64,000 bases of DNA, taken from positions 434,001 to 498,000 of the forward strand of contig NZ_CP020946.1 in the NCBI RefSeq assembly GCF_002208115.1, in the 5' to 3' direction. Made by a program: the position numbers and the translations under genes. This stretch comes from Bdellovibrio bacteriovorus (GTDB lineage: Bacteria; Bdellovibrionota; Bdellovibrionia; Bdellovibrionales; Bdellovibrionaceae). The notes beneath the pieces are model-generated. The model ran no database searches, was not told the DNA's origin, and saw only the letters and a list, made by a program, of their open reading frames with translations. Of this stretch, positions 1-64,000 are shown piece by piece (the first letter of the stretch is position 1; each line of letters starts with the position of its first letter).

Positions 1-734
1 CTGAAGGCGTCATTGAAGAACACCGCCTGGGTTCCCTTGGAATAGTAGCCGATCTTGCCCGGATAGTCCTGGGACAGACGGGTCAGTACCGGCTGGATCC
101 ATTCCTGGAAGAACAGAGGTGAAACTTCACCGGCAGCGGTGTCGAAGATCATCACGATCTCTACGCCACCTTCCAGTTGCAGGCGGATGTTTTCTTTTAG
201 CAGCGGATACATTTTTTCCAGGAACTGCGGGAACATCGGAGCCAGTTTCTTGGACTGGATCAAGGAACCCGCGTGAGAACCTTCCACCGCGTAAACGAAC
301 AAAGTCCAAGGACCGCCCACAAAGCCAATCAGACTTTTATTGGAAGGCAGAACTGCGCGAGTCGCCTGGACCGCTTCTTTTTGGAAGTGCATGAATTTGA
401 CAGCTTCTTCCACGCCACCCAAGGTGCCGATGGTTTCCGGAGTCAGTTTGAAACCCAGTTGCGGGCCGTGATCCGTGTACTCAAGGCCCATGCCCAGAGC
501 TTCCAGTGGATACAGGATGTCGCTAAAAAGGATGGATACGTCGAAATCAAATTCCGCCACGGGACCACGAGCCACTTCTGCCGCCAGATCCGCGCGTTTG
601 CAAAGCTGGTCAAAGGAGTGATTGGCGCGCATGCCCTGATAGTGTTTGTGATAGCGGCCTGCCTGGCGCATGAACCAGATCGGTGGGACAGCCTGAGGAG
701 TTCTTTTAAGTGCGTTGTGGAATAAAGTGTTCAT
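1..734 (-). CDS. hemE: Uroporphyrinogen decarboxylase (3' end outside window)
   Basis: HemE decarboxylates the four acetate side chains of uroporphyrinogen III to give coproporphyrinogen III in the cytoplasm. Only about 244 N-terminal codons are present; the gene runs off the left edge. The N-terminus shows the family hallmark WFMRQAGRY near residue 20, and the stretch around DFDVSILFSDILYPLEALG fits the family. Its ATG overlaps the TGA of the upstream response regulator as ATGA, with GGAGG a few bases upstream, so translation is probably coupled. It is the last visible gene of the hemA-hemC-hemL-kinase-regulator-hemE operon. Identity is secure from motif and context. Confidence 0.95.
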   Translation of the reverse strand, partial: MNTLFHNALKRTPQAVPPIWFMRQAGRYHKHYQGMRANHSFDQLCKRADLAAEVARGPVAEFDFDVSILFSDILYPLEALGMGLEYTDHGPQLGFKLTPETIGTLGGVEEAVKFMHFQKEAVQATRAVLPSNKSLIGFVGGPWTLFVYAVEGSHAGSLIQSKKLAPMFPQFLEKMYPLLKENIRLQLEGGVEIVMIFDTAAGEVSPLFFQEWIQPVLTRLSQDYPGKIGYYSKGTQAVFFNDAF

Positions 735-1405
735 GTTGCCTCCTCAGTGGACCATTGATAGCCGACGCCGCGAACAGAACGGATGTGTTTTTCTCCGTCA
801 TCGCCCAAAAGCTGGCGCAGGCGTACGATAATATTGTCGATAGTGCGATGGCTGGGGTTTTTATCAACGCCCCAGATTTCGTTCATAATTTCATCACGGC
901 TTAGTACCCGTGGTGATTTCTCAATCAAAAGCTGCAGGATCTTCAGATCCGTCACCGGCGGATATTCAATCTGTCCGGTTTTCTTGGTCACGGACATCTG
1001 CGTGAAGTTCACCACGCAGGAATCCAGTTGCAGTTCGCGGGTCGGGGCATGGGCATCCAGCACATGCTTTACGCGAATCAAAAGCTCTTTCAAATGGAAA
1101 GGCTTGGGGATGTATTCTTCCGCGCCCAGCTCAAACCCCTGCAGGCGGGATTCCGCATCGGCTTGCGCCGTCAGGAACAGGAACAAAATGGGAGCGGTGG
1201 CTTTTAGTTTCGCCGCAAGTTCAAAACCGCTGCCGTCCGGCAGGCCCACATCCAGAATTGCCAGGTCATAGTCCTTGGTTTTTGAAAACAGGGACCAGGC
1301 CTCGCTCAGGGATTTCGCCCAGGAAACTTCATAGTCCCTTTTCAGGCGTTCATTCAGGGTTTCGCCCAAAGAGATATCATCTTCCACCAGAAGGATTTTT
1401 CTCAT
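731..1405 (-). CDS. OmpR/PhoB-family response regulator in the haem operon
   Basis: Two-domain regulator of 224 residues. The receiver domain has the acidic pair ED at 8-9, phospho-acceptor D52 in LAILDVGLPDG, a Thr in FLTAQ and K101 in YIPKPF. The C-terminal part (about 125-220) is a winged helix ending RSVRGVGYQW, typical of OmpR/PhoB members that bind direct repeats. The gene overlaps the kinase upstream and hemE downstream by four bases each (ATGA), so the pair is locked into the haem operon. A plausible target is the phased repeat array at 5970-6008 in front of hemA and hemB; that link is inference. The signal is unknown. Confidence 0.93.
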   Translation of the reverse strand: MRKILLVEDDISLGETLNERLKRDYEVSWAKSLSEAWSLFSKTKDYDLAILDVGLPDGSGFELAAKLKATAPILFLFLTAQADAESRLQGFELGAEEYIPKPFHLKELLIRVKHVLDAHAPTRELQLDSCVVNFTQMSVTKKTGQIEYPPVTDLKILQLLIEKSPRVLSRDEIMNEIWGVDKNPSHRTIDNIIVRLRQLLGDDGEKHIRSVRGVGYQWSTEEAT

Positions 1406-2277
1406 GGCAAAGTCCCTTCAATTTCAATGTGGGATTTGAAGCCTTCGTTTTCCTTCGATTCAAACCAGATGTCGCCGTTCATTTTTTCCAAAAGACGTTT
1501 TGTCAGCAGCAGGCCAATGCCGTTGCTGCGAACATCCTGGGACATCAGAATCTCAGAGCCTAGCTTTTTTAGAATACCCTTAAAGCCCAATCCGTCATCC
1601 TGGATGACCAGTTCGATGCGGCCTTCGCCATGCGGGCGCACACGGATCTTCACCGTGGTGGCTTTGCCGTGCAGGACTGAATTCTGCAGAAGATTGCGCA
1701 GAACACTCAGTAGGGCGCGGCGATCACCCAGGATTTTGGCTTCACGTTCAAGCTCCACAGTAAGTTCAGAGAACTCACTGCGCAGACTGGACAGAAGATC
1801 ACTTAAAGACACTTGTTCTTTCAAGAGCTGACCGGCCTCAAGATTTGCCAGCAGCAGGGAGTTTTCAAGTTGCAGATCCAGACGCTGAATGTCCTGAATC
1901 AGGCGTTTCATCACCGGGTGGGATGTTGTGTTCAAATCCTCTTCCAGCACCTCGGCCTGCAGGCGCAGACGGGCAATAGAGGTTTTAATGTCATGGCTGA
2001 ACGTTGAAAAGAAGAAGCGCAGACGCTGGTGGCGCTTCTGATCGCGGTAAGTGAAAATCACCAAAGCAATCCCGCCAAACAGGATCGCCGCCAGCAGGAT
2101 CGAACCTTCCCACGCAAACATGCGGTGAGAAGTTCTCATCTGTTCAAGTGAAGCGTTCTCAGGACTGAGTTTCATCAGGAAGTAAACCCACCACCAACCC
2201 ACCAGCGAGAAGGTAAAGGCGAACCACAGGATCGCCAATGCCGTCTTGATATGGGGTTTGATGAAGGATTTAGTCAT
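1402..2277 (-). CDS. Membrane histidine kinase in the haem operon
   Basis: Sensor kinase of 291 residues, the cognate partner of the regulator it overlaps. Two membrane segments are visible, about 11-35 (very Trp-rich) and 58-76, separated by only some 20 residues, so there is no real periplasmic sensor domain. The signal is probably sensed in or near the membrane. The H-box is FSHDIKTSIARLR with H95, a variant of the usual HELRTPL. ATPase motifs follow: N-box RNLLQNSVLHG, G1 QDDGLGF and G2 NGIGLLLTKRLLEKMNGDI. It starts immediately after the hemL stop position with no gap, and its stop overlaps the regulator start. Function as haem or tetrapyrrole sensor is only inferred from location. Confidence 0.9.
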   Translation of the reverse strand: MTKSFIKPHIKTALAILWFAFTFSLVGWWWVYFLMKLSPENASLEQMRTSHRMFAWEGSILLAAILFGGIALVIFTYRDQKRHQRLRFFFSTFSHDIKTSIARLRLQAEVLEEDLNTTSHPVMKRLIQDIQRLDLQLENSLLLANLEAGQLLKEQVSLSDLLSSLRSEFSELTVELEREAKILGDRRALLSVLRNLLQNSVLHGKATTVKIRVRPHGEGRIELVIQDDGLGFKGILKKLGSEILMSQDVRSNGIGLLLTKRLLEKMNGDIWFESKENEGFKSHIEIEGTLP

Positions 2278-3558
2278 TTACTCCGCCGCATCCACGATAA
2301 TCTGTGCTGCCTGTTCCAAAAGCTCATCAGAGTGAGCCAAAGAAACGAAACCTACTTCGTAAGCATTTGGTGCAAGGTAAACACCTTTGTCCAAGGACTT
2401 CAGGAACAGGTTCTTGAAGTTGCCGCCCTGATTTGCCGGGATCTGGTCGATGGAGCGGATTGGGTTTGCGGTCGGGCCGTGGATCCAGAACAGGGACGCC
2501 ACTTGGCTGACTTCAAGGTTCACACCTTTTTTCGCAAAACCAACACGGATGGCATCAGCGAATTTTTTGGTTCTTTGCTCAAGCACGTTCCAGCCGTCCA
2601 CACGCTGCATTTTCTTAAGTGTGGTCAGACCTGCGCGCATGCCCACCGGGTTTGCGCTCAAAGTGCCGGCCTGGTAAACGTCACCACTAGGGGCCACCAT
2701 GTTCATCAGTTCCGCTTTACCGCCATAGCAACCCACAGGGAAGCCGCCGCCGATGATTTTACCGTAAGTCACAAGGTCCGGACGGATGCCAGTTTGTTCA
2801 ACCATGCCACCCAAGCCCACGCGGAAGCCCGAGATCACTTCATCGAAAATCAACAGACTGCCGTTCTTTTCGCAAAGCTCTGCGACTTTTTTCAGGAATT
2901 CGGGACGCTGAACCAAAAGGCCATAGTTGGCTGGAAGTGGTTCGATGATCACAGCGGCAATGTCTTTGCCTTGAGCCGCAAACACTTCAGCCAATTTAGC
3001 TTCGTCATCCAACGGAGCCACCACAGTGTGAGCCGCCACTTCCGCCGGGATGCCCGCGCTGGAAGAAGCCGCGGTGCCCGCCAGGCCACTGCCTGCTTTG
3101 ACCAGCAGGTTGTCAACGTGACCGTGATAGCAGCCTTCAAATTTCAAAATTTTTGTACGACCTGTTGCCGCACGCGCCACACGCAAAGCACTCATCACGG
3201 CTTCAGTGCCGGAAGATACAAAGCGCAGCTTTTCCATGAACGGCAAAGTGCTGGTGATCCATTCAGCCAGTTCCAAAGAATAAATTTCAGTGGCACCGAA
3301 AGTCCATGCGGTGTCCACCATGCGGTGAACTTCCTCTTTCACTTCAGCATCCAGATGACCCAGGATCAGCGGGCCAAAGCTTTGGCAGAAGTCGATGTAT
3401 TTTTTGTCTTCAACGGAAGTCAGGAAAGCGCCTTCAGCTTTTTTGAAGAAGACAGGAGCACGGTCAAGACCCTTGAAAGAACGAACCGGGGAGTGAACTC
3501 CGCCTGGAGCGACTTTCAAAGCGCGTTGGAAAAGTTCTTCAGAAGTTACTTTGTGCAT
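2278..3558 (-). CDS. hemL: Glutamate-1-semialdehyde 2,1-aminomutase
   Basis: PLP enzyme that converts glutamate-1-semialdehyde to 5-aminolevulinate, the second step of the C5 haem pathway after HemA. It is 426 residues, the normal family length. Visible motifs are the N-terminal [24 protein letters not shown], the CYHGHVDN loop, FDEVISGFR, and the PLP lysine in [12 protein letters not shown]. The reading frame stays open upstream inside hemC, but the ATG at 3558 matches family N-termini ([20 protein letters not shown]). It overlaps the end of hemC by 13 bp, indicating translational coupling. The next gene begins one base after its stop. Confidence 0.96.
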
Positions 3559-5057
3559 TGTTTTCTCCAGTCTTCCTGATCCAAAAAGACGTGCAGTCGG
3601 GTTGGATCGTATTTCTTGTTTTCTTGCAAATAGGATCGGATCACCTGATGGGTGTTGCCCGGTCCGGAGGCGTGGTGCTGGGACAGAATCTCTGGGAACT
3701 CCTGCACTGTTTGCAGGAACTGCCTGCCGCTGCTCCAGAAGAAGAACTTCTTGCCACTGACAGTTTCTTTGGTGCCTTCCGCTTTCAACGTATAGGTCGC
3801 AACCAAAGGCATTCCACCCTGAACCGGATTGGCGAATCCGTCTTCGTGGCTCAGTTTTGCCCAAGTCAATTTACGATTCGCCAGAGTGTCCAGTTGAGGC
3901 TCTTCCTGCTCTCCAAGGCTTTCCGCACATCCGTGCACCCATATACCTTTTTGAGAGAGGTTTTTCCATGTTTTTAGACCTGCGGTCCACACAAAATCAG
4001 TCCATAGGAGGTCCGTCGGCCATGCTTCACTGCGTGCTACAAACAGGGCGGTGGTGCCTACCGGGATTTCATAGCAGGAAATCGCCTGGCGCTCGGCTTT
4101 GACGTCAGCAGACCACAATTCAGGCGCAGCAAATTGTGGCGGTTGGTTTTTAGGCTGTAATTCTTTCTTATCCAAGACCTGTCCGCCGTCAGTCAGGCCC
4201 TTCAAAAGGGTGATGCGGCCATACGGGCGGGACAAAACAGCGATGCCGATCTTCTGATGGCAGCCGCCACCAAAACCGGACAATGTATCGCGCTCACTTT
4301 GGGCGCAATGGAATGTGTCGGGATCATGGATGGTGTTCAGCAGATCGCGCAGATCCTGACGGCTTTTCAGAACCTCAACCGCCAAGGCCCCTTGGGCTGC
4401 GGCATTCGGATTCACACTCAGTGGCAGAACCACCCAGTTCAGTTCATTGAAATACTGGCGCAGCTGCTGCTGGCCTTCGGCAAACTCTGGCAGTGTTGCG
4501 CTGAACAGGCGGTCAAACGCCGCTTTGGCGACGATCAGGCCGTCGGTTTCCGGGGATTCAATCAGTTTGCGCACGCGAGTCAGCATGTTGCCGCGAACAC
4601 TTTCAAATTTCACGTCCTGCAAACCAAAGGGCAGGTGTTCTTTGAAGAATCCTGTCAGGTTGTATTCGCGGCGCGGGGACGAGCTGAAAACCTTCAGGGT
4701 TTTGCTGGCCTTGATTTTGTCGAAGTGGGATTTTTTAACCAGCAACAGATCACGCTGATCCGCACGCGGCAATGTCGCACCGATCACAGTCTCGGATTTG
4801 AATTCAGTCGGAAGATCTTTCCAGGAATGCACCACCAGATCGGTTTCATCGCGCAGCAATTCGCCGAAGAAATCCTCGGTGAAAACACCTTTTTCCGGAA
4901 TCTTCCACAGAGGTTCAGTCAGGTTTTTATCACCCAGGGATTCACGAAAACGGTAGTCGATTTCGATGTGTGGATTTTTTTCTTTCAGAGCGTCTCCGAC
5001 CATGTAGGCCTGAAGACGGGCCAGATCACTTTTCCTTGCGGAAATTCTTAAGCGCAT
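3546..5057 (-). CDS. hemC: Hydroxymethylbilane synthase with C-terminal extension, possible HemC-HemD fusion
   Basis: The N-terminal ~310 residues are porphobilinogen deaminase, which polymerises four porphobilinogens to hydroxymethylbilane. Motifs include [13 protein letters not shown], the SWKDLPTE segment (normally HSxKDxPt), [11 protein letters not shown], and [11 protein letters not shown] carrying the cysteine that binds the dipyrromethane cofactor. The total of 503 residues is about 190 more than a normal HemC. The extra part contains [13 protein letters not shown] and a Ser/Thr-containing loop before a final helix, reminiscent of uroporphyrinogen III synthase (HemD). No separate hemD is seen between hemA and hemE. 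I chose ATG 5057, giving the conserved [10 protein letters not shown] start; a TTG 12 bases upstream is an alternative. It overlaps the hemA stop by 10 bp. Confidence 0.88.
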
Positions 5058-5956
5058 ATGTCGTCCCAACCAAGTGGGCGAAGCTCTGTCCTTTGTGTGA
5101 AGGCCAATGCGCGCTCAAGCAAAGCGGCTTTAAGGGCCTCCAGTTTGGTAGTTGTGTCTTTCTTGGTCTCTTCGATCTCTGCAAAAAATTTGTTAAGACC
5201 CATGAAACCCACATGAGAGAATTGCGATGCAACGATGTCCGAAAGGTTGTTCGCTTCCCCGCGCAGGTCATAGACGGCGTGAGGGCGAGTGTCTTGTTTG
5301 TTCATCAGCTCCACAATGCGCTCATCAGTAAGTGGTGCAGCAATCACCAAAGCTTCGCCGTGAATAAAAGCATCATTGTAAGTGGAAATGGTAAGATTGT
5401 CGTATTTATCGGCGAAGGCCTGCATTTTTGCAGGTTCACGGCAGATCACCTGAACGGACTTTTTCAAAGCCAGCCACGGAAGGATTTCCTGCGCCAGATG
5501 GCCGGAACCGCAGATGGTGACAGAGTCCATGTCTTTTGTGTAGCGACGCAAAAGACTGCCATAGCTTTGGGATCCCAGGCCCACAAGATGCTGGGCGCGC
5601 GTTTTCTTCACTTCGGCCATGATGAAGTTCAGCCATTTCTGGTGATCTCCGAACAAGGGGTCCTGAAGCTGTTTGCGGGAATCGACGAAAAGTTTGAACT
5701 GACCGAAGACTTCAGTCTCGCCCACGATCGGGGAGTGAAGGCCGCACAGAATCTCAAGCAAAAGACACAGTGCCTTTTCGCCACGAAGAACAGTGTCTTC
5801 CGGTTCAATCACATCCGCATAGTTGCCCAGTTCCATTTCTGTGCAGAAAAGGATCTTGCGCAGACACGTCTTGAAGATCGCAGCGTCTTGCAAAGCTGCG
5901 AACTCTTCAGAGAAGTTTCTATTGGATTTTCTGTGAACGAGAAGTATATCTTCCAT
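5048..5956 (-). CDS. hemA: Short glutamyl-tRNA reductase
   Basis: HemA reduces glutamyl-tRNA(Glu) to glutamate-1-semialdehyde using NADPH, the committed step of the C5 pathway. Support: an N-terminal HRKSNRNFSEEFA resembling the family's nHktApvelRE, LFCTEMELG aligning with the catalytic-Cys segment STCNRTEly, and GLHSPIVGETEVFGQFK matching GLdSxvlGExqIlgQvk. ICGSGHLAQEIL is the NADPH-binding glycine-rich turn. At 302 residues it is over 100 shorter than typical HemA; the C-terminal dimerisation helices are mostly missing. No clear SD precedes the ATG, and a possible promoter lies only a few bases upstream, so a near-leaderless mRNA is possible. First gene of the haem operon. Confidence 0.85.
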   Translation of the reverse strand: MEDILLVHRKSNRNFSEEFAALQDAAIFKTCLRKILFCTEMELGNYADVIEPEDTVLRGEKALCLLLEILCGLHSPIVGETEVFGQFKLFVDSRKQLQDPLFGDHQKWLNFIMAEVKKTRAQHLVGLGSQSYGSLLRRYTKDMDSVTICGSGHLAQEILPWLALKKSVQVICREPAKMQAFADKYDNLTISTYNDAFIHGEALVIAAPLTDERIVELMNKQDTRPHAVYDLRGEANNLSDIVASQFSHVGFMGLNKFFAEIEETKKDTTTKLEALKAALLERALAFTQRTELRPLGWDDICA

Positions 5957-5967
5957 GTAGGATTAGG

Positions 5968-5997
5968 TTTATCACTAACCTTTCATTAAAGTGTCAT
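5968..5997 (-). promoter_or_regulatory. Possible sigma70-type promoter for hemA
   Basis: On the minus strand ATGACA (-35, five of six to consensus) at 5997-5992 is followed after 18 bp by GATAAA (-10, four of six) at 5973-5968. The predicted start would lie only about 5 bases before the hemA ATG, which has no visible SD. The -35 hexamer is the complement of one of the phased TNTCAY repeats, so a bound regulator would contact this promoter directly. Weak by itself. Confidence 0.35.
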
Positions 5998-6008
5998 CGA
6001 AATGTCAT
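5970..6008. promoter_or_regulatory. Four direct repeats TNTCAY at 11-bp spacing between hemA and hemB
   Basis: TATCAC (5970), TTTCAT (5981), TGTCAT (5992) and TGTCAT (6003) each begin exactly 11 bp after the previous one. Direct repeats with one helical turn spacing are the usual recognition pattern of OmpR/PhoB regulators; the last two resemble a Pho box (TGTCAT-N5-TGTCAT). The array lies in the 122-bp divergent gap before hemA and hemB. The OmpR/PhoB regulator encoded in the hemA operon is the obvious candidate ligand, but a PhoB-like protein elsewhere is equally possible. Confidence 0.55.
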
Positions 6009-6078
6009 GGCTCATGGAAAACTCTGCCTGTTATTTAAGCAGATGACCCAATTTAAGACCCCAGGGTGGAGGCCGATT

Positions 6079-7065
6079 ATGAAACTCACTCAAAGACCGA
6101 GAAGAAATCGCACTACAGAAGCTCTGCGCCAAATGGTGGCTGAGACCGAACTGCGTGTATCGCAGCTGGTTTTACCCCTGTTTTTAGTGGATGGAAAGGA
6201 CCAACAGCAGGCCATTTCCACAATGCCGGGCATTTTCCGCCTGAGCCCGGACCTGACCTTGAAACTGATCGAAAAAGCCGTGGGTCTGGGAGTTAAATCC
6301 TTCGATCTGTTCCCAGCCCTGCCAGAGTCCAAAAAAGACAAGTACGGAACAGAATCTTTGAATCCGAACGGCTTAATGCCAACGACTCTCAAAATGATCC
6401 GCGACAAGTTCCCGGACGTGACTTTGATCACGGACGTGGCTTTGGATCCGTATTCCTCTGACGGTCACGATGGTGTGGTTGAAAATGGCAAAATTCTGAA
6501 TGACGAAACTGTCGAGCTGCTGGCGAAGATGTCCCTGGTTCATGCGCGCGCCGGAGCAGACATCGTGTCCCCGTCGGACATGATGGATGGCCGTGTGGGG
6601 GCGATTCGTGAAGCTTTGGACAGCGAGGGCTTCATCAACACGGGGATTCTTTCTTACTCGGTGAAATATGCGTCATGCTTCTATGGTCCGTTCCGTGAGG
6701 CTTTGGATTCAGCACCGAAATTTGGCGACAAAAAAACCTATCAGATGGATTTCCGCAACACGCGAGAGGCTTTGCGTGAGATTGACCTGGATGTGGCAGA
6801 GGGTGCTGACATGGTCATGGTGAAACCTGCCTTGAGTTATCTGGATGTGATCGCGAAAGTGAAGGCCCACACCAACCTGCCAGTGGCGGCTTACAACGTC
6901 AGTGGTGAATACAGCCTGATCAAGGCCGGGCACAAGGCCGGCATCATGGATGAAACCCGCGGCATGGTGGAAACTCTTTATTCCATCCGTCGCGCTGGTG
7001 CAGATGTGATCTTTACGTACTTCGCCCTGGATATGGCCCAGTGGCTTCGCGATAACCGCAATTAA
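6079..7065 (+). CDS. hemB: Delta-aminolevulinic acid dehydratase, metal-site Asp type
   Basis: Porphobilinogen synthase, which condenses two 5-aminolevulinates. The ATG at 6079 follows a strong SD (GGTGGAGG) and gives 328 residues, the family length; the frame is open further upstream without support. Schiff-base lysines sit in YSVKYAS and MVKPALSYLDVI. The metal region reads DVALDPYSSDGHDG, with Asp/Ala where zinc enzymes have three cysteines, so this is the magnesium-type (Pseudomonas-like) form rather than the zinc form. Divergent from the hemA operon and sharing its regulatory gap. A terminator follows directly. Confidence 0.96.
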   Translation: MKLTQRPRRNRTTEALRQMVAETELRVSQLVLPLFLVDGKDQQQAISTMPGIFRLSPDLTLKLIEKAVGLGVKSFDLFPALPESKKDKYGTESLNPNGLMPTTLKMIRDKFPDVTLITDVALDPYSSDGHDGVVENGKILNDETVELLAKMSLVHARAGADIVSPSDMMDGRVGAIREALDSEGFINTGILSYSVKYASCFYGPFREALDSAPKFGDKKTYQMDFRNTREALREIDLDVAEGADMVMVKPALSYLDVIAKVKAHTNLPVAAYNVSGEYSLIKAGHKAGIMDETRGMVETLYSIRRAGADVIFTYFALDMAQWLRDNRN

Positions 7066-7068
7066 TTC

Positions 7069-7106
7069 AAATGCCGGCGACAGAGTTGTTGCCGGCATTT
7101 TCTTTT
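7069..7106 (+). terminator. Rho-independent terminator after hemB
   Basis: Perfect 10-bp inverted repeat AAATGCCGGC/GCCGGCATTT with a 12-base loop, followed by TCTTTT. It starts four bases past the hemB stop and can also serve the convergent minus-strand gene ending at 7114. Confidence 0.85.
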
Positions 7107-7113
7107 CAGTCGT

Positions 7114-7455
7114 TTATTTGCTGCAAGGTTTTAGCACGACTTCGACTGTCGCCTGTCTGTCAGTTTCGATCTGCGCAAACAATATGATTTTGCCCAAATT
7201 ATCCCAGACTCTGATATCAACCAGTGTAAAGCCTGTTCTGTTCTTGATTGTTTTCTGAATGATCTGTTCTGCTTCTTCCGGAGTTCCCGTGTAGCAGATT
7301 TTATCGGTGAAAAGAAAATTGGCGGGAATTTTTGTCGCCTTGTCGATGATGGTGATTTCGTTGTAGGCGCTGACGATAATAACGGCCTTTTGTTTGGCCT
7401 GTGCCGTTGCAGAGAACATCAGGGACAGTGCCGCTAGAACGATAAACTTGCGCAT
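7114..7455 (-). CDS. Small secreted protein, unknown function
   Basis: A 113-residue protein with a clean signal peptide (MRKFIVLAALSLMFSATAQA, predicted cleavage before KQK). ATG 7455 was chosen because AAAGGAGC precedes it at good spacing and the signal peptide begins there; the frame is open upstream without these signs. The mature part alternates charged and hydrophobic residues (KAVIIVSAYNEITIID) and has two cysteines, in DKICYTG and near the C-terminus (KPCSK), that could form a disulphide in the periplasm. No family recognised. Convergent with hemB. Confidence 0.7.
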   Translation of the reverse strand: MRKFIVLAALSLMFSATAQAKQKAVIIVSAYNEITIIDKATKIPANFLFTDKICYTGTPEEAEQIIQKTIKNRTGFTLVDIRVWDNLGKIILFAQIETDRQATVEVVLKPCSK

Positions 7456-7584
7456 AAAAGCTCCTTTGTTTTTTTGGTGTCGAAACAAGGGATTGCGCGG
7501 ACCGTGCCACAGGGGAAATGAATAAATTGATTTTGAGGGTGTGGCGCGCGAAAAAGCCACAGACACGGTGACAACCAAGGCGCA

Positions 7585-8283
7585 TCAGCGACTGTCACTG
7601 GCGGCAACGGACTTTTTTAGCAGTTCGATTTCTGCTGACGGTGTTTTGATGTTGCAGGCAAGGTATAGATCCACGCTCGCGATCTTCACGACTTTGACGT
7701 AATCGAAAAACTCGGTGCCTTTTTGTTTTTCGAAATCGATATAGACCGGATCATCGATCCAAAGCTGGATTCTTTGTCCGACAAGCTTGTCTTTGTTAAG
7801 CCAGTTTGTGACTACCGACTCGGTTTTGAAGCCCTGCCGTTTCAATTCACTTAACGAGGCATCTCCTTCCAGGCCACCAATGACAAATTGCCGGGCGTCT
7901 TCCAGTTTCTGAATGCTGGCGGCGGGTGTTCCCTTCTTCGCAAACAGGGCCCATTCGACAGTGACTAAGGGGCCGACCCAGTGAAACAAAGCTTCTCGTT
8001 CTGTGGTGCGGGCGGTGGAATACACACAATGGCGTGCACCGCTCAAGGCCCGGTTGTAGGCCCGCAACCAGGGATAAAGCCGGATCTGGTATTCAAAGCC
8101 GGATTTTTCCATCGCAGTTCTGACTTTGCGGGTGGCAAGGCCGACGATGGTTTTGTTTTTGTCGTCATAGTGATTGTAGGGTGGATAGTCTTCAGTGCTG
8201 ATTTGATATGATTTTGCCGTCGGGGCAGAAACCGCCACAGACGCGCAAAGCAGAGCTATTAAGAAAACCAGCAATGATTTCAT
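7585..8283 (-). CDS. Periplasmic solute-binding-like protein (family 3 type)
   Basis: Secreted protein of 232 residues, signal peptide at 1-20 (MKSLLVFLIALLCASVAVSA). The mature start SYQISTEDYPPYNHYDD resembles the ligand-binding start of extracellular solute-binding family 3 proteins. FHWVGPLVTVEWALFAKKG and a later segment around VVKIASVDLYLACN match the hinge and second lobe. ATG 8283 has a GAGG SD; the frame runs a few codons further upstream. No permease or ATPase genes are adjacent, so it may act as a lone sensor or scavenger. A similar protein is encoded at 14040-14774. Confidence 0.75.
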   Translation of the reverse strand: MKSLLVFLIALLCASVAVSAPTAKSYQISTEDYPPYNHYDDKNKTIVGLATRKVRTAMEKSGFEYQIRLYPWLRAYNRALSGARHCVYSTARTTEREALFHWVGPLVTVEWALFAKKGTPAASIQKLEDARQFVIGGLEGDASLSELKRQGFKTESVVTNWLNKDKLVGQRIQLWIDDPVYIDFEKQKGTEFFDYVKVVKIASVDLYLACNIKTPSAEIELLKKSVAASDSR

Positions 8284-8360
8284 CAAGACCTCGCCAGTTA
8301 ACTTTATCATTTCTTAACACGCGGATTCACGATGTCCTTCGACACTGGACCCACGAAAAC

Positions 8361-8390
8361 AAAAAAAGGGAGTCGTCGTGACTCCCTTTT
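8361..8390 (-). terminator. Rho-independent terminator for the outer-membrane protein gene at 8414
   Basis: Perfect 11-bp stem AAAAGGGAGTC/GACTCCCTTTT with a 5-base loop, preceded on the plus strand by A-rich sequence that becomes the U tract of the minus transcript. A T-run on the other side (8394-8400) could make it bidirectional. Confidence 0.85.
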
Positions 8391-8413
8391 AAGTTTTTTT
8401 CCAGTTTTGAAAA

Positions 8414-9541
8414 CTACTGGAAGTAGTGTCGGTAATAGATCGTGAAAGTAGGATCGATTTTTCCGGTTTCCATGTTGCGACCGTTGTAGGTCTGATAGTT
8501 GTGCAAAGTTCCGTGAGTCTGTTCCAGACGGAACCCAATGCGCCAGTTCTTTTTACCTGTGGACAGATCCACGTAACCTGAACCCTGATAGCCATCCTGG
8601 AAACCTTTGGAGTTGTGACCGATCTCTGCTCTGTAAGTCAGTGTTCTTGGGCCGGCCTGACACCACAAAACTCCACCGACATTGGCAGCCACATAGCTTG
8701 CGCCATCAATGGTGGACCCACGACCGCCAAGTTCGGTGAAAGCACGGGCACGGCAGGTGTTTTTCGCGTTCACGTATTCTTTCGCAATACCCAGATAAAG
8801 ACCCATGATCATGCCGTCACGGGTTTTCTGCCCGTCGCTGATATAGGTTGGCGTTTTGGTTTGACCTGGCTTCAGGTTGTTCACCATCTGGTGGAACTTG
8901 TCCTGCTGGTTGGCGGCTGTCAGCACGTTGCCACGGGAATCAGACTGCAGTTGCTGCCAGCCGGCTTCGGCTTTCCAGTAGAAGGTTTCAGCGCGGGCAT
9001 TGTCGATATTGTCGATTACGAACTTCAGAACGTTTTCATTCGTGAAGTGCTGGTCAATACCACGGCCGCCATCAGGAAGTTGTTTGGCGGTGCCTTCGAT
9101 TTCACGAGTGTACAAATCAGAAGTTGCATCGAACTGCAGGTAATGACCCGTTGGCAGGAAGCCACCGATGGAAAGTTTTGATCCATGAGTATAACCGTTG
9201 TCATCAGTGTCAGCACCCACCGCAATTGGATTCAGCAGATTGTAATCGTTGGTGACGGCCAGATAAACGCTGATACCGCGTGGACGTTCAAAGTCTTCAC
9301 CGGGCAGGAACTGTCTGAACATTTCAGGAACGTCACGGGCGTCTTTAAAACGAATGTGGATCACACCCCCCAGTTTTTCCGGGCGAGCGGCGTTGTTGTA
9401 AGAATACTTATGACTGAAGATATCAGGCTGCGTGTTCTCGGCATACAAGTCCTGGAACTTCCAGAACTCTTCCGCGTGCGCCACGGAAGAAAGGCCAAGA
9501 ACCGAGGAAAGAAGCAACAAGCCCCATCTTTTAAAAATCAT
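8414..9541 (-). CDS. Predicted outer-membrane beta-barrel protein, possibly LpxR-like
   Basis: A 375-residue exported protein with signal peptide MIFKRWGLLLLSSVLGLSSV.. ending AHA. The body has alternating aromatic strands (GHYLQFDATSDLYTREI, ETFYWKAEAGWQQL, WRIGFRLEQTHG) and ends in an aromatic-rich strand YYRHYFQ, as expected for a porin-like barrel. The stretch YLAVTNDYNLL..DTDDNGYTHGSKLSIG recalls the N-terminal strand of LpxR-type lipid A deacylases (END..DRDYTNG), a weak match only. ATG 9541 follows AAGGTGGA. That SD lies in the 3' arm of a 14-bp hairpin, so expression may be controlled by leader RNA folding. Monocistronic, with terminator. Confidence 0.75.
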   Translation of the reverse strand: MIFKRWGLLLLSSVLGLSSVAHAEEFWKFQDLYAENTQPDIFSHKYSYNNAARPEKLGGVIHIRFKDARDVPEMFRQFLPGEDFERPRGISVYLAVTNDYNLLNPIAVGADTDDNGYTHGSKLSIGGFLPTGHYLQFDATSDLYTREIEGTAKQLPDGGRGIDQHFTNENVLKFVIDNIDNARAETFYWKAEAGWQQLQSDSRGNVLTAANQQDKFHQMVNNLKPGQTKTPTYISDGQKTRDGMIMGLYLGIAKEYVNAKNTCRARAFTELGGRGSTIDGASYVAANVGGVLWCQAGPRTLTYRAEIGHNSKGFQDGYQGSGYVDLSTGKKNWRIGFRLEQTHGTLHNYQTYNGRNMETGKIDPTFTIYYRHYFQ

Positions 9542-9545
9542 GAAT

Positions 9546-9600
9546 CCACCTTGCGAATTTTTAATAGAGTTAAAGCACAAGGGGGCAATTCACAAGGTGG
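9546..9600 (-). promoter_or_regulatory. Leader hairpin masking the Shine-Dalgarno sequence
   Basis: Arms 9546-9559 and 9587-9600 are complementary over 14 positions with one DNA mismatch (C9554/A9592), which is a G-U wobble in the minus-strand RNA. The stem is therefore continuous in the mRNA. The 3' arm ends AAGGTGG, the SD of the gene starting at 9541, four bases before ATTC-ATG. The loop is 27 bases. An RNA thermometer or another SD-occluding switch is possible; nothing shows which. Confidence 0.5.
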
Positions 9601-9708
9601 CGTCTTTGGATTCACCTTTTTCCAAGGCGTCGTCTAAAGTTCAGCCGGTTTAATTTCGTTATGGCGTGGATTTACGTGGAACACGCGCCAGTGAAGGCTT
9701 TCGTGGGT

Positions 9709-10302
9709 CTATTGTTTGGTCGTCGGGGTGGCTGGAGCCGGAGTCGATGGAGCCGCTACTGGCTTTTTTTCCTCTTCATTCCAAGAGAACGACTTCATGA
9801 TCTGATTGCAGCTTTGCAGGGACTTGCTGAAGGTGGCTTTGTCATCCAGGCAGGTCATGATCGCCACACGGTCCTGGTTTTTCAAAACCACCTGACGGAT
9901 TTGTTTGTTTTTGGATCGGGATAGCATGTCCACCACCAAAGCGGGACTGCCGTTCAGTTCGAAGTTCTTCGCCGAGATCACCTCAAAACCATAGTTCGGG
10001 TAATCCCGCATCCATTTGCGTGTGTAAAGCTCCAGGGACGCGGTTTTTGCGACTTTGTCAGTGCGAATGCTCAAGACCCCTTTGCCGTTGTCTTTGGCGG
10101 CAAAGCGGACGGTGTCCAGCAGGCTTTGTTCAGAGGTCGCAACTGGGATCCAGGATGTGCCTTCGGTTTTCAGGGTGAAACCCTTGTGCAGGAAATAGAG
10201 ACCCTTTTCCGGATTGGTCAATGCCGAAGAGCTCGTCGCCGGAAAAGGCGCCGCCAAGGCAGACATCGGTAAAAGGATCAGTAAACCAAGCAGATTTCTC
10301 AC
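9709..10302 (-). CDS. Secreted protein of unknown function
   Basis: A 197-residue protein. The GTG at 10302 overlaps the TGA of the upstream lipoprotein gene as GTGA and begins a signal peptide (VRNLLGLLILLPMSALAA); the frame extends upstream but the N-terminus would then be buried. The mature part (KGFTLKTEGTSWIPVATSEQS) looks like a compact periplasmic domain with two cysteines, in MTCLDD and QSCNQ. It ends in a low-complexity Pro/Ala/Thr tail. The mature part resembles proteins that measure membrane-associated load, but I recognise no family. Third gene of the mutY operon. Confidence 0.7.
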   Translation of the reverse strand: MRNLLGLLILLPMSALAAPFPATSSSALTNPEKGLYFLHKGFTLKTEGTSWIPVATSEQSLLDTVRFAAKDNGKGVLSIRTDKVAKTASLELYTRKWMRDYPNYGFEVISAKNFELNGSPALVVDMLSRSKNKQIRQVVLKNQDRVAIMTCLDDKATFSKSLQSCNQIMKSFSWNEEEKKPVAAPSTPAPATPTTKQ

Positions 10303-11324
10303 TTCTTCAGGGTATCTGAAGGGGCGGGTTCCAGGCAAGGGCCTAAATCTGCGGGCAAGGTGACAATGTAAATTTGTTTCTTGTCCTGAAAGCTGCGAGT
10401 AAACGCCAGACGCTCCTGGGATTCATTGGAAACCACCGGGGAGGCCAAAGAGTCATTGCCTTTGAATACAACCTGCGTGCACTGCTTTTCAAGGTCGTAC
10501 GCTTCCAACTGCCACTGCTTTTCACCCTTGCGCAGGATGCTGTAAAACAGGCGGGCCGGGGGACGTGGAGCAAACTGCAAATCGCGATATTCACCCTCCT
10601 GGCTTTTCAAAACCACGGGGATTTTTTCTTTCAGCTTGAAGGCCACCAGGCTTTGCGTGTTGGTCTTCAGATCCTTTTCCACCCATACCAGTTGTTTGGC
10701 ATCAGGGGACAGGGTTGGATAGCGTTTGTCTTTGTCTTTTTCCGCTGAAATCAGACTGACCGGCAGATTTTTCAGATCCAGACGATAGATGCCCGTCAGG
10801 CCGCCACGACGGGACGTGAACAGAATTGCAGGCTTCAAGGCATGGGTCATGAACAGGCTTTGCCCGTCATATCCCGGCTGCTGGGTCAGACGCACAATCT
10901 CGGTGCCGTAAAGATCACTCATGTATAAGTCTGACGGAGGATATTCTTTGTCGAAAGTTTTGTTCAGCAGCGGGCTTTCTTTGATTTCATCCGTTGTGGA
11001 GGAATAAAGAATCTCGGAAGCGCTGATATAGATCGCATCAAAGGCATCACCATCAGAAAAGGTCACGCGGCGTTCTTTGTTTTTAGCCAGGTCCATTTCG
11101 TAGATCTGTGAACCTTTGTGGGATGAACGGCCACGACTGGTGTAAATCAGTTTGTCGTTGTCTTCGGAAAAACGCGGATGATCGTTATCACCGAGGAACG
11201 TGATTTGTTTGGAGCCTTTGGCCAGCAGATAATCCGGAGTCAGAACGTCTTTGGTGACACTCAAATGTGAACAACCCGTTGCAAGAAAACAAAGGGCCAC
11301 GATCGCCGGATTCATCCACTTCAT
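10299..11324 (-). CDS. TolB-like beta-propeller lipoprotein
   Basis: A 341-residue predicted lipoprotein. The lipobox LATGC at 14-18 ends the signal sequence. The rest contains repeated PD40/TolB-type blades such as ITFLGDNDHPRFSEDNDKLIYTS, RRVTFSDGDAFDAI, KRYPTLSPDAKQLVWVEKD and SPVVSNESQERLAFTRSF. Such propellers bind protein partners or peptidoglycan-associated lipoproteins in the periplasm; the partner here is unknown. Its ATG overlaps the mutY stop as ATGA, and its own stop overlaps the next gene by four bases. The link to mutY looks like operon packing, not shared function. Confidence 0.8.
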   Translation of the reverse strand: MKWMNPAIVALCFLATGCSHLSVTKDVLTPDYLLAKGSKQITFLGDNDHPRFSEDNDKLIYTSRGRSSHKGSQIYEMDLAKNKERRVTFSDGDAFDAIYISASEILYSSTTDEIKESPLLNKTFDKEYPPSDLYMSDLYGTEIVRLTQQPGYDGQSLFMTHALKPAILFTSRRGGLTGIYRLDLKNLPVSLISAEKDKDKRYPTLSPDAKQLVWVEKDLKTNTQSLVAFKLKEKIPVVLKSQEGEYRDLQFAPRPPARLFYSILRKGEKQWQLEAYDLEKQCTQVVFKGNDSLASPVVSNESQERLAFTRSFQDKKQIYIVTLPADLGPCLEPAPSDTLKK

Positions 11325-12304
11325 ATTTCAACCTTGTGCAGTACTTTCTGGAGTAAGGAAGAAGGATTGACCTTCTTCAGTTCTTTCAAATCAACCCACT
11401 GCAGGTTTTTGCCCGTCAGTGATTTCTTTTCAGTGATCTGAATAAAGATATCATGATGGGTAATGTTGTGTTTGGCATCATAGGCTTTGGGCTTGTTTTT
11501 TTCCATGCTGATTTCCCCTGGGAAAATCATCTGGCCCTTCAGGAAGGGGGCATAGTCATTCTGTACCAAAGCCACCTTTTGGTTTTTGATTGCAACCACT
11601 GGTTTCCAGACCCAGACCTCGGATTCTTTGCGTGGCTTTTTCAGGGGCAGCTTTTCCACCAGATTTTTTTCGCGGGACACACAGGTCGCGGCCCACGGGC
11701 ACAGCATACACATGACTTTTTGCGGAGTGCACACGGTGGCGCCAAGCTCCATCAGTCCCTGATTGACGACATCCGCCTGCCCGAGCAGGGACAGTTCGTC
11801 CGAGATCTTTTGCAATTGATCACGACCTTTGCCGTTCCACCATTCCAGTTTCAGGCCATAACGACGGGACAAAACACGAATGACGTTTCCATCCAGGACA
11901 CCGACTTTTTCACCGAAGGCAATGCTTGCGACCGCGCGGGAGGTGTAAGGGCCAAAGCCCGGAAGCTCCAGCAGTTCGGCGGCGGTTTTGGGAAAGCCGC
12001 CGGCGGCCAGCGCTTTAGCGGCCTTATGCAGATTGCGGGCGCGGGAATAGTAACCAAGACCCGCCCAGGCTTCCAACACCTCCGCTTCAGGGGCCTTGGC
12101 CAGATCCTGAACGGTCGGGAACTTTTGCAGAAATTTTTCGAAGTAGGGAATCACGGCAACAACGGTGGTTTGTTGCAACATGACTTCTGAAAGCCAGATA
12201 CGATACGGGTTCTTGTTTTCCCGCCATGGCAAGGAACGTTTGTTCTTGTTGTACCACTGGGTCAGTTGCTTGTGATCTGTCTTGTAATCGTGTTGGGCCG
12301 CCAT
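11321..12304 (-). CDS. mutY: A/G-specific adenine DNA glycosylase
   Basis: MutY removes adenine paired with 8-oxoguanine. Clear motifs: catalytic Glu in SEVMLQQTTV, helix-hairpin-helix LPGFGPYTSRAVASIAFG, catalytic Asp in VLDGNVIRVLSR, and a [4Fe-4S] ligand set C-x6-C-x2-C-x5-C in CTPQKVMCMLCPWAATC. The C-terminal 100 residues form a short NUDIX-like recognition domain. ATG 12304 gives 327 residues; a TTG at 12322 in frame is the alternative. A sigma70-like promoter at 12312-12341 would initiate about one base before this ATG, so the message may be leaderless and the TTG excluded. Confidence 0.93.
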   Translation of the reverse strand: MAAQHDYKTDHKQLTQWYNKNKRSLPWRENKNPYRIWLSEVMLQQTTVVAVIPYFEKFLQKFPTVQDLAKAPEAEVLEAWAGLGYYSRARNLHKAAKALAAGGFPKTAAELLELPGFGPYTSRAVASIAFGEKVGVLDGNVIRVLSRRYGLKLEWWNGKGRDQLQKISDELSLLGQADVVNQGLMELGATVCTPQKVMCMLCPWAATCVSREKNLVEKLPLKKPRKESEVWVWKPVVAIKNQKVALVQNDYAPFLKGQMIFPGEISMEKNKPKAYDAKHNITHHDIFIQITEKKSLTGKNLQWVDLKELKKVNPSSLLQKVLHKVEI

Positions 12305-12311
12305 GCGCGGT

Positions 12312-12341
12312 AATGTAGTCAACAGCCCAAGGCAGAGTCAA
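12312..12341 (-). promoter_or_regulatory. Predicted sigma70 promoter of the mutY operon
   Basis: Minus strand: TTGACT at 12341-12336, 18-bp spacer, TACATT at 12317-12312. The expected start point is within a base or two of the mutY ATG (12304), which has no SD. It overlaps no coding sequence if the ATG start is correct. Confidence 0.4.
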
Positions 12342-12350
12342 GGGGCGTCA

Positions 12351-12379
12351 TTGCCCGGGGCTCGACACAGGGGTAGAAT
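12351..12379 (+). promoter_or_regulatory. Predicted sigma70 promoter for the ureohydrolase gene
   Basis: TTGCCC (four of six to consensus) at 12351, 17-bp spacer, TAGAAT (five of six) at 12374. Start expected near 12386, leaving about a 30-base leader with GAGGAG before the ATG at 12419. Divergent from the mutY promoter. Confidence 0.55.
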
Positions 12380-12418
12380 AAGGTTGTAACCGGGCTATTT
12401 CAGTCAGTGAGGAGCACC

Positions 12419-13354
12419 ATGGAATACAAACCGCTGAGCGGACGCGAGTTCCCGCGTTTTTCCGCAATTAAAACTTTCTTCAGATTGCCGTATGTTTCAA
12501 TCGAGGCCGACTACGAAGTCGGGATTTTTGGTATCCCGTATGACGGTGGGGTGTCGTATCGTCCGGGCGGGCGCTTTGCTCCGGCGAAGGTGCGCGATGT
12601 GTCCAGTCTGGGCCGTGGCTTCCATATGACCCGCATGGAAAATTTCTTTGAAAACCTGAAGGTGGCCGACATCGGTGATTGTCCCACAGTGCCGATTGAT
12701 CAAAAGCAGACTTACGAAAAAATCGAAAAGTTTGTCGGTGAAGTTTTAAGTCACAACAAACGTTTCCTGGCGGTGGGCGGGGATCATTCCACAACGTTGC
12801 CGGTACTGCGTGCTTTAAGAAAAAAATACGGCAAGCCGTTGGCGTTCATTCACTTTGATGCCCACTTGGACACGTATCCGGCAGCCTGGGGTCAGGAATA
12901 CCACCACGGGGCCTTTGCCCGTCACGCTGTCGAAGAAGGTCTGGTGGATCCGAAGAAGATGGTGCAAATCGGTATTCGCGGACCGCTGGCCGGTGGTGAT
13001 GATCTGAGCTTCGTGAACAAACACGGCATTCGTGTGATCACCGTGGATGAGATCCGCAACCAGCCGATCAACGATTTCCTAAGAACCCTGCCGACGTTTG
13101 ATGAAACGCCGACCTACATCAGCTATGACATCGACAATCTGGATCCAAGCTGTGCTCCGGGCACCGGCACACCGGTTCCAGGGGGGCTGACGACTTATGA
13201 AGTTCAGCGCATCTTCCGTGCGCTGAAGATTCCAAATCTGGTCGGTGGTGACGTGGTGGAGATTTCGCCTCCATTTGACCACGCAGACATCACGGCCTTG
13301 GCTGGCATGGATGCACTGTTTGAAATGCTTCATTTGTTTCCCACCAAGAAATAG
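12419..13354 (+). CDS. speB: Agmatinase/ureohydrolase family enzyme
   Basis: Binuclear manganese ureohydrolase of 311 residues. Metal motifs are complete: GGDHST, IHFDAHLDTY and SYDIDNLDPSCAPGTGTPVPGG, followed by GGDVVEISPPFD. The family hydrolyses guanidino compounds to urea plus an amine; most likely agmatine to putrescine, but guanidinobutyrate or similar cannot be excluded. The ATG at 12419 has GTGAGGAG at ideal spacing; four codons upstream are open but unsupported. For a predator that consumes prey protein, a route to polyamines from arginine is plausible. Its stop abuts a convergent gene. Confidence 0.85.
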   Translation: MEYKPLSGREFPRFSAIKTFFRLPYVSIEADYEVGIFGIPYDGGVSYRPGGRFAPAKVRDVSSLGRGFHMTRMENFFENLKVADIGDCPTVPIDQKQTYEKIEKFVGEVLSHNKRFLAVGGDHSTTLPVLRALRKKYGKPLAFIHFDAHLDTYPAAWGQEYHHGAFARHAVEEGLVDPKKMVQIGIRGPLAGGDDLSFVNKHGIRVITVDEIRNQPINDFLRTLPTFDETPTYISYDIDNLDPSCAPGTGTPVPGGLTTYEVQRIFRALKIPNLVGGDVVEISPPFDHADITALAGMDALFEMLHLFPTKK

Positions 13355-13855
13355 CTAATTTCGTTCGCCGTGGGATATCACCAGGATCTGGGATTTGGTG
13401 ATATTCACGGCGATAAAGCTGACCGCATTGACGCTCGGAAACCAATACGTGTCCGGGTCGACCCAGAAGTTTTCCAGGCCCTCTTTAAGCTGTAACAGTT
13501 CCCAATGATTTTTGCTTTTGGTTCGTTGCATGACTTCAATTTGATCGAGGTCATCATAACGGCGAATTTGACTTTCCATCGAGGCCATCAGGGTCTGGAT
13601 CATCAGAGACCATGTGGCCGGACGCAAGTGCCAGTCATTCAGGTCCCGCAGTTCCTCCAAATCCGCCGCCAAGTCCTGCGCGGAGCTTTGATAAAATTCA
13701 ATTCGCACGCAGGCAAAGTCTGCGTAAGCCTCTTCCACTCGGGCGCATTCGGTGCGCAGGGTTTTCAAGGATGAACTGGCTTCGATTTCGGTCAACGCCC
13801 AGACGCCGGAAGGACAGGACATACACAGGAACATTGTTATCAGTAAGAATTTCAT
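13355..13855 (-). CDS. Secreted protein, unknown function
   Basis: A 166-residue protein with signal peptide MKFLLITMFLCMSCPSGVWA. The SCP motif near 13-15 could suggest a lipobox, but the residue pattern is better for ordinary cleavage after VWA. The mature part is largely helical and acidic (SSSLKTLRTECARVEEAYAD, LAADLEELRDLNDW) with two cysteines. SD GAGGTGA precedes the ATG. It ends base-to-base against the convergent ureohydrolase gene with no terminator visible between them. No family recognised. Confidence 0.7.
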   Translation of the reverse strand: MKFLLITMFLCMSCPSGVWALTEIEASSSLKTLRTECARVEEAYADFACVRIEFYQSSAQDLAADLEELRDLNDWHLRPATWSLMIQTLMASMESQIRRYDDLDQIEVMQRTKSKNHWELLQLKEGLENFWVDPDTYWFPSVNAVSFIAVNITKSQILVISHGERN

Positions 13856-14039
13856 GAATCACCTCAGGTACAATGGATTGCAAGCCAGAGGCATAATTCA
13901 ATTAAAATTCAATCGTTCTTGGGTGAACTGCTGTCCGATGTTGGGAACAGGGGCAAACCTGTCCGCGCAATTGTCTTCGCCCGATACTTTTTATTTTCGC
14001 AATTTGCAAAGCGCCTCAGAGCTTTGCTAGGATGGCGCC

Positions 14040-14774
14040 ATGAAATGGGCCTTTATACTTGTATTTTTTGTAAGCTCAATGGCGATGGCTGAACAGTCGC
14101 CTTTGCAGTCGCCCAAGCCTGTGGTGATGGGGCTGCCCTTTCATGTCAAACGCATTAAAGCCATCATGCAGTATCAGGACTTCATCAATCAGACTATGTC
14201 CAGCGTGGGATACAAAGTCAGCATCCGCAACACTCAAGGCAGTCCCCCCAATAAAGTGCTGACCGATGGACAGATCGACGCCATTACCTATGACGACAAG
14301 ACCTGGACCGAGCAGCGGGATAAGACCGTCAGTCTGTCATTTCCGATTATTCGCACTCGAGGGCGCATTTTTTTCAAGGGTAACAACACACGATTTGACG
14401 AAACCAAACTGGCAAAGTTCAAGGGCGGTATTTCCAATAACAATATGGCGTTCACAGAAGAAGCAACCCGCCGCAAACTGAGGTTCATCAACACCGCAAG
14501 TCCGTTGCAAAGTGTGGTGGATCTAATGAGTGGCAAGATTGACTATTTTGTCGCCATCCAGGAAGTGGGATTGAGTGCCGTCGATTCTCACCCCGAAGGC
14601 AAAAGCAGTATTGTCATGGGTAAAACAGTTTTTCTGGAAGTGCCGCTGTATCTGACTTTTTCGCGAAAGTTCCAGTCGGATCTGCCGCGGATTGAAAGTG
14701 CCTTTCGCAAAGCGCTGACCGGAGACCTGTCCAAATACCCGCTGATCATTGAAAATCTGAATAAAGAGCCCTGA
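14040..14774 (+). CDS. Periplasmic solute-binding-like protein (family 3 type)
   Basis: Secreted protein of 244 residues: signal peptide MKWAFILVFFVSSMAMA, then GLPFHVKRIKAIMQYQDFINQTM and VLTDGQIDAITYDDKTWTEQRDKTVSLSFPI. That arrangement (a region specifying a test of gene dosage DGQIDA, then SFPI) is typical of family 3 binding proteins. SD AGGATGG is in place. There is no transporter alongside, as for the relative at 7585-8283. Possibly a lone amino-acid binding protein. A strong terminator follows. Confidence 0.75.
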   Translation: MKWAFILVFFVSSMAMAEQSPLQSPKPVVMGLPFHVKRIKAIMQYQDFINQTMSSVGYKVSIRNTQGSPPNKVLTDGQIDAITYDDKTWTEQRDKTVSLSFPIIRTRGRIFFKGNNTRFDETKLAKFKGGISNNNMAFTEEATRRKLRFINTASPLQSVVDLMSGKIDYFVAIQEVGLSAVDSHPEGKSSIVMGKTVFLEVPLYLTFSRKFQSDLPRIESAFRKALTGDLSKYPLIIENLNKEP

Positions 14775-14780
14775 AATGAA

Positions 14781-14817
14781 AAAACCCGCTGCTTTGAACA
14801 GCGGGTTTTGTTTTTTA
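14781..14817. terminator. Bidirectional Rho-independent terminator
   Basis: Perfect 11-bp stem AAAACCCGCTG/CAGCGGGTTTT with a 7-base loop, T-rich on the plus side and A-rich before it, so it can stop both the 14040 gene and the convergent regulator ending at 14815. Confidence 0.88.
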
Positions 14818-16218
14818 AGTCGGGGTGATTTCGTTTGGCGGGGTCAGACCTTTCTTTTTGATCTTCTCTACCAGAGTTGTGCGGTTCAGTCTTAGCAAAG
14901 CCGCTGCCTGATTGCGATTCCAGCCTGTTTTTTCCAGGGCTTTCAGAATCAGGGCGTTTTCGTAAGCGTCCACCGCCGAATTAAAGTCCATACCCACATC
15001 CGGAATTTCAAGGCCGCCGATTTCAGTCGAAGCCGTTTTGCCGGATTTGTATTTCAAAGGCAGATCGGAAATGTCCACCTGACCCTGGCCTTTAAGGATC
15101 GTCATGCGCTCCACCAGGTTTTCAAGTTCACGGATGTTTCCTGGCCAAGGGTAATTCACCAGACAGTCCAAAGCATCAGAAGTGATGCCGGTCAGACCGC
15201 GGCCCTTGGTTTTATTGAAGATATCCATGAAATGATTCAGCAGCAGCGGAATATCGCTCTTGCGTTCGCGCAAAGCCGGAACGGTGATCGGAATCACGTT
15301 CAGGCGATAGAACAGATCCTCACGGAACTTGCCGTTTTCAACCGCTTCTTCCAGATTCAGATTGGTCGCGGCAATTACACGCACATTCACGCTGACAGTT
15401 TTGGTGGATCCCACCGGCTCAAAGCTTCTTTCCTGCAGGGCGCGCAAAAGCTTCACTTGCAGGGACGGCTCAAGATCACCGATTTCATCCAGGAAGATCG
15501 TGCCCCCGTCAGCCATTTCAAAGCGGCCCACACGGTTGGCAATGGCGCCGGTGAAGGCACCTTTCATATGACCGAACAGTTCACTTTCCAAAAGTTCTGA
15601 AGGGATCGCACCGCAGTTAATCGGTACAAAAGGCCCTTGTGCGCGGGAGGAGTTATAGTGAATTGCGCGGGCAATCAGTTCTTTCCCGGTCCCGGATTCC
15701 CCGGTCACCAGAACTGTCGAATCAGAATCAGCCACGCGCTCAATCATGCGCAGAACATTCTGGATTTGGTCGCTGGTGCCGATGATCTGGTCGAATTTGT
15801 ATTTCTTGTTCAGCTCCGAGCGCAGTTGCTGATTTTCCTGCTGCAGTTTTTTGTGCGTCAGGGCTTTTTCAATCAGACTCATCAGCTCTTCAAGATTGAA
15901 GGGTTTGGTCACGAAGTGGAAGGCCCCTTTTTGAGTCGCGCGAATCGCGGATTCAATAGTGGCATGACCAGTCAGGATGATCACTTCAGTCGCCGGTGTG
16001 AGTGATTTAAGATAAGTCATGAACTCGATGCCGTCGCCATCTGGAAGATTCAAATCGACAATGGCCAGATCCACCGGGCTGTCACCCTGGCACAGAACTT
16101 TGGCTTCTTCGATTTTATTGGCGGTGATGACGTTCAGGCCTTTGCGATCCAGCACCCGGAACAGAGCGGTGCGGAGTGAAGACTCATCATCTAATATCAG
16201 GACACGTTGGCTACGCAT
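14815..16218 (-). CDS. NtrC-family sigma54-dependent response regulator
   Basis: Three-domain activator of 467 residues. Receiver: acidic pair at 10-11, phospho-acceptor D55 in DLAIVDLNLPDG, TGHATIESA, and Lys in VTKPF. AAA+ domain: Walker A GESGTGKE, an intact GAFTGA loop, Walker B GGTIFLDEIGDL, and arginine-finger region FREDLFYRLNV. C-terminal Fis-type helix-turn-helix GWNRNQAAALLRLNRTTLVEKIKKK. ATG 16218 was chosen for the GGAAGG SD; an in-frame start lies 5 codons upstream. It has its own promoter (16268-16297), separate from the kinase operon upstream, but is a natural partner for the NtrB-like kinase at 19217-21064. Confidence 0.93.
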   Translation of the reverse strand: MRSQRVLILDDESSLRTALFRVLDRKGLNVITANKIEEAKVLCQGDSPVDLAIVDLNLPDGDGIEFMTYLKSLTPATEVIILTGHATIESAIRATQKGAFHFVTKPFNLEELMSLIEKALTHKKLQQENQQLRSELNKKYKFDQIIGTSDQIQNVLRMIERVADSDSTVLVTGESGTGKELIARAIHYNSSRAQGPFVPINCGAIPSELLESELFGHMKGAFTGAIANRVGRFEMADGGTIFLDEIGDLEPSLQVKLLRALQERSFEPVGSTKTVSVNVRVIAATNLNLEEAVENGKFREDLFYRLNVIPITVPALRERKSDIPLLLNHFMDIFNKTKGRGLTGITSDALDCLVNYPWPGNIRELENLVERMTILKGQGQVDISDLPLKYKSGKTASTEIGGLEIPDVGMDFNSAVDAYENALILKALEKTGWNRNQAAALLRLNRTTLVEKIKKKGLTPPNEITPT

Positions 16219-16267
16219 GAACCTTCCTTCCATGGTGGGTTCTTGGCGGAAGAAACCGCCTAAAATC

Positions 16268-16297
16268 AGGATAAGGGGATTTTGACGGGACTGTCAA
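16268..16297 (-). promoter_or_regulatory. Sigma70 promoter of the NtrC-type gene
   Basis: Minus strand: perfect TTGACA at 16297-16292, 18-bp spacer, TATCCT at 16273-16268. The leader would be about 40 bases. The -35 lies in a short dyad TTGAC..GTCAA, a possible operator. Confidence 0.6.
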
Positions 16298-16524
16298 AAA
16301 ATCCGCGCCTGGCAAGGCTTTCAGGACCATAAAACTGGACGGGGGTGGGAAAAAAATGCCAGATTTCGCTGGGCCAGAGGCGAGGAAAATTCGAGCTTTT
16401 TCTCGTGAAGCAAGGCCTGCCAAAACCCATGGAAATTGCTAACAGCTAAAGAAGACTTGGGTATTCCAATTTTACCAGAAAGAACTGATTAAAAGACGGG
16501 CAGACCTGACAGGGATTCGCAAAA

Positions 16525-16549
16525 ACCCCTGCCTTGTGAGGCCACAAGG
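16525..16549 (-). terminator. Terminator-like hairpin after the receiver gene
   Basis: Seven-bp stem CCTTGTG/CACAAGG with a 4-base loop just past the stop at 16552. The U-rich run (TTTTT) comes six bases after the stem, so termination may be incomplete. Confidence 0.45.
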
Positions 16550-16551
16550 GC

Positions 16552-16950
16552 TTAGAAGCCCAGGTTTTCGATCTTTTTGCGAAGCAGGTCCAAAGTGACG
16601 GGTTTAACGATGTAGTCATCCACACCGTCTTTCAAGGCGGACTTCACCGAGTTTTCATCTGACACATTGGTGGTCATGATGACTTTCACGGATTTGAATT
16701 TTCGCGACCGTTTCAGTTCCTGCAAAACGGCGGCACCATCACGCTTGGGCATACGCCAATCCAAAAAGATCAGTTGCACGGGGTTCAGCGTATCAAAGGC
16801 ATTTTCCAATTTTCCCAAAGCGATGGATCCATCTTCGGCTTCAAGAATATTCTTAAAGCCCAGGGTGTCCAGCGCCGCCACCATGATCATGCGGTCGGTG
16901 CTGTTGTCGTCAATTACCAGAGTCGGACATTTAATGCGTTGAAAACTCAT
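16552..16950 (-). CDS. Single-domain response regulator (CheY-like)
   Basis: A stand-alone receiver of 132 residues with the acidic DD pair in LVIDDNSTDR, phospho-acceptor Asp in IFLDWRMPKRDG, Thr in IMTTN and Lys in YIVKPV. No output domain. It starts inside the upstream hybrid kinase gene (ATGA overlap), with AAGGAA as SD. It probably accepts phosphate from the HPt domain or receiver chain of that kinase, and works through protein contacts. The frame extends upstream but those codons lie in the kinase gene. Confidence 0.9.
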   Translation of the reverse strand: MSFQRIKCPTLVIDDNSTDRMIMVAALDTLGFKNILEAEDGSIALGKLENAFDTLNPVQLIFLDWRMPKRDGAAVLQELKRSRKFKSVKVIMTTNVSDENSVKSALKDGVDDYIVKPVTLDLLRKKIENLGF

Positions 16951-19151
16951 GTGGAAATTCCTTGTTGTGGTACTTCGAGCATTTCTGAGCGCCACAGATG
17001 CGTGCAGGCCATCTTGTATTCAGAGCGAAGTTGCAGCAGCAGATAACGAAGCTCTTCTTTGGTGCCCGCACGGGCCTGCTTTTCGATATCGCTGCACAGT
17101 TGACCCATGACACGCAGGCCGGCATTCACACAGCTTGATTTCAGATAGTGGGCGCGGTCAGCAAGGTCTTTCAGATCCCCGCGTTTTTCCGCTTCGATCA
17201 TCTCCACCACATAGGCGGGGGCCTCTTTACCCCATGCCTGCAGAATCTGCTTCATCAGGTCGTCAGCCATATCCGGGCTGATCTGGCGCAGGTTTTCCAT
17301 GGCTTTGGGATCAACCACCTGGGTTGCCGCATATTTCAGATGCCGTGACCACAGCGCCAGTTTTTCATCAAGCTCTGCCAGGGTCAGAGGTTTTGACAGA
17401 TAGTCACACATGCCGGCAGCCAGGCAGGCTTCTTTGTCGCCGCGAATCGCGTTGGCGGTGACGGCAATAACGGCCGGCCCCTGACACCATTGCGGGAAAC
17501 GTTCCGTGATTTTTTGCGCGGCCTCATAACCGTCCATGACGGGCATGTGGCAGTCCATCAGGATAATGTCGTAGGTGCCGGAAAGGGTTTTCTCCAAAGC
17601 CTCTTTCCCGTTGTTGACGATGTCAAACTTGTGTCCCAGTCGGTTCAGCATGACTTTCACAACTTCCTGATTGGTCATGTTGTCTTCGGCCACCAGAATT
17701 TTCAGAGGGGCCTGGGATGATGAATAGCTTTGTGATTCGCTGGGGCGCTGGTTTTCCGGCATCACGTTGATCGCTTCAAGGGGCAGGGTCACCCAGAAGA
17801 TGGAGCCTTCGTTGGGTTTGCTTTCCACTTCGATCTTGCCGTTCATCAGCTCCACCAGTTGTTTGGTGATGGAAAGGCCCAGACCGGTACCGCCGAATTT
17901 GCGGGTGGTGGATTTGTCAGCCTGCTCAAACGGAGAAAAGATTTTTTTCAAAGTCGCTTCGTCCATGCCCAGCCCCTGATCCTTGACCTGAATCTGCAGC
18001 ATGGTGCGGGACTGATCACTGCGGAAAGAGTTTACAATCAGGCTGACGGTGCCTTCCGAGCTGAACTTGATGGCATTCCCCAGAAGATTGATCAGGATCT
18101 GGCGCAGGCGCAGGACATCCCCTGAAAACGCTGCCGGCGTCTGTTCACTGACCGAGGCATGCAGATCCAGTCCTTTGGATTTGGCAGAGTATTCAACGGT
18201 GTTGATGACTTCCTGAACCAGCTTGCGCGGCTCAAAATAGCTTTCTTCCAGTTCCAGTTTGCCGGATTCAATTTTTGAAAGATCCAGAATGCCGTTGATC
18301 AGCGACAGCAGGTTCAGGGCGGATTCGCGGATGATTTGAATTTTCTTTTTGATTCCCGATTCAGGGTTCTGATCCAGCAGAACTTCGGTCATGCCCAGAA
18401 TTCCATTCATCGGTGTGCGGATTTCGTGGGACATATTGGCCAGGAAGCTTGATTTCATATGAGAAGCCTGAAGGGCTTCGTTGCGGGCTTCGACCAGTTG
18501 TTTTTCGAGCTGGCGACGCTGACGGCCTTCAAATTCTGTCATGACATAAGCCACGATGATCAGCAAAAAGGCCATAGCAGTGCCCAGCACCTGCCACAAT
18601 TGATTTCGTTGGGCTGTGATTTCGGATTCCTTTTTCAGTGCCAGTACGCGGGCGCGTTCGTTAGTGATGACCGTGTTAACCGCTTCACGCAGCTGGTCCA
18701 TGACACCCTTGCCTTGGCCGGATTTAACCAAAGCAATTGCGGAGCTGAGTTTGCCAACACGCACCTGATTGATGACGTTTTCTGAAATTTCCATTTTCTG
18801 GCGAACCAGAGCGGACATGGATTGATATTCAGGGCTGGCTTTCAGAGTTGCCGGAGCACTCTTTTCAAGGAGTTCAAATTCCTTTTCGATCGCATCGTTG
18901 GCATCCAGATACGGCTTCAGAAACTGTTCGTTCTGCGTCAGCACGTAACCGCGCTGGCCGGTTTCCAGATCCAGTGTGGATTTTTCCACGTTCTGAATCA
19001 TAGAAATAAGAGCTTCGGTTTTTTCATAGAGTGCAATGGTTTCTCGATATTCCTTCAGGGCCAGGAATTTCAGGATGAAAACCGTCAGGGTGGCCGCAAC
19101 ACCGGTTGAGAACAGCAATAGTGTCAGGGTGCGATTCATTTTAAATGCCAA
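16947..19151 (-). CDS. CHASE3 hybrid histidine kinase with receiver and HPt domains
   Basis: A 734-residue kinase. Order: TM1 (10-30), periplasmic CHASE3-type sensor (about 35-180, with the signature LETGQRGYVLT), TM2 (185-205), HisKA with H242 in NMSHEIRTPMNG, HATPase (NLLGNAIKF, DQGLGM, GGTGLGLSI), a receiver with acceptor Asp in IILMDCHMPVMDG, and an HPt domain with His in DRAHYLKSSC. This is a full His-Asp-His relay in one protein. A TTG start is chosen because GAGG lies six bases upstream; the ATG four codons later has poorer spacing. It overlaps the downstream receiver gene. Confidence 0.92.
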   Translation of the reverse strand: MAFKMNRTLTLLLFSTGVAATLTVFILKFLALKEYRETIALYEKTEALISMIQNVEKSTLDLETGQRGYVLTQNEQFLKPYLDANDAIEKEFELLEKSAPATLKASPEYQSMSALVRQKMEISENVINQVRVGKLSSAIALVKSGQGKGVMDQLREAVNTVITNERARVLALKKESEITAQRNQLWQVLGTAMAFLLIIVAYVMTEFEGRQRRQLEKQLVEARNEALQASHMKSSFLANMSHEIRTPMNGILGMTEVLLDQNPESGIKKKIQIIRESALNLLSLINGILDLSKIESGKLELEESYFEPRKLVQEVINTVEYSAKSKGLDLHASVSEQTPAAFSGDVLRLRQILINLLGNAIKFSSEGTVSLIVNSFRSDQSRTMLQIQVKDQGLGMDEATLKKIFSPFEQADKSTTRKFGGTGLGLSITKQLVELMNGKIEVESKPNEGSIFWVTLPLEAINVMPENQRPSESQSYSSSQAPLKILVAEDNMTNQEVVKVMLNRLGHKFDIVNNGKEALEKTLSGTYDIILMDCHMPVMDGYEAAQKITERFPQWCQGPAVIAVTANAIRGDKEACLAAGMCDYLSKPLTLAELDEKLALWSRHLKYAATQVVDPKAMENLRQISPDMADDLMKQILQAWGKEAPAYVVEMIEAEKRGDLKDLADRAHYLKSSCVNAGLRVMGQLCSDIEKQARAGTKEELRYLLLQLRSEYKMACTHLWRSEMLEVPQQGIST

Positions 19152-19216
19152 GGTGGTCCTCGTTTCCGAGTCTTCAGGATAAGAGAAAGACTCTGCTCCA
19201 ACAAGTGTCCTAAGAC

Positions 19217-21064
19217 CTAAGGCGTGTGTGTTGGAGTGAAGGAAATCTTAACACCGTTTCCGGCGGTTTTGTCAGGAAGAATTTCCAGTTTGGCGTCATG
19301 ATCGCGCAGAATCTGGGACGCAACGGAAAGTCCCAAACCCAAAGGCATGGAGGTGCTTTTCTCAGGGGTGCCGTTATCGTGAACCAGAATTTCAGGCACA
19401 CCATCAGTCATCAGGATTTCGATGTCCATCAGAGCCTTAAAATCCTTGTTGTGACGGATACGATCAGTAACCCGGTCAATGGATATCTGCAGGATGTTTT
19501 TCAGCGCCTGGGCCAGCATGTTCAAATGTCCGCGAATGACGATATCATCCGCCGGGAAGTGCAGTTTGACCTCGATCCCCTGGGACTTCGTCTGAAGTTC
19601 GACGATTTTCAGGGACCGCAGGCAGACTTCCTTCAGGCTGACTGCGCCCTCGCGGTCGGCGTTGGGGTCGCGGGTAAAGCCCAGCAGGTTCTGCACGATT
19701 TCTTTGCAGCGCTGGACGCCGGCTTCCATTTCCACGACATCCGGATAAAGTGGATGTTGGGGGTCCATGTCCATTTTGATCAACTGGGTGAAGGATAAAA
19801 TCCCGCCCAGAGGATTGTTCAGTTCGTGAGCGATGCTGGATCCGATTGTTCCCAGTTCGGCCATCTTGGCGGATTCCAGAATTTGACGTTCCATTTTCAG
19901 TTGCTGGGTGACGTCGTGATAAAGGTTCACGAACACCGGCGGTTTTTCTGAATCCAACACCAGGCTTTGCGAATAGACCTCAAAGGTGCGGGCGGTGCTG
20001 CGCGATTGCACGCGGAAGTTGGAGCCGCGCTGACAGCCCGGACAGGGTTCATCGCGGTTGTATAATACCTTGTAGCATTTGCGCGAGGTTTCCTCTTTGC
20101 TTTCGCTCAGGCGTTCATTCAGGGCCTTGTTGGACTGAATGATGTCATAATTTGTATCGATCAGAACAACCGGGTCGGACATCGAGTTGAATGTCGCCTC
20201 CCATTGTTCCTTCATGGATTCGGATTCTTTCAGTTTCTGAATACGATCCAGCGCCAGCGCCACGGCCTCGGCCACGCGGGTCAGGAAGTCACTTTCATCC
20301 TTGGAAAAAGGATGGTCCGGGGCGCGCAAAAAGAAGATCGAACCGACTTTTTCATGCTGGCGGAACAGCGGCACCTGAAACTGGGTGAAGCTCAGTTGTG
20401 TCTGCACCTGTTTGGCAAAAAGTTCGTCCTGGGGATGGAAGAACAAACGAATCCACGATGTCTGCACTGTTGCCGCCAGGGAATCATTCAGCAGTTGCTC
20501 GATTTCAACAACGGAGCTGGCTTCGTGCACCGCCATCAACGCGCGTTTGAAACCTTCAATGCGCGAATTGGTCAGGAAAAGTTTGCGGCGGGCCTCGGTT
20601 AGAAACTTGGTTCTTTTCTGAACCCGTTCTTCCAGTTCGATTTGCAGGCGTTTAAGTTGGGCCGTCTGTTCACGAATCAAAAGGGCGAGGTTTTCATCCT
20701 GTTTGCGCTGATTGGCCTCTTCCAAAGCTGAAAACAAATGTGTTTCCAGATCCGGATCCTGAAAGCTTTCCATCACCCGCAGGAATGTGAATTCCTCATG
20801 CAGCAGCGCCAGTTGGTTGGCGGAAAAGTCCGCCGGAACCACGGCGATAAACTGCGTGGCCGGATGGGCACGTTTGACCTCTTCGTAAAATTCGGGAAAT
20901 TTTTTACCCAGAATCAGAGTCACTGACAAAGCCACCACGTCATAGGTGGAATCCTGGATCCAGTGCCAGGCCTGATTTAAGTCCGTGGCGATGTGAGCAC
21001 CCAGCTCTTGCAGGCGCGCATCCCAGGGACCAATAAGCAGGAAGCCGGCTTTCAAAGTCCGCAT
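19217..21064 (-). CDS. Soluble NtrB-like histidine kinase with degenerate receiver, GAF and PAS domains
   Basis: A 615-residue kinase with no membrane segment. Residues 1-120 resemble a receiver fold, but the acceptor position reads YDVVALSVTL (Ser for Asp), so it is a pseudo-receiver. A coiled coil (120-160), a GAF-like domain (170-275) and a PAS domain (285-390) with cysteines C330, C341 and C344 (KCYK..EPCPGC) follow. Then comes the H-box SSIAHELNNPLGGI with H413 and an ATPase domain ending MPLGLGLSVASQIL. HELNNPL is the NtrB-type H-box, matching the NtrC-type regulator at 14815. It overlaps the HAD gene upstream by 13 bp. Confidence 0.9.
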   Translation of the reverse strand: MRTLKAGFLLIGPWDARLQELGAHIATDLNQAWHWIQDSTYDVVALSVTLILGKKFPEFYEEVKRAHPATQFIAVVPADFSANQLALLHEEFTFLRVMESFQDPDLETHLFSALEEANQRKQDENLALLIREQTAQLKRLQIELEERVQKRTKFLTEARRKLFLTNSRIEGFKRALMAVHEASSVVEIEQLLNDSLAATVQTSWIRLFFHPQDELFAKQVQTQLSFTQFQVPLFRQHEKVGSIFFLRAPDHPFSKDESDFLTRVAEAVALALDRIQKLKESESMKEQWEATFNSMSDPVVLIDTNYDIIQSNKALNERLSESKEETSRKCYKVLYNRDEPCPGCQRGSNFRVQSRSTARTFEVYSQSLVLDSEKPPVFVNLYHDVTQQLKMERQILESAKMAELGTIGSSIAHELNNPLGGILSFTQLIKMDMDPQHPLYPDVVEMEAGVQRCKEIVQNLLGFTRDPNADREGAVSLKEVCLRSLKIVELQTKSQGIEVKLHFPADDIVIRGHLNMLAQALKNILQISIDRVTDRIRHNKDFKALMDIEILMTDGVPEILVHDNGTPEKSTSMPLGLGLSVASQILRDHDAKLEILPDKTAGNGVKISFTPTHTP

Positions 21065-21735
21065 GTCGGGATCAGATCCTTGTGGTGAGTGATGGTAAAG
21101 TCAGGATGATCTTCCGGATACATCGGTTTTTCGCCGGTGTGTTCTCCATAGGCGAAATAGCAGGTGTCAGCGCCCACGCGTTTGCCGTCGCGAATCTCGC
21201 TGGACAGGCGGTTTCCGATGCTCAGCAGATGTTTTGGGTCGTGACCTTGGGTGCGCAGAATTTCACGGAAGGCACTGTCTTTCTTTTCGCCGATAAAGCC
21301 GTTCAGAATGTAAATGCCGTCAAAGAAGCCGGCGATGTTCAGGGCTTTGATCTTTTTTTCCTGCGAAGGGCGGGAGCCCATCGTGACTAAAAACAGTTTA
21401 TAGCGTCCGCGCAAAGCTTCCAGATTTTGCAAAGAGCCTTCCAGCAGGGGAAGTGTTTCCGGCACCAGAGGGTTGTAGAATTCCTCCAAGGCGTCGTGGA
21501 TGGCCTTGCCTTTTTGGTTGGTGCCGAAGCGATTGGCAATCTGGGTGAAGATTTCGGTGTGGGAAAGTTCTTTAGCCAGCTCTTCGCGGGCGCTCATGCA
21601 TTCGTCCAAAGTGCATCGCAAACCGGCTGCCAGCATAGCTTCGCAGGCCCGCTGGGAGGCGCGAGGCACCAGCAAACCTGAAGTATCTAGCAGAGTGTCA
21701 TCCAAATCGAAGGCGATGCTTTTGTACTTTGTCAT
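21052..21735 (-). CDS. HAD-family hydrolase
   Basis: Haloacid-dehalogenase superfamily phosphatase of 227 residues. Motif I is AFDLDDTLLDT near residue 10, motif II lies in LFLVTMGSR, a motif III Lys in the KKIKAL region, and motif IV in SIGNRLSSEIRDGKRVGA. A helical cap domain sits between motifs I and II, as in the phosphoglycolate-phosphatase type. Substrate unknown. It sits directly against the M14 peptidase gene upstream and overlaps the kinase gene downstream, so it is part of the signalling operon. Confidence 0.88.
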   Translation of the reverse strand: MTKYKSIAFDLDDTLLDTSGLLVPRASQRACEAMLAAGLRCTLDECMSAREELAKELSHTEIFTQIANRFGTNQKGKAIHDALEEFYNPLVPETLPLLEGSLQNLEALRGRYKLFLVTMGSRPSQEKKIKALNIAGFFDGIYILNGFIGEKKDSAFREILRTQGHDPKHLLSIGNRLSSEIRDGKRVGADTCYFAYGEHTGEKPMYPEDHPDFTITHHKDLIPTCGL

Positions 21736-22431
21736 TTATACATTCCGTCCCGTGATCAGAAGTTCCAGGCCCGGCTTAAAGTGAGGCCAGACCAGATTCA
21801 GATCGATGTGCTCTTGCTCTTCGATGCAGATCACAGGAATTTGATGTTCAATCCATCCATACTGTCCAAGGCTGCCCGGTGTCGGATAGCCAATGTCCTC
21901 GCGGGCTTCATAGTCGGTGCCGGTGGCCAGAATCTCGGCCGCCTGTTTGCCCGGAGCTCCCGTATAGACAACGCAAGGCTCCCACGAATGAAAGTGTACT
22001 ATAAGCTGTGGCTTTTCGTCCTCAATGAGTTTTACCAGAGCCTGAACTTCCCTCTCACTCCCAGGCGAAGGGCCAGGATAGTATCGAGGAGCTTTGCTTT
22101 CGGGGCTCCAGTCCCGACACGGGAAGTTGCGATTCAGGTCGACGCCATTGGCGTTGGTGCGCTGATTCTTGCCGTAGCCGTCGGGATTGATGCAGGGAAT
22201 GAGGATCCACGGGCGCAGGCGACCGCTGTTGGCGGCTTCCTCCTGCTTCAACCAGTGCAAAAACTCTTCTGCCAGACGGACCCCCTCGGGTTCGTCGCCA
22301 TGCACACCGCCGATAAACAGGATCGGGCGTTCAGAAAAGTCACTGAGGCTGTGTGATTTTTTATACAGCTCAATGGAAGTTCCCTGAGAGGTGGTGGCCC
22401 AAGAAGTTTGGTGAAAAATTTTTGCTTGCAT
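21736..22431 (-). CDS. M14-family zinc peptidase, similar to murein peptide amidase
   Basis: A 231-residue M14 carboxypeptidase-fold enzyme. Zinc ligands His and Glu are in GGVHGDEPEG, the third ligand His in IVHFHSW. NPDGYGKNQRTNANGVDLNRNFP carries the substrate-binding Asn-Arg pair. Short soluble enzymes with this layout include MpaA, which cleaves gamma-D-Glu-meso-DAP in murein peptides. I see no signal peptide, so it would act in the cytoplasm on recycled murein fragments. The catalytic Glu near the C-terminus may be one of those in ICIEEQEH. It heads the operon that includes the kinases. Confidence 0.82.
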   Translation of the reverse strand: MQAKIFHQTSWATTSQGTSIELYKKSHSLSDFSERPILFIGGVHGDEPEGVRLAEEFLHWLKQEEAANSGRLRPWILIPCINPDGYGKNQRTNANGVDLNRNFPCRDWSPESKAPRYYPGPSPGSEREVQALVKLIEDEKPQLIVHFHSWEPCVVYTGAPGKQAAEILATGTDYEAREDIGYPTPGSLGQYGWIEHQIPVICIEEQEHIDLNLVWPHFKPGLELLITGRNV

Positions 22432-22488
22432 GAGACAATTAAGCCTGTTTTTTTCAGATAAGAAAAGCTTTTAAAAGGAAGTTTCGAA

Positions 22489-23889
22489 ATGTCAGCAAAT
22501 GCATCTGAGAAGTTGACGGTTATCGCTCTTGCGGCAGGCAAGGGAACTCGCATGAAGTCCCCCCTCCCGAAAGTCCTTCATCCTGTAGCGGGCCGTCCGA
22601 TGATTGAAAAAGTGATTCAAGCCTCCAAACAGGCCGGCGCTGCCGAAGTGCGCGTGATTGTCGGTCATGGTCAGAATCTGGTTCGTCAGGTTGTGGAGCC
22701 AATGGGTGTTGCCTGTTACGTGCAGGATGAACAACTGGGCACCGCCCACGCGGTTCGCTGTGCGAAGCCGGAAACCATCGAGGGCGTGGTCGTTATCATG
22801 AACGGGGACCACCCGCTGATTGAAGCTTCCGACATCAAGGATTTCGTGCGCATTTTCCGCGACGAAAAATGCGATCTGGCCGTGGTGACTGCGGTCTTGA
22901 AAAATCCGGGCGAGTTCGGCCGTATCGTGCGCCACAAGGGTGACCTGGCGGCGATTGTGGAAGCCAAAGACGCTTCTGCCGAAGCTTTGAAAATCCGCGA
23001 GATCAACACCGGCATCTATATCGTCAAGGCGTCCATCCTTGCTGATTATCTGCCAAAGATTTCCAACAACAACGCAAAAAAAGAATACTACATCACGGAC
23101 CTGATTTCTTTGTGCATTCAGGACAAGTGCCGTGTGCAGGCAATCCAGTCCACTCCGAAAGTGGCCGTGGGCGTGAACAATCAACTGGAGCTGGCGCGCG
23201 CCACCCGTCTGCTGTTCAAGCGCAAGGCTTTGCGTCTGATGGAAGACGGCGTGCTGATGATCGATCCACGCACCGTGTATGTGGAAGAAAGTGTTGAGAT
23301 CGGTGCGGGCACCGTGATCTATCCGAATGTCTTTATTCGTGGTCGCACCAAAATCGGTTCGTTCACGGTGATTGAATCCAACGCCTTTATTTCGGACTGC
23401 GAAATCGGCGACAGTGTGCAGATCCGTGGCGGCAGTTATCTGGAAAGCTCAAAATTGCACAACAAGGTGTCTGCGGGACCTTACGCGCGCCTGCGCCCGG
23501 AAACTGAGATCTTCGAAGAAGCCCACGTTGGCAACTTCGTCGAGATGAAAAAAGTGAAGTTCGGGAAAAAGTCCAAAGCCGGTCATCTGACTTATCTGGG
23601 GGATGCTGAAATCGGCGAAGAGGTGAATGTGGGCTGCGGAACTATCACGTGCAATTACGCTGCTGATAAAAAGAAATATAAAACGAAAATCGGAAACCGC
23701 GTCTTCGTGGGCAGCGACACTCAGTTTGTGGCGCCTATTGAAGTCGGCGATGATGCCATCATCGGTTCCGGCTCCACGATCACCAAAAACGTGCCGGCGA
23801 AAGCATTGGCTGTGGCCCGTGGAAAACAATTTGTAAAAGAAAACTACGCCGCGAAAACTGCGGAAACTGAAGAAAAAGAGCAGGTGTAA
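22489..23889 (+). CDS. glmU: Bifunctional UDP-GlcNAc pyrophosphorylase / GlcN-1-P acetyltransferase
   Basis: Makes UDP-GlcNAc from GlcN-1-P, acetyl-CoA and UTP. The N-terminal uridylyltransferase domain shows LAAGKGTRMKSPLPKVLHPVAGRPM, QLGTAHAVRC and MNGDHPL. The C-terminal left-handed beta-helix of hexapeptide repeats starts near residue 265 and contains PYARLRPE, HVGNFVEMKK and GCGTITCNYAADKKKYKT. At 466 residues it is of standard length. AAAAGGAAG is the SD. It is co-transcribed with glmS, which begins two bases after its stop, so the two consecutive steps of amino-sugar synthesis are linked. Confidence 0.97.
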   Translation: MSANASEKLTVIALAAGKGTRMKSPLPKVLHPVAGRPMIEKVIQASKQAGAAEVRVIVGHGQNLVRQVVEPMGVACYVQDEQLGTAHAVRCAKPETIEGVVVIMNGDHPLIEASDIKDFVRIFRDEKCDLAVVTAVLKNPGEFGRIVRHKGDLAAIVEAKDASAEALKIREINTGIYIVKASILADYLPKISNNNAKKEYYITDLISLCIQDKCRVQAIQSTPKVAVGVNNQLELARATRLLFKRKALRLMEDGVLMIDPRTVYVEESVEIGAGTVIYPNVFIRGRTKIGSFTVIESNAFISDCEIGDSVQIRGGSYLESSKLHNKVSAGPYARLRPETEIFEEAHVGNFVEMKKVKFGKKSKAGHLTYLGDAEIGEEVNVGCGTITCNYAADKKKYKTKIGNRVFVGSDTQFVAPIEVGDDAIIGSGSTITKNVPAKALAVARGKQFVKENYAAKTAETEEKEQV

Positions 23890-23890
23890 G

Positions 23891-25777
23891 ATGTGTGGAA
23901 TTGTTGGTTACTTGGGTCCACAAAATCCTAAAGATATCATTGTGAGTGGTCTGAAAAAACTTGAATACCGCGGTTACGACAGTGCCGGGGTGGCCATTCT
24001 GGATCACGGCAAGACCAAACGTGTGCGCGCCCAAGGCAAACTGAAAGCCCTGGAAGACAAACTGGCGACTGAAAAATTCGACGGCCACATCGGTATTGGT
24101 CACACCCGCTGGGCGACCCACGGCAAGCCTTCCGAGCGCAACGCCCATCCGCACCAGGTGCGCGGAATCAGCCTGGTTCACAACGGCATCATCGAAAACT
24201 ATCTGGATATTCGCGAAGAACTGAAGGCCCAGGGTGCGGATATCACTTCTGACACGGACTCGGAGCTTGTGGCTCACTTGATCGCCAATGAAGTGGAAGT
24301 GACCAAGGATCTGTTCAAGGCCGTTCAGAACGTGCTGGAAAAGATCCGTGGCGCGTTCTCGATCCTGGTGATGTGGGAGCAGGAACCGGACCGTTTGGTG
24401 GCCTTCAAAGACGGCCCGCCGCTGGTTGTGGGCATGGGCAAGGACGAAGTCTTTGTTGCCAGCGACGTGCAGGCTCTGATTCAGTACACCAAGAACTTCG
24501 TTTATCTTGAAGACCGTGAAGTGGCTTCCATTAAGGGTGCTGATGTTCAGTTCTTCTCTGCCAATGGTTTCCCGATCCAGAAGAAAGTGGTTGAGCTGAA
24601 CTGGAACCCGGAAATGGTTGAAAAGCAGGGCTATGCCCACTTCATGCTGAAAGAGATCTATGAACAGCCACGCGCGGTGGCGGCGGCGATCGAACCGCAC
24701 GTGAATCCAGAGACGTTCTCTGTGGCTTTGAAAAATGTCGGCTTCGGTGGACAGTCCGTGCAAAAGCTGGAAGAGCTTGATGCCAAGGCCGACTGGGCAA
24801 AAACCCAGGAAGTTTTCAAGAGTATTGAGCGTGTGTTCATCATCGCCTGCGGCACCAGCAACTATGCCGGGAACGTCGGTAAATATCTGATCGAACAACT
24901 GGCGAAAGTTCCGGTTGAATGCGACATCGCCAGCGAATTCCGTTACCGCAACCCAGTGATCCCGGCAAAAAGCCTTGTGATCACAATTTCTCAATCCGGA
25001 GAAACAGCCGACACTTTGGCGGCCATCCGTATGGCCAAAGAAATGGGCGCGACCACTTTGAGTATCTGCAACGTGAAGAACTCCACGATCGACCGTGAAG
25101 CGCATGGGCACTTGTACATGAACTCGGGTCCTGAAATCGGCGTGGCTTCCACGAAAGCCTTCACCAGCACCATGGCGGTTCTGAACACTTTGGCAATCGC
25201 CATTGCACGCACTCGCGGGGTGATGAACGAAGCAGAGGAAAAAGAGCTGGTGAAATCCCTTCTGGCGGTTCCAAGCCAGATGGAAGGTGTTTTGTCTTAC
25301 GATAAATACTTTGAAGAAGCGGCTTCCAGTCTGAAGTTGTTCCGCGGTTTCCTGTACATGGGCCGTGGCACCAGCTTCCCGATTGCAATGGAAGGGGCTT
25401 TGAAACTGAAAGAACTGGCTTACATGCACGCGGAAGGTTATGCCGCTGGCGAAATGAAGCACGGTCCTTTGGCGTTGATTGATGAGCGTATGGCGATTGT
25501 GATGGTGGCTCCGACGGATCACCTATACGAAAAAACCATCAGCAATCTGGAAGAAGCCCGTGCCCGCGGTGGCAAGGTGATTTCTATCGGAACTGGTGAC
25601 AACGAAAAACTGCGCGAGATCAGCGAGCACTATCTGGCTATTCCAAAAGCTCACTGGACAGTGAATGCAATCCTGTCAGTGATTCCGTTGCAGCTGATGT
25701 CCTATCACCTGGCAAGCAATCTGGGGTACGACGTGGATCAGCCACGCAACCTGGCTAAATCAGTGACGGTGGAATAA
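23891..25777 (+). CDS. glmS: Glutamine-fructose-6-phosphate aminotransferase
   Basis: First enzyme of the hexosamine pathway, giving glucosamine-6-phosphate for peptidoglycan, LPS and UDP-GlcNAc. Glutaminase domain: Cys2 in MCGIVGYLG, then RWATHGKPSERNAHPH. Two SIS sugar-isomerase domains follow (CGTSNYAGNVGKYL, SQSGETADTLAAIRMAKE, GRGTSFPIAMEGALKLKE). It ends DQPRNLAKSVTVE, the diagnostic GlmS C-terminus. Length 628, somewhat more than E. coli's. One base separates it from glmU. A terminator follows. I saw no glmS ribozyme; the one-base spacing to glmU leaves no room for one. Confidence 0.97.
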   Translation: MCGIVGYLGPQNPKDIIVSGLKKLEYRGYDSAGVAILDHGKTKRVRAQGKLKALEDKLATEKFDGHIGIGHTRWATHGKPSERNAHPHQVRGISLVHNGIIENYLDIREELKAQGADITSDTDSELVAHLIANEVEVTKDLFKAVQNVLEKIRGAFSILVMWEQEPDRLVAFKDGPPLVVGMGKDEVFVASDVQALIQYTKNFVYLEDREVASIKGADVQFFSANGFPIQKKVVELNWNPEMVEKQGYAHFMLKEIYEQPRAVAAAIEPHVNPETFSVALKNVGFGGQSVQKLEELDAKADWAKTQEVFKSIERVFIIACGTSNYAGNVGKYLIEQLAKVPVECDIASEFRYRNPVIPAKSLVITISQSGETADTLAAIRMAKEMGATTLSICNVKNSTIDREAHGHLYMNSGPEIGVASTKAFTSTMAVLNTLAIAIARTRGVMNEAEEKELVKSLLAVPSQMEGVLSYDKYFEEAASSLKLFRGFLYMGRGTSFPIAMEGALKLKELAYMHAEGYAAGEMKHGPLALIDERMAIVMVAPTDHLYEKTISNLEEARARGGKVISIGTGDNEKLREISEHYLAIPKAHWTVNAILSVIPLQLMSYHLASNLGYDVDQPRNLAKSVTVE

Positions 25778-26317
25778 ACTTTTAAACCCCGGGCGTCCCC
25801 CGGGGTTTTTTGTTTCTGTGGCGACCTTCTTTTCGCCTTCCAGATAAAAATACAGCCCCATCAAAATCAGAATGAATCCCGCAGTGATAATCAGTAAGTG
25901 GATGAACATGAACTGAGTCCACTCTTCGCGCAGAGACAGCCATTGCGCGGGGATGGTTCCGGTTTTTCCGGCTTCACGCAAGATAGCATTGATTTTGTAG
26001 TGCCCCTTATAGGACAGAACGATTTCATCCAGCACGCAGAACAGGGCTGAAGCCACACAGATAAATTCAAAAGACCGCCATTTTTTACGGCGCAGAATCA
26101 GCCACAGGGTGGCTGAAGCAATCATGGTCAGATAAACCAGTCGCACCCGGGGTTCAAACAGGGGTTCCGCGACCCGATAGAATTCCAGGTATTGTTGCAG
26201 TGGCATGCGCGCCAGAACTTGGCTGGCAAAGACCGCAAAGTACAGCACAAAGCCGGTGAACAAACCGATGCTCAGAACGCAGATGTAAATGCAAATTCGC
26301 AGCGGGAGTTGTGCCAT
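25760..26317 (-). CDS. DUF1772-like membrane protein, paralogue of its neighbour
   Basis: A 185-residue membrane protein with about four hydrophobic segments (8-32, 58-78, 85-100 and 137-160). The pattern near the end, WLSLREEWTQFMFIHLLIITAGFILI, and the central RKKWRSFEFICVASALFCVLDEI are shared in layout with the protein at 26375-26863 (LRTEWLSMMKYHLALSVVAFILL; KHWKSREFLMLNLALLCFVDQL), so they are tandem paralogues. The type resembles the DUF1772/anthrone-oxygenase-like family. Its last codons lie in the glmS terminator and overlap glmS, giving a non-conserved basic tail. Start uncertain: AAAGG lies directly against the ATG. Confidence 0.7.
   Translation of the reverse strand: MAQLPLRICIYICVLSIGLFTGFVLYFAVFASQVLARMPLQQYLEFYRVAEPLFEPRVRLVYLTMIASATLWLILRRKKWRSFEFICVASALFCVLDEIVLSYKGHYKINAILREAGKTGTIPAQWLSLREEWTQFMFIHLLIITAGFILILMGLYFYLEGEKKVATETKNPGGRPGFKSLFHRH
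25784..25812 (+). terminator. Rho-independent terminator after glmS
   Basis: Perfect 10-bp stem AAACCCCGGG/CCCGGGGTTT, 5-base loop, followed by a T run. It lies inside the last codons of the convergent gene at 25760-26317. Confidence 0.85.
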
Positions 26318-26374
26318 CCTTTTTTATTGTCGGCATGGCGGCAGGTTATAGCAAATTTTAGATCAGTAAGATTA

Positions 26375-26863
26375 CTAAAGGACTTCTGTTTTTTGACGGC
26401 GATGATGGGCAATCAGCAGCAGGATAAAGGCAACCACACTGAGCGCCAGGTGGTATTTCATCATAGACAGCCACTCTGTTCGCAAGTGTTCCCAGTTAGA
26501 TGGCAAATGATGAGTCTGCTTCCACGCGGTCATCAGTTTGTTCAAGGGAACCTGCGCACGATAGGTGACGTAAAGCTGATCCACAAAACATAGAAGCGCC
26601 AGATTCAGCATCAGGAATTCACGGGACTTCCAGTGCTTCACCAGGCAGATCCACCAGATCGCAAGACTGCCAAGCAGAACTGCAAAGAAGTAAGGAAAGA
26701 TCGCCGCAAATGTGGGCTCTGTGATGGAGTTTACTTCGACAAAGGATTGAGGGCCAAGACTGTTAACAGCGGGGCCGATGATGGCCACCATGGACAAGCT
26801 GTGCCCGGCCAGTAATCCCATGCAGATGATGGCGACAAACCGGGCCCAGGCGCGAATCTTCAT
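26375..26863 (-). CDS. DUF1772-like membrane protein, second paralogue
   Basis: A 162-residue integral membrane protein with segments at about 8-30, 55-75, 80-95 and 130-150. It shares the EWL..KYHLAL and REFLMLNLALLCFVDQLYVTYR patterns with the downstream gene at 25760-26317. Such small four-helix proteins are often of unknown function. Its ATG overlaps the stop of mltF as ATGA, so it is translated with it. The gap to the next gene is 57 bp with no clear terminator. Confidence 0.75.
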   Translation of the reverse strand: MKIRAWARFVAIICMGLLAGHSLSMVAIIGPAVNSLGPQSFVEVNSITEPTFAAIFPYFFAVLLGSLAIWWICLVKHWKSREFLMLNLALLCFVDQLYVTYRAQVPLNKLMTAWKQTHHLPSNWEHLRTEWLSMMKYHLALSVVAFILLLIAHHRRQKTEVL

Positions 26864-28239
26864 CCGGCAGAGTTCATCAGGTTATAGAAGGATTTGACCC
26901 GCTCTACGAAGTCCACTGTTTCATAACCACGAGCCGGTCCGTATTCAAATTCGGCTGCGTATTCCGGGTCTGCCAGTAAAGGCAAGACTTCGCGCATGTG
27001 TCTCCAGGAATAAGGATTGCGGCCCATTTTTTCTGCCAGCTTCTGGGCGTCTTTCAAGTGAGCCCAGCCGACATTGTAAGCGGCCAGAGCCAGCGCCAGA
27101 CGGTCTTTATAGTTCAGGTGTGACGGCACGCGGTCCATCAATGAACGCAGATATTTGGATCCGCCCCAGATGCTTTGCAGTGGATCCGTGCGGTCTTCGA
27201 TACCCACATGCAAAGCTGTGTCGGTCGTCAATTGCATCAGACCACGCACGCCAGTGAAACTGCGAGCTTCCGGATTCCAGTGAGATTCCTGATAAGCGAC
27301 AGAAGCGATCAGCTGCCAAGGCAGATTGTGTTCGCGACCGGCATCCCGGAAGGCGTCTTTATATGTCGGCAACGTCGTGCGGATTTTTTTGAAGAACTGA
27401 GCGATATCGCGCTTATCCAGCTGGGTCAGGTACGTTTTATAACGATCCAGAATGCGCATGATTTCGTCTTCGCGGGAAGCCTGCTGATACCAGTGTTGCA
27501 TCAGATGCAGAAGACTTGAGTTGTCCGGTGAAAGCTGCCAGCTCAAAGAGTACGGGGCCGTCAGGTCCGCGACCTTTTCGATCGATGTGTGATAGCGGGC
27601 ATAGAAATCACCGCTGAAGTTTTCTGCGATCACACAGTCATTTTTGCGTTGAGCAAGGCTGGCGATCAGATCCTGGGTTTTGATGTTTTCCTGAATCTCC
27701 ACCTTCACTTGTGGTGAAAGCTGGGTCAGGCGTTGTGACAATCCCAGATAATTGTCTTTTTGCAGCAGCGAGATGTTTTTGCCATTCAGATCCTGGATGT
27801 TCTGGATCTGGGCCTTCTTGTGGCAGTAAAGGCTAAGATAAGTTTCTTCGTAAGCAGGGCCGGTCAGGAAGCCGGTCATATTGTGAGGAGTCCTCAAGCG
27901 GGCTGCGGCGATATCCCCTTCGCCTTTAGACAGCGCCCGCAACACCGAGTCCTCATCCGGAAGTACGACGTACCTCAGTTTGAGGTTGTAGCGGGTGGCG
28001 AAGTTTTCCAAAAGATCGTGATCGATCCCGAAAGCACCGCCGCGTTTGGGCTGACTATATATAAGAGGACTTTGCGTGGTCAGCACCACGATTTCACCTT
28101 TGGACTGAACTTGAGCCAAGCTCTCCTGTTCGTCCATAATCATGGCGTCGCAGCCATTCATGGCGACCGTGGTAAACCCAAGGCCTCCGATTAGAAAGGC
28201 CCGGGCGATTTTCTGTCTTAATCTTAAAATCGTTCCCAT
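26860..28239 (-). CDS. mltF: Membrane-bound lytic murein transglycosylase F
   Basis: MltF cleaves the MurNAc-GlcNAc bond in peptidoglycan with formation of 1,6-anhydroMurNAc. Residues 1-30 are a signal with lipobox-like VAMNGC. The N-terminal half (about 35-270) is a family 3 solute-binding-like domain (GAFGIDHDLLENFATRYNLKL). The C-terminal half is an SLT domain with catalytic Glu in SVAYQESHWNPEARS, then GVRGLMQLT and LALAAYNVGWAHL. ATG 28239 was chosen because it puts the signal at the right place; an upstream in-frame ATG at 28284 is possible. Could be used in cell growth or prey wall remodelling. Confidence 0.9.
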   Translation of the reverse strand: MGTILRLRQKIARAFLIGGLGFTTVAMNGCDAMIMDEQESLAQVQSKGEIVVLTTQSPLIYSQPKRGGAFGIDHDLLENFATRYNLKLRYVVLPDEDSVLRALSKGEGDIAAARLRTPHNMTGFLTGPAYEETYLSLYCHKKAQIQNIQDLNGKNISLLQKDNYLGLSQRLTQLSPQVKVEIQENIKTQDLIASLAQRKNDCVIAENFSGDFYARYHTSIEKVADLTAPYSLSWQLSPDNSSLLHLMQHWYQQASREDEIMRILDRYKTYLTQLDKRDIAQFFKKIRTTLPTYKDAFRDAGREHNLPWQLIASVAYQESHWNPEARSFTGVRGLMQLTTDTALHVGIEDRTDPLQSIWGGSKYLRSLMDRVPSHLNYKDRLALALAAYNVGWAHLKDAQKLAEKMGRNPYSWRHMREVLPLLADPEYAAEFEYGPARGYETVDFVERVKSFYNLMNSAG

Positions 28240-28515
28240 AGCGTGGGGCAGTGCTATCCTTTGGCGCGCCGCCAGTGCAAGCATTAAGCACCGAATTTGT
28301 GTCTTTAAATGTGAAAAGCGCGCGGTTTTTGCACAAAATCCCCGGCAAATTGTAAAAAAGCTCAGTCCTCGGCGACGCTTACAGGCTGGCGTCAGAAACC
28401 CAGAAATCGCTCGTTTTTATGACGCAAGCTAGTTGAAAAAGCCTGTCTGGAGCGTTGACTCCTCCGCCAGATTCCACGATCGTTTTTGCCAATGGCCACT
28501 AAAAGGAGGGTTTTA

Positions 28516-29130
28516 GTGTCTGAGTTTTCTTATGTTCACACTCGTGGTTGGGTTGAGGTTGTTGTTGGTTCCATGTTCAGCGGTAAGACCGAGGAACTGA
28601 TCCGTCGCCTGCGCCGTGCGGAATTCGCGCGCCTGCAAATTCAGGTGTTCAAACCTATTATAGATAAACGCTACAACGAGATGGCCGTGACTTCCCACGA
28701 TCTGACGACCATTGATTCCACTCCGATTCACGATGCTGAAGAAATCTGGAACCTTCTAAAACCCAACACGAAAGTGGTGGGGATCGATGAAGGTCAGTTC
28801 TTTGGGCAAAACCTGGTGCAGATCGCCCAGGATCTGGCAGACCGCGGATTGCGTGTGATCATCGCGGGTCTGGATACAGACTGGCAGGGGAAACCCTTTG
28901 AACCCATGCCGACGTTGATGGCCGTGGCGGAAAGCGTGACCAAACAACATGCCGTGTGTGTGGTGTGTGGGTCTCCAGCCAGCCGTACGCAAAGAACGGC
29001 GGGTGGCGACGGTCAGGTTCTGGTCGGAACTCATGACGCGTACGAAGCACGCTGCCGTCAGCACTTCAAACCGGAAGTGGATGCTCCCACGCTCGACTGG
29101 AAACTAAAACGCGAAATGGAAATTTCCTAG
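28516..29130 (+). CDS. tdk: Thymidine kinase
   Basis: Phosphorylates thymidine to TMP, a salvage step useful to an organism that takes up prey DNA products. It is the small two-domain type: P-loop GSMFSGKTEELIRRLRR, catalytic Glu in GIDEGQFF, IAGLDTDWQGKPFEPMP, and zinc-binding C-terminal cysteines CVVCGSPA and RCRQH. The GTG at 28516 is chosen over the upstream ATG because AAAGGAGGG sits at the right distance. 204 residues. Its stop overlaps the stop of the convergent large lipoprotein gene. Confidence 0.95.
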   Translation: MSEFSYVHTRGWVEVVVGSMFSGKTEELIRRLRRAEFARLQIQVFKPIIDKRYNEMAVTSHDLTTIDSTPIHDAEEIWNLLKPNTKVVGIDEGQFFGQNLVQIAQDLADRGLRVIIAGLDTDWQGKPFEPMPTLMAVAESVTKQHAVCVVCGSPASRTQRTAGGDGQVLVGTHDAYEARCRQHFKPEVDAPTLDWKLKREMEIS

Positions 29131-32100
29131 TACTTCTTACCCGTCAAAGTCAGGCTGTTCAGCTCACACTGGGACAGCCCTGTTGATTGCAGGTAAGCTC
29201 TTACCTGCAAAGTACCAGTTCCCACTGTCGATGCAAAACTGTCCAGATTCTCAGACAAGGTTGTCGCATCGTTAGCCGTGGCAGCATTGGTCGAAGCCGC
29301 CCACGTCGTTCCATTCCAATAATAGTAATTCACACCGTTGTGGCTAAGGGCATATTTCACCCCGGCAGAACAGCCATTGCCACCCAGGTTTTCGCTGAAT
29401 GAATTTTTATCCAAAGCTTCATAGACGGAAGTCACCGCGGCCGCCGTCGCTGTGACAGATGGAGCGGAGCTGTTGTAGCGGCTTGGGCCGGTGGCAGCAT
29501 ATTGAATTTCCGGCGAACAAGAAGCCGCGGCAGCATTGTAAGTGCATCCGGTGTTGGCGTCGTCACTGGCAAGATACGCGCGATACTGGAAGTAACGATT
29601 GGCGGTCACAGACAGCGGACCGAAGTTAGCGAAGGTCATCGTCGGAGAACCCGCTGCCACAGTTCCAGCCAAAATATTATTGGTTGTGTTGTAGAGTTCA
29701 GAGAACATGGACTGCGCAGAGTTGTCCGGGCCTTTCCATCCTGCATTCGTGGTCACATCCTGATCAGCACAGTTGCTGGTTGAACAGGTGCGAACCTGAT
29801 AACCCACGCGATTCACACCACGACGGTAAAGCTGATGAATTTCAGCGGCAGTAAGACTGCGCTTCCAGATACCCATTTCATCAATCAGACCGTTGAACGA
29901 AGAGCTGGCACTGCTATAACTGCCAAGGCGTGTGCCGAACGATCCTCCGGCCAGCAAGTCGGCGGCATGACAGGCCCCTGCTGTGGTGCCATTGATGTAC
30001 ATCTGGAAGCAGGTGCCATTGAAGGTCAAAGCCACGTGAGTCCACACATTCTTGGGCATGTTCGTCGTCGAGCTGACAAAGGCTGTTGTGGATTTCGTAT
30101 AGAACATCAGCTTGTTGGTGTTGCCAAGTCCGAAAGCCATCGTGCTGCTGGCGACACTGCCGGAATGGATGGAAATAATACGATTGTCGATAGCGCCAGC
30201 ACCTCCGGTTCCGATGTTGTAAGCCAGGACCCAGGCGCTGACGGTTAACGGGCTGTTGTTCGACGGGATAAAGGCACTGCCTGAATCTGTCACGACAGAA
30301 TCTCCGGAAGAGCCAAACAATCCTGAACTGCCAAAACGGCCCACGGTTGAAGTGGTTGCAGTTCCCGTGCGCACGCCGTGGCGATTGTTGCCTGAAGCAT
30401 CGATAACTTCACCGGCGGTGCCATTCCAGGCGCTTTCATTCATATGCCAGAAACCAGCAAGGTTTGTATTCAGACTGCCAATCAGGCCTGAATAGTTTGC
30501 GACATTTTCACTGGTGGCAGGAATTTCTTTATAGAATGGCAAAGTGGTTTTCAGGCTTAAAGACGACCAGATATTGTAGGTTGATCCCGTTGTGTGGGAA
30601 TCGATCACACGCGACGTGAACAGGCCTGACGTCTTCGCGCGCTGAGTGGCGAAAATATTCGCGACCTGAGAGCTGGTCAGCGCCGTTGTCCAGATCGCAA
30701 ACTCATCCATGTTGCCGTTAAAGCCATTTGTTCCCAGTCCCTGACCCACGTACATGGTGCCGGTTCCTGCGAAATTGGCAGCGGCCGTATCGGAGGCGAT
30801 CACAACGCCGTCGCGATACAGGGTTCTTGTTCTGGTCGTGGCATCGTAAGTGGCTGCCAAGTGAACCCAGCGCTGATAATCATAAGTCATATAGTTGGTG
30901 GCTGTGGTCAGGTCGTCGTTATAGAAACCCACACGCAGTGTGCCGGTGCTGGTGTAACCCAGGAATAAACCGCTGTCTGTGGTGGTGGTGCCATAGCCCA
31001 GAATGTGTTGATGAACTCCGGCGTTGGAGGTCGGGTAAACCCAGGCTGAAATTGAAAACGAACTGTTGGCCAGGGCCGGGGGGGATGCAATGGAGCCATA
31101 GCTTCCAGAGCTGAATGTGCCGTAGTGGCTGCCGACTTTTCCGGGGCTGGTGGCTGACGGACTGCCGACGATCGAGGCATGATAAGTGCCCACGGAGTCG
31201 TTGAAGTTGTTATCCATTTTCCAGTAAGCCACCATGCTGTTTGCCTGAGGTGCCCAGGTGCCGTCGAAGATTCCGCTGTTGTATGCAGAATCGAGGCGCA
31301 GATAGCCTCCAGTGCCGTCCCATTGAACTCCAGAGAGGGTCCCGGCTTGAAAATCCGTGCTGGCTTCATCCGTCAAAGACGGGGAAGTCAGACGGGCCAC
31401 ACCACCGGCAGTGAATTCAACGGAAGCAGCATTGCTAATGGCATACTGACCCGTTGTGCCTGAAGTGAATGGAATCGACAGAGTGAAGGTCTGATAAACC
31501 GCACCGGACAATTCATTGGTGGAAACCACAGATCCATAAGCATTGTTGGCGCGCACTCGGTAATAGTACGTCGTCCCTGCGCTCAATCCTGAAATGTTGG
31601 CCGGAGAGGTGACGCCCACAGAGCTTGAAGCATAAGGCTGAACAGCTGTGTGAGAGCTTGTATCGTAAAGCACATCATATGAGGTCGCGCCCGCCGTCAG
31701 TGGGAAACTGACTTTGGTGCTGCCCGTGTCTGGCGTCAATGAGGTGGCGTTAAATGCGTTGATAGGAATTGCAGAAGCTTCTGCGGTGGCATTGACAGAT
31801 CCGTAGGCATTGGTGGCAGTTACCATCACATAGTAAGTGTTTCCGCCTGTAAGACTTGCGATTTCATAAGGGGATGTCGCGGATGTGGAATCAGTGAAGG
31901 AATAGACTCCCGAAACTGTGCCGAACTTCACAGTGTAGGCCGAGGCGCCGGTGGAATTTCCAAAATTAACCTTTAGTTTGTTGGTGGCGTCCACGGTGAT
32001 TGAGGAAATTGTAAATGCAGAAAGAGGTCTTGAAACAGCTTCGCTGGTGGCAGAGGTGGTTCCGGTGATATTGCTGGCTTCAACCTGGAAGTAATAGTCA

Positions 32101-33344
32101 GTGCCTGCCGTTAAGGAAGAGATTGTGACTGGAGAAGTCGCATTGGTGCTGACTGTGGTGGGATAGCTGCCTGAGCTTGTTCCGTATTTCACTGTATAAC
32201 TGGCAGCATCGCTGGCCGAGCCCCAGCTTAATACCACCTGGGAATTTCCAGCAACTGCACTGGAAATTGTGAAGGCGCCCGGTGCTGGAGGATGAATAAG
32301 AAAGCTGCCGGAAGTTTTCGTCAGAGCCCCGGTGCCACCGGAGCCCACAGTGCTTGATTTCGTTGCTGTGAGGACTTTGCCAGAGCCCTGGCTGTTGACC
32401 GAGATATCTGTGAAAGTCGCGACACCGGCAACAGCGGCCACGGTGGCTGTGCCACCCACGCTGCCAGTTCCGGAAGTCAGGGACATTGTGATATTGGCCG
32501 TGGAATCAGCGCCGATGGTCACGGTGTTTCCTTGCGCATCCACGATTTTGACTGCCGGCTGAGTTGAAAGAGGCACGCCCGGAGCAACATCACCAACGGG
32601 AGACGAAGTAAAGAACAACTGTGACGCCGGTCCCGGCAAAACAGAGACGGTGGGATAAACACTCGTCACAAGTTGAGCGCCAATCGCAGCCCGCAGTGAC
32701 GTCGCCGTGCCCACGGTGATTCCAGTGAATGTCGCAGAGTAGGTGCCGTTATTGTGATCGGTGACAGCACCAAATGTTCCGGTGCTGGTGCCTCCGGTGG
32801 CAGAGAACTGTACGCTTAGGCCTCCGGTTGTAAATGGATTTCCAGAGGTGTCATAGGCATGCAAGGTGACTGTGACGGCAGAGTCGGATTTTACGGTGGC
32901 TGCTGCGACCGAAACTTGTGACAGGGCCAGGGAATAGTTCCCCGGTAAGACAGTGATGGATGGGATGTCGCCAGAAAGTTCCGTGCCGTTTATTCTGACG
33001 TTCAGTTTCGAGGCTGTTCCGGCATTGTGGCCGCTGAAACTGACGGTGTAAGTGCCGTTGGCGTTGTCTGTAATCTGACTGAAATCCCCGGTGCTGGTGC
33101 CGCCAGAGAGCGAAAGTTCAATTTCAGGCGTGCTATGGGGAAGATAAAAAATATTTCCCGATGAATCCCGCGTGGTCATGGTCATGGTGACGGAGTATCC
33201 CGACATCACCGTGGTTGCCGAAAATTCAACGGTGCTTTTTTCGGAGGAAATAGCGACTCCGGCCAGGAAGCCGTCTTCAATTTTGGATCCGGGTTTACAG
33301 CTGACGATCGTCAGGAAACAGCAGAGCAGAAGAAGGTAATTCAT
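29127..33344 (-). CDS. Giant surface lipoprotein with Ig-like, fibronectin III and LamG domains
   Basis: A 1405-residue protein with lipobox TIVSC at C16. From the N-terminus: two or three Ig-like invasin/intimin-type repeats (about 30-350; NGTYTVSFSGHNAGTAS and NGTYSATFTGITVGTAT are repeat cores), three fibronectin III repeats (about 355-620; SLTAGTDYYFQVEASN and SLTGGNTYYVMVTATN), then two LamG/concanavalin-like domains (about 700-890 and 970-1170; SFSISAWVYPTS, LTVSAWVLAYN). The rest is Ser/Thr/Ala-rich. Low lysine and highly repetitive composition fit an extracellular adhesin. ATG 33344 has AAGGAGG as SD and overlaps the stop of the LysM gene. Confidence 0.88.
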   Translation of the reverse strand: MNYLLLLCCFLTIVSCKPGSKIEDGFLAGVAISSEKSTVEFSATTVMSGYSVTMTMTTRDSSGNIFYLPHSTPEIELSLSGGTSTGDFSQITDNANGTYTVSFSGHNAGTASKLNVRINGTELSGDIPSITVLPGNYSLALSQVSVAAATVKSDSAVTVTLHAYDTSGNPFTTGGLSVQFSATGGTSTGTFGAVTDHNNGTYSATFTGITVGTATSLRAAIGAQLVTSVYPTVSVLPGPASQLFFTSSPVGDVAPGVPLSTQPAVKIVDAQGNTVTIGADSTANITMSLTSGTGSVGGTATVAAVAGVATFTDISVNSQGSGKVLTATKSSTVGSGGTGALTKTSGSFLIHPPAPGAFTISSAVAGNSQVVLSWGSASDAASYTVKYGTSSGSYPTTVSTNATSPVTISSLTAGTDYYFQVEASNITGTTSATSEAVSRPLSAFTISSITVDATNKLKVNFGNSTGASAYTVKFGTVSGVYSFTDSTSATSPYEIASLTGGNTYYVMVTATNAYGSVNATAEASAIPINAFNATSLTPDTGSTKVSFPLTAGATSYDVLYDTSSHTAVQPYASSSVGVTSPANISGLSAGTTYYYRVRANNAYGSVVSTNELSGAVYQTFTLSIPFTSGTTGQYAISNAASVEFTAGGVARLTSPSLTDEASTDFQAGTLSGVQWDGTGGYLRLDSAYNSGIFDGTWAPQANSMVAYWKMDNNFNDSVGTYHASIVGSPSATSPGKVGSHYGTFSSGSYGSIASPPALANSSFSISAWVYPTSNAGVHQHILGYGTTTTDSGLFLGYTSTGTLRVGFYNDDLTTATNYMTYDYQRWVHLAATYDATTRTRTLYRDGVVIASDTAAANFAGTGTMYVGQGLGTNGFNGNMDEFAIWTTALTSSQVANIFATQRAKTSGLFTSRVIDSHTTGSTYNIWSSLSLKTTLPFYKEIPATSENVANYSGLIGSLNTNLAGFWHMNESAWNGTAGEVIDASGNNRHGVRTGTATTSTVGRFGSSGLFGSSGDSVVTDSGSAFIPSNNSPLTVSAWVLAYNIGTGGAGAIDNRIISIHSGSVASSTMAFGLGNTNKLMFYTKSTTAFVSSTTNMPKNVWTHVALTFNGTCFQMYINGTTAGACHAADLLAGGSFGTRLGSYSSASSSFNGLIDEMGIWKRSLTAAEIHQLYRRGVNRVGYQVRTCSTSNCADQDVTTNAGWKGPDNSAQSMFSELYNTTNNILAGTVAAGSPTMTFANFGPLSVTANRYFQYRAYLASDDANTGCTYNAAAASCSPEIQYAATGPSRYNSSAPSVTATAAAVTSVYEALDKNSFSENLGGNGCSAGVKYALSHNGVNYYYWNGTTWAASTNAATANDATTLSENLDSFASTVGTGTLQVRAYLQSTGLSQCELNSLTLTGKKY

Positions 33345-34366
33345 TTTTCCTCCTTGAAGAGCTCAAAACCCCAGATCAGGCGACCGAACACAGTTTGTTC
33401 GCTGATGTCGACCAGGGATGTGTTTTGGGATCTTTGACGGACCCCAATTTCCAGATTGAACAGATTGGCATTTTTAAGACGGCGAATGAACAGGGCACCA
33501 CCATAAGTCGTGCCATTCTCAACACTGTAGGTGTCAGCGGTGGCGCTTCCCAGGTATCCTGCCTGTGCAGACAAGCCCAGAGCGGTTGAGCCTTTCACCA
33601 TCACATCGTAAGAAAATCCAAGGTGGGCCTTAACAAGGGGAAGCGAATCAACCGTGATATCCGTGGTGGAAAGACCCTGGATAAACAGTTCTTGTCCATA
33701 ACCTGCGTCGTACAAAAGTGTGAAGCGGTCTGAAATCTGGTTCTGGCCAGCCAGTGTGATGCGCATCAGATTTTGTGATGGTTTCAATAAAACCTTGGTG
33801 GAATTTGTTGAAGGCATGAATTCCAGATTGCGCAGGAAGATTCCCATATGGGTTTTAAAATTCTCATCCCATTGCTGCGACCATTTAGCACCCAGTTCAA
33901 TTTCCTGTTTGGTGTAAAGCTGAGCTGTGGCTGTCGTGGTTGCATCCTGCGCTTCCAGCGTTGTGAAGTCGTAGCCCGCTGAAAGTTCAAAGTGATGTGG
34001 GACTTCTTCTGTGCTGATTTGAACTTGCTTTGGTATTGGCGGGGAAAAAATTTGTTCTTCAGTGGAAGGTGATGGGGCTGCCGCGGGTAAGTGATCTGTT
34101 GCTGTGAAGTTTTCGGAACCTGCAGGAATGAAAATACTTTCGCCGATATAGATTCGTTGTTCGCTGCGAACTCGTGGATTCAGTGCCAGGATTTTTGCGA
34201 GATTTTGATTCTTGCCGTAGGTGTGACCGCCTTTGATTCTGTCTGCGATCAGAGACAGTGAATCCCCTTTTTTCACGACGTAAACGCGGACGTCACTCTC
34301 GCCAGCTCTGACTGTGCTGGTAAGGAAGAAGATGCAAATAAAGAGATACTGTCCAATGTGTCTCAT
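33341..34366 (-). CDS. LysM-domain outer-membrane beta-barrel protein
   Basis: A 341-residue protein: signal peptide 1-21 (ending VRA), a LysM peptidoglycan-binding motif at about 28-80 (VYVVKKGDSLSLIADRI..NPRVRSEQRIYIGESIFIPAG), a Pro-rich linker, and a C-terminal barrel-like region of alternating strands from about 120 (HHFELSAGYDFTTLE, GALFIRRLKNANLFNLEIG). LysM should hold the cell wall while the barrel spans the outer membrane. Translationally coupled to the 1405-residue lipoprotein downstream, so the two may form an export/anchor pair; no proven family equivalent. Confidence 0.8.
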   Translation of the reverse strand: MRHIGQYLFICIFFLTSTVRAGESDVRVYVVKKGDSLSLIADRIKGGHTYGKNQNLAKILALNPRVRSEQRIYIGESIFIPAGSENFTATDHLPAAAPSPSTEEQIFSPPIPKQVQISTEEVPHHFELSAGYDFTTLEAQDATTTATAQLYTKQEIELGAKWSQQWDENFKTHMGIFLRNLEFMPSTNSTKVLLKPSQNLMRITLAGQNQISDRFTLLYDAGYGQELFIQGLSTTDITVDSLPLVKAHLGFSYDVMVKGSTALGLSAQAGYLGSATADTYSVENGTTYGGALFIRRLKNANLFNLEIGVRQRSQNTSLVDISEQTVFGRLIWGFELFKEEK

Positions 34367-34523
34367 TCAATCCCGACTATTATTCGCCTAACACTTGTAA
34401 AGTTTCGGTTAAGGCCTGTATTGATAGTCGGAATGCGAAGAAAATTCCTGAAGATAAAGTTCCGGAATTGCCCGGACATTACAAATATTTAGAACTTAAT
34501 GTGAGCTATATCCACGAAACACT

Positions 34524-34554
34524 GCCCAAGCGTCTCAGAGTGAGACACTCGGGC
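34524..34554 (-). terminator. Hairpin downstream of trmFO
   Basis: Nested repeat GCCC..GTCTCA/TGAGAC..GGGC with a 3-base loop, interrupted by two mismatches. It lies after the trmFO stop in a 212-bp gap before the LysM gene, but lacks a convincing U tract on either strand, so its role is uncertain. Confidence 0.35.
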
Positions 34555-34578
34555 TAATTGTGGAATATTCATGGGAAT

Positions 34579-35901
34579 TTATGGATTCCACTGCTCCATC
34601 GCCGTGCGGGCGATAGTGATCTGCTTTTCTTTGCGCAGGGTTTTGTCGCGCTCTTTTTCCGCCAGTGGTGGCAGTAAAGCAAAGTTGATATTGGTCGGCT
34701 GGAAGTGTTCAGCACGGGTTGGATCCGTGATCGCTTCAAGCAAAGAACCAAAGGCACTTTCGCGCGGCGGAGGATTGAATGACTGGTCTTTCAATTTCTG
34801 ATTCAGGAACCGGGACACCATCAAGCCTGTGCAGGTCGATTCAAAGTAACCTTCAACACCCGTGATCTGACCGGCAAAGAACAACCAAGGATCATTCTTG
34901 CTGGAAAGGTCCTTGTTCAGACGCTTCGGGGAGTTGATGAACAGATTGCGGTGAATGCTTCCCAGTTTCAGGAACTCGGCGTTTTCAAGGCCCGGGATCA
35001 TGCGGAACACACGAACCTGTTCGCCGTAAGCCATGCGGGTCTGGAAGCCCACCATGTTATAGGCTGTGCCTTCTTTGTTGTCCTGACGAAGCTGAACCAC
35101 GGCCCATGGATAACGGCCGGTGCGAGGGTCATCCAAGCCAATCGGCTTCATCGGACCGAAACGCAAAGTCTGCGGGCCACGATCCACCATCACTTCAATC
35201 GGCATGCAGCCTTCAAAAAACTCTGTAGTCTCGAAGTCTTTTGGTTCGATCTTGCGCGCTTTTTGGATTTCTTCGATGAAGCGGTTGTATTCTTCCTTGT
35301 TCATCGGGCAGTTGTAGTAGTCCCCGGTGCCCTTGTCATAGCGGTCGGCCTTCCACGCGATTTCCGTATTGATGGAATCCGCATCAATGATCGGTGCAAT
35401 GGCATCAAAGAAATAAAGGAATTCGTCACCAAAATGCTGGCGCATGCTTTCGGCCAGATCATCGTGAGTCAACGGACCGGTGGCAATAACTGCCGGACGG
35501 GGGATGTCGTTCAGGGACTTCACCACGTCGGTGCGGACTTCAATATTGGGATGATTTTTGACTTTTTCAGTCATGATGGCAGAAAAGACCTCGCGGTCCA
35601 TGCCCAAAGCCTGACCGGCCGGAACTTGAGCCTCGAAGGCGGCCTGCAGGATGTGAGAATTCAGCTTTTTAGCCTCCCACTTCAATTGGCCAGGAGCGGA
35701 ATGTTCACCCAAACTGCCAAAAGAGTTGGAGCACACAAGTTCTGCGAATTTATGAGTTTTGTGCGCCGGGGTCATGGTTTTATCGCGCATCTCGTAAAGA
35801 ACGACACTGTATCCCATGTCAGCTAGTTGCAGAGCGCATTCTGAGCCCGCAAGCCCTGCTCCAACGACTGTAATTTTTTGATTTTGAGTGATATTTGTCA
35901 T
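34579..35901 (-). CDS. trmFO: Methylenetetrahydrofolate-tRNA-(uracil-5-)-methyltransferase
   Basis: FAD- and folate-dependent enzyme that forms ribothymidine at U54 of tRNA. 440 residues, the usual size. FAD-binding start VVGAGLAGSECALQLAD, then YEMRDKTMTPAHKTHKFAELVCSNS, the family signatures YYNCPMNKEEY, EGCMPIEVM, GLDDPRTGRYPWAVVQLRQD and GQITGVEGYFESTCTGL. Divergent from the DciA-like gene with only 23 bp between the two starts. No strong SD; AAAGG lies farther than usual from the ATG. Confidence 0.97.
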   Translation of the reverse strand: MTNITQNQKITVVGAGLAGSECALQLADMGYSVVLYEMRDKTMTPAHKTHKFAELVCSNSFGSLGEHSAPGQLKWEAKKLNSHILQAAFEAQVPAGQALGMDREVFSAIMTEKVKNHPNIEVRTDVVKSLNDIPRPAVIATGPLTHDDLAESMRQHFGDEFLYFFDAIAPIIDADSINTEIAWKADRYDKGTGDYYNCPMNKEEYNRFIEEIQKARKIEPKDFETTEFFEGCMPIEVMVDRGPQTLRFGPMKPIGLDDPRTGRYPWAVVQLRQDNKEGTAYNMVGFQTRMAYGEQVRVFRMIPGLENAEFLKLGSIHRNLFINSPKRLNKDLSSKNDPWLFFAGQITGVEGYFESTCTGLMVSRFLNQKLKDQSFNPPPRESAFGSLLEAITDPTRAEHFQPTNINFALLPPLAEKERDKTLRKEKQITIARTAMEQWNP

Positions 35902-35924
35902 CTTTGTGGTAGACCTTTTCTTAC

Positions 35925-36320
35925 ATGGATCCCAATCAGAAACCCAAAGGCAAATTATCTATCGGCTCGGAAGTACTACAGAGACTTTTCGAAAATGGCA
36001 AGTCGCCATTGTCCGAGCAGTTTATGCGCTGGAAACTATGGGCAAAATGGGAAGAAGTTGTGGGTCCGACCATCGCCAAAAATGCCGAACCGGTGGGTTT
36101 TCAGAGGGGTGTTTTGTACGTTTGGGTGCGAAACTCGTCCTGGATGCAGCAGATGATCTTTATGAAGGATCCTATCCGCGACACCATCAATCAGAAGTTT
36201 GAAAACAACTTTGTAAAATATATCAAGTTCACCCTGGATCGCCGGGAGGTTCCGACTGAGGACACCTCCACTTTCAAAGAGATGATCCAGAAAATCGCAC
36301 CAGAATCCGACGACGACTAA
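35925..36320 (+). CDS. DciA-like (DUF721) protein
   Basis: A 131-residue protein of the DUF721/DciA type, which in many bacteria loads the replicative helicase DnaB. Support is the motif WEEVVGPTIAKNAEPVGFQRGVLYVWVRNSSWMQQM, in which the pattern W.vvG..i..n..p....gvLyv.v..ssw is that of the KH-like DciA domain. A Glu/Asp-rich C-terminus follows. It shares a 23-bp divergent gap with trmFO; I see no SD. Its stop codon overlaps the first bases of the palindromic element at 36319. Assigned by pattern only. Confidence 0.72.
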   Translation: MDPNQKPKGKLSIGSEVLQRLFENGKSPLSEQFMRWKLWAKWEEVVGPTIAKNAEPVGFQRGVLYVWVRNSSWMQQMIFMKDPIRDTINQKFENNFVKYIKFTLDRREVPTEDTSTFKEMIQKIAPESDDD

Positions 36321-36450
36321 GGCTGATGAAAAAGGCTCATCTGACTGCGTTGTCTGGGCCAGTCCTCGCTTCGACGTGCTTGGAGCACGCCTGCGCTGCG
36401 GGTTGGCCCATCCGCCTTGCATCTGAACCTTTTTGATCAGCCTTTTTTTT
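36319..36450. repeat. Long palindromic element, copy 1
   Basis: A 126-base imperfect palindrome centred near 36382. The outer arms 36319-36335 and 36428-36444 pair over 17 bases with one mismatch. Inner arms TGGGCCA/TGGCCCA (36355-36361, 36404-36410) and an apical hairpin CGTGCT-TGG-AGCACG (36375-36389) are concentric with it. The stem is followed by T8, so it may end transcription from the DciA-like gene. Its apex TCCTCGC..GACG and CTGCGCTGCGG is shared with copies 2 and 3. I have a memory of similar intergenic palindromes in other delta-type proteobacteria, which I cannot verify here. Confidence 0.75.
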
Positions 36451-36456
36451 AAATAT

Positions 36457-39030
36457 TTATTTTAGGTTTTTTAGAGCGGATAGCCATGGGTTCATCAGTT
36501 TTTCGAGCTGAAGGCGGCTTTCTTCCGGCAGATGCGGTTTCAACTCGCTGAGTGCCAGCAGGGTGTTGATACGCTCGGGCAGACTGAGTTTGCTGCCGTC
36601 GCTGTTGATATAGAATTCTTCTTTGGCGTTGAACATCTGGCGGTTCATCGCATAGTAAACTTCCTGAGCGGACCACAGATAAGAATCAATTTTCGTGATC
36701 TGCCAGCCCTTTAACAGCGCACGAATCGCCAGGGCCTGTTGTTCGACGCGATAGTCTTTGTTCACTTCCAGCGTGCGTTCATTCAGATTCATTTTGGTCA
36801 CAGCCAGCTTGTGGGCTTTGATCAGCTGATTGGAAATAAAATTGGAAAGCGCCAGGATCAACAGACGCATGTCTTTGCGGCCTGCATTTAAAATATCCAA
36901 AGGCGCTTCGCCGTTGGCGTCTTTTTCAAGCAGGATCGATGATTTGGTGTTTTCTACACCTTCGGTGGCATCCAGGAACTCGCTGAGCGCCAGCAGGAAG
37001 TTTGCCGTGTCGCGGGTGCTGACCGTCTGCGTGCGTTCGCCTTTTTTGATGTCAACGATTCCGGCCATGACAGCGGTTTCATTGGTTGTGCCATAGCTGT
37101 CTGCCCAAAGCAGATTGTTGTTCAGACTCAGCATAAACACCGGGGTTGCTTTTTTGGTGATGTCCTGAAGCAAAACCGCCGCATTCCCCAGATTCAGAGC
37201 AAAGAGCATGTCTTTCGGGAACAGCGGCTGTTGCAGGTCTTCGTGCTGGGCGTCCTGAGTCAGATCCTGCGCTTTGATCGGACCCAACTGTTCATCATAG
37301 GCGGTTTTCTTCCAGTCGGCCGTCAGGCGCATCATGCGGCTTAAACCACGAATTTGCGATGCAAAGGCTGCCGCTGAAAAGTCTTTTTCATAAGTCAGCT
37401 CGTGATCTGCATGATAGGCATCACGCAGCTTGATGATATCAGGGACGCGGAAGGAAAGTCCCGGGTCTTTGGAGGCATCAAAATTCATTATGTCCAGCAA
37501 GGTGCCTTCATGATTCACCGGAGCCAACAGGGCCGGAACCAGATTGTTCTCCATGTCACGATAGCCAGCAATTGCCACCAGCTTGTTCACCTGCGCCAGC
37601 ATTGCGGCAAAGGCATTCGGATCGTTGGCAGGCGATTCTTCCAGTAAAAGGACATTGGCCGACATCGCCGGACCAATGGAGTCTGCGCGCAATTGCGGGG
37701 AGGCTGCCGCCGGCTTCAGATTCAGAGATTTGCTGGTGGAGGCTTCAAACAGAACCTGTCCGCCTTCAAAGCCAGGCAGCATGCCGTCGGTGGCGGGCAG
37801 GACTTTCTTTTGCCAGACCTTAAACAGGTTGCGCACATAGTTCTGATAGCCGTCACGCACCCGTGTGATGGCTGCCGCTTTATCCGTCAGGCCCACATCG
37901 ATGTTGTCAGCGAAGGTCTGGGGCATTGTCTTTACGAATTCAGCAGCGAAGGCCTCAATGGAGGTCACAACATACTGGCGGGTGGCGTTGTTCAAATCGC
38001 GCTGCAAAGTCTCTACACCGAATTTTTTGATTTTCGGAAGGATGAAGATCTTTTTGGTGATGCCGTCGATGATGCCGCCGTTGCAGCCTTCGGTGGCCAG
38101 GCAGATCAATTCGTCCTCGTTCTGTTTGGACAGGAAATCATACAGTGTTTCATTCACCGGTTTGAAATTCTGTTCGCGCTCGGCGGGGGTCAGCATGCGC
38201 CATACGTCCACGATCACAGTTAAAGCGCTCTGAGCATCCGACATGCGATCCAGGCCCACCGCGAGTTTGCGTCCCTGCAGCATGCTGGCCTGAAGTTCCG
38301 GGGTCAGTTCGACCTCAAATTGCTTAACGGCGTCGTCAATAAGGCGCAAAGTTTCTGAAAGGGTTTTGGTGGCCGCAAGTTTTGCCAGCAGGGCGCGCAC
38401 TTCCGCAAACAAGGGTGTGGTTTTCTTCTGGAACTCTTCCGTCAGACCACTTTCGATAACCGGGATTAGTCCCATATTGGGGATTTCCGCCAGCACCATG
38501 CCCGTGAATATTTCGGCGCGAGAAAGAATCTCGTTCAGATTTTTAATGGGAACCTGAGGCAGTCCCGGGCCCAGAGCCTCAATGTGTCTGCGAATCACCG
38601 GACGCGATTTTTCGATATCGGCCAGAACTTCAGTCAAAGTCCCGCGGACTTGTTCCTGGGTCTGAGAAGTGGCCAGAGATGCAAACGGGGAATCCGCAAG
38701 CTCCGTTGTCAAAGTGGCCTGAGGAGTGCTGTAATATTTGCGAATCCAGGAAAGCCCGGTCTGCTTTAGCGCCGGTGTTTCGGTGGAAGCACCCAAGTGG
38801 TGCAGAGCCTCAGCAATTTCAAAGAACCGGGCGCTGCCGATGGTGCCAGCCCAGTACAATTCCGGAGTGTCTTTGCCAAACTGACGAACACGCAGGTTCA
38901 ACCGGGTGTCTTTGGATTGCGGGCCGAAAGAGGTTTGGGGTTTTTCAAAGACACGTTCTTCCACTTTCGGAGCGCACGCCGAAAGAACAAGGGCCGAGGA
39001 CATCAGAATGTGCAAAGACTTTCTTAACAT
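36457..39030 (-). CDS. Large lipoprotein, unknown function
   Basis: An 857-residue lipoprotein with lipobox LSAC at C19 and then an extended, largely helical body without recognised domains. It is rich in Leu and Ala, with stretches such as TLTTELADSPFASLATSQTQ. A CLATEGCNGG segment near the middle has two cysteines. SD AAAGGAGGG precedes ATG 39030. It follows the outer-membrane protein gene by 12 bp, so they are probably co-transcribed and may act together in the envelope. No function assigned. Confidence 0.75.
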   Translation of the reverse strand: MLRKSLHILMSSALVLSACAPKVEERVFEKPQTSFGPQSKDTRLNLRVRQFGKDTPELYWAGTIGSARFFEIAEALHHLGASTETPALKQTGLSWIRKYYSTPQATLTTELADSPFASLATSQTQEQVRGTLTEVLADIEKSRPVIRRHIEALGPGLPQVPIKNLNEILSRAEIFTGMVLAEIPNMGLIPVIESGLTEEFQKKTTPLFAEVRALLAKLAATKTLSETLRLIDDAVKQFEVELTPELQASMLQGRKLAVGLDRMSDAQSALTVIVDVWRMLTPAEREQNFKPVNETLYDFLSKQNEDELICLATEGCNGGIIDGITKKIFILPKIKKFGVETLQRDLNNATRQYVVTSIEAFAAEFVKTMPQTFADNIDVGLTDKAAAITRVRDGYQNYVRNLFKVWQKKVLPATDGMLPGFEGGQVLFEASTSKSLNLKPAAASPQLRADSIGPAMSANVLLLEESPANDPNAFAAMLAQVNKLVAIAGYRDMENNLVPALLAPVNHEGTLLDIMNFDASKDPGLSFRVPDIIKLRDAYHADHELTYEKDFSAAAFASQIRGLSRMMRLTADWKKTAYDEQLGPIKAQDLTQDAQHEDLQQPLFPKDMLFALNLGNAAVLLQDITKKATPVFMLSLNNNLLWADSYGTTNETAVMAGIVDIKKGERTQTVSTRDTANFLLALSEFLDATEGVENTKSSILLEKDANGEAPLDILNAGRKDMRLLILALSNFISNQLIKAHKLAVTKMNLNERTLEVNKDYRVEQQALAIRALLKGWQITKIDSYLWSAQEVYYAMNRQMFNAKEEFYINSDGSKLSLPERINTLLALSELKPHLPEESRLQLEKLMNPWLSALKNLK

Positions 39031-39042
39031 GGGCCCTCCTTT

Positions 39043-40263
39043 CTAGAAGAACATCATCAAGTTCATTTCCTGCGCCAACTGGCGTTCGATATTGACGCCG
39101 GCAAAGACGTCGGAAATCTGATAGCTGATCATCATGGGAATCAAGGCGGTCTTTTTAAAATATGAATTCACCGTGCTGTAAGTCAGCTCGGCCTTCACGC
39201 GGTGAGCGGTGGAGGCGGAATTCAAAGCCAGCAGGTCATAGCGTGTATTGCGATCGCCACGATAGACGTCTTTTTCTTTGGTCGAATAGTCATAACCTGC
39301 CCCCAGCGTCCAGCTGTCGCTGAATTCATAGAAGGCATTGCCACCGACGGTGGCGATATTACCCAAAGTGCGGGTCACGTCCTCTTTAGTGGTGGCATCA
39401 GGCAAGGTGTCGTCTTCATCGGTGGGAACCCGCGCTGTGATGTTGTCCGGGATGTTCACCAGATAAGAAACGTAAGGAACCAGATAGGCTCCGGCAAAGA
39501 TCTTGTGGGAATAAACGAAAGAATTCGTGATGTTCGTGCGACCGAATACATTCAGCGCCGCCAGATCGTCGGTGTCGTATTTAGGGCCCGTCGGCAGATT
39601 CAACTGGGCTTGATGGGCCATGGTGATGTCGCCTTTTTCATAGAACTTGTAAATGCTCACCACGTTGACATCACCGATGAAACTTTCATCGCGGTTCGCA
39701 AGTGGTTTGTAACCCTTTGCCGTCAAAGTCTCGTTGGTGGCTTTGCTCAAGTCCGTATTCAAAGCCGCATCCAGTTCCGGATTCAGTCCTGAGAACTGCT
39801 GGCGATAGTATTCAATATTCGAGAACTCCTGCGAAAGGGAGATCTTGTTGGTGTAAGACACGACCGGCACGCCGACACCGATTGTCCAGTTCTTGGTGAT
39901 ACCGCGGGCGAAAACCGGGGCATAGTATTGAACCTTCGGCATGGTGTCCACGCGCAGGACGCCCAGATTGAAGGCATCCCCCAGATTGTGACCACCGAAG
40001 CGGTTTAAAGCGTCAATCAGGCGTTTGGCGTCGGAATTAAACTTAGCCAGGGATTTGGCGTCGAAGACTACGGATTTGTAGTCCCCCAGATTCATCAGGC
40101 TGCCGCTTTCGGTGTATTTCTGGCTGATGCCGTCGATCATCCCAAAGCGCAGGGAAGGGCTGTTGATCCCCTCGGGCAGTGTGCTTGTTCCCATAAGCGA
40201 ACCATAGGCGCAAATTGAGCCTAAAATTCCGCAAAATGTTACAAGTAACGCCCGAATATTCAC
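39043..40263 (-). CDS. Predicted outer-membrane beta-barrel protein
   Basis: A 406-residue exported protein from a GTG start at 40263, supported by AGAAGGAAAT just upstream. A signal peptide of about 20 residues ends around CAYGS. The rest is made of amphipathic strands (NWTIGVGVPVVSYTNK, TMAHQAQLNLPTGPKYD, KIFAGAYLVPYVSYLVN, SWTLGAGYDYSTKEKD) and ends LMMFF with terminal Phe, the outer-membrane insertion signal. The layout recalls phenol-degradation meta-type or transporter-like barrels. Paired with the lipoprotein gene downstream. Confidence 0.75.
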   Translation of the reverse strand: MNIRALLVTFCGILGSICAYGSLMGTSTLPEGINSPSLRFGMIDGISQKYTESGSLMNLGDYKSVVFDAKSLAKFNSDAKRLIDALNRFGGHNLGDAFNLGVLRVDTMPKVQYYAPVFARGITKNWTIGVGVPVVSYTNKISLSQEFSNIEYYRQQFSGLNPELDAALNTDLSKATNETLTAKGYKPLANRDESFIGDVNVVSIYKFYEKGDITMAHQAQLNLPTGPKYDTDDLAALNVFGRTNITNSFVYSHKIFAGAYLVPYVSYLVNIPDNITARVPTDEDDTLPDATTKEDVTRTLGNIATVGGNAFYEFSDSWTLGAGYDYSTKEKDVYRGDRNTRYDLLALNSASTAHRVKAELTYSTVNSYFKKTALIPMMISYQISDVFAGVNIERQLAQEMNLMMFF

Positions 40264-40358
40264 AGCATTTCCTTCTAAAGCATTTAGATTGTATTTAAAA
40301 GTTTCTTCTTAATCTTACTAACTAAAACCTGAAATTCTCATGCCACTCACGCTGCGTA

Positions 40359-41192
40359 TTACTCTTGTGAAAGAATCTTTGCCGTCGCTTCAATCCAATC
40401 CATGTGGAACTGAACGTTCATGTACTCACCCTGCATGATGCACAAGTTCCATTCTTCCTTTGGCAATTTGTCATCGAAGAATGTTTTCGAAGCCACGCCC
40501 ACCACCATGGTGTCGCTGCCAATCGTGGTGATCGCAGGTCCGCCGGAATCACCCTGACAGAAGCCTTTTCCTTGTGATTGATCCACGATGAAAGCAGGTT
40601 CGGTCGGACTGTACTTGGCGATATTCAAATCTGCCGTGCGCAGAATGCCGACATTGCCTGGGAAGGACGGACGGCCGTCCATGCGACCGAAACCAGCCGC
40701 TTTGATGCTGTTTAACCCCAGATCCACGTCTTTGGCCGGCAGTTTCATGATCTCGATATTTTCTGGCAGGGCCGTCTCAAGCAGTACCAGCGCCAGATCG
40801 TACTTTTTGTTTCCGTTTTCGTATTCAGGATGAACCAGGAATTTCGAGGCCTTGTAATAAATCGCCTCGCCATCCTCGTTTTTCAATTCAATTCGGTGTA
40901 AAGCGTCTTCGCGCTTTGAAATGCAGTGGCCCGCCGTCAGAATCAGACGGGGAGAAATAGCACTGGCTGTGCACTGGGAAACTTTGTATCGGGTGATGGT
41001 CCCGCGCTCATCTTCGGTGATTTGCGGGTCATACAGCACGCGGAAGTTCAGGGCCTGTTTTGCCGTGGCTTCAGTCACGGCCACGTCGTTCCCGCCGACT
41101 ATGCCGTCAAAGTTGGAATTAACCAGGGAATCTTTGGAGATCTGACCCTGGCAGGCGGACAATATGAGTGACAATACGATCAACTTTCTCAT
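40359..41192 (-). CDS. Trypsin-like serine protease lipoprotein
   Basis: S1-family serine protease of 277 residues. The catalytic triad is visible: His in LTAGHC, Asp in YDLALVLLE and Ser in FCQGDSGGPA. The N-terminus carries lipobox LILSAC with Cys14, so the enzyme is probably lipid-anchored and faces the periplasm or the outside. IVGGNDVAV near residue 32 resembles the IVGG activation start of trypsins, so cleavage would remove the anchor and activate it. ATG 41192 begins the signal; a TTG six codons upstream is open. A predator would find such a protease useful, but prey cleavage is not shown. Confidence 0.9.
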   Translation of the reverse strand: MRKLIVLSLILSACQGQISKDSLVNSNFDGIVGGNDVAVTEATAKQALNFRVLYDPQITEDERGTITRYKVSQCTASAISPRLILTAGHCISKREDALHRIELKNEDGEAIYYKASKFLVHPEYENGNKKYDLALVLLETALPENIEIMKLPAKDVDLGLNSIKAAGFGRMDGRPSFPGNVGILRTADLNIAKYSPTEPAFIVDQSQGKGFCQGDSGGPAITTIGSDTMVVGVASKTFFDDKLPKEEWNLCIMQGEYMNVQFHMDWIEATAKILSQE

Positions 41193-41273
41193 GCCGGGTC
41201 TGACTTGCAAAATTGCAACTCAGCTTATATGCATCCCAAGGGGTTTTCGGCTGTCAAAAAGTTGGATAGTGCC

Positions 41274-41570
41274 CTAAAAAGACCACGAAATTTGGGCAGC
41301 CGCTCCCACAGCTTCCGTTTGCATCAGGCTGGAAACCTGCAAAGTGGCGGAGGTGGCTGGGATCTTTTCAGACCAACTGACCTTCATTTCGCGCACATCG
41401 CCGGTGGAGTCTTCATTGTCGATGTAGATCACTTCGGAGCTGATGCGGTTTTCGCCCAGTCCATCCATCGGAAGTTTCAGGCGGTGTTCAGAGGCCTGCG
41501 CCGTGCCCGCCAAGATCAGTAGAAGAGTAACGCCGATTGAAATTGCTTCGAGTAGTTTTGAATTTTCCAT
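41274..41570 (-). CDS. Small secreted protein, unknown function
   Basis: A 98-residue protein with an N-terminal hydrophobic segment (LEAISIGVTLLLILAGTAQA) that looks like a signal peptide with cleavage before SEH. The remaining part is short, Ser-rich and contains alternating polar and hydrophobic residues (REMKVSWSEKIPATSATLQV) ending in ISWSF, a C-terminal Phe. ATG 41570 chosen for the signal; SD is weak. No cysteines in the mature part and no family recognised. It sits between the Mla operon terminator and the protease gene. Confidence 0.55.
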   Translation of the reverse strand: MENSKLLEAISIGVTLLLILAGTAQASEHRLKLPMDGLGENRISSEVIYIDNEDSTGDVREMKVSWSEKIPATSATLQVSSLMQTEAVGAAAQISWSF

Positions 41571-41670
41571 GAATCTAAAACTAAAGATCTTTGAAACGAT
41601 TCTCCACTCGGGTTTCCAGGATTTCTGGACCAAGTGGAGGAAGCTTGCAGAATTAAAACGGTACTAAACC

Positions 41671-41696
41671 GAAAAGACCAGCAGAAAGCCAGTCTT
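41671..41696 (-). terminator. Probable terminator of the Mla operon
   Basis: In the minus RNA AAGACTGGC pairs with GCTGGTCTT (two G-U wobbles) around a 5-base loop and is followed by TTTTC. A second hairpin GACTAGC/GCTAGTC (41704-41724) overlaps the mlaD-like stop codon. Confidence 0.55.
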
Positions 41697-41718
41697 AGAA
41701 GGGGACTAGCTGAAAGGG

Positions 41719-42534
41719 CTAGTCTTTGGTTTCTTTTTCGATGGAAGTGCGAAGCAGGGACTCGACGTGATTCTTGCGATTGGAACCACCCAGCATGTTT
41801 TTCAGGCGGTTGTGAATGGACGGATCGTTGATCAGTGCGCCCAGACTGCCTTCGCCACGGTCGATCTTGGACAGAATGGAATCCAGTTTTTCGATGGATT
41901 TACCCAGCTTTTCGCCGCCTCCGTGGGCATTCATCTGCGCCACGAATTTCTGGCTGTCTTTGCTGGTCTGGGAAAAATTCGTGCTGGCGGTTTCAAGGTT
42001 CGCCATGATTTTACCCATGCGGTTTTCCACGTTCATCGCATGGGTGATTTTGTAAAGCTCGTTGATGATATCAAAGATTCTGTTGGTTTCATTGCCACGC
42101 TCAGAAACGATACCCAAAAAGTCCGTGGGCTTTGCCACTTCCAGAATATCGCCTTCTTTCAGGCTTTCAGCGCGCGGGTCCCCTGGGATGATAAAGACGA
42201 ACTTGTCACCCAAGGCCCCTTGCGTGCGGATTTCCACCTGGGAACCCTGACGGATACGGTCGATATAGTCCTCGTTGATTTTCATCTTTACGTCCAAAGA
42301 GTTTTTCTCGGGCAGGAAGGTGATGGTCTCAACGTTCCCGACGGTCACACCGGACAAGGACACAACGCTTCCCACCGCCAGGCCCTGAACCTGATCAAAG
42401 TGAGCATGCACACGCACATAGCTTGTGAACAAGGCCTTGTCCGCGCCGAGCATAAAGATGGTGGCCAGAATCAGGAAGATCCCGATGGTCAAAAAGATTC
42501 CGACTTTGATTTGGGTGCCGAAGTGAGATTCCAT
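41719..42534 (-). CDS. mlaD: MCE/MlaD-type lipid-transport substrate-binding protein
   Basis: A 271-residue MCE protein. One N-terminal membrane anchor (about 10-30, VGIFLTIGIFLILATIFML) precedes the MCE domain (about 35-115: VRVHAHFDQVQGLAVGSVVSLSGVTVGNVETI). GALGDKFVFIIPGD follows. The C-terminal part is helical and extends into the periplasm. MlaD forms the hexameric phospholipid-binding ring of the MlaFEDB complex in the inner membrane. The ATG overlaps the stop of mlaF by one base (TAATG). The C-terminal extension is longer than in E. coli MlaD. Confidence 0.9.
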   Translation of the reverse strand: MESHFGTQIKVGIFLTIGIFLILATIFMLGADKALFTSYVRVHAHFDQVQGLAVGSVVSLSGVTVGNVETITFLPEKNSLDVKMKINEDYIDRIRQGSQVEIRTQGALGDKFVFIIPGDPRAESLKEGDILEVAKPTDFLGIVSERGNETNRIFDIINELYKITHAMNVENRMGKIMANLETASTNFSQTSKDSQKFVAQMNAHGGGEKLGKSIEKLDSILSKIDRGEGSLGALINDPSIHNRLKNMLGGSNRKNHVESLLRTSIEKETKD

Positions 42535-43280
42535 TAAGCACTTTCTCCGTTGATGAACTGGCTCATGGCCCCTGGGGGCTCTTGTTTGAGTTTTTCAATT
42601 GTGTACTGCTCGCCGATTTTTCCATTCAGCAGCAGGGCGACCTTGTCACAGACGGCATAGACCGTCGGCATGTCGTGGGTCACCAGAATCGAGGTCACAC
42701 CCTTGGCCTTCAAGCTTAAGATGGATTCCTGGATGCGTTTGGTGTTGTAAGGGTCAAGACCCGCTGTCGGCTCATCGTACAAAACGACTTCGGGGTGCAT
42801 CATCATCGCGCGGGCCAGGCCCACACGCTTTTGCATACCACCGGAAAGATTTCCCGGCAGCAGGTGTTCAGATCCCGGCAGGCCAAACTCCTGCAGGGTT
42901 TCTTTGATCTGGCGCGAGATTTCCTCTTCGCTGAAGTTGAAATGTTCACGTAATGGATACGCCAGATTTTCGTACACCGACATCGAGTCAAACAAAGCCC
43001 CGCCCTGGAAGGCATAGGCCACTTTCTTGCGGATTTCGATCAGTTCGTTTTCTTTCATCGGAGTGATATCCACGCCGTTGATCAGAATCTGCCCGCTGTC
43101 AGGTTTTTCCAAACCCACCAGACTGCGCAGAATAACACTTTTTCCGGCGCCGGATCCGCCGATCAGGCCTAGACATTCACCTTTACGCACATAGAAGTTC
43201 ACCCCCTGGTGCACTTTCTTGCTGCCAAAGGACTTTTTAAAGTCCACCACTTCGATAACGCCTTGTCTGGTTTCGCTCAT
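42534..43280 (-). CDS. mlaF: MlaF-type ABC transporter ATPase
   Basis: ATPase of the inner-membrane phospholipid transporter, 248 residues. Walker A GGSGAGKSVILRSL, Q-loop AYAFQGGALFDSM, signature LSGGMQKRVGLARA, Walker B VVLYDEPTAGLDP and H-loop VTHDM. The AFQGGALFDSMSV sequence is typical of the MlaF branch. It overlaps mlaE upstream (ATGA) and mlaD downstream (TAATG). Drives phospholipid movement across the envelope. Confidence 0.95.
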   Translation of the reverse strand: MSETRQGVIEVVDFKKSFGSKKVHQGVNFYVRKGECLGLIGGSGAGKSVILRSLVGLEKPDSGQILINGVDITPMKENELIEIRKKVAYAFQGGALFDSMSVYENLAYPLREHFNFSEEEISRQIKETLQEFGLPGSEHLLPGNLSGGMQKRVGLARAMMMHPEVVLYDEPTAGLDPYNTKRIQESILSLKAKGVTSILVTHDMPTVYAVCDKVALLLNGKIGEQYTIEKLKQEPPGAMSQFINGESA

Positions 43281-44065
43281 ATCATTTTCTCCACGATCCA
43301 GAAAAGTTTTGAAAGGAAGAAGTCACCGACCACAATCAGAATAGAGGACACGACCACCGCTTTGGTGGTGGCGATGCCGACTTCTTTCGTGCCGGCTTTC
43401 ACATTCAGACCGAAATAGCAGGACGGGATGGCAATAAAGAGGGCAAAGAAGAAGGTCTTCGCAAATCCGGACAGATAATCCTGGATGTTGGAAGTCGTCA
43501 TCACTTTCAGATAATAGAAATTAGGATCCAGATTCAGTTCGGTCGCACCGATGATCAGGCCGCCCAAATTTCCGACGATGTTGGCGATAGACACCAGGAT
43601 CGGCAAAGTGATCAGGCACGCCAGAACACGGGGAATAACGATTTTCTTGATCGGGGATGTGCCCAGAGCACGAATCGCATCAATTTGCTGGGTCACGACC
43701 ATACTGCCAATTTCACTGGCGATACCGGCACCCACACGCGCCGCCAGCATCAGACTTGTAAACACCGGACCCATTTCACGCAAGATGGTCACGGCCAGCA
43801 GTTTAGGAACATAAAGTTTACCACCGAATTTTTCCAGACCCATCCCAAACTGCAGGGACATCACCATGCCGATGCTGACTGCGGTGATCACGATCAGCGG
43901 CAAAGAACGCATGCCGATCTGATAAATTTGTTCAGAGATCAGTTTGTAATAGATACGGCCACGGATGGTTTCACGGAAAACATCACGGCTTAGCAGCCCC
44001 ACTCCACCAATAAAGTGGAGGACTTCCATCATAAAGACTGTGAAGGGCAGGGCGAGGTTATTCAT
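43277..44065 (-). CDS. mlaE: MlaE-type permease
   Basis: A 262-residue membrane permease of the MlaE family with about five or six transmembrane segments and the family motif LREMGPVFTSLMLAARVGAGIASEIGSMVVTQQIDA in the middle. It forms the membrane pore with MlaF ATPases. The ATG at 44065 overlaps the upstream stop (TGATG); a GTG one codon earlier is possible. Upstream, a lipoprotein gene is coupled to it. Confidence 0.94.
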   Translation of the reverse strand: MNNLALPFTVFMMEVLHFIGGVGLLSRDVFRETIRGRIYYKLISEQIYQIGMRSLPLIVITAVSIGMVMSLQFGMGLEKFGGKLYVPKLLAVTILREMGPVFTSLMLAARVGAGIASEIGSMVVTQQIDAIRALGTSPIKKIVIPRVLACLITLPILVSIANIVGNLGGLIIGATELNLDPNFYYLKVMTTSNIQDYLSGFAKTFFFALFIAIPSCYFGLNVKAGTKEVGIATTKAVVVSSILIVVGDFFLSKLFWIVEKMI

Positions 44066-44547
44066 CACGGAGCCTTAAACTGAGCCTTAAAGTCTTCAAA
44101 GTGTTTCTGTTCAGCCGCAAACTGCTTCTGAACGCCACCATAACTCAATGTATAGTTGCAGTTGTTTTTCTTAAAAACCAACAAAGCCAATTGCACTGGA
44201 ATGCCATCGACCGTGCCCGTAGCAACGGATTGACGGGCCTCGCGGCCATTGAACATCAAAGTGTCTGACTTAACATCCAGATTGGAAAGCGCCGCCAAAG
44301 ACTCGGTTTCCATTTGCTGTAAGGAAGGATCCGAGCCACCACAATCAGAAACAAAAGAAATGGTATTGCCCGTAGCCGAACTCAACCAGGCTTTGTCAGA
44401 GTTACCAGCATCAATGGATTTAAACGGAGAAGCAGGCGAAGAAAACTCCACACCCTTAGCAGGCACAGATTTCCGCCCCGGCAAATTCACCGACACACAC
44501 CCAACAAAAAGCAAACTCAAGATGCAACAAACAAAGATGTTCTTCAT
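44065..44547 (-). CDS. Lipoprotein coupled to the Mla operon
   Basis: A 160-residue predicted lipoprotein with lipobox LLFVGC near residue 17. The mature part has a globular appearance with cysteines in SDCGGS and KNNCNYTLSY. The gene opens the Mla operon and its stop overlaps the start of mlaE (TGATG), so it could be an outer-membrane or periplasmic partner replacing MlaA or MlaC; this is inference only. ATG 44547 was chosen with GGATGG as SD; an in-frame ATG three codons upstream is also open. Confidence 0.72.
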   Translation of the reverse strand: MKNIFVCCILSLLFVGCVSVNLPGRKSVPAKGVEFSSPASPFKSIDAGNSDKAWLSSATGNTISFVSDCGGSDPSLQQMETESLAALSNLDVKSDTLMFNGREARQSVATGTVDGIPVQLALLVFKKNNCNYTLSYGGVQKQFAAEQKHFEDFKAQFKAP

Positions 44548-44610
44548 AGCACCCATCCATCGGAATAAATTGAGGAAAAATCCAGAGCCAGAATGCCTAA
44601 ACAGTGCCTC

Positions 44611-44742
44611 GGTCTAGGGAAGGGAGGGGGCCCTACCGGCTTATCCCCTGCGAACACATCCTCGCGGACGCGATCCCCGTTGGGGATCTGCTGCTGCGGA
44701 ACTTGGGGCTAATCCGGTAGGGCCCCCTCCCTTCCCTAGACC
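44611..44742. repeat. Long palindromic element, copy 2
   Basis: Arms 44611-44639 and 44714-44742 are perfect 29-base inverted repeats, continuing after single mismatches with TTA/TAA and CCCC/GGGG. The apex has hairpin GATCCCC-GTT-GGGGATC (44672-44688), flanked by TCCTCGCGGACGC (44659-44671) and CTGCTGCTGCGG (44688-44699). It sits in the 596-bp gap between the Mla lipoprotein gene and the flagellar operon, 131 bases before the centre-line of copy 3. It has no U tract, so a simple terminator is unlikely. Confidence 0.8.
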
Positions 44743-44880
44743 AAGCTGTAACGTCTTTCTAACTCAGAATTTTCCCACTGCTTCTAGCGCCCCACCGAGA
44801 GCTCTCGTTAGCGCGTAGAAAAAGTTCAGAGAACACACGTCGTGTGCACAAGCCCACAAAATCTGCCGGCACACCAGGCG

Positions 44881-44991
44881 CTTGGCAGGGGCTTAGGCAA
44901 GCCAGACGCGAGTTCCGCAGCAGCACGTCCCAAAGGGACGGCGTCCGCGAGGACTGTCCGAAGCGGCTGGATTGACTAAGCCCCTGCCAAG
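44881..44991. repeat. Long palindromic element, copy 3 (inverted orientation)
   Basis: Arms 44881-44896 and 44976-44991 pair perfectly over 16 bases and continue on both sides with interruptions (out to about 44877/44995, inward through CAAGCCAG-type pairs). The apical hairpin is CGTCCC-AAA-GGGACG (44926-44940). Read on the minus strand the apex is TCCTCGCGGACGC (44953-44941) and TGCTGCTGCGG (44925-44915), the same module as copy 2 in opposite orientation. Arms share no similarity with copies 1 or 2. Confidence 0.78.
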
Positions 44992-45092
44992 GGCCGGGTC
45001 GTTTGCCGTCAGCGTTTTGGCGGTGGTGTTGGAAATTCTATGAAACTTTTTGCCCATCTGGAAATTATTTGCCAATGGACCTTTGAAAGAGG

Positions 45093-45108
45093 TGGCACCG
45101 TATGTGCA
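45093..45108 (+). promoter_or_regulatory. Sigma54 promoter of the flagellar operon
   Basis: TGGCAC at 45093-45098 carries the -24 GG (45094-45095); the -12 GC (45106-45107) follows after exactly 10 bases in GTGCA. This matches the sigma54 consensus TGGCAC-N5-TTGCA at all but one of the core bases. The transcript would start near 45119, leaving a short leader with SD AAGGGG before the GTG at 45144. Confidence 0.72.
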
Positions 45109-45143
45109 ATAGCAGAGCGAAGGGAAGAGAAGGGGTTCAAGGA

Positions 45144-47924
45144 GTGAACACTTTACGCAATTTGATCGTGGCAGGATGCCTGTTCTTTGGTCTAGCTTCA
45201 GCGCAAGCGGCGAAGGTCAATGGAATCATTAATTTTCAGGGCGACACTGTTCACATGGAACTGTCGGGCCAGCAAAATTGGGATTACGACGTCAAACGCC
45301 TTGATAAAAAAGGTCAGGTTGTCGTTGAAATGACGGTGCCGGCGTTGGATGAATCCACGATCGGTTCTCTTTCTTCATTTAAAAGTGATTTTGTGACGTC
45401 GGTGGCTGTGGACCGCAAGGGTCCGGATGGCAAGAACGTGATTCAGTTCACCCTTTCCGGTGAAGACATTGAGACATTTGATTACCTGACGGATCAGCCT
45501 TCTCGCCTGATCATGGATTTCTATGTGAATCCTTCCGCGAAACCTAAAAAAGACAGCAAAGCGGTTGCTAAAAAAGACACACAGATCCCGACCGAGCTGC
45601 CTGCTAAAGATTTGAAACCTGTAGCAAAAGCCAAAACAGACAAGAACCGCAAACCTGCGGCGGATACTTTGGCGATTGCGGATCAGGGTGTGGGCTTTGC
45701 CGCTAATGATTCGGTGAAATCCGGTATCTTTGATGGTGGCGATCCGGACTATTCCCGCTTCTCGGTTAAAGACTATGAGATCAAAGAAGAGGCGATGATC
45801 CGCGCCAAGGATAACTACTATATTCCGTTCCCGATGCTGGAAACCCCGGTCAGTTACTGGGAGAAAATGAAGATCACTCCGGCGATCTATCAGATTTCCC
45901 CGCAGTCCACGGAAGAAAACAAACAGGCTCGCTTGCTTTTGACGCTTTTTGAAAAGCAGCGTTATGGCGTTTATCTGAAAACGCAAGCTTGGTTCAAAGA
46001 CAAGTATCCAAAATCTGAATACAACGAAGTCATTGATTTCATGACTGCCGACGTTCACCTGGCCCTGTGGCAGGAAGAAGGCCGCATGAAGGATTATGAC
46101 GAGGCGATGCAGAAATATAAGGAAGCGGTCGCAAAGTATCCGCGCTCTCCTCTGGCGGAAAGAACGTCCGTGAAGACAGGCTTTTTGGCTTTGGAAAAAG
46201 GCGATGCGCTGAATTCCCTGCGTTTGTTCCAGGAACACATCGACAATAAAAAATTCTCTGGCAAAGAATCCGTTTCAAAAGACCTGGCTCGTCTGGGCAT
46301 GGGTTTGGCTTTCATGAAGCTGAACAAATGGACTGATGCGATTGCCCAGTTTGATCAGGTTGAAAAAGAAGCGACCAACCGCGATTTGAAAGTGGAAGCA
46401 GCTTACCGTCGTGGAGACGTTTGGGTGCGTGGCAAGAACTATGCAAAAGCGGTTGATGAATATCAGAAAGCTTTGAAGAAGTATCCAGAGGGGCAGGGTT
46501 CTTACCCGAATGCCTTCTTCAATCAGGCGGAATCTTTGTTCATGATGAACAAGTACCCGCAAAGTCTGGACACTTATCGTGAATTTGTGAAGAAATTCCC
46601 AAGCAGCAATCACTCGGCCTTTGCGATGACCCGCATGGGTGAATTGCTTGAAATCTTCGGTGCCGACAAGTCCCGCGTGATGGGGGCTTATCTGGAAACT
46701 TACTTCCGCTATGGTGAAACTCCGAATGCGGTGATTGCGCGTTTGCGTCTGTTGAGTGCGCGCATGAAGGGCATGAAGCCGAAGGAAGTGAACCATGCGG
46801 TTGAAGAAATCATGTCTTTGGCTAAAAAAATTGACCTTCCGAACATCGAGCAGTTTGCAACTGTGATGGTCGCGGATGGTTACACTCACCGTGGGGAACA
46901 CCAAAAAGCGGTGGATCTGCTTTCCAAATACTATAAAGAACATCCAACATCTGTGGATGTTCCGTTGCTGACCAACCGTATTGTTTCCAACATCAACGAC
47001 AAGCTGGAATCCGAAGTCAATGAAGGCAACTTCATCAAGGCTTTGAAGACCCACAGTCAATATGCTGACAACTGGCTGAAAAATTCAAAGCGTCTGGATA
47101 CAAAATATAATGTCGGTCGTGCCTTTGAAATGGCCGGCGTTCCGGTTGAAGCGGAAAGATACTACAAAGATGTTTTGAATCGTATCTATGCGATTCGTGG
47201 CACCGCGGAAGCCAAAGAAATCCAGGTGAAAGAGCAGATTCCTTCTGAAGACGAGCTGAACCTGCGTCTTTCCAACGTGTTCACTCAAGAACAAAAATAC
47301 AACCAGGCCTATGACTATCTGAAAAACATCAAAGCTCCTGAAAAGATGGATGAAAAAGCCCAGATTGAACGCGTGAACATCGCGGTTCGTCTGCTGGAAA
47401 AACGTGGTGATAATGACTCTGCGGTTCGTTACCTGGGAGAATTGCTGCGCACCTGGAAAGGCCAGCCTCAACTGGTGGCAGAACCTTACTTGAAACTTGC
47501 AGAGCTTCAGGTGAAACAAAGCAAGCCGGATGAAGCCATCCAGTCTTTGGAAATGATCGACAAATTGCAAAGTGATTCGGGCAAGATTTCCCCGGTTATC
47601 CACGCCAAAGCGCTGGAAATGATGGGTGATATCTATCTGGATAAAAAGCAGCAGGATCTGGCGACAGGTTCCTATGAAAAGCTGCTGGAAAAATACGAAG
47701 ACAATCGTCCTCTGTCCTCTATCCGCTACAAGCTGGGGCAGATCTACTTCAAAGCAGGTGAGATCCAGAAGGCGGCTGAGGTTTGGAATGACTTCAAAGG
47801 TGACAAGAGCGGGTTCTGGAAGAATCTGGCTCAGGAGCAGTTGAAGAATTCAGAATGGCGCGACGGTTACAAGAAATATATCAAAAGAATTCCAGCTATG
47901 TCTGAGAACGAGCAAGGCCAATAG
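45144..47924 (+). CDS. AMIN- and TPR-domain periplasmic protein heading the flagellar operon
   Basis: A 926-residue exported protein from GTG 45144, which has AAGGGG eight bases upstream; earlier ATGs are open but less well placed. Signal peptide ends ASAQA near residue 22. Residues 25-120 resemble an AMIN domain (VNGIINFQGDTVHMELSGQ.. to SRLIMDFYV), which targets peptidoglycan. A Lys/Pro-rich linker follows, then many TPR-like helical pairs (DYDEAMQKYKEAVAKYPRS, NYAKAVDEYQKALKKYPEG, HQKAVDLLSKYYKEHPTS, DLATGSYEKLLEKYEDN). Its position suggests a role in building or anchoring the flagellar motor in the envelope. Confidence 0.85.
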   Translation: MNTLRNLIVAGCLFFGLASAQAAKVNGIINFQGDTVHMELSGQQNWDYDVKRLDKKGQVVVEMTVPALDESTIGSLSSFKSDFVTSVAVDRKGPDGKNVIQFTLSGEDIETFDYLTDQPSRLIMDFYVNPSAKPKKDSKAVAKKDTQIPTELPAKDLKPVAKAKTDKNRKPAADTLAIADQGVGFAANDSVKSGIFDGGDPDYSRFSVKDYEIKEEAMIRAKDNYYIPFPMLETPVSYWEKMKITPAIYQISPQSTEENKQARLLLTLFEKQRYGVYLKTQAWFKDKYPKSEYNEVIDFMTADVHLALWQEEGRMKDYDEAMQKYKEAVAKYPRSPLAERTSVKTGFLALEKGDALNSLRLFQEHIDNKKFSGKESVSKDLARLGMGLAFMKLNKWTDAIAQFDQVEKEATNRDLKVEAAYRRGDVWVRGKNYAKAVDEYQKALKKYPEGQGSYPNAFFNQAESLFMMNKYPQSLDTYREFVKKFPSSNHSAFAMTRMGELLEIFGADKSRVMGAYLETYFRYGETPNAVIARLRLLSARMKGMKPKEVNHAVEEIMSLAKKIDLPNIEQFATVMVADGYTHRGEHQKAVDLLSKYYKEHPTSVDVPLLTNRIVSNINDKLESEVNEGNFIKALKTHSQYADNWLKNSKRLDTKYNVGRAFEMAGVPVEAERYYKDVLNRIYAIRGTAEAKEIQVKEQIPSEDELNLRLSNVFTQEQKYNQAYDYLKNIKAPEKMDEKAQIERVNIAVRLLEKRGDNDSAVRYLGELLRTWKGQPQLVAEPYLKLAELQVKQSKPDEAIQSLEMIDKLQSDSGKISPVIHAKALEMMGDIYLDKKQQDLATGSYEKLLEKYEDNRPLSSIRYKLGQIYFKAGEIQKAAEVWNDFKGDKSGFWKNLAQEQLKNSEWRDGYKKYIKRIPAMSENEQGQ

Positions 47925-47932
47925 GAGTTTGG

Positions 47933-48775
47933 ATGTCGTACTTTGATTTTGATGCTCTACACATCGAAGATAGAAGAATGCACGAAGTGAAACAACTGAG
48001 TTTGCAGTTGGCTTCAACGCAGGCAAGTTTGCTTCTGGTGGGTGAAGCCGGTGTGGGTAAAACAAGTCTGGCTCGTTACATTTACACAAAAAGCCGTTCA
48101 GCACGTCTGTACTGCCTGGATTGTAAAAACGCCGGTGGATTTGATTTCTCCCGCGTGGATGGCGGTACTTTGCTGATTGAGGATCTGGATTGTGCTTCCG
48201 TGGCGTTGCAAAATGACCTGATGAAGCTGGTGGAAAGAACCGACGGCACTCGTCCTCGCTTCATTTCGACTTCCCGCCGCGATCTGCGCGCTTTGGTGAA
48301 GCAGGAGCAGTTCCGTCAGGATCTTTTCTATAAGCTGGCGGTTGTGCATCTGGAAATTCCGCGTCTGGAAGACCGTCGTCAGGATTTCCAGAATATTGTG
48401 AACTTTATTCTGGAAGTTTCCCAGATCATGCACGGCAAGTCGGGCTTGCGTTTGACGGCCGAGGGCTATGAGCGCCTGAATAGCTGGAACTGGCCGGGGA
48501 ACATTCGTGAGCTTGAAAATGTGCTGGAAAGAGCCGTGGTTCTTGCAAAATCTTCACTGATTGGGCCTGAATCCATTCAGTTTGAGGCTGTGGTTGAGGA
48601 TATGGACCTGGATTTTGCACCGGGCATGTCCCTTTCTGAGGTCGAGAAGCGTCTCATTATTCAGACCCTGGAGCTGACTGCCCAGAACCGCACCCGTGCG
48701 GCGCAAATGCTTGGAATCAGTATTCGTACATTGAGAAACAAACTTAATGAATATAAGGAAGCAGGTGTTTTATGA
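47933..48775 (+). CDS. Sigma54-activator-type AAA+ protein lacking GAFTGA
   Basis: A 280-residue AAA+ protein with no receiver domain. Walker A is GEAGVGKT (37-44), Walker B GGTLLIEDLD (about 77-86), arginine-finger region FRQDLFYKLAVV, and NWPGNIRELENVLERAVVL in the C-terminal subdomain. A Fis-like helix-turn-helix ends it (NRTRAAQMLGISIRTLRNKLNEY). Between Walker A and B only about 30 residues remain, and the GAFTGA loop that contacts sigma54 is absent, as in TyrR-like members. It cannot be a normal sigma54 activator. It overlaps flgB as ATGA, so it is made with the rod proteins. Confidence 0.88.
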   Translation: MSYFDFDALHIEDRRMHEVKQLSLQLASTQASLLLVGEAGVGKTSLARYIYTKSRSARLYCLDCKNAGGFDFSRVDGGTLLIEDLDCASVALQNDLMKLVERTDGTRPRFISTSRRDLRALVKQEQFRQDLFYKLAVVHLEIPRLEDRRQDFQNIVNFILEVSQIMHGKSGLRLTAEGYERLNSWNWPGNIRELENVLERAVVLAKSSLIGPESIQFEAVVEDMDLDFAPGMSLSEVEKRLIIQTLELTAQNRTRAAQMLGISIRTLRNKLNEYKEAGVL

Positions 48776-49182
48776 GTAGTATCTTCGATAAAACAACCAA
48801 CGCTCTGGCGACCTCACTGAGCATGAGGCAGCTCCGTCACAATGTGACATCCTCCAATATCGCCAATGCCGAGACTCCGGGGTACCACGCCAAGAAAATG
48901 GATTTCGAAGGCGCTTTGCAAAGAGCCCTGGATCTGGATGGCGCGAACTCTTTGAGCACGAGCAATCCCGAACACTTCGCGGTGGGCGGAATCTCTGTGA
49001 ACAAAACCCGCCCGGACATTTACGATGATCCGGAAGGCGCCGTGAACAACGACGGAAACACCGTCGATGTGGAAAAAGAAATGTCGGCGTTGTCAGAGAA
49101 CGCGATCATGTACAAAGCGGCTCTGCAACTGATCAACAAAAAAATGGCGGCACTGAAATATGCCGCAACCGAAGGGCGGTAA
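48772..49182 (+). CDS. flgB: Flagellar basal-body rod protein FlgB
   Basis: Proximal rod component of 136 residues. The N-terminal motif NVTSSNIANAETPGYHAKKMDFE is the family signature of rod/hook proteins, and the C-terminal helix (MSALSENAIMYKAALQLINKKMAALKYA) is typical of FlgB. Exported by the flagellar type III system. The start overlaps the AAA+ gene by four bases. Confidence 0.95.
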   Translation: MSSIFDKTTNALATSLSMRQLRHNVTSSNIANAETPGYHAKKMDFEGALQRALDLDGANSLSTSNPEHFAVGGISVNKTRPDIYDDPEGAVNNDGNTVDVEKEMSALSENAIMYKAALQLINKKMAALKYAATEGR

Positions 49183-49185
49183 TAG

Positions 49186-49629
49186 ATGGCTGATTTTTTG
49201 ACGGGGATGAGAATCAGCAGCAGTGGTATGGCGGCGCAAAGAATGCGCATGAATACCATTGCCAGCAATATTGCCAACATTAACACGACCCAGACCCCTG
49301 AAGGTGGTCCGTATCGCCGTAAGGACGTGGTTTTCGAGGCGATGCCCGACGCCAAGAACTTTGGCGAGATTATTACATCGACCGATCCGGCGGGAAGCTT
49401 CCAGCGGGTCCAGGTGACAGATGTGGTTTCGGATCGCAAGGCGCCGTTGCTCAAGTATGAGCCGGACCATCCTGATGCAAATGCAGATGGATACGTGGCT
49501 TATCCGAACATCAATTTGATGGAAGAAATGACCAATATGATACAGGCGTCGCGTTCTTACGAGGCGAACGTGACAGCGGTTCAGGCGTCCAAGGATATGG
49601 CCCTTTCCGCGCTGGAGATAGGCAGGTAA
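49186..49629 (+). CDS. flgC: Flagellar basal-body rod protein FlgC
   Basis: Rod protein of 147 residues. N-terminus shows MRISSSGMAAQRMRMNTIASNIANINTTQTPEGGPYRRKDV, with the GGPYRRKDVVFE stretch characteristic of FlgC. The C-terminus NLMEEMTNMIQASRSYEANVTAVQASKDMALSALEIGR is the conserved helical end. It follows flgB by three bases and is followed by an 80-bp gap before fliE. Confidence 0.96.
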   Translation: MADFLTGMRISSSGMAAQRMRMNTIASNIANINTTQTPEGGPYRRKDVVFEAMPDAKNFGEIITSTDPAGSFQRVQVTDVVSDRKAPLLKYEPDHPDANADGYVAYPNINLMEEMTNMIQASRSYEANVTAVQASKDMALSALEIGR

Positions 49630-49709
49630 TTCCTTCCTAGACCCCGGCAAAAATTAAGGACTTTTTTACGCAAGTTTAATACAATTTTCTAAGAGGAGAA
49701 GGTGAAGCC

Positions 49710-50045
49710 ATGGAGGGTTTTACTGTATCAAATGCAAACAGGTTTCTCGATAATGGAATCGTTCGTGATTCCAAGTCACTAAGTATCGAGAACACCCCTT
49801 CAGCTAGTTCGACATCCGGTACGGGCAAGAGCTTCGCCGACACCCTGAAAGACGCCGTAGGCAGCGTGAATGAAATGCAGAAGGCTTCAGACAAAGCCAT
49901 GCAGAATCTCGCGACTGGCAAAACGGACAACGTGGCCGATGTGATGATCGCCGCGGAAAAAGCAGACATCGCCCTGAAGGTGATGGTGCAAGTGCGCAAC
50001 AAGATTATTGATGCGTACCAAGAAGTTATGAAGATGCAGGTTTAG
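49710..50045 (+). CDS. fliE: Flagellar hook-basal body protein FliE
   Basis: Links the MS ring to the rod. 111 residues; the conserved C-terminal part is recognisable as SFADTLKDAVGSVNEMQKASDKAMQNLATGKTDNVADVMIAAEKADIALKVMVQVRNKIIDAYQEVMKMQV. An SD AAGAGGAGAAGG precedes the ATG. The preceding 80 bases contain an A/T-rich stretch, in which TTTAATACAAT could be an internal promoter. Confidence 0.95.
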   Translation: MEGFTVSNANRFLDNGIVRDSKSLSIENTPSASSTSGTGKSFADTLKDAVGSVNEMQKASDKAMQNLATGKTDNVADVMIAAEKADIALKVMVQVRNKIIDAYQEVMKMQV

Positions 50046-50069
50046 TTTCCTTAGGCTGGAGGGGTTTCC

Positions 50070-51719
50070 TTGAATAAGATTTTTGGTGGATTGGTTGTCC
50101 AGTTTCGCGAGTTCTTCAAAAACCTGGGTCCGACCAAAAGACTTTCAGTAATTGCGGTTACTGTAATTGCGGCGGTGGCACTTTTCACGATGCTGTTTAT
50201 GGCTTCAGGAAAAGACTATGTGCCATTGTTCACAAACATTCCGACGGAGCAGGTTTCCACAATCGTGGGAAAACTGAACGAAAAGAATGTGCCGTTCCAG
50301 TTGCGTGATGGCGGTAAAACAATCGCCATTCCAAAAGAACTGCTGCACTCAACCCAGATGACATTGATGTCCGAGATCGGTTCCCCAAAAATGGGTTCCA
50401 TCGGTCTTGAGATCTTCGACAAGCAGGATTTCGGTATGAACTCCTACGCTCAGAAGATCAACTATCAGCGTGCCCTTCAGGGTGAGCTGATGCGTGCGAT
50501 CAACACGCTGACCGCCGTAAAACAATCCAAAGTGATTCTGGCATTGCCAAATAAAAAGACTTTCCTTGAAGAGGGCGGTCAGGCGTCTGCGTCTGTCGTG
50601 GTGGAATTGCACCAGGGGAAAGAACTGGCTCCGGAGCAAGTGCGTGGTATCCGTTACCTGGTGGCGAACTCTGTTGAGGGTATGGACGCCGACAAAGTCA
50701 CAGTTCTGGATGAGCGTGGTAAAGTTCTGACCCGCGTGGCGGACGGTACAACCGGTGGTTCCAATGAACTGCTGGATCTGAAAGCGAAAATTGAAGGCGA
50801 CCTGGAAGACCGCATCGAGGACATCCTGTCCAAAGTGGTGGGTCATGCCAAGGTGGTGGCGAAAGTGGATGCCACTTTGAATCACCGTGTGATTTCTTCT
50901 GTGGAAGAATCCGTGGATCCGGATAAAACAGCGATCCGTTCCCAGCAGTCTGAAGAGGAATCTTTGGACGGCTCCCGTACCAATCCAGCCGGTGTGCCGG
51001 GCTCCCGTTCCAATCTGCCGGGTGCCGAGGACCAGGGGACTGTGGGCTTCCGTCAGGATGTTAAAAAAGAAATCAAGACAACCAACTATGACGTGCCAAA
51101 AACCGTGCGCAACATCCGTGAATCCGCCGGGAATCTGGAGCGCGTGAGTGTGGCGGTCGTTGTTGACGGTATGATGACCACAACCACCAAGGCCGACGGC
51201 ACAACTGAAACAACCTGGAAACCGCGCTCTGCCGAAGAGCTGCGCAAGTACGAGGACCTGGTTAAAAACGCGATTGGTTTCAACACCGCCCGCGGTGACA
51301 GTGTTAAAATTGAAAATATCCAGTTCCAGCCGGAAGACTTCTCTGAAGCAGAAAAGATTCTGACGACGCTGGAAAGAAAAAAGCTGATCCACGCGTTGTT
51401 CAAGTGGGCATTGCTGGGCTTCAGCTTGGCGCTGTTCTTCTTCATCGTGGTTCGCCCGTTCATGCAGTGGATCACCGACAGCTTCCAGGATTCTGTTGAG
51501 GAAATGCTTCCTCGCACGATCGAAGAGCTGGAAGAGCTGCAGTCTGTGGATAACACCCTGCCGGGCATGTCCACCGCGTTGCCGGTCCTTCAGGAATCAA
51601 TTGATCCTGAGAAGGCCGAATCTGAATTGCTGAAAGACCGTATCCTGTCATCAATGAGTCGTGACGAGGAAAAAGCAGCCAACGCCTTTGGTATGTGGCT
51701 GGTTAGGAAGGATGGCTAA
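50070..51719 (+). CDS. fliF: Flagellar MS-ring protein FliF
   Basis: Builds the membrane-embedded MS ring. 549 residues from a TTG start at 50070, supported by the strong SD GGCTGGAGGGG; no ATG is better placed. Two transmembrane segments (about 28-48 and 455-475) flank a periplasmic region containing VPLFTNIPTEQVSTIVGKLNEKNVPFQLRDGGKTI and YQRALQGELMRAINTLTAVKQSKVILALPN. The C-terminal cytoplasmic part binds FliG. TAATG overlap with fliG. Confidence 0.97.
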   Translation: MNKIFGGLVVQFREFFKNLGPTKRLSVIAVTVIAAVALFTMLFMASGKDYVPLFTNIPTEQVSTIVGKLNEKNVPFQLRDGGKTIAIPKELLHSTQMTLMSEIGSPKMGSIGLEIFDKQDFGMNSYAQKINYQRALQGELMRAINTLTAVKQSKVILALPNKKTFLEEGGQASASVVVELHQGKELAPEQVRGIRYLVANSVEGMDADKVTVLDERGKVLTRVADGTTGGSNELLDLKAKIEGDLEDRIEDILSKVVGHAKVVAKVDATLNHRVISSVEESVDPDKTAIRSQQSEEESLDGSRTNPAGVPGSRSNLPGAEDQGTVGFRQDVKKEIKTTNYDVPKTVRNIRESAGNLERVSVAVVVDGMMTTTTKADGTTETTWKPRSAEELRKYEDLVKNAIGFNTARGDSVKIENIQFQPEDFSEAEKILTTLERKKLIHALFKWALLGFSLALFFFIVVRPFMQWITDSFQDSVEEMLPRTIEELEELQSVDNTLPGMSTALPVLQESIDPEKAESELLKDRILSSMSRDEEKAANAFGMWLVRKDG

Positions 51720-52753
51720 TGAAACTTCATAAGTCAGATAATATTGAGTATGAAAATCTCAAGGGCTTCGACAAGGCCGCAATCCTGATCAACTACCTTG
51801 GCAAGGACGCGGTGAAGGTTCTGCTTCGCCGTATGGACGACTCCGACATCCGCAAGCTTATTAACCAAATGAGCAAATTGCGCGTGGTGCCGGTTCATGT
51901 GACCAAACGTGTACTGGAAGAGTACTACGAAATGATCTCTGAGACGGAAGACTACATTTTCTCTGAAAATATCTCTGCCAAGGACACCATCGTGGACGCC
52001 CTTGGTGAGGAAAGAGCCCGTGGTATCCTGGGGGGCTTGAACATCACTTCCGGTGGTTCCCGTTCTTTGGAATCCCTGGAGATGGTCGACGCGAAATCTT
52101 TGGCGACCTTCCTGGTGAATGAGCACCCGCAGACCGTAGCCGTGATCCTGGCGCATCTTGAGCCCGAGAAAAAAGGCGAGGTTCTGAAACGTCTTCCTGA
52201 AGCCCTGCAGGCCGAAGTGGTTCTGCGTATGGCGAATCTGGAGCACGTCGATCCTGAATTGATTGCTGAAATTGACCGTGTATTGAAGAACCAGTTGTCC
52301 AATACGGCGACTGTCGAGCAGGCGGCCTTGGGTGGCGTACATCCGGTGGCGGAAATGCTCAACGTCATGGACAAGAACACGGAAACCGCGATCATGTCCC
52401 GCCTGGAGGAAAAAGATCCTCTGCTGGCGGAAGAGATCCGCAAGCTGATGTTCGTCTTCGACGACATCGTGAAAATCGACGACCGTGGTATCCAGTCCCT
52501 TCTCAAGGAAGTGGCGAACGAAAAACTTCTGCTGGCGCTCAAAACATCCAGCGAAGAGATTCGTACGAAGATCTTCAAGAACATCTCTGCCCGTGCGGCC
52601 GAGATGCTGCGTGAGGATCTGTCGAACATGGGTCCATCCCGTCTGTCCGACGTCGAGTCGGCTCAGCAGGAGATCGTGAACGTGGCACGCCGTCTGGAAG
52701 CCGAAGGAAAAATCCTGATCGCAAGAGGTGGTTCAGAAGATGCAATGGTCTAA
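51719..52753 (+). CDS. fliG: Flagellar motor switch protein FliG
   Basis: Cytoplasmic C-ring protein of 344 residues that binds FliF, FliM and the stator. Sequence is typical: LKGFDKAAILINYLGKDAVKVLLRRMDD at the N-terminus, the middle domain with EHPQTVAVILAHLEPEKKGEVLKRLPE, and C-terminal LLAEEIRKLMFVFDDIVKIDDRGIQSLLKEV. The charged torque helix lies in that last segment. Overlaps fliF by one base and fliH by 14. Confidence 0.97.
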   Translation: MKLHKSDNIEYENLKGFDKAAILINYLGKDAVKVLLRRMDDSDIRKLINQMSKLRVVPVHVTKRVLEEYYEMISETEDYIFSENISAKDTIVDALGEERARGILGGLNITSGGSRSLESLEMVDAKSLATFLVNEHPQTVAVILAHLEPEKKGEVLKRLPEALQAEVVLRMANLEHVDPELIAEIDRVLKNQLSNTATVEQAALGGVHPVAEMLNVMDKNTETAIMSRLEEKDPLLAEEIRKLMFVFDDIVKIDDRGIQSLLKEVANEKLLLALKTSSEEIRTKIFKNISARAAEMLREDLSNMGPSRLSDVESAQQEIVNVARRLEAEGKILIARGGSEDAMV

Positions 52754-53525
52754 TCGCGCCTCCAAGTCCGTTCTGTCCAAGGAAGTGGCTGAAAAGACAG
52801 TTCTCGAGTTCGTTCCCATGCGTTTTGATCTGGGGACTCCCGAGCAGGCCATGAACTATCTGGCAGAAAAGAAAAAGGGCTCTGACTTCCGCATGAACGA
52901 TGCCGTGCGTGTGCAAACGGGTATCGATCAGGTGGAAAAAGGCAACGACGAGGAAAAAGTCGAAGTCGCCGCTTTGGAAAAACTGAAAGAGATCCAGGAA
53001 GGCGCCTATCAGGAAGCCTATCGCCTGGGTCTGGAAGAGGGCCGTAAAGAAGCCTTCGAGCAGGTTTCTGCGGATATCGCCGAGCGTATGGCCGGTTTGG
53101 ACACCCTGCTTTTGACTATCAAAGAACTTAAAAAAGAAATGTCCGGATTCAATGAGGCCCATCTGCTGAAGCTGATGTTCCAGATGGCCTCCCGTCTGGC
53201 CAAAACCGAGCTTCAGAGCAATAACGACGCGATGGTGGGAATTCTGCGCGACGCGGTTGGTTTGGCTCAGGACGAAGAAGAAATCACCGTTCACGTGTCC
53301 CAGGCTCAGTTCGACTTCCTGGAAGAACTGAAATCCGAAACCGGCCGTGAATTTGAATTCATCAAAAAAATCAAATTTGAACCCAACGCCGAAGTTGCTG
53401 ATGGCGGCTGCATCGTTGAAACCAACTATGGTGAAGTCGATGCGCGCATTGAGCAGCGTGTGGAGCAGTTGTGGTCTGTTCTTTCTGAAAACATGCCCAA
53501 AGTTAAAGACAGGATTGCCGGTTAA
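52740..53525 (+). CDS. fliH: Flagellar assembly protein FliH
   Basis: Regulates the FliI export ATPase. 261 residues, with a helical E/K-rich middle (EGAYQEAYRLGLEEGRKEAFEQVSADIAE, the Gx3G-like repeat region), and a C-terminal domain with VADGGCIVETNYGEVDARIEQRVEQLW, the conserved FliH/YscL end. ATG 52740 is chosen over GTG 52728 because AGAGGTGG lies eight bases before it. Overlaps fliG by 14 bases, and ends TAATG on fliI. Confidence 0.92.
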   Translation: MQWSNRASKSVLSKEVAEKTVLEFVPMRFDLGTPEQAMNYLAEKKKGSDFRMNDAVRVQTGIDQVEKGNDEEKVEVAALEKLKEIQEGAYQEAYRLGLEEGRKEAFEQVSADIAERMAGLDTLLLTIKELKKEMSGFNEAHLLKLMFQMASRLAKTELQSNNDAMVGILRDAVGLAQDEEEITVHVSQAQFDFLEELKSETGREFEFIKKIKFEPNAEVADGGCIVETNYGEVDARIEQRVEQLWSVLSENMPKVKDRIAG

Positions 53526-54853
53526 TGAGCGAATTTGAACTGAACCTGGATAAGTATTCTGACGTGATCCAGTCTGTCCATTTGACGAAGGACAGCGGTA
53601 AAGTCACGGAAGTGAACGGGATGCTTATTAAAGGGTATCTGCCCGGCGCAAGTGTTGGCAGTATCGTGTCCATCAATCCCAGTGGGATGGAAAAGTCCTT
53701 CCTGGCGGAAGTGGTGGGGTTCAAGGACAAGCATGTTCTGATGATGGCATTAAACGACATGAGAGGCGTGGCCCTGGGATCCAAAATCGTCCTGGCCCGT
53801 CAGATTGCCACCGTGCGTGCGGGTGAAGAGCTTTTGGGCCGTGTGGTGGATGGCCTGGGTCGTCCTTTGGATGACAAAGGCGAAGTCGAAAATTTCCGTG
53901 AAGTTCCTTTATACAGTGAAGTCCGCAACCCTCTGGATCGTCGTCCGATTCGTGAGCCTATTGACCTGGGGATTCGTGCCATCAATGGTGCATTAACCGC
54001 AGGGCTGGGCCAGCGTGTCGCTATTATGGCGGGTTCCGGTGTGGGTAAATCCGTATTGCTGGGCATGATGGCCCGGAATACGAATGCCGACGTCAACGTG
54101 ATCGCCATGATCGGTGAACGTGGGCGTGAGGTGCGCGAATTTATCGAGCACGATCTGGGCCCGGAAGGGATGAAAAGATCGGTTGTTGTCTGTGTGACCA
54201 GTGACCAAAGCCCGCTGCTACGTATGCGTGGCGCCTATGTGGCGACGGCACTGGCTGAATACTTCTCCTCTCAGGGGAAGAATGTTTTGTTGATGATGGA
54301 TTCGGTGACTCGTTTTGCGATGGCTCAAAGGGAGATCGGTCTGAGCACCGGTGAACCGCCATCCCAGAAGGGTTACACCCCGAGCGTCTTTGCCACCCTG
54401 CCTAAGCTCCTTGAGCGGGCCGGGTCCTTTGAAGGCGAAGGCAGTATCACTGGCTTCTATACGACGCTGGTCGAAGGGGATGACATGAATGATCCGATCG
54501 GGGATTCCGTGCGTTCCATCGTGGACGGGCACATCGTTCTAAGCCGTTCGTTGGCGCAGAAGGGTCACTTCCCGGCGATCGATATCATGCAAAGTGCCAG
54601 CCGGGTGATGCGGGCGGTGTCTTCGCCGGAGCACTCCAAACTGGCGCAAAAGCTGCGTGAAACCCTGGCGGTCTATAAAGACGCCGAGGATCTGATCAAC
54701 ATCGGAGCCTACAAACCTGGATCCAATCCCAAGATTGACCGGGCCGTGAAGGTGATTGATCAGGTGAACGACTTCCTTAAACAGAGAGTCGAGGACCCGA
54801 CCAACTTCACGCAGACCGTGCGTCAGATGCAACAGATTCTTATCAACGCCTAG
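53525..54853 (+). CDS. fliI: Flagellar export ATPase FliI
   Basis: F1-beta-like ATPase of the flagellar type III export apparatus. 442 residues. Walker [17 protein letters not shown], then [41 protein letters not shown] (Walker B region) and [28 protein letters not shown]-like C-terminal motifs. The [20 protein letters not shown] stretch is typical of FliI. TAATG overlap with fliH. Confidence 0.97.
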   Translation: [442 protein letters not shown]

Positions 54854-54865
54854 TAGAGGTGGATC

Positions 54866-55315
54866 ATGAAATTCAAATTTCCACTTCAAAAGGTTCTTGA
54901 ACACCGCAAGATCAAAGAAAATCTGGCACAAAAGGACTTTCAAGAGGCCGTGAACCTTTATCAAGAGGAACTGGAGCGTCTGAATCAGATGGGCAGCCAG
55001 GTTCAGAACGCCCATGCACAGGTGGGAGCGCTCAGTAATCAGGGCGGGGCCCAAGGTCCAGCTCTTTCTCAGATCCACGAGTTTCTTCAGGGCCAGCAAA
55101 TCCGCATCCAGAGGCAAATGCAAAAAGTTCAGGAATTCGAGAAATTGGTCGAGGCCAAGAGAGAAATTTTGCGACAAGCCGCTCTGGAATATAAAATTAT
55201 GGAGAAGATGCGTGAAAACAAGTTCGAAGAATATCGGGCTGAGCGTCTTTCCAATGACCAGAAGGAAATGGATGAACAGTCCATTCTGCGGTTTAAAGCT
55301 GTGAAGGAATCATAG
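54866..55315 (+). CDS. fliJ: Flagellar protein FliJ
   Basis: Small coiled-coil protein of 149 residues that links FliI to FlhA in export. The sequence is nearly all helical heptads (FKFPLQKVLEHRKIKENLAQKDFQEAVNLYQEELERLNQM, and KVQEFEKLVEAKREIL), as in FliJ. It is placed between fliI and the MotE-like gene, four bases before the latter. Assignment is by context and coiled-coil character because FliJ is poorly conserved. Confidence 0.88.
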   Translation: MKFKFPLQKVLEHRKIKENLAQKDFQEAVNLYQEELERLNQMGSQVQNAHAQVGALSNQGGAQGPALSQIHEFLQGQQIRIQRQMQKVQEFEKLVEAKREILRQAALEYKIMEKMRENKFEEYRAERLSNDQKEMDEQSILRFKAVKES

Positions 55316-55319
55316 GCAG

Positions 55320-56123
55320 ATGAAAAGCGGATACGATCAGTTCTTCAAAAATGCACGTCAGGTTGCCGACCAGAACAACGGAGTGAAGTTTCAAAAAAGA
55401 AACGCGTCTCCGAAACTGCATCTGGATCTGGCGTCCGAAGACGTCGAACAGCAGATCCGCCGCCGAATGAAAATGTCTGCTCCAAAGAAGAAGAAAAAAG
55501 CCCCGGTACCATGGAAAATGATTGGCGTGTCCTTCATGGGTTTCATGGTGGCCATCTGGGGATTCCAGAATCACGAAGAAGTTGAAAACATCATCAAACG
55601 TGTCGAAGTTCAGATGACGGGTGAGGCGATTGCCCAGCCGTCAGCGGCTCCTGCAGAGCCGGCACCTGCCGAAGCGAAAGCGGAAGCTCCGGTGACCGCG
55701 GCGATGAGTGGTGCTGAAATCGATCACCTGCAAAAACTGAATGAAAGAAACAAAGAACTCGATGCGCGTGAAGAAGAGCTGAACCGCATGGAGACCGAAC
55801 TTGCCACCCAGAAGGTGGAACTTGAAAAACGCCTGAAAGAGCTGGAAGAGATGCGCAGCAAGATCTCCGGCATCCTGGAAGACCGGGTCAAGGCGGACGA
55901 CGAGAAAGTCGATACTTTGGTACAGATGTACACCAATATGAAGCCACCCCAGGCGGCCAAAGTCTTTGAGACGATGGACGAGGATTTGGCAATTGAAATA
56001 CTTGGTCGTATGAAAAAGAAGAATGCTGCTGATATTATGAATTTGTTGAAGCCTGAAAAAGCTCAGATTTTGTCTGAGATGTTTGCGGGCTACAAGCGTC
56101 GTGCTCCTGCGAGCGCGAAATAA
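55320..56123 (+). CDS. motE: MotE-like stator-associated chaperone
   Basis: A 267-residue protein with a cytoplasmic N-terminus, one membrane segment (about 65-82, WKMIGVSFMGFMVAIWGF), an Ala/Pro-rich linker and a coiled coil (about 135-200). The C-terminal MgtE-N-like domain reads MKPPQAAKVFETMDEDLAIEILGRMKKKNAADIMNLLKP. This layout is that of MotE, a chaperone for the MotC-type stator in alpha-proteobacteria, also found in delta groups. Conserved position after fliJ. Should act in the periplasm. Confidence 0.82.
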   Translation: MKSGYDQFFKNARQVADQNNGVKFQKRNASPKLHLDLASEDVEQQIRRRMKMSAPKKKKKAPVPWKMIGVSFMGFMVAIWGFQNHEEVENIIKRVEVQMTGEAIAQPSAAPAEPAPAEAKAEAPVTAAMSGAEIDHLQKLNERNKELDAREEELNRMETELATQKVELEKRLKELEEMRSKISGILEDRVKADDEKVDTLVQMYTNMKPPQAAKVFETMDEDLAIEILGRMKKKNAADIMNLLKPEKAQILSEMFAGYKRRAPASAK

Positions 56124-56161
56124 TAAAGTAACGACAGTTTTTTCCAGGGAAGGAGGAAGGT

Positions 56162-57985
56162 TTGTTACAAAGTATCGTACCCCCCATGGTGGGTGCGACC
56201 GAGATGAAGTCACCACCTGACAGAGGGGTGGAGAAAGACTTCAAGGGAACCGGATCCGGCTCTTCTTTCGGCAAAGCTCTCGAGGAGAAAATAGCCTCGA
56301 AAGACCCGAAAGAAACGAAAGAGCCACCGCAGCGGGAACTGAAGGCGAAGAATGAAAAGCCTGAAAAGACCGAAGCGCAAAAAGGCAAGGAACCCGAGGT
56401 CAGCCAAAACGATGGGAAAGCAGAACGAAAGGGAACGGTTCGACAGCAAAAAATAAAAGAATTCATGGACTCCTTCGAGAGTGAATTCGAAATATCCCCC
56501 ACGCGACTCGTGGAGGCGATGTCCCAGCTGGACGACACCCAACTAGTACAATCCCCGGAAGAGACGGCAGAAGCCGTGATCTCTCAATTGGGACTCAGTG
56601 ATGAGGACGCAGACAAAGCGCAAGCGATGTATGCGGGCTTGCTGCTGCAGTTGAAGCAGACTCCTGCGCCTGCAAAGGCTCCGGAATTTGCGGTGGGTGC
56701 TGGCGTGGTGACTCAGGCCGGTGTGCAGCTGCGCGCTGAACAGGCGCAGGCCAAGCAGACCATGCTGGGTAATACCGTCGACCGTTTAAATCAGAAATTC
56801 TGGACAGACGCGCAGGCAAAACCTTTGCCTTCGGCAGCGTTGGGACAGCTTGATGCTGCAGCCCTGCAGAACATGGATCTGGATGAGGCATCTTTTGCGG
56901 ATATTCCAAAACAGGAAATCCCGATGGATATGCCTCTGCCGGAAATGCCACAGCAGGCTCCAGGCAAGCTTCCTGAACTTCCTCCGCATCTGCAGGGGCA
57001 GATGAAGGACACCATGTCGCCGGCGTTGCTGGCGGCCTTGGCGGCAAAGAAAGCGACTGAAGCTCAGGCAGCCCAGGGAACTGGTGTTGCGGCTGAAGCG
57101 GCAGTTTCAGAGCAGGGCGCGGAACTGATGGCAGAGTTTACTCAGGCGGTTAAAACGCCGGAGGCTCCGAAGATTCCGACGGCTCAGGCTTTGAATCCGC
57201 TGGAGGTGCAGGCCAAGCTTTCCCAGGAATTCATGCGCAATGAATCCCAGGGTGGTAATCTGATGCAACAGGGCAATGACTTCATGAAAGGCATGAGCGC
57301 CGAAAAGGAGATGGGTGAAAAATCCACTCTGACATCCGGTGAATTCAAGCAGGGCCTTGAAGGGCTTCAGAATGTCCATGGCGCTCCGATCAAGGGTGAA
57401 TCCCTGAAGATGGATGCGGCTTTGCCTCTGGCAGGGACGGCACCACAGGCACCGGTTGATGCCAAGGAAAACGAGGCGGCCGTGAAGCAGCTGATGAATC
57501 AGGCTCAGTACCTGATCAAACGCGGTGGCGGCGAAATGAAGGTTCAGATGACCCCGGAGGGCATGGGAACCATTCACCTGAAAGTCATGCTTCAGGACGG
57601 CAAAGTGAACATGCAGATGTCAGCAGATACTCAGGAGGCTAAAAAAGCCATCGAGTCCAGTCTAGCTGAACTGAAAACCAGTCTTGCTGCTCACAAACTG
57701 TCCATGGAGAATGTAAAGGTGGATGTGGTGAACACGACATCCGCGGATACGGCTACCCAAAACCAGACCAACATGAACGGCAATCAGCAAAGAGATCAGG
57801 CGCGCCAGTTCTGGAACCAGTTCAATGAGAACTTCGGATCCCAGGGCCGCAAGGAATCTTTCGCAGACATGCCTTCACTGAAAGGTTATGGCGGTCGTCG
57901 CGATCCACTTCAGCCAATCGAGACGCGCTCAGCGCCGACTCGCAAAGTTGAAGGCCGTGGTAGTGGACTGAATCTTGTAGCGTAA
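56162..57985 (+). CDS. fliK: Flagellar hook-length control protein FliK
   Basis: A 607-residue protein from a TTG start at 56162 with GGAGG just upstream. The N-terminal half is long, Lys/Glu/Pro/Gln-rich and of low complexity, as in the molecular ruler of FliK. The C-terminal domain (about 450-540, RGGGEMKVQMTPEGMGTIHLKVMLQDGKVNMQMSADTQEAKK) is the FliK substrate-specificity switch domain (Flg_hook). It switches export from hook to filament subunits. No usable ATG starts the frame earlier. Confidence 0.92.
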   Translation: MLQSIVPPMVGATEMKSPPDRGVEKDFKGTGSGSSFGKALEEKIASKDPKETKEPPQRELKAKNEKPEKTEAQKGKEPEVSQNDGKAERKGTVRQQKIKEFMDSFESEFEISPTRLVEAMSQLDDTQLVQSPEETAEAVISQLGLSDEDADKAQAMYAGLLLQLKQTPAPAKAPEFAVGAGVVTQAGVQLRAEQAQAKQTMLGNTVDRLNQKFWTDAQAKPLPSAALGQLDAAALQNMDLDEASFADIPKQEIPMDMPLPEMPQQAPGKLPELPPHLQGQMKDTMSPALLAALAAKKATEAQAAQGTGVAAEAAVSEQGAELMAEFTQAVKTPEAPKIPTAQALNPLEVQAKLSQEFMRNESQGGNLMQQGNDFMKGMSAEKEMGEKSTLTSGEFKQGLEGLQNVHGAPIKGESLKMDAALPLAGTAPQAPVDAKENEAAVKQLMNQAQYLIKRGGGEMKVQMTPEGMGTIHLKVMLQDGKVNMQMSADTQEAKKAIESSLAELKTSLAAHKLSMENVKVDVVNTTSADTATQNQTNMNGNQQRDQARQFWNQFNENFGSQGRKESFADMPSLKGYGGRRDPLQPIETRSAPTRKVEGRGSGLNLVA

Positions 57986-58007
57986 CGGCTATGCCGGCAG
58001 AGCTGAA

Positions 58008-58038
58008 GCCCCGGCAGGGGCGTAAGCTGAAGCAGCTT
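58008..58038 (+). other. Two adjacent intercistronic hairpins before flgD
   Basis: GCCCC-GGCA-GGGGC (58008-58021) and AAGCTG-AAG-CAGCTT (58024-58038) lie between fliK and the flgD SD (AAAAGGAG). They could modulate message stability or reduce read-through; there is no T run. Confidence 0.4.
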
Positions 58039-58052
58039 TAAAAGGAGCAAAG

Positions 58053-59057
58053 ATGACAATGGTGAACGCGAAACTTGGTGTGAATGCATTCGGAGCGACT
58101 CAGACAAAACCTGAGAACGCCGGGCCTTCCAACATGAGCGTGACAGACAGAGAAAAGCTGGGCGGTGAAAACGTCGGCGAAGTTCTGAACAAGATTGTCG
58201 ATGCCAACTGGACAGATCCATCCAAAAAAGTTCGCACGGTCGGCAACCCGAGCTTGGACAAGGATGCTTTCTTCAAGCTGATGCTGACACAGATGAAAAA
58301 TCAGGATCCGACGAATCCACTGAAGAGCCATGAGATGGCGGCACAGTTGGCAAGCTTCTCCTCTCTGGAGCAGATGCAGAACATGAACAAGTCACTTGAG
58401 GAAATGAAGAACGGTCAGAAGCCTTCAGAAAACTTCCAGGCGCTGAATCTGATCGGTAAAGCAGTTGCAGGTGATTCTTCGAAAGTGGTGCGCGGCACGA
58501 ATGACAGAGAGCATGATTTCAAATTCACTCTGCCAATGGCTGCCAGCGAAGTGTCGGTGAAAGTTCGTGATGCCGAAGGAAACATCGTGCGCACGTACAA
58601 TCTGAAATCACTGAAAGCGGGCGAAAACAAACTGACCTGGAATGGTGAAGACGAAAAAGCAATGAAGGCTCTGCCTGGTGAATACCAGTTCATCGCAGAA
58701 GCCAAAACTGCTGACGGTAAGAAGATGGGAATCAAAACAGACTTCGACGGAATGATCACCGGTGTGAGCTATTCCAATGAAGGCCCTGTGCTTCATGTGG
58801 GAAATCAGGCGATTCGTTTCTCTGACGTGAAGAAGATTACAGACCCACGTCTTATGACCACCGACCAGAAAGTAAATGATGTAACAAACCTAGACTTGAA
58901 GAAAGATGATGCTAAAGGACAAACTATGAAAGAGGGGAATGCAGAGTTACAAAACTCTTCCATGAATCCTGCTCCTGTAGCAAAATCTAACATCATGAAC
59001 AATGTGGGCTTGTCCCGCGACATGATGGAAAAGATCGCCAAGGAGACAGCGAAGTAA
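58053..59057 (+). CDS. flgD: Flagellar hook capping protein FlgD
   Basis: Scaffold for hook assembly, 334 residues. LDKDAFFKLMLTQMKNQDPTNPLKSHEMAAQLASFSSLEQMQNMNKSL is the N-terminal FlgD signature, and the tail contains the FlgD Ig-like/tudor-type domain (KLTWNGEDEKAMKALPGEYQFIAEAKTADG). Start ATG 58053 follows AAAAGGAGC. The C-terminal extension past about 270 is longer than in enteric FlgD. The stop overlaps the next start by one base (TAATG). Confidence 0.95.
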   Translation: MTMVNAKLGVNAFGATQTKPENAGPSNMSVTDREKLGGENVGEVLNKIVDANWTDPSKKVRTVGNPSLDKDAFFKLMLTQMKNQDPTNPLKSHEMAAQLASFSSLEQMQNMNKSLEEMKNGQKPSENFQALNLIGKAVAGDSSKVVRGTNDREHDFKFTLPMAASEVSVKVRDAEGNIVRTYNLKSLKAGENKLTWNGEDEKAMKALPGEYQFIAEAKTADGKKMGIKTDFDGMITGVSYSNEGPVLHVGNQAIRFSDVKKITDPRLMTTDQKVNDVTNLDLKKDDAKGQTMKEGNAELQNSSMNPAPVAKSNIMNNVGLSRDMMEKIAKETAK

Positions 59058-59488
59058 TGGTCGATTTAAAGAAGATACAAACTCTTGATCAACTCATCCC
59101 GCAGCAACCAGGGAAGGTAAAACAACCGGATCTGGCTGGGGGACCCTCCTTCAAGGAGACTCTGAATCAGGTCGGTGGTGTGAAGCCGCAGAACCTGGGA
59201 CAGATGCAACCTCCTGGGCTTGCAAAAGCTGTTGAAGGGGTGAAGTTTTCGAATCACGCGATTGAGCGCATGAGAACACGGGGAATCAATTATTCACCGG
59301 AAGATGTCTCAAAAATCTCAGAAGCGGTTTCGAGAGCGGCGGCGAAAGGTTCCAAGGATTCATTGATTCTGATGAATGACTCGGCACTGATCGTCAGCGT
59401 GAAGAACAACACGGTTGTCACGGTGATGGACAAGAATGCGCTCAAAGAGAACGTGTTCACCAACATCGACTCAACAGTGGTGTTATAA
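59057..59488 (+). CDS. Conserved flagellar operon protein (TIGR02530-type)
   Basis: A 143-residue protein of the flagellar-operon group often found between flgD and flgE. The C-terminal core VKFSNHAIERMRTRGINYSPEDVSKISEAVSRAAAKGSKDSLILMNDSALIVSVKNNTVVTVMDK matches that type: FS.HA..R...R.I.......k...Av..A..KG...sLil..d.aliVsv.n.TVvT. Its molecular role is not known to me. It overlaps flgD by one base. A 170-bp leader precedes flgE. Confidence 0.88.
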   Translation: MVDLKKIQTLDQLIPQQPGKVKQPDLAGGPSFKETLNQVGGVKPQNLGQMQPPGLAKAVEGVKFSNHAIERMRTRGINYSPEDVSKISEAVSRAAAKGSKDSLILMNDSALIVSVKNNTVVTVMDKNALKENVFTNIDSTVVL

Positions 59489-59496
59489 GCGCGGAA

Positions 59497-59641
59497 TCCT
59501 CCTTCGCTCATGAATGAGCTACGGCGGATAAATTGTGAAGCTGTCCTGAAGTGACAGATAGCAATGGATTGCACAATTTAATATTAGGGCTGGTCCTCGT
59601 AGAGGAGGCCCTCCAAACGGCGGAATTCGACTAATTCTGCC
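59497..59641 (+). promoter_or_regulatory. Highly structured leader before flgE
   Basis: Nearly the whole gap can pair. Hairpin 59497-59528 (12 of 15 pairs around GCTCAT-GA-ATGAGC). A three-way junction AAATTGTG/CACAATTT (59530-59537, 59572-59579) enclosing CTGTC/GACAG (59541-59557) and GCAAT-GG-ATTGC (59561-59572). Hairpin AGGGC..TCCTC-GTA-GAGGA..GCCCT (59586-59612). A last hairpin GGC.GAAT/ATTC.GCC (59619-59641). The flgE SD GGAGG follows at 59650. Confidence 0.5.
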
Positions 59642-59658
59642 AACGACATGGAGGTCAC

Positions 59659-60942
59659 ATGGGTATTCTTTCTTCATTGTACACTGGTGTATCCGGTATG
59701 ACAGCACAGGGCGAGGCTCTGGGTGTTATCGGGGACAATATCGCCAATGCGAACACTATCGGTTTCAAAGCAAGCCGTGCAGAGTTCCAGGACATCATCT
59801 CCAAAAATCTAAAAGGTATTGTTGGTGGTAACCAAATTGGCCGCGGTGTGAAGATCGGTGCCGTAAATCCAATCCTTTCCCAGGGTAACATCGACGCCAC
59901 TGAAAAAGTGACGGACCTTGCGATCTCCGGTGATGGTTATTTCAAAGTTAAAGGCTCCGATGGTGAGTCTTACACTCGTGACGGTTCCTTCCACTTCGAC
60001 CGTGAAGGTTACCTGGTAACAAACGACAATCAGCGCGTACAGGGCTTCTCCACAGACGAGAAGGGCAATATCGTCAACAAAATGACCGATATCAAATTCC
60101 CTCGCGCTCTGATCCCGGCTAAAGCTACAAAAGAACTGAAACTGGATCTGAACCTTGACTCCCGTATGGAGCCGACGAAGAAATTCGATGTTAACGATCC
60201 ATACTCCACTTCTCATTACTCTACAGGCGTTGAGATGTACGACTCTCAGGGTAACAAACACCTTGTCAGCTTCTTCTTCAACAAAGTTAACGACCGTGAA
60301 TGGGAATTCAAAGGTTTGGTTGACGGTAAAGAGATCACTGGCGGCGAAGAAGGCAAAATGTCTGAAGTGGCTGCTGGTAAATTGATGTTCACAGTTGACG
60401 GTAAACTGGATTCCCAGGAAACAACGTCCACGAACTTCAACTTCAAAGGCGGTGCTTTGCAGGACCAGCAGGTGAAGCTGAACTTCGGTGATGCTATCAA
60501 GGACGGCGGTAAAGGTTTGGACGGTACTAAGCAGTACGGTAAAAACTCGGACCTGATCTCCTGGCACCAGGATGGCGCGGCTGCAGGTACTATCACTGGC
60601 CTGTCCTTCAATGACGAAGGTACATTGACAGCGGTATACTCCAATGGTCAGGCCAATGACCTTGCCCAGATCGCTTTGGCGAAGTTCGAGAACCCGGAAG
60701 CTCTGTTCAAAGTCGGTAACAACCGTTTGAAAGAATCCAGAGACTCCGGTACTGCCTCCGTAGGTGCCCCAGGCGCTGCCGGCCGCGGTAAGTTGTTCGC
60801 GAAATCCCTGGAAAGATCCACAGTGGATCTGGCTACAGAGTTCGTAAACATGATCCAGAATCAGCGTGGTTTCCAGGCCAATGCCAAAACCATCACGACG
60901 ACGGACGAGCTTCTGAACGAAGTTATTCAGTTGAAACGTTAA
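59659..60942 (+). CDS. flgE: Flagellar hook protein FlgE
   Basis: Forms the hook. 427 residues, with the family start MGILSSLYTGVSGMTAQGEALGVIGDNIANANTIGFKASRAEFQDI, central FlgE_D2-type region and C-terminal LATEFVNMIQNQRGFQANAKTITTTDELLNEVIQLKR. It is the last gene of the flagellar block in this direction and is followed by a strong terminator. The long structured leader separates it from the preceding gene, so it may be independently controlled; hook subunit must be made in larger amounts than rod parts. Confidence 0.97.
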   Translation: MGILSSLYTGVSGMTAQGEALGVIGDNIANANTIGFKASRAEFQDIISKNLKGIVGGNQIGRGVKIGAVNPILSQGNIDATEKVTDLAISGDGYFKVKGSDGESYTRDGSFHFDREGYLVTNDNQRVQGFSTDEKGNIVNKMTDIKFPRALIPAKATKELKLDLNLDSRMEPTKKFDVNDPYSTSHYSTGVEMYDSQGNKHLVSFFFNKVNDREWEFKGLVDGKEITGGEEGKMSEVAAGKLMFTVDGKLDSQETTSTNFNFKGGALQDQQVKLNFGDAIKDGGKGLDGTKQYGKNSDLISWHQDGAAAGTITGLSFNDEGTLTAVYSNGQANDLAQIALAKFENPEALFKVGNNRLKESRDSGTASVGAPGAAGRGKLFAKSLERSTVDLATEFVNMIQNQRGFQANAKTITTTDELLNEVIQLKR

Positions 60943-60976
60943 TTCCCGCTAGTCTAAACCTACCATGACCATGTCG

Positions 60977-61008
60977 ACAGGCTCCCTGACCAGGAGCCTG
61001 TTTTTTTT
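60977..61008 (+). terminator. Rho-independent terminator of the flagellar operon
   Basis: Nine-bp stem ACAGGCTCC/GGAGCCTGT with a 7-base loop, then an eight-T run. It lies 35 bases past the flgE stop. Confidence 0.92.
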
Positions 61009-61124
61009 CGTTTGGCAATAGTGAATACCAAGTTGTTTAGTTTCATCTTTGCAATCTCACCTCTGTGACCGATTAAATCTATGTAATAATGGCTATTTAG
61101 GGCTCCAATATGAAATTTGCTACT

Positions 61125-61140
61125 TTTGTTTAGAAACAAA
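61125..61140. promoter_or_regulatory. Palindrome near the promoter of the 61194 regulator
   Basis: TTTGTTT-AG-AAACAAA, a 16-base dyad with a 2-base centre, lies about 10 bp before TATAAAT (-10 like). It could be an operator for the two-component genes that follow. No identified binding protein. Confidence 0.35.
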
Positions 61141-61193
61141 TCTGCTATAAATTGCATATAGATTTTACGAACCAGTAACAAAGGTGACTCTCG

Positions 61194-61868
61194 ATGAGAT
61201 GCTTAGTAGTCGAAGATGATAACGAGATCGCAACAATAGTGAAACAGGGCCTGGGTGAACTTGAAGGTGAAGTCGATGTTGAATCCAATGGACGCCGCGC
61301 TTTTGAAAAAGCACAAACCAATCATTACGATATTATCGTTTTGGATTTGATGCTTCCTGAAATGGACGGTTACACTTTCGCAAAGTCTTTGCGCGAAAAA
61401 GAAATCAACACACCCATTCTAATCCTCAGCGCTCTGCGCGAACTGGATGACCGCCTGAAGGGTCTAAGTATGGGTGGTGATGACTACTTGACCAAACCTT
61501 TCGCAATGGCTGAACTTCAGATCCGTGTGAAGAACTTGTTGAAGCGCTCTCAGAAGGCATCCGAAGTGACTCAACTGGTATTCCAGGACCTGAAACTGAA
61601 TCGTCTGAATCGTGATGTGGTTCGCGCCGGCAGAAAGCTGGACCTTCAGGAAAGAGAATTTGTTCTTCTTGACCTGTTCATGAGTAATCCAAATAAAATC
61701 ATTGGTAAGCAGACGATCCTGAAGGAAGTCTGGAACTATGATTTTGACCCTCAAACGAACGTGGTGGACGTACTTGTATGCCGACTCAGAAACAAGCTGG
61801 AAAAAGATTTCCCTACACGCCTTATCTACACGGTTAGAGGCGTAGGATATGTCCTCAAGTCGTCTTAA
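61194..61868 (+). CDS. OmpR-family response regulator
   Basis: A 224-residue two-domain regulator. Receiver: ED near 7-8, phospho-acceptor D51 in IIVLDLMLPEMDG, LSALRE, and Lys in DYLTKPF. Winged-helix output domain with EREFVLLDLFMSNPNKIIGKQTILKEVWNYD and the end RLIYTVRGVGYVLKSS. SD AAAGGTGA. The gene overlaps the kinase by 20 bases. It follows the flagellar operon, but a role in motility is only positional inference. Confidence 0.94.
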   Translation: MRCLVVEDDNEIATIVKQGLGELEGEVDVESNGRRAFEKAQTNHYDIIVLDLMLPEMDGYTFAKSLREKEINTPILILSALRELDDRLKGLSMGGDDYLTKPFAMAELQIRVKNLLKRSQKASEVTQLVFQDLKLNRLNRDVVRAGRKLDLQEREFVLLDLFMSNPNKIIGKQTILKEVWNYDFDPQTNVVDVLVCRLRNKLEKDFPTRLIYTVRGVGYVLKSS

Positions 61869-63261
61869 ACCGACACTCTTCCGAATCAGCACCAAGCTGA
61901 CGCTTGCGTATTCTTTGGTGCTGATTCTAAGTTCCACAGTCATCTTTAGTTTCCTTTATTTTCAGATCAGTCACGGCCTGCAAGAACAAGAACGTGGCGT
62001 GCTTTCTTCCAAGCTGGAAGAATACCGCAATCGCATTGAGGTGCGGGGTCTGGGGGAATTCAATGACTACTTCCTTTATATTCCCAATTATGACCGCGAC
62101 GCTGCGTTGCTGGTCAGTGTTTTCAGTCCCAAAGGTGAAATGACCTTCCATCACGAGCCGTTCCCAAGCTTCAAATTGAACATGGAAAAGCTCAAAGAAG
62201 AGATGAATCGTCATCGCGGTCAGATCTTTGAATTTGCCATGCGCGAAATGCACGGGGGCGACACGGTCATCATTCTGGGCTCGACCCTGAAAGATGGCAG
62301 CCGGCTGGTCGTGGGTAAAAGCACCGAAAGCCTGAGTCTGCAGCTGCGCAACTTGCAAAAGATATTCTGGTGGTTGCTCCTTCCCGTGGCTTTGATCGGC
62401 TTCCTGGGGGGCTTGTTCCTGTCCAACAGAACGCTCAGCCCGGTGCGGGAGTTGATCACCTCAATGAAAAAGATCGAAGGCGGTTCCCTGTCCACACGTG
62501 TTCCGATCGGGGGCAGTGATGACGAGCTGGAGGAACTTAAGGTTCTGTTCAATAAGATGCTCGATAAAATCGAAAATCTGGTGAATGGCCTGAAAGAGGC
62601 TTTTGATCACCTGGCGCACGATATTCGGACTCCGGTGACTCGTTTGCGCGGGCGCGCTGAGCTGGCTTTGACAAGCGAAGGGGATGTTGAGTCCTATCGT
62701 GAAGCTTTGCAGAGCTGTTTTGAAAACTCGGACAAGATCCTGAATTTCCTGCAAGTGCTGACGGATATTACTGAGGCTGAAAATCGCAGTAAGAAACTGA
62801 AGATCGAAAAGAAATTCATCAGTGACCTGGTGAAAGAGATCATGAGCCTTTATGAAATGGCCTTCGAGGAAAAAGACATTCGTGTGGTGCAAAAGCTCGA
62901 CAACCATGACTGGGCCATGGTCGATGCGAAACTTATCAGTCGCGTGATTGCCAATCTTCTGGATAATGCGCACAAGTACACACCACCAGGCGGTGAAGTG
63001 ACGATTGAAACCATCAATCAAACTGAAAACGTCATCATTCGCGTGACGGATTCGGGCCCGGGTATTTCAGCGGATGAGCACGGCATGGTCTGGCAGAAGC
63101 TTTATCGCAGTGACAAGAGCCGCTCTGAATACGGCATGGGTTTGGGATTGACGTTTGTAAAAGCGGTCGTCGAAGCGCATGACGGTAAAGTTTCTGTGCG
63201 CAGTCCGGTGAAAGACGGTCGTGGTACGGAGTTCGAAGTTCTTCTGCAGAAGATGTCGTGA
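61849..63261 (+). CDS. Membrane histidine kinase with HAMP domain
   Basis: Cognate kinase of the regulator at 61194. 470 residues: TM1 19-40, a periplasmic sensor (41-170) of mixed secondary structure, TM2 172-192, a HAMP linker to about 245, H-box HLAHDIRTPVTRLRGRAEL with H257, and ATPase motifs NLLDNAHKYTPPGG, TDSGPGIS and GMGLGLTFVKAVVEAHDG. ATG at 61849 lies inside the regulator gene with GTAGGAT as SD. The N-terminal regions resemble those of envelope-stress kinases such as QseC or similar, but no ligand can be named. Confidence 0.93.
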   Translation: MSSSRLKPTLFRISTKLTLAYSLVLILSSTVIFSFLYFQISHGLQEQERGVLSSKLEEYRNRIEVRGLGEFNDYFLYIPNYDRDAALLVSVFSPKGEMTFHHEPFPSFKLNMEKLKEEMNRHRGQIFEFAMREMHGGDTVIILGSTLKDGSRLVVGKSTESLSLQLRNLQKIFWWLLLPVALIGFLGGLFLSNRTLSPVRELITSMKKIEGGSLSTRVPIGGSDDELEELKVLFNKMLDKIENLVNGLKEAFDHLAHDIRTPVTRLRGRAELALTSEGDVESYREALQSCFENSDKILNFLQVLTDITEAENRSKKLKIEKKFISDLVKEIMSLYEMAFEEKDIRVVQKLDNHDWAMVDAKLISRVIANLLDNAHKYTPPGGEVTIETINQTENVIIRVTDSGPGISADEHGMVWQKLYRSDKSRSEYGMGLGLTFVKAVVEAHDGKVSVRSPVKDGRGTEFEVLLQKMS

Positions 63262-63336
63262 CCTAGGTCGCGGTGTCCAGAAGTTGGAAATGTTCTGGCC
63301 GGTCAAGATTGTGTCGGCCATAATGTATTCAACACC

Positions 63337-64000
63337 ATGAAAAAAATTATTTTCGCAAGTCTTCTTGTCATCTCAGTACTGTTCTTTATTGTGGCGAAGC
63401 AATTTTTTTTCAAAGCCGAGGTGAGCAATGAGAGTCTCGGTGCCACGCTAGCTGAGATTCGTTCGGTTAAAAATGAGGCGCGCTATAAGCATGTGACGGG
63501 TGCCTTTTGGGCTGATGCGGCTCAATCTCAAAAGCTTTTTAATGGATCTGAAGTTTTCACGGGTGCTTCTTCCGAGGCACTGCTGGAGATGCGCAACAAA
63601 GACTTGCTGCATGTCCCGGCTGATACTCTTTTGCGAATATCCGAGGATATTAAAACTGGAGCTTTGGCCTTGAATCTTGACAAGGGAAGCGTTCAGGTTG
63701 AGGGCAAGGGGCAGGGGCAACCGCTGAGTTTGCGTGTCGGAAATTCAGATGTGAAGTTAAAATCTGAATCTCCATTTGGTGTTTATGCAAAGAAAGACCT
63801 GTCGGGAAATGTAACACTTTCGATGTCTTCAGGCACAGTGAGCCTTGAAAGTGGAGATCAGAAGAAGGCGCTTTCCGTTGGTGAGGCATTGCAGATTTCT
63901 GATCCTTCAGCAGCAAACAAAGGTGTTAAATCCGAGCAGCCTGGGGCGGCAACTGGAACCCAAGGCGCGGGTGGGGCCATGCCCGGCACGAGCTATGGAG
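63337..64000 (+). CDS. FecR-domain protein (3' end outside window)
   Basis: Open reading frame of about 221 codons continuing past the right edge. One N-terminal membrane or signal segment (2-19). Residues 60-160 resemble a FecR domain: LFNGSEVFTGASSEALLEMRNKDLLHVPADTLLRI, then LNLDKGSVQVEGKGQG. The visible end becomes Gly/Ala/Thr-rich. FecR-like domains appear in periplasmic sensors and surface proteins; which applies here cannot be told from the fragment. No good SD; the ATG follows GTATTCAACACC. It lies 75 bases after the kinase gene. Confidence 0.75.
   Translation, partial: MKKIIFASLLVISVLFFIVAKQFFFKAEVSNESLGATLAEIRSVKNEARYKHVTGAFWADAAQSQKLFNGSEVFTGASSEALLEMRNKDLLHVPADTLLRISEDIKTGALALNLDKGSVQVEGKGQGQPLSLRVGNSDVKLKSESPFGVYAKKDLSGNVTLSMSSGTVSLESGDQKKALSVGEALQISDPSAANKGVKSEQPGAATGTQGAGGAMPGTSYG

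What the first reader, a model, noticed from the sequence alone, without database searches (positions are those of the whole stretch)
36319..44991. Three long palindromes with unrelated self-complementary arms but one shared apical module
Copies at 36319-36444, 44611-44742 and 44881-44991 (the last inverted) are 110-132 bases, concentric, and have different stem sequences of up to 29 perfect pairs. The apex is the same: TCCTCGC then GACG on one side, a 6-7 bp hairpin with a 3-base loop of differing sequence, then a CTGC-rich strand ending TGCGG. Conserved unpaired bases with covarying stems are what a selected structure or a mobile palindromic element would show. The module could be an RNA internal loop, a DNA cruciform target, or the recognition site of a REP-type transposase or nucleoid protein.
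Basis: seen in the sequence. Interest (0 to 1): 0.78.

Follow-up and report, generated by a model that had tools for sequence, protein, structure and literature searches.

The report
Mobile DNA hairpins with disposable arms
The three palindromes belong to two families of movable, hairpin-forming DNA elements scattered between genes of predatory bacteria; in one family the two long arms can be swapped for completely new sequence between close relatives yet stay complementary to each other, while a short central module hardly changes.

Summary
All three palindromes exist at the stated places, and the shared apex occurs 9 times in this genome against 0 in the reversed control. They are two families, not one.

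Type A (36319-36444) has conserved arms. It is a clean insertion after the dciA stop codon, where sister genomes have 4 bp. Its boxes recur in at least 120 loci of many phyla. In Bdellovibrio, 30 of 31 copies point the same way relative to the replication fork.

Type B (44611-44742, 44881-44991) has up to 15 box-positive copies per Bdellovibrio genome (13 here) and occurs in three other genera of the phylum. Two fixed boxes enclose a loop of 4-77 nt; outside them lie long arms unique to each locus. Between close relatives the arms are unchanged or replaced in blocks, complementarity kept.

Top-strand G.T pairs are nearly absent; A.C mismatches and fold energies point to the bottom strand. I therefore favour a folded single-stranded DNA hairpin, non-autonomous and replication-linked, over an RNA or terminator (0.45). 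Defining features of REP, attC and Rfam families were tested and not met. The mobilising enzyme is unknown. I found no description of either family in the literature searched.

The parts
36319..36444 (+).
   Evidence: Arms; fold; empty sites in sister genomes:
36345..36352 (+). Type-A left box CTGCGTTG
   Evidence: conserved in 73-copy listing and in other phyla
36363..36401 (+). Type-A apex TCCTCGC-GACG-hairpin-CTGCGG
36412..36425 (+). Type-A right box CCGCCTTGCATCTG
44611..44742 (+). Type-B palindrome 1, locus-specific arms, 29 uninterrupted pairs
44651..44665 (+). Type-B left box CGAACACATCCTCGC (variant of CGGACAGTCCTCGC)
   Evidence: consensus
44694..44703 (+). Type-B right box CTGCGGAACT
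   Evidence: consensus
44881..44991 (-). Type-B palindrome 2, inverted relative to palindrome 1; arms identical in G006 but replaced in block in G001
44947..44960 (-). Type-B left box CGGACAGTCCTCGC of palindrome 2
   Evidence: G000:C1:478947-478960
35925..36320 (+). dciA-like gene (DciA, PF05258) whose stop codon abuts the type-A element
36457..39030 (-). Convergent 857-aa ORF, no Pfam match
44065..44556 (-). Divergent neighbour of the type-B pair, 163 aa, no Pfam match
45102..47924 (+). Divergent neighbour of the type-B pair, 940-aa TPR protein, used for the orthologous-locus test

Best explanation
A trans-acting protein, not identified here, would recognise the conserved unpaired boxes and the fixed mismatch zones rather than the arm sequence. 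Shown: multi-copy; structure conserved; presence or absence as whole units; almost no top-strand G.T in type-B arms; bottom-strand wobble and stability bias; type-A orientation tied to the replication fork; block replacement of type-B arms with complementarity kept. Inferred: that folded DNA rather than RNA is what is recognised; that insertion or retention is coupled to replication forks; that type-B arms are kept complementary by copying one arm from the other (fold-back or template-switch synthesis at the hairpin).
For: Copies present or absent as units: type A, type B. Copy number and zero controls. Wobble asymmetry: type-B arms beyond pair 11 have 1573 Watson-Crick, 27 A.C, 7 G.T, 21 other; wide type-A outer stems 1534 Watson-Crick, 142 A.C, 34 G.T. 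Bottom strand folds better: type A 109 of 115 wide and 30 of 34 Bdellovibrio copies; type B only with DNA parameters, 52 to 18. Covariation on the bottom strand: 25 of 41 pairs. Fork orientation of type A 30 of 31, p = 3e-8, and the five copies not behind a co-directional gene all follow the fork. Arm block replacement.
Against: No mobilising enzyme found. G.T/G.U tolerance on the bottom strand is also what an RNA from that strand would show, and with RNA parameters type B has no strand preference. Fork orientation could result from selection on existing copies rather than from insertion. GC skew gives no clear fork bias for type A in other phyla. Type-B fork bias is modest (62:30) and inflated by orthologues.
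Confidence: 0.45

Rival explanations
1. They are structured RNA elements transcribed from the bottom strand, for example a protein-binding or self-processing RNA with sequence-free stems and conserved purine-rich internal loops.
For: Bottom-strand G.U use at pairs 18/113, 19/112 and invariant 55/71, and purine-rich conserved internal loops; A.G mismatches at fixed arm positions on the bottom strand; RNA-parameter stability bias for type A.
Against: Type-A bottom-strand transcription would run head-on to the fork in 30 of 31 copies and antisense to the upstream gene in 29 of 34. None of the eight published HD100 attack-phase sRNAs overlaps a copy (assuming G001 is HD100). No Rfam family matches at gathering score, and weak matches in other copies are long-hairpin miRNA models. 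Type-B arms have far fewer wobble pairs than I would expect of RNA stems (2% at most).
Confidence: 0.2
2. They are transcription terminators or 3' UTR stabilisers, type A in particular, spread between convergent or tandem genes.
For: 29 of 34 type-A copies lie just behind a gene that reads into them; the window copy ends in T8 between convergent genes that are 4 bp apart in sister genomes.
Against: A T-tract follows only 8 of 34 type-A and 4 of 72 type-B copies. One type-A copy is inserted upstream of an existing intrinsic terminator. Type B is most often between divergent genes (17 of 39).
Confidence: 0.15
3. They are binding sites for a nucleoid, segregation or repair protein acting on cruciforms or hairpins, with no mobility of their own.
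For: Few copies per genome, conserved position in close relatives, strong fork orientation of type A, similar boxes in distant genera.
Against: Presence/absence between close relatives and insertion at tRNA 3' ends and stop codons look like insertions; many genomes have few or no copies.
Confidence: 0.1
4. The arms are a neutral product of template switching: palindromes that repair and rewrite themselves, with only the boxes under constraint.
For: Template switching is known to create and repair perfect stems (PMC8794818). G.T intermediates are almost missing from the arms. One clean C-G to G-C double change (L041/L048). Inverted copies of the flank at outer arm ends.
Against: Template switching copies existing sequence and does not supply new sequence; the replaced arm of G001 was found nowhere else in four genomes with up to 3 mismatches. 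The boxes and fixed mismatch zones need a recognising factor or selection.
Confidence: 0.1

Closest known systems
Integron attC sites
   Same: Imperfect hairpins recognised by structure; bottom strand preferred; variable sequence with conserved unpaired positions; bottom strand mostly on the leading-strand template (25 of 30 sedentary chromosomal integrons in PMC5371416; 30 of 31 type-A copies here)
   Different: No attC R boxes (0 of 34 type A; 1 of 72 type B on each strand); conserved part is at the apex side, variable part at the base; no cassette arrays
REP / REPIN elements (GTAG and CGTC superfamilies, RAYT-linked; PMC3733652)
   Same: Intergenic, palindromic, non-coding, multi-copy, often behind genes
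   Different: 110-190 nt instead of 20-40 nt; few copies; tags not enriched; the RAYT flanks inspected mostly carry other repeats; arms of type B differ at every locus
MITEs and bacterial palindromic repeats such as ERIC, YPAL, NEMIS, RUP
   Same: Non-autonomous, gained and lost as units, fold along their whole length
   Different: Type-B arms are not shared between copies, so they cannot serve as common terminal inverted repeats; no clear target duplication seen
Template-switch-maintained stems (Monttinen and Loytynoja, PMC8794818)
   Same: Perfect stems kept complementary through double changes
   Different: Described for RNA gene stems; here whole arms are replaced around a fixed core that also changes genomic position
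Rho-independent terminators
   Same: Hairpin behind genes; the window type-A copy ends in a T run
   Different: Most copies lack a T-tract; type B also lies between divergent genes

Membership tests
REP/REPIN (RAYT-mobilised) | GTAG (or CGTC) tetranucleotide at one end of the palindrome | tested here: not met
   GTAG at 4/34 type A and 7/72 type B, CGTC at 6/34 and 16/72; shuffled expectation 5.9, 13.8, 5.2, 13.9
REP/REPIN (RAYT-mobilised) | Copies flanking RAYT genes | tested here: inconclusive
   RAYTs in 21 of 24 genomes; most flanks carry other repeats (TGACCGATACCCC; AAAAGGTACCTGGT), yet two G013/G015 RAYTs have a type-A copy downstream. RAYT and type-A counts correlate, rho 0.60, uncorrected for phylogeny
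REP/REPIN (RAYT-mobilised) | 20-40 bp unit, high copy number | tested here: not met
   110-190 nt, at most about 17 copies found per genome
Integron attC site | R'' and R' boxes (RYYYAAC ... GTTRRRY) | tested here: not met
   0 of 34 type A on either strand; 1 of 72 type B on each strand
Integron attC site | Recombined by an integron integrase within cassette arrays | not tested
   No integrase search was run; copies are solitary or in pairs, not arrays
Integron attC site (works like) | Folded bottom strand, placed on the leading-strand template | tested here: met
   Type A. Type B weaker (62:30; DNA parameters only)
MITE | Common terminal inverted repeats and direct target duplication | tested here: inconclusive
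   Type A has a conserved outer stem, type B has no common outer sequence; searches show no clear direct duplication, but few junctions were available
Intrinsic terminator | T-tract directly after the hairpin | tested here: not met
   8 of 34 type A, 4 of 72 type B (the window type-A copy does have one)
Known structured RNA (Rfam 15) | Match at gathering score | tested here: not met
   Window: none. Ten wide type-A loci: only tRNAs. Further type-B loci at E up to 1: sub-threshold miRNA-like hairpin matches
CRISPR-like spacers / guide hairpins | Arms match foreign or own targets | tested here: not met
   no convincing match of the arms tested in four genomes, phages or plasmids; only three arms tested
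Structured RNA expressed from the element | Discrete transcript | not testable with these tools
   Only published coordinates of 8 attack-phase sRNAs could be compared; none overlaps

The most novel reading that the evidence does not exclude
Type B is a mobile core that re-makes its arms. The conserved boxes and loop travel or persist, and each site acquires its own long perfect arms by hairpin-primed fold-back synthesis that can run 4-6 bp into the left flank. Arm sequence is then disposable and only arm pairing is inherited.
Probability: 0.15. Interest if true: 0.85.

Novelty: new variant of a known kind. Interest (0 to 1): 0.62.

Why it matters
Interspersed palindromes are a known kind, but an element whose long arms are replaced wholesale while pairing is kept separates structure from sequence unusually cleanly. 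It offers a natural series for asking whether hairpin pairing is kept by selection or by copying one arm from the other. Type A appears to be a very widespread palindrome family for which I found no description, and its strong replication-fork orientation in Bdellovibrio makes replication-coupled hairpin mobility, or selection against hairpins on the lagging-strand template, directly testable in many genomes.

Tried and rejected
RAYT as mobiliser: present in 21 of 24 genomes, but the flanks inspected mostly carry other repeats, and a search seeded with a Bdellovibrio RAYT found none in the 120 wide type-A loci. Arms as guides or spacers: no other match of palindrome-1 arms in four genomes, phages or plasmids; the box pattern is absent from viral contigs. 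Donor for a replaced arm: none in four genomes with up to 3 mismatches. Arms as simple copies of the flank: not supported at the G005/G003 empty site; only 4-6 bp elsewhere. Fork orientation of the wide type A by GC skew: inconclusive (67 to 52). Literature search by sequence fragments gave only unrelated hits.
Full report
OBSERVATION. The three palindromes are present as described, fold far better than shuffled sequence as RNA or DNA, and share TCCTCGC-GACG-hairpin-CTGCGG. A pattern for the apex hits 9 places in this 3.77-Mb genome and none when read backwards, and 23 of 24 Bdellovibrio genomes. Rfam gives no match at gathering score.

TWO FAMILIES. Extracting 73 copies separates them. Type A, the 36319 copy, is about 115-130 nt and conserved over most of its length: outer stem TGAAAAAGG/CCTTTTTGA, boxes CTGCGTTG and CGCCTTGCATCTG, apex hairpin. 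Type B, the 44611 and 44881 copies, has conserved boxes CGGACAGTCCTCGC and CTGCGGAACT and arms that differ from locus to locus. The left box alone occurs 13 times in this genome, 0-15 times per Bdellovibrio genome, and never in the reversed control. Between the boxes the loop comes in length classes 4-6, 22-29, 40-46 and 72-77 nt. Ninety-four copies have arms averaging 34 positions, up to 47. Type B with short loops also occurs in three other genera of the phylum with locus-specific arms; in G197 and G266 these are AT-rich.

Some of these share only the boxes and a hairpin and may be a looser family. The exact Bdellovibrio apex is confined to the genus within 369 genomes of the phylum, apart from scattered matches that look like chance.

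MOBILITY. Type A in the window looks like a clean insertion: sister genomes have TAA-ATCC-TTA or TAA-GCGT-TTA where this genome has the element between dciA and the convergent gene. Another type-A copy (L076) is present in G013 and absent in G015, between a stop codon and an intrinsic terminator. The type-B pair at 44611-44991 is present in the four genomes of the own clade; the other 19 species with the gene have a short intergenic region without it. One type-B copy is present in G005 and absent in G003 with about 95% flank identity, and one present in G000 and absent in G001. At several tRNA 3' ends (L013, L020, L089, and L298 in G008) the right arm ends in an inverted copy of the tRNA ACCA; the G000 copy at the same tRNA-Leu does not include it. 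At L368 the right arm ends in an inverted copy of the flank CTTGG. Direction of change (gain or loss) is inferred from presence patterns.

ARM TURNOVER. At orthologous type-B loci the flanks are mostly about 90-98% identical. The arms are either nearly identical (L045/L015, L040/L055) or replaced in block and still complementary (L042/L053, L043/L032, L039/L056, L322/L093). In palindrome 2 of the window G000 and G006 share nearly the same arm while G001, whose flanking protein is 99% identical over 200 aa, has a different stretch on both sides. That 20-mer occurs nowhere else in four genomes with up to 3 mismatches. Uncompensated single changes also exist (for example L372/L376).

WHICH STRAND, DNA OR RNA. 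In 72 type-B arms that share no 12-mer, beyond pair 11 there are 1573 Watson-Crick pairs, 27 A.C, 7 G.T and 21 others. In the wide type-A outer stems there are 1534 Watson-Crick, 142 A.C and 34 G.T. A.C on the strand read is G.T on the other, so wobble is better tolerated on the bottom strand. Type A also folds better as the bottom strand in 109 of 115 wide and 30 of 34 Bdellovibrio copies with RNA parameters; type B does so only with DNA parameters (52 to 18). RNAalifold on 28 bottom-strand type-A copies gives 41 pairs, 25 with double-sided changes. Mismatches in type-B arms cluster at positions 3-5 and 8-9 from the boxes, about half of them C.T or T.C on the strand read, i.e. G.A on the bottom strand.

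REPLICATION. With oriC taken at dnaA and the terminus as its antipode, the type-A top strand runs with the fork in 30 of 31 copies in complete genomes (binomial p = 3e-8), so the better-folding strand lies on the leading-strand template. Type A also tends to lie behind co-directional genes (29 of 34), but the five exceptions to that rule all follow the fork, and the single fork exception (G008, L064) lies behind a co-directional gene. In the window 26 of 58 called genes run with the fork (counted), so genes are not generally fork-aligned there. Type B is 62 to 30, with orthologous copies counted repeatedly. Sedentary integron attC arrays show the same preference (25 of 30).

BEST EXPLANATION AND RIVALS. 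A folded bottom-strand ssDNA hairpin recognised by an unidentified factor explains the wobble asymmetry, the fork orientation, the insertion behaviour and the independence of type B from gene orientation. A bottom-strand RNA remains the main rival: it would explain the wobble and the purine-rich internal loops, but for type A it would be head-on to replication and mostly antisense to its neighbour, and no published HD100 attack-phase sRNA overlaps a copy, assuming G001 (3,782,950 bp, dnaA at base 22) is HD100. Terminator function may be real for the window type-A copy, which ends in T8, but only 8 of 34 and 4 of 72 copies have a T-tract.

MEMBERSHIP. REP tags are not enriched and attC R boxes are absent from type A and at chance level in type B. 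RAYT genes are common, but the flanks inspected mostly carry other repeats; their number correlates with type-A number across 24 genomes without phylogenetic correction. No description of either family was found in the papers searched, a library that lacks most subscription journals.

CAVEATS. Copy counts are pattern-based lower bounds. Orthologous copies are not independent; where it mattered, arms sharing a 12-mer were collapsed. Gene contexts come from a simple ORF caller, not a full annotation.

Noticed in passing
L054, L057 (minus-strand copy), L330, L031, L062, L082; L421 about 7540-7580: Small twin-hairpin repeats with a TTCGG or CTTCG linker (for example CCCTTCGGGTGACGG, TCCTTCGGACTTCGCG) interrupt or replace one side of several type-A and type-B palindromes, as if a second, REP-like family targets the first.
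   Followed up: partly
L040 right flank; L244-L247 (own genome): RAYT genes of the own genome are bracketed by a different repeat, AAAAGGTACCTGGTTACTTTT and relatives, which also occurs beside a type-B copy.
   Followed up: no
L237, L238, L240, L249, L251 (G010, G013, G015): Other RAYT genes are bracketed by repeated TGACCGATACCCC motifs, some in tandem arrays.
   Followed up: no
window 44745-44880: The roughly 140-bp spacer between the two type-B palindromes contains further small palindromes (CGAGAGCTCTCG, TCTAGCGC..GCGCGTAGA, ACACGTCGTGTGC) that are kept in G001 and G006 but diverge in G007.
   Followed up: no
L407-L412 (G326, another class of the phylum): All six type-B matches lie on the + strand of their contigs and several share the upstream motif GTCGGGCCCACCTTTTGGTT, suggesting a larger repeat around the type-B core there.
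   Followed up: no
L234, L238: In G013 two type-A copies sit in tandem behind a RAYT gene; the corresponding G015 copy has an internal deletion.
   Followed up: no
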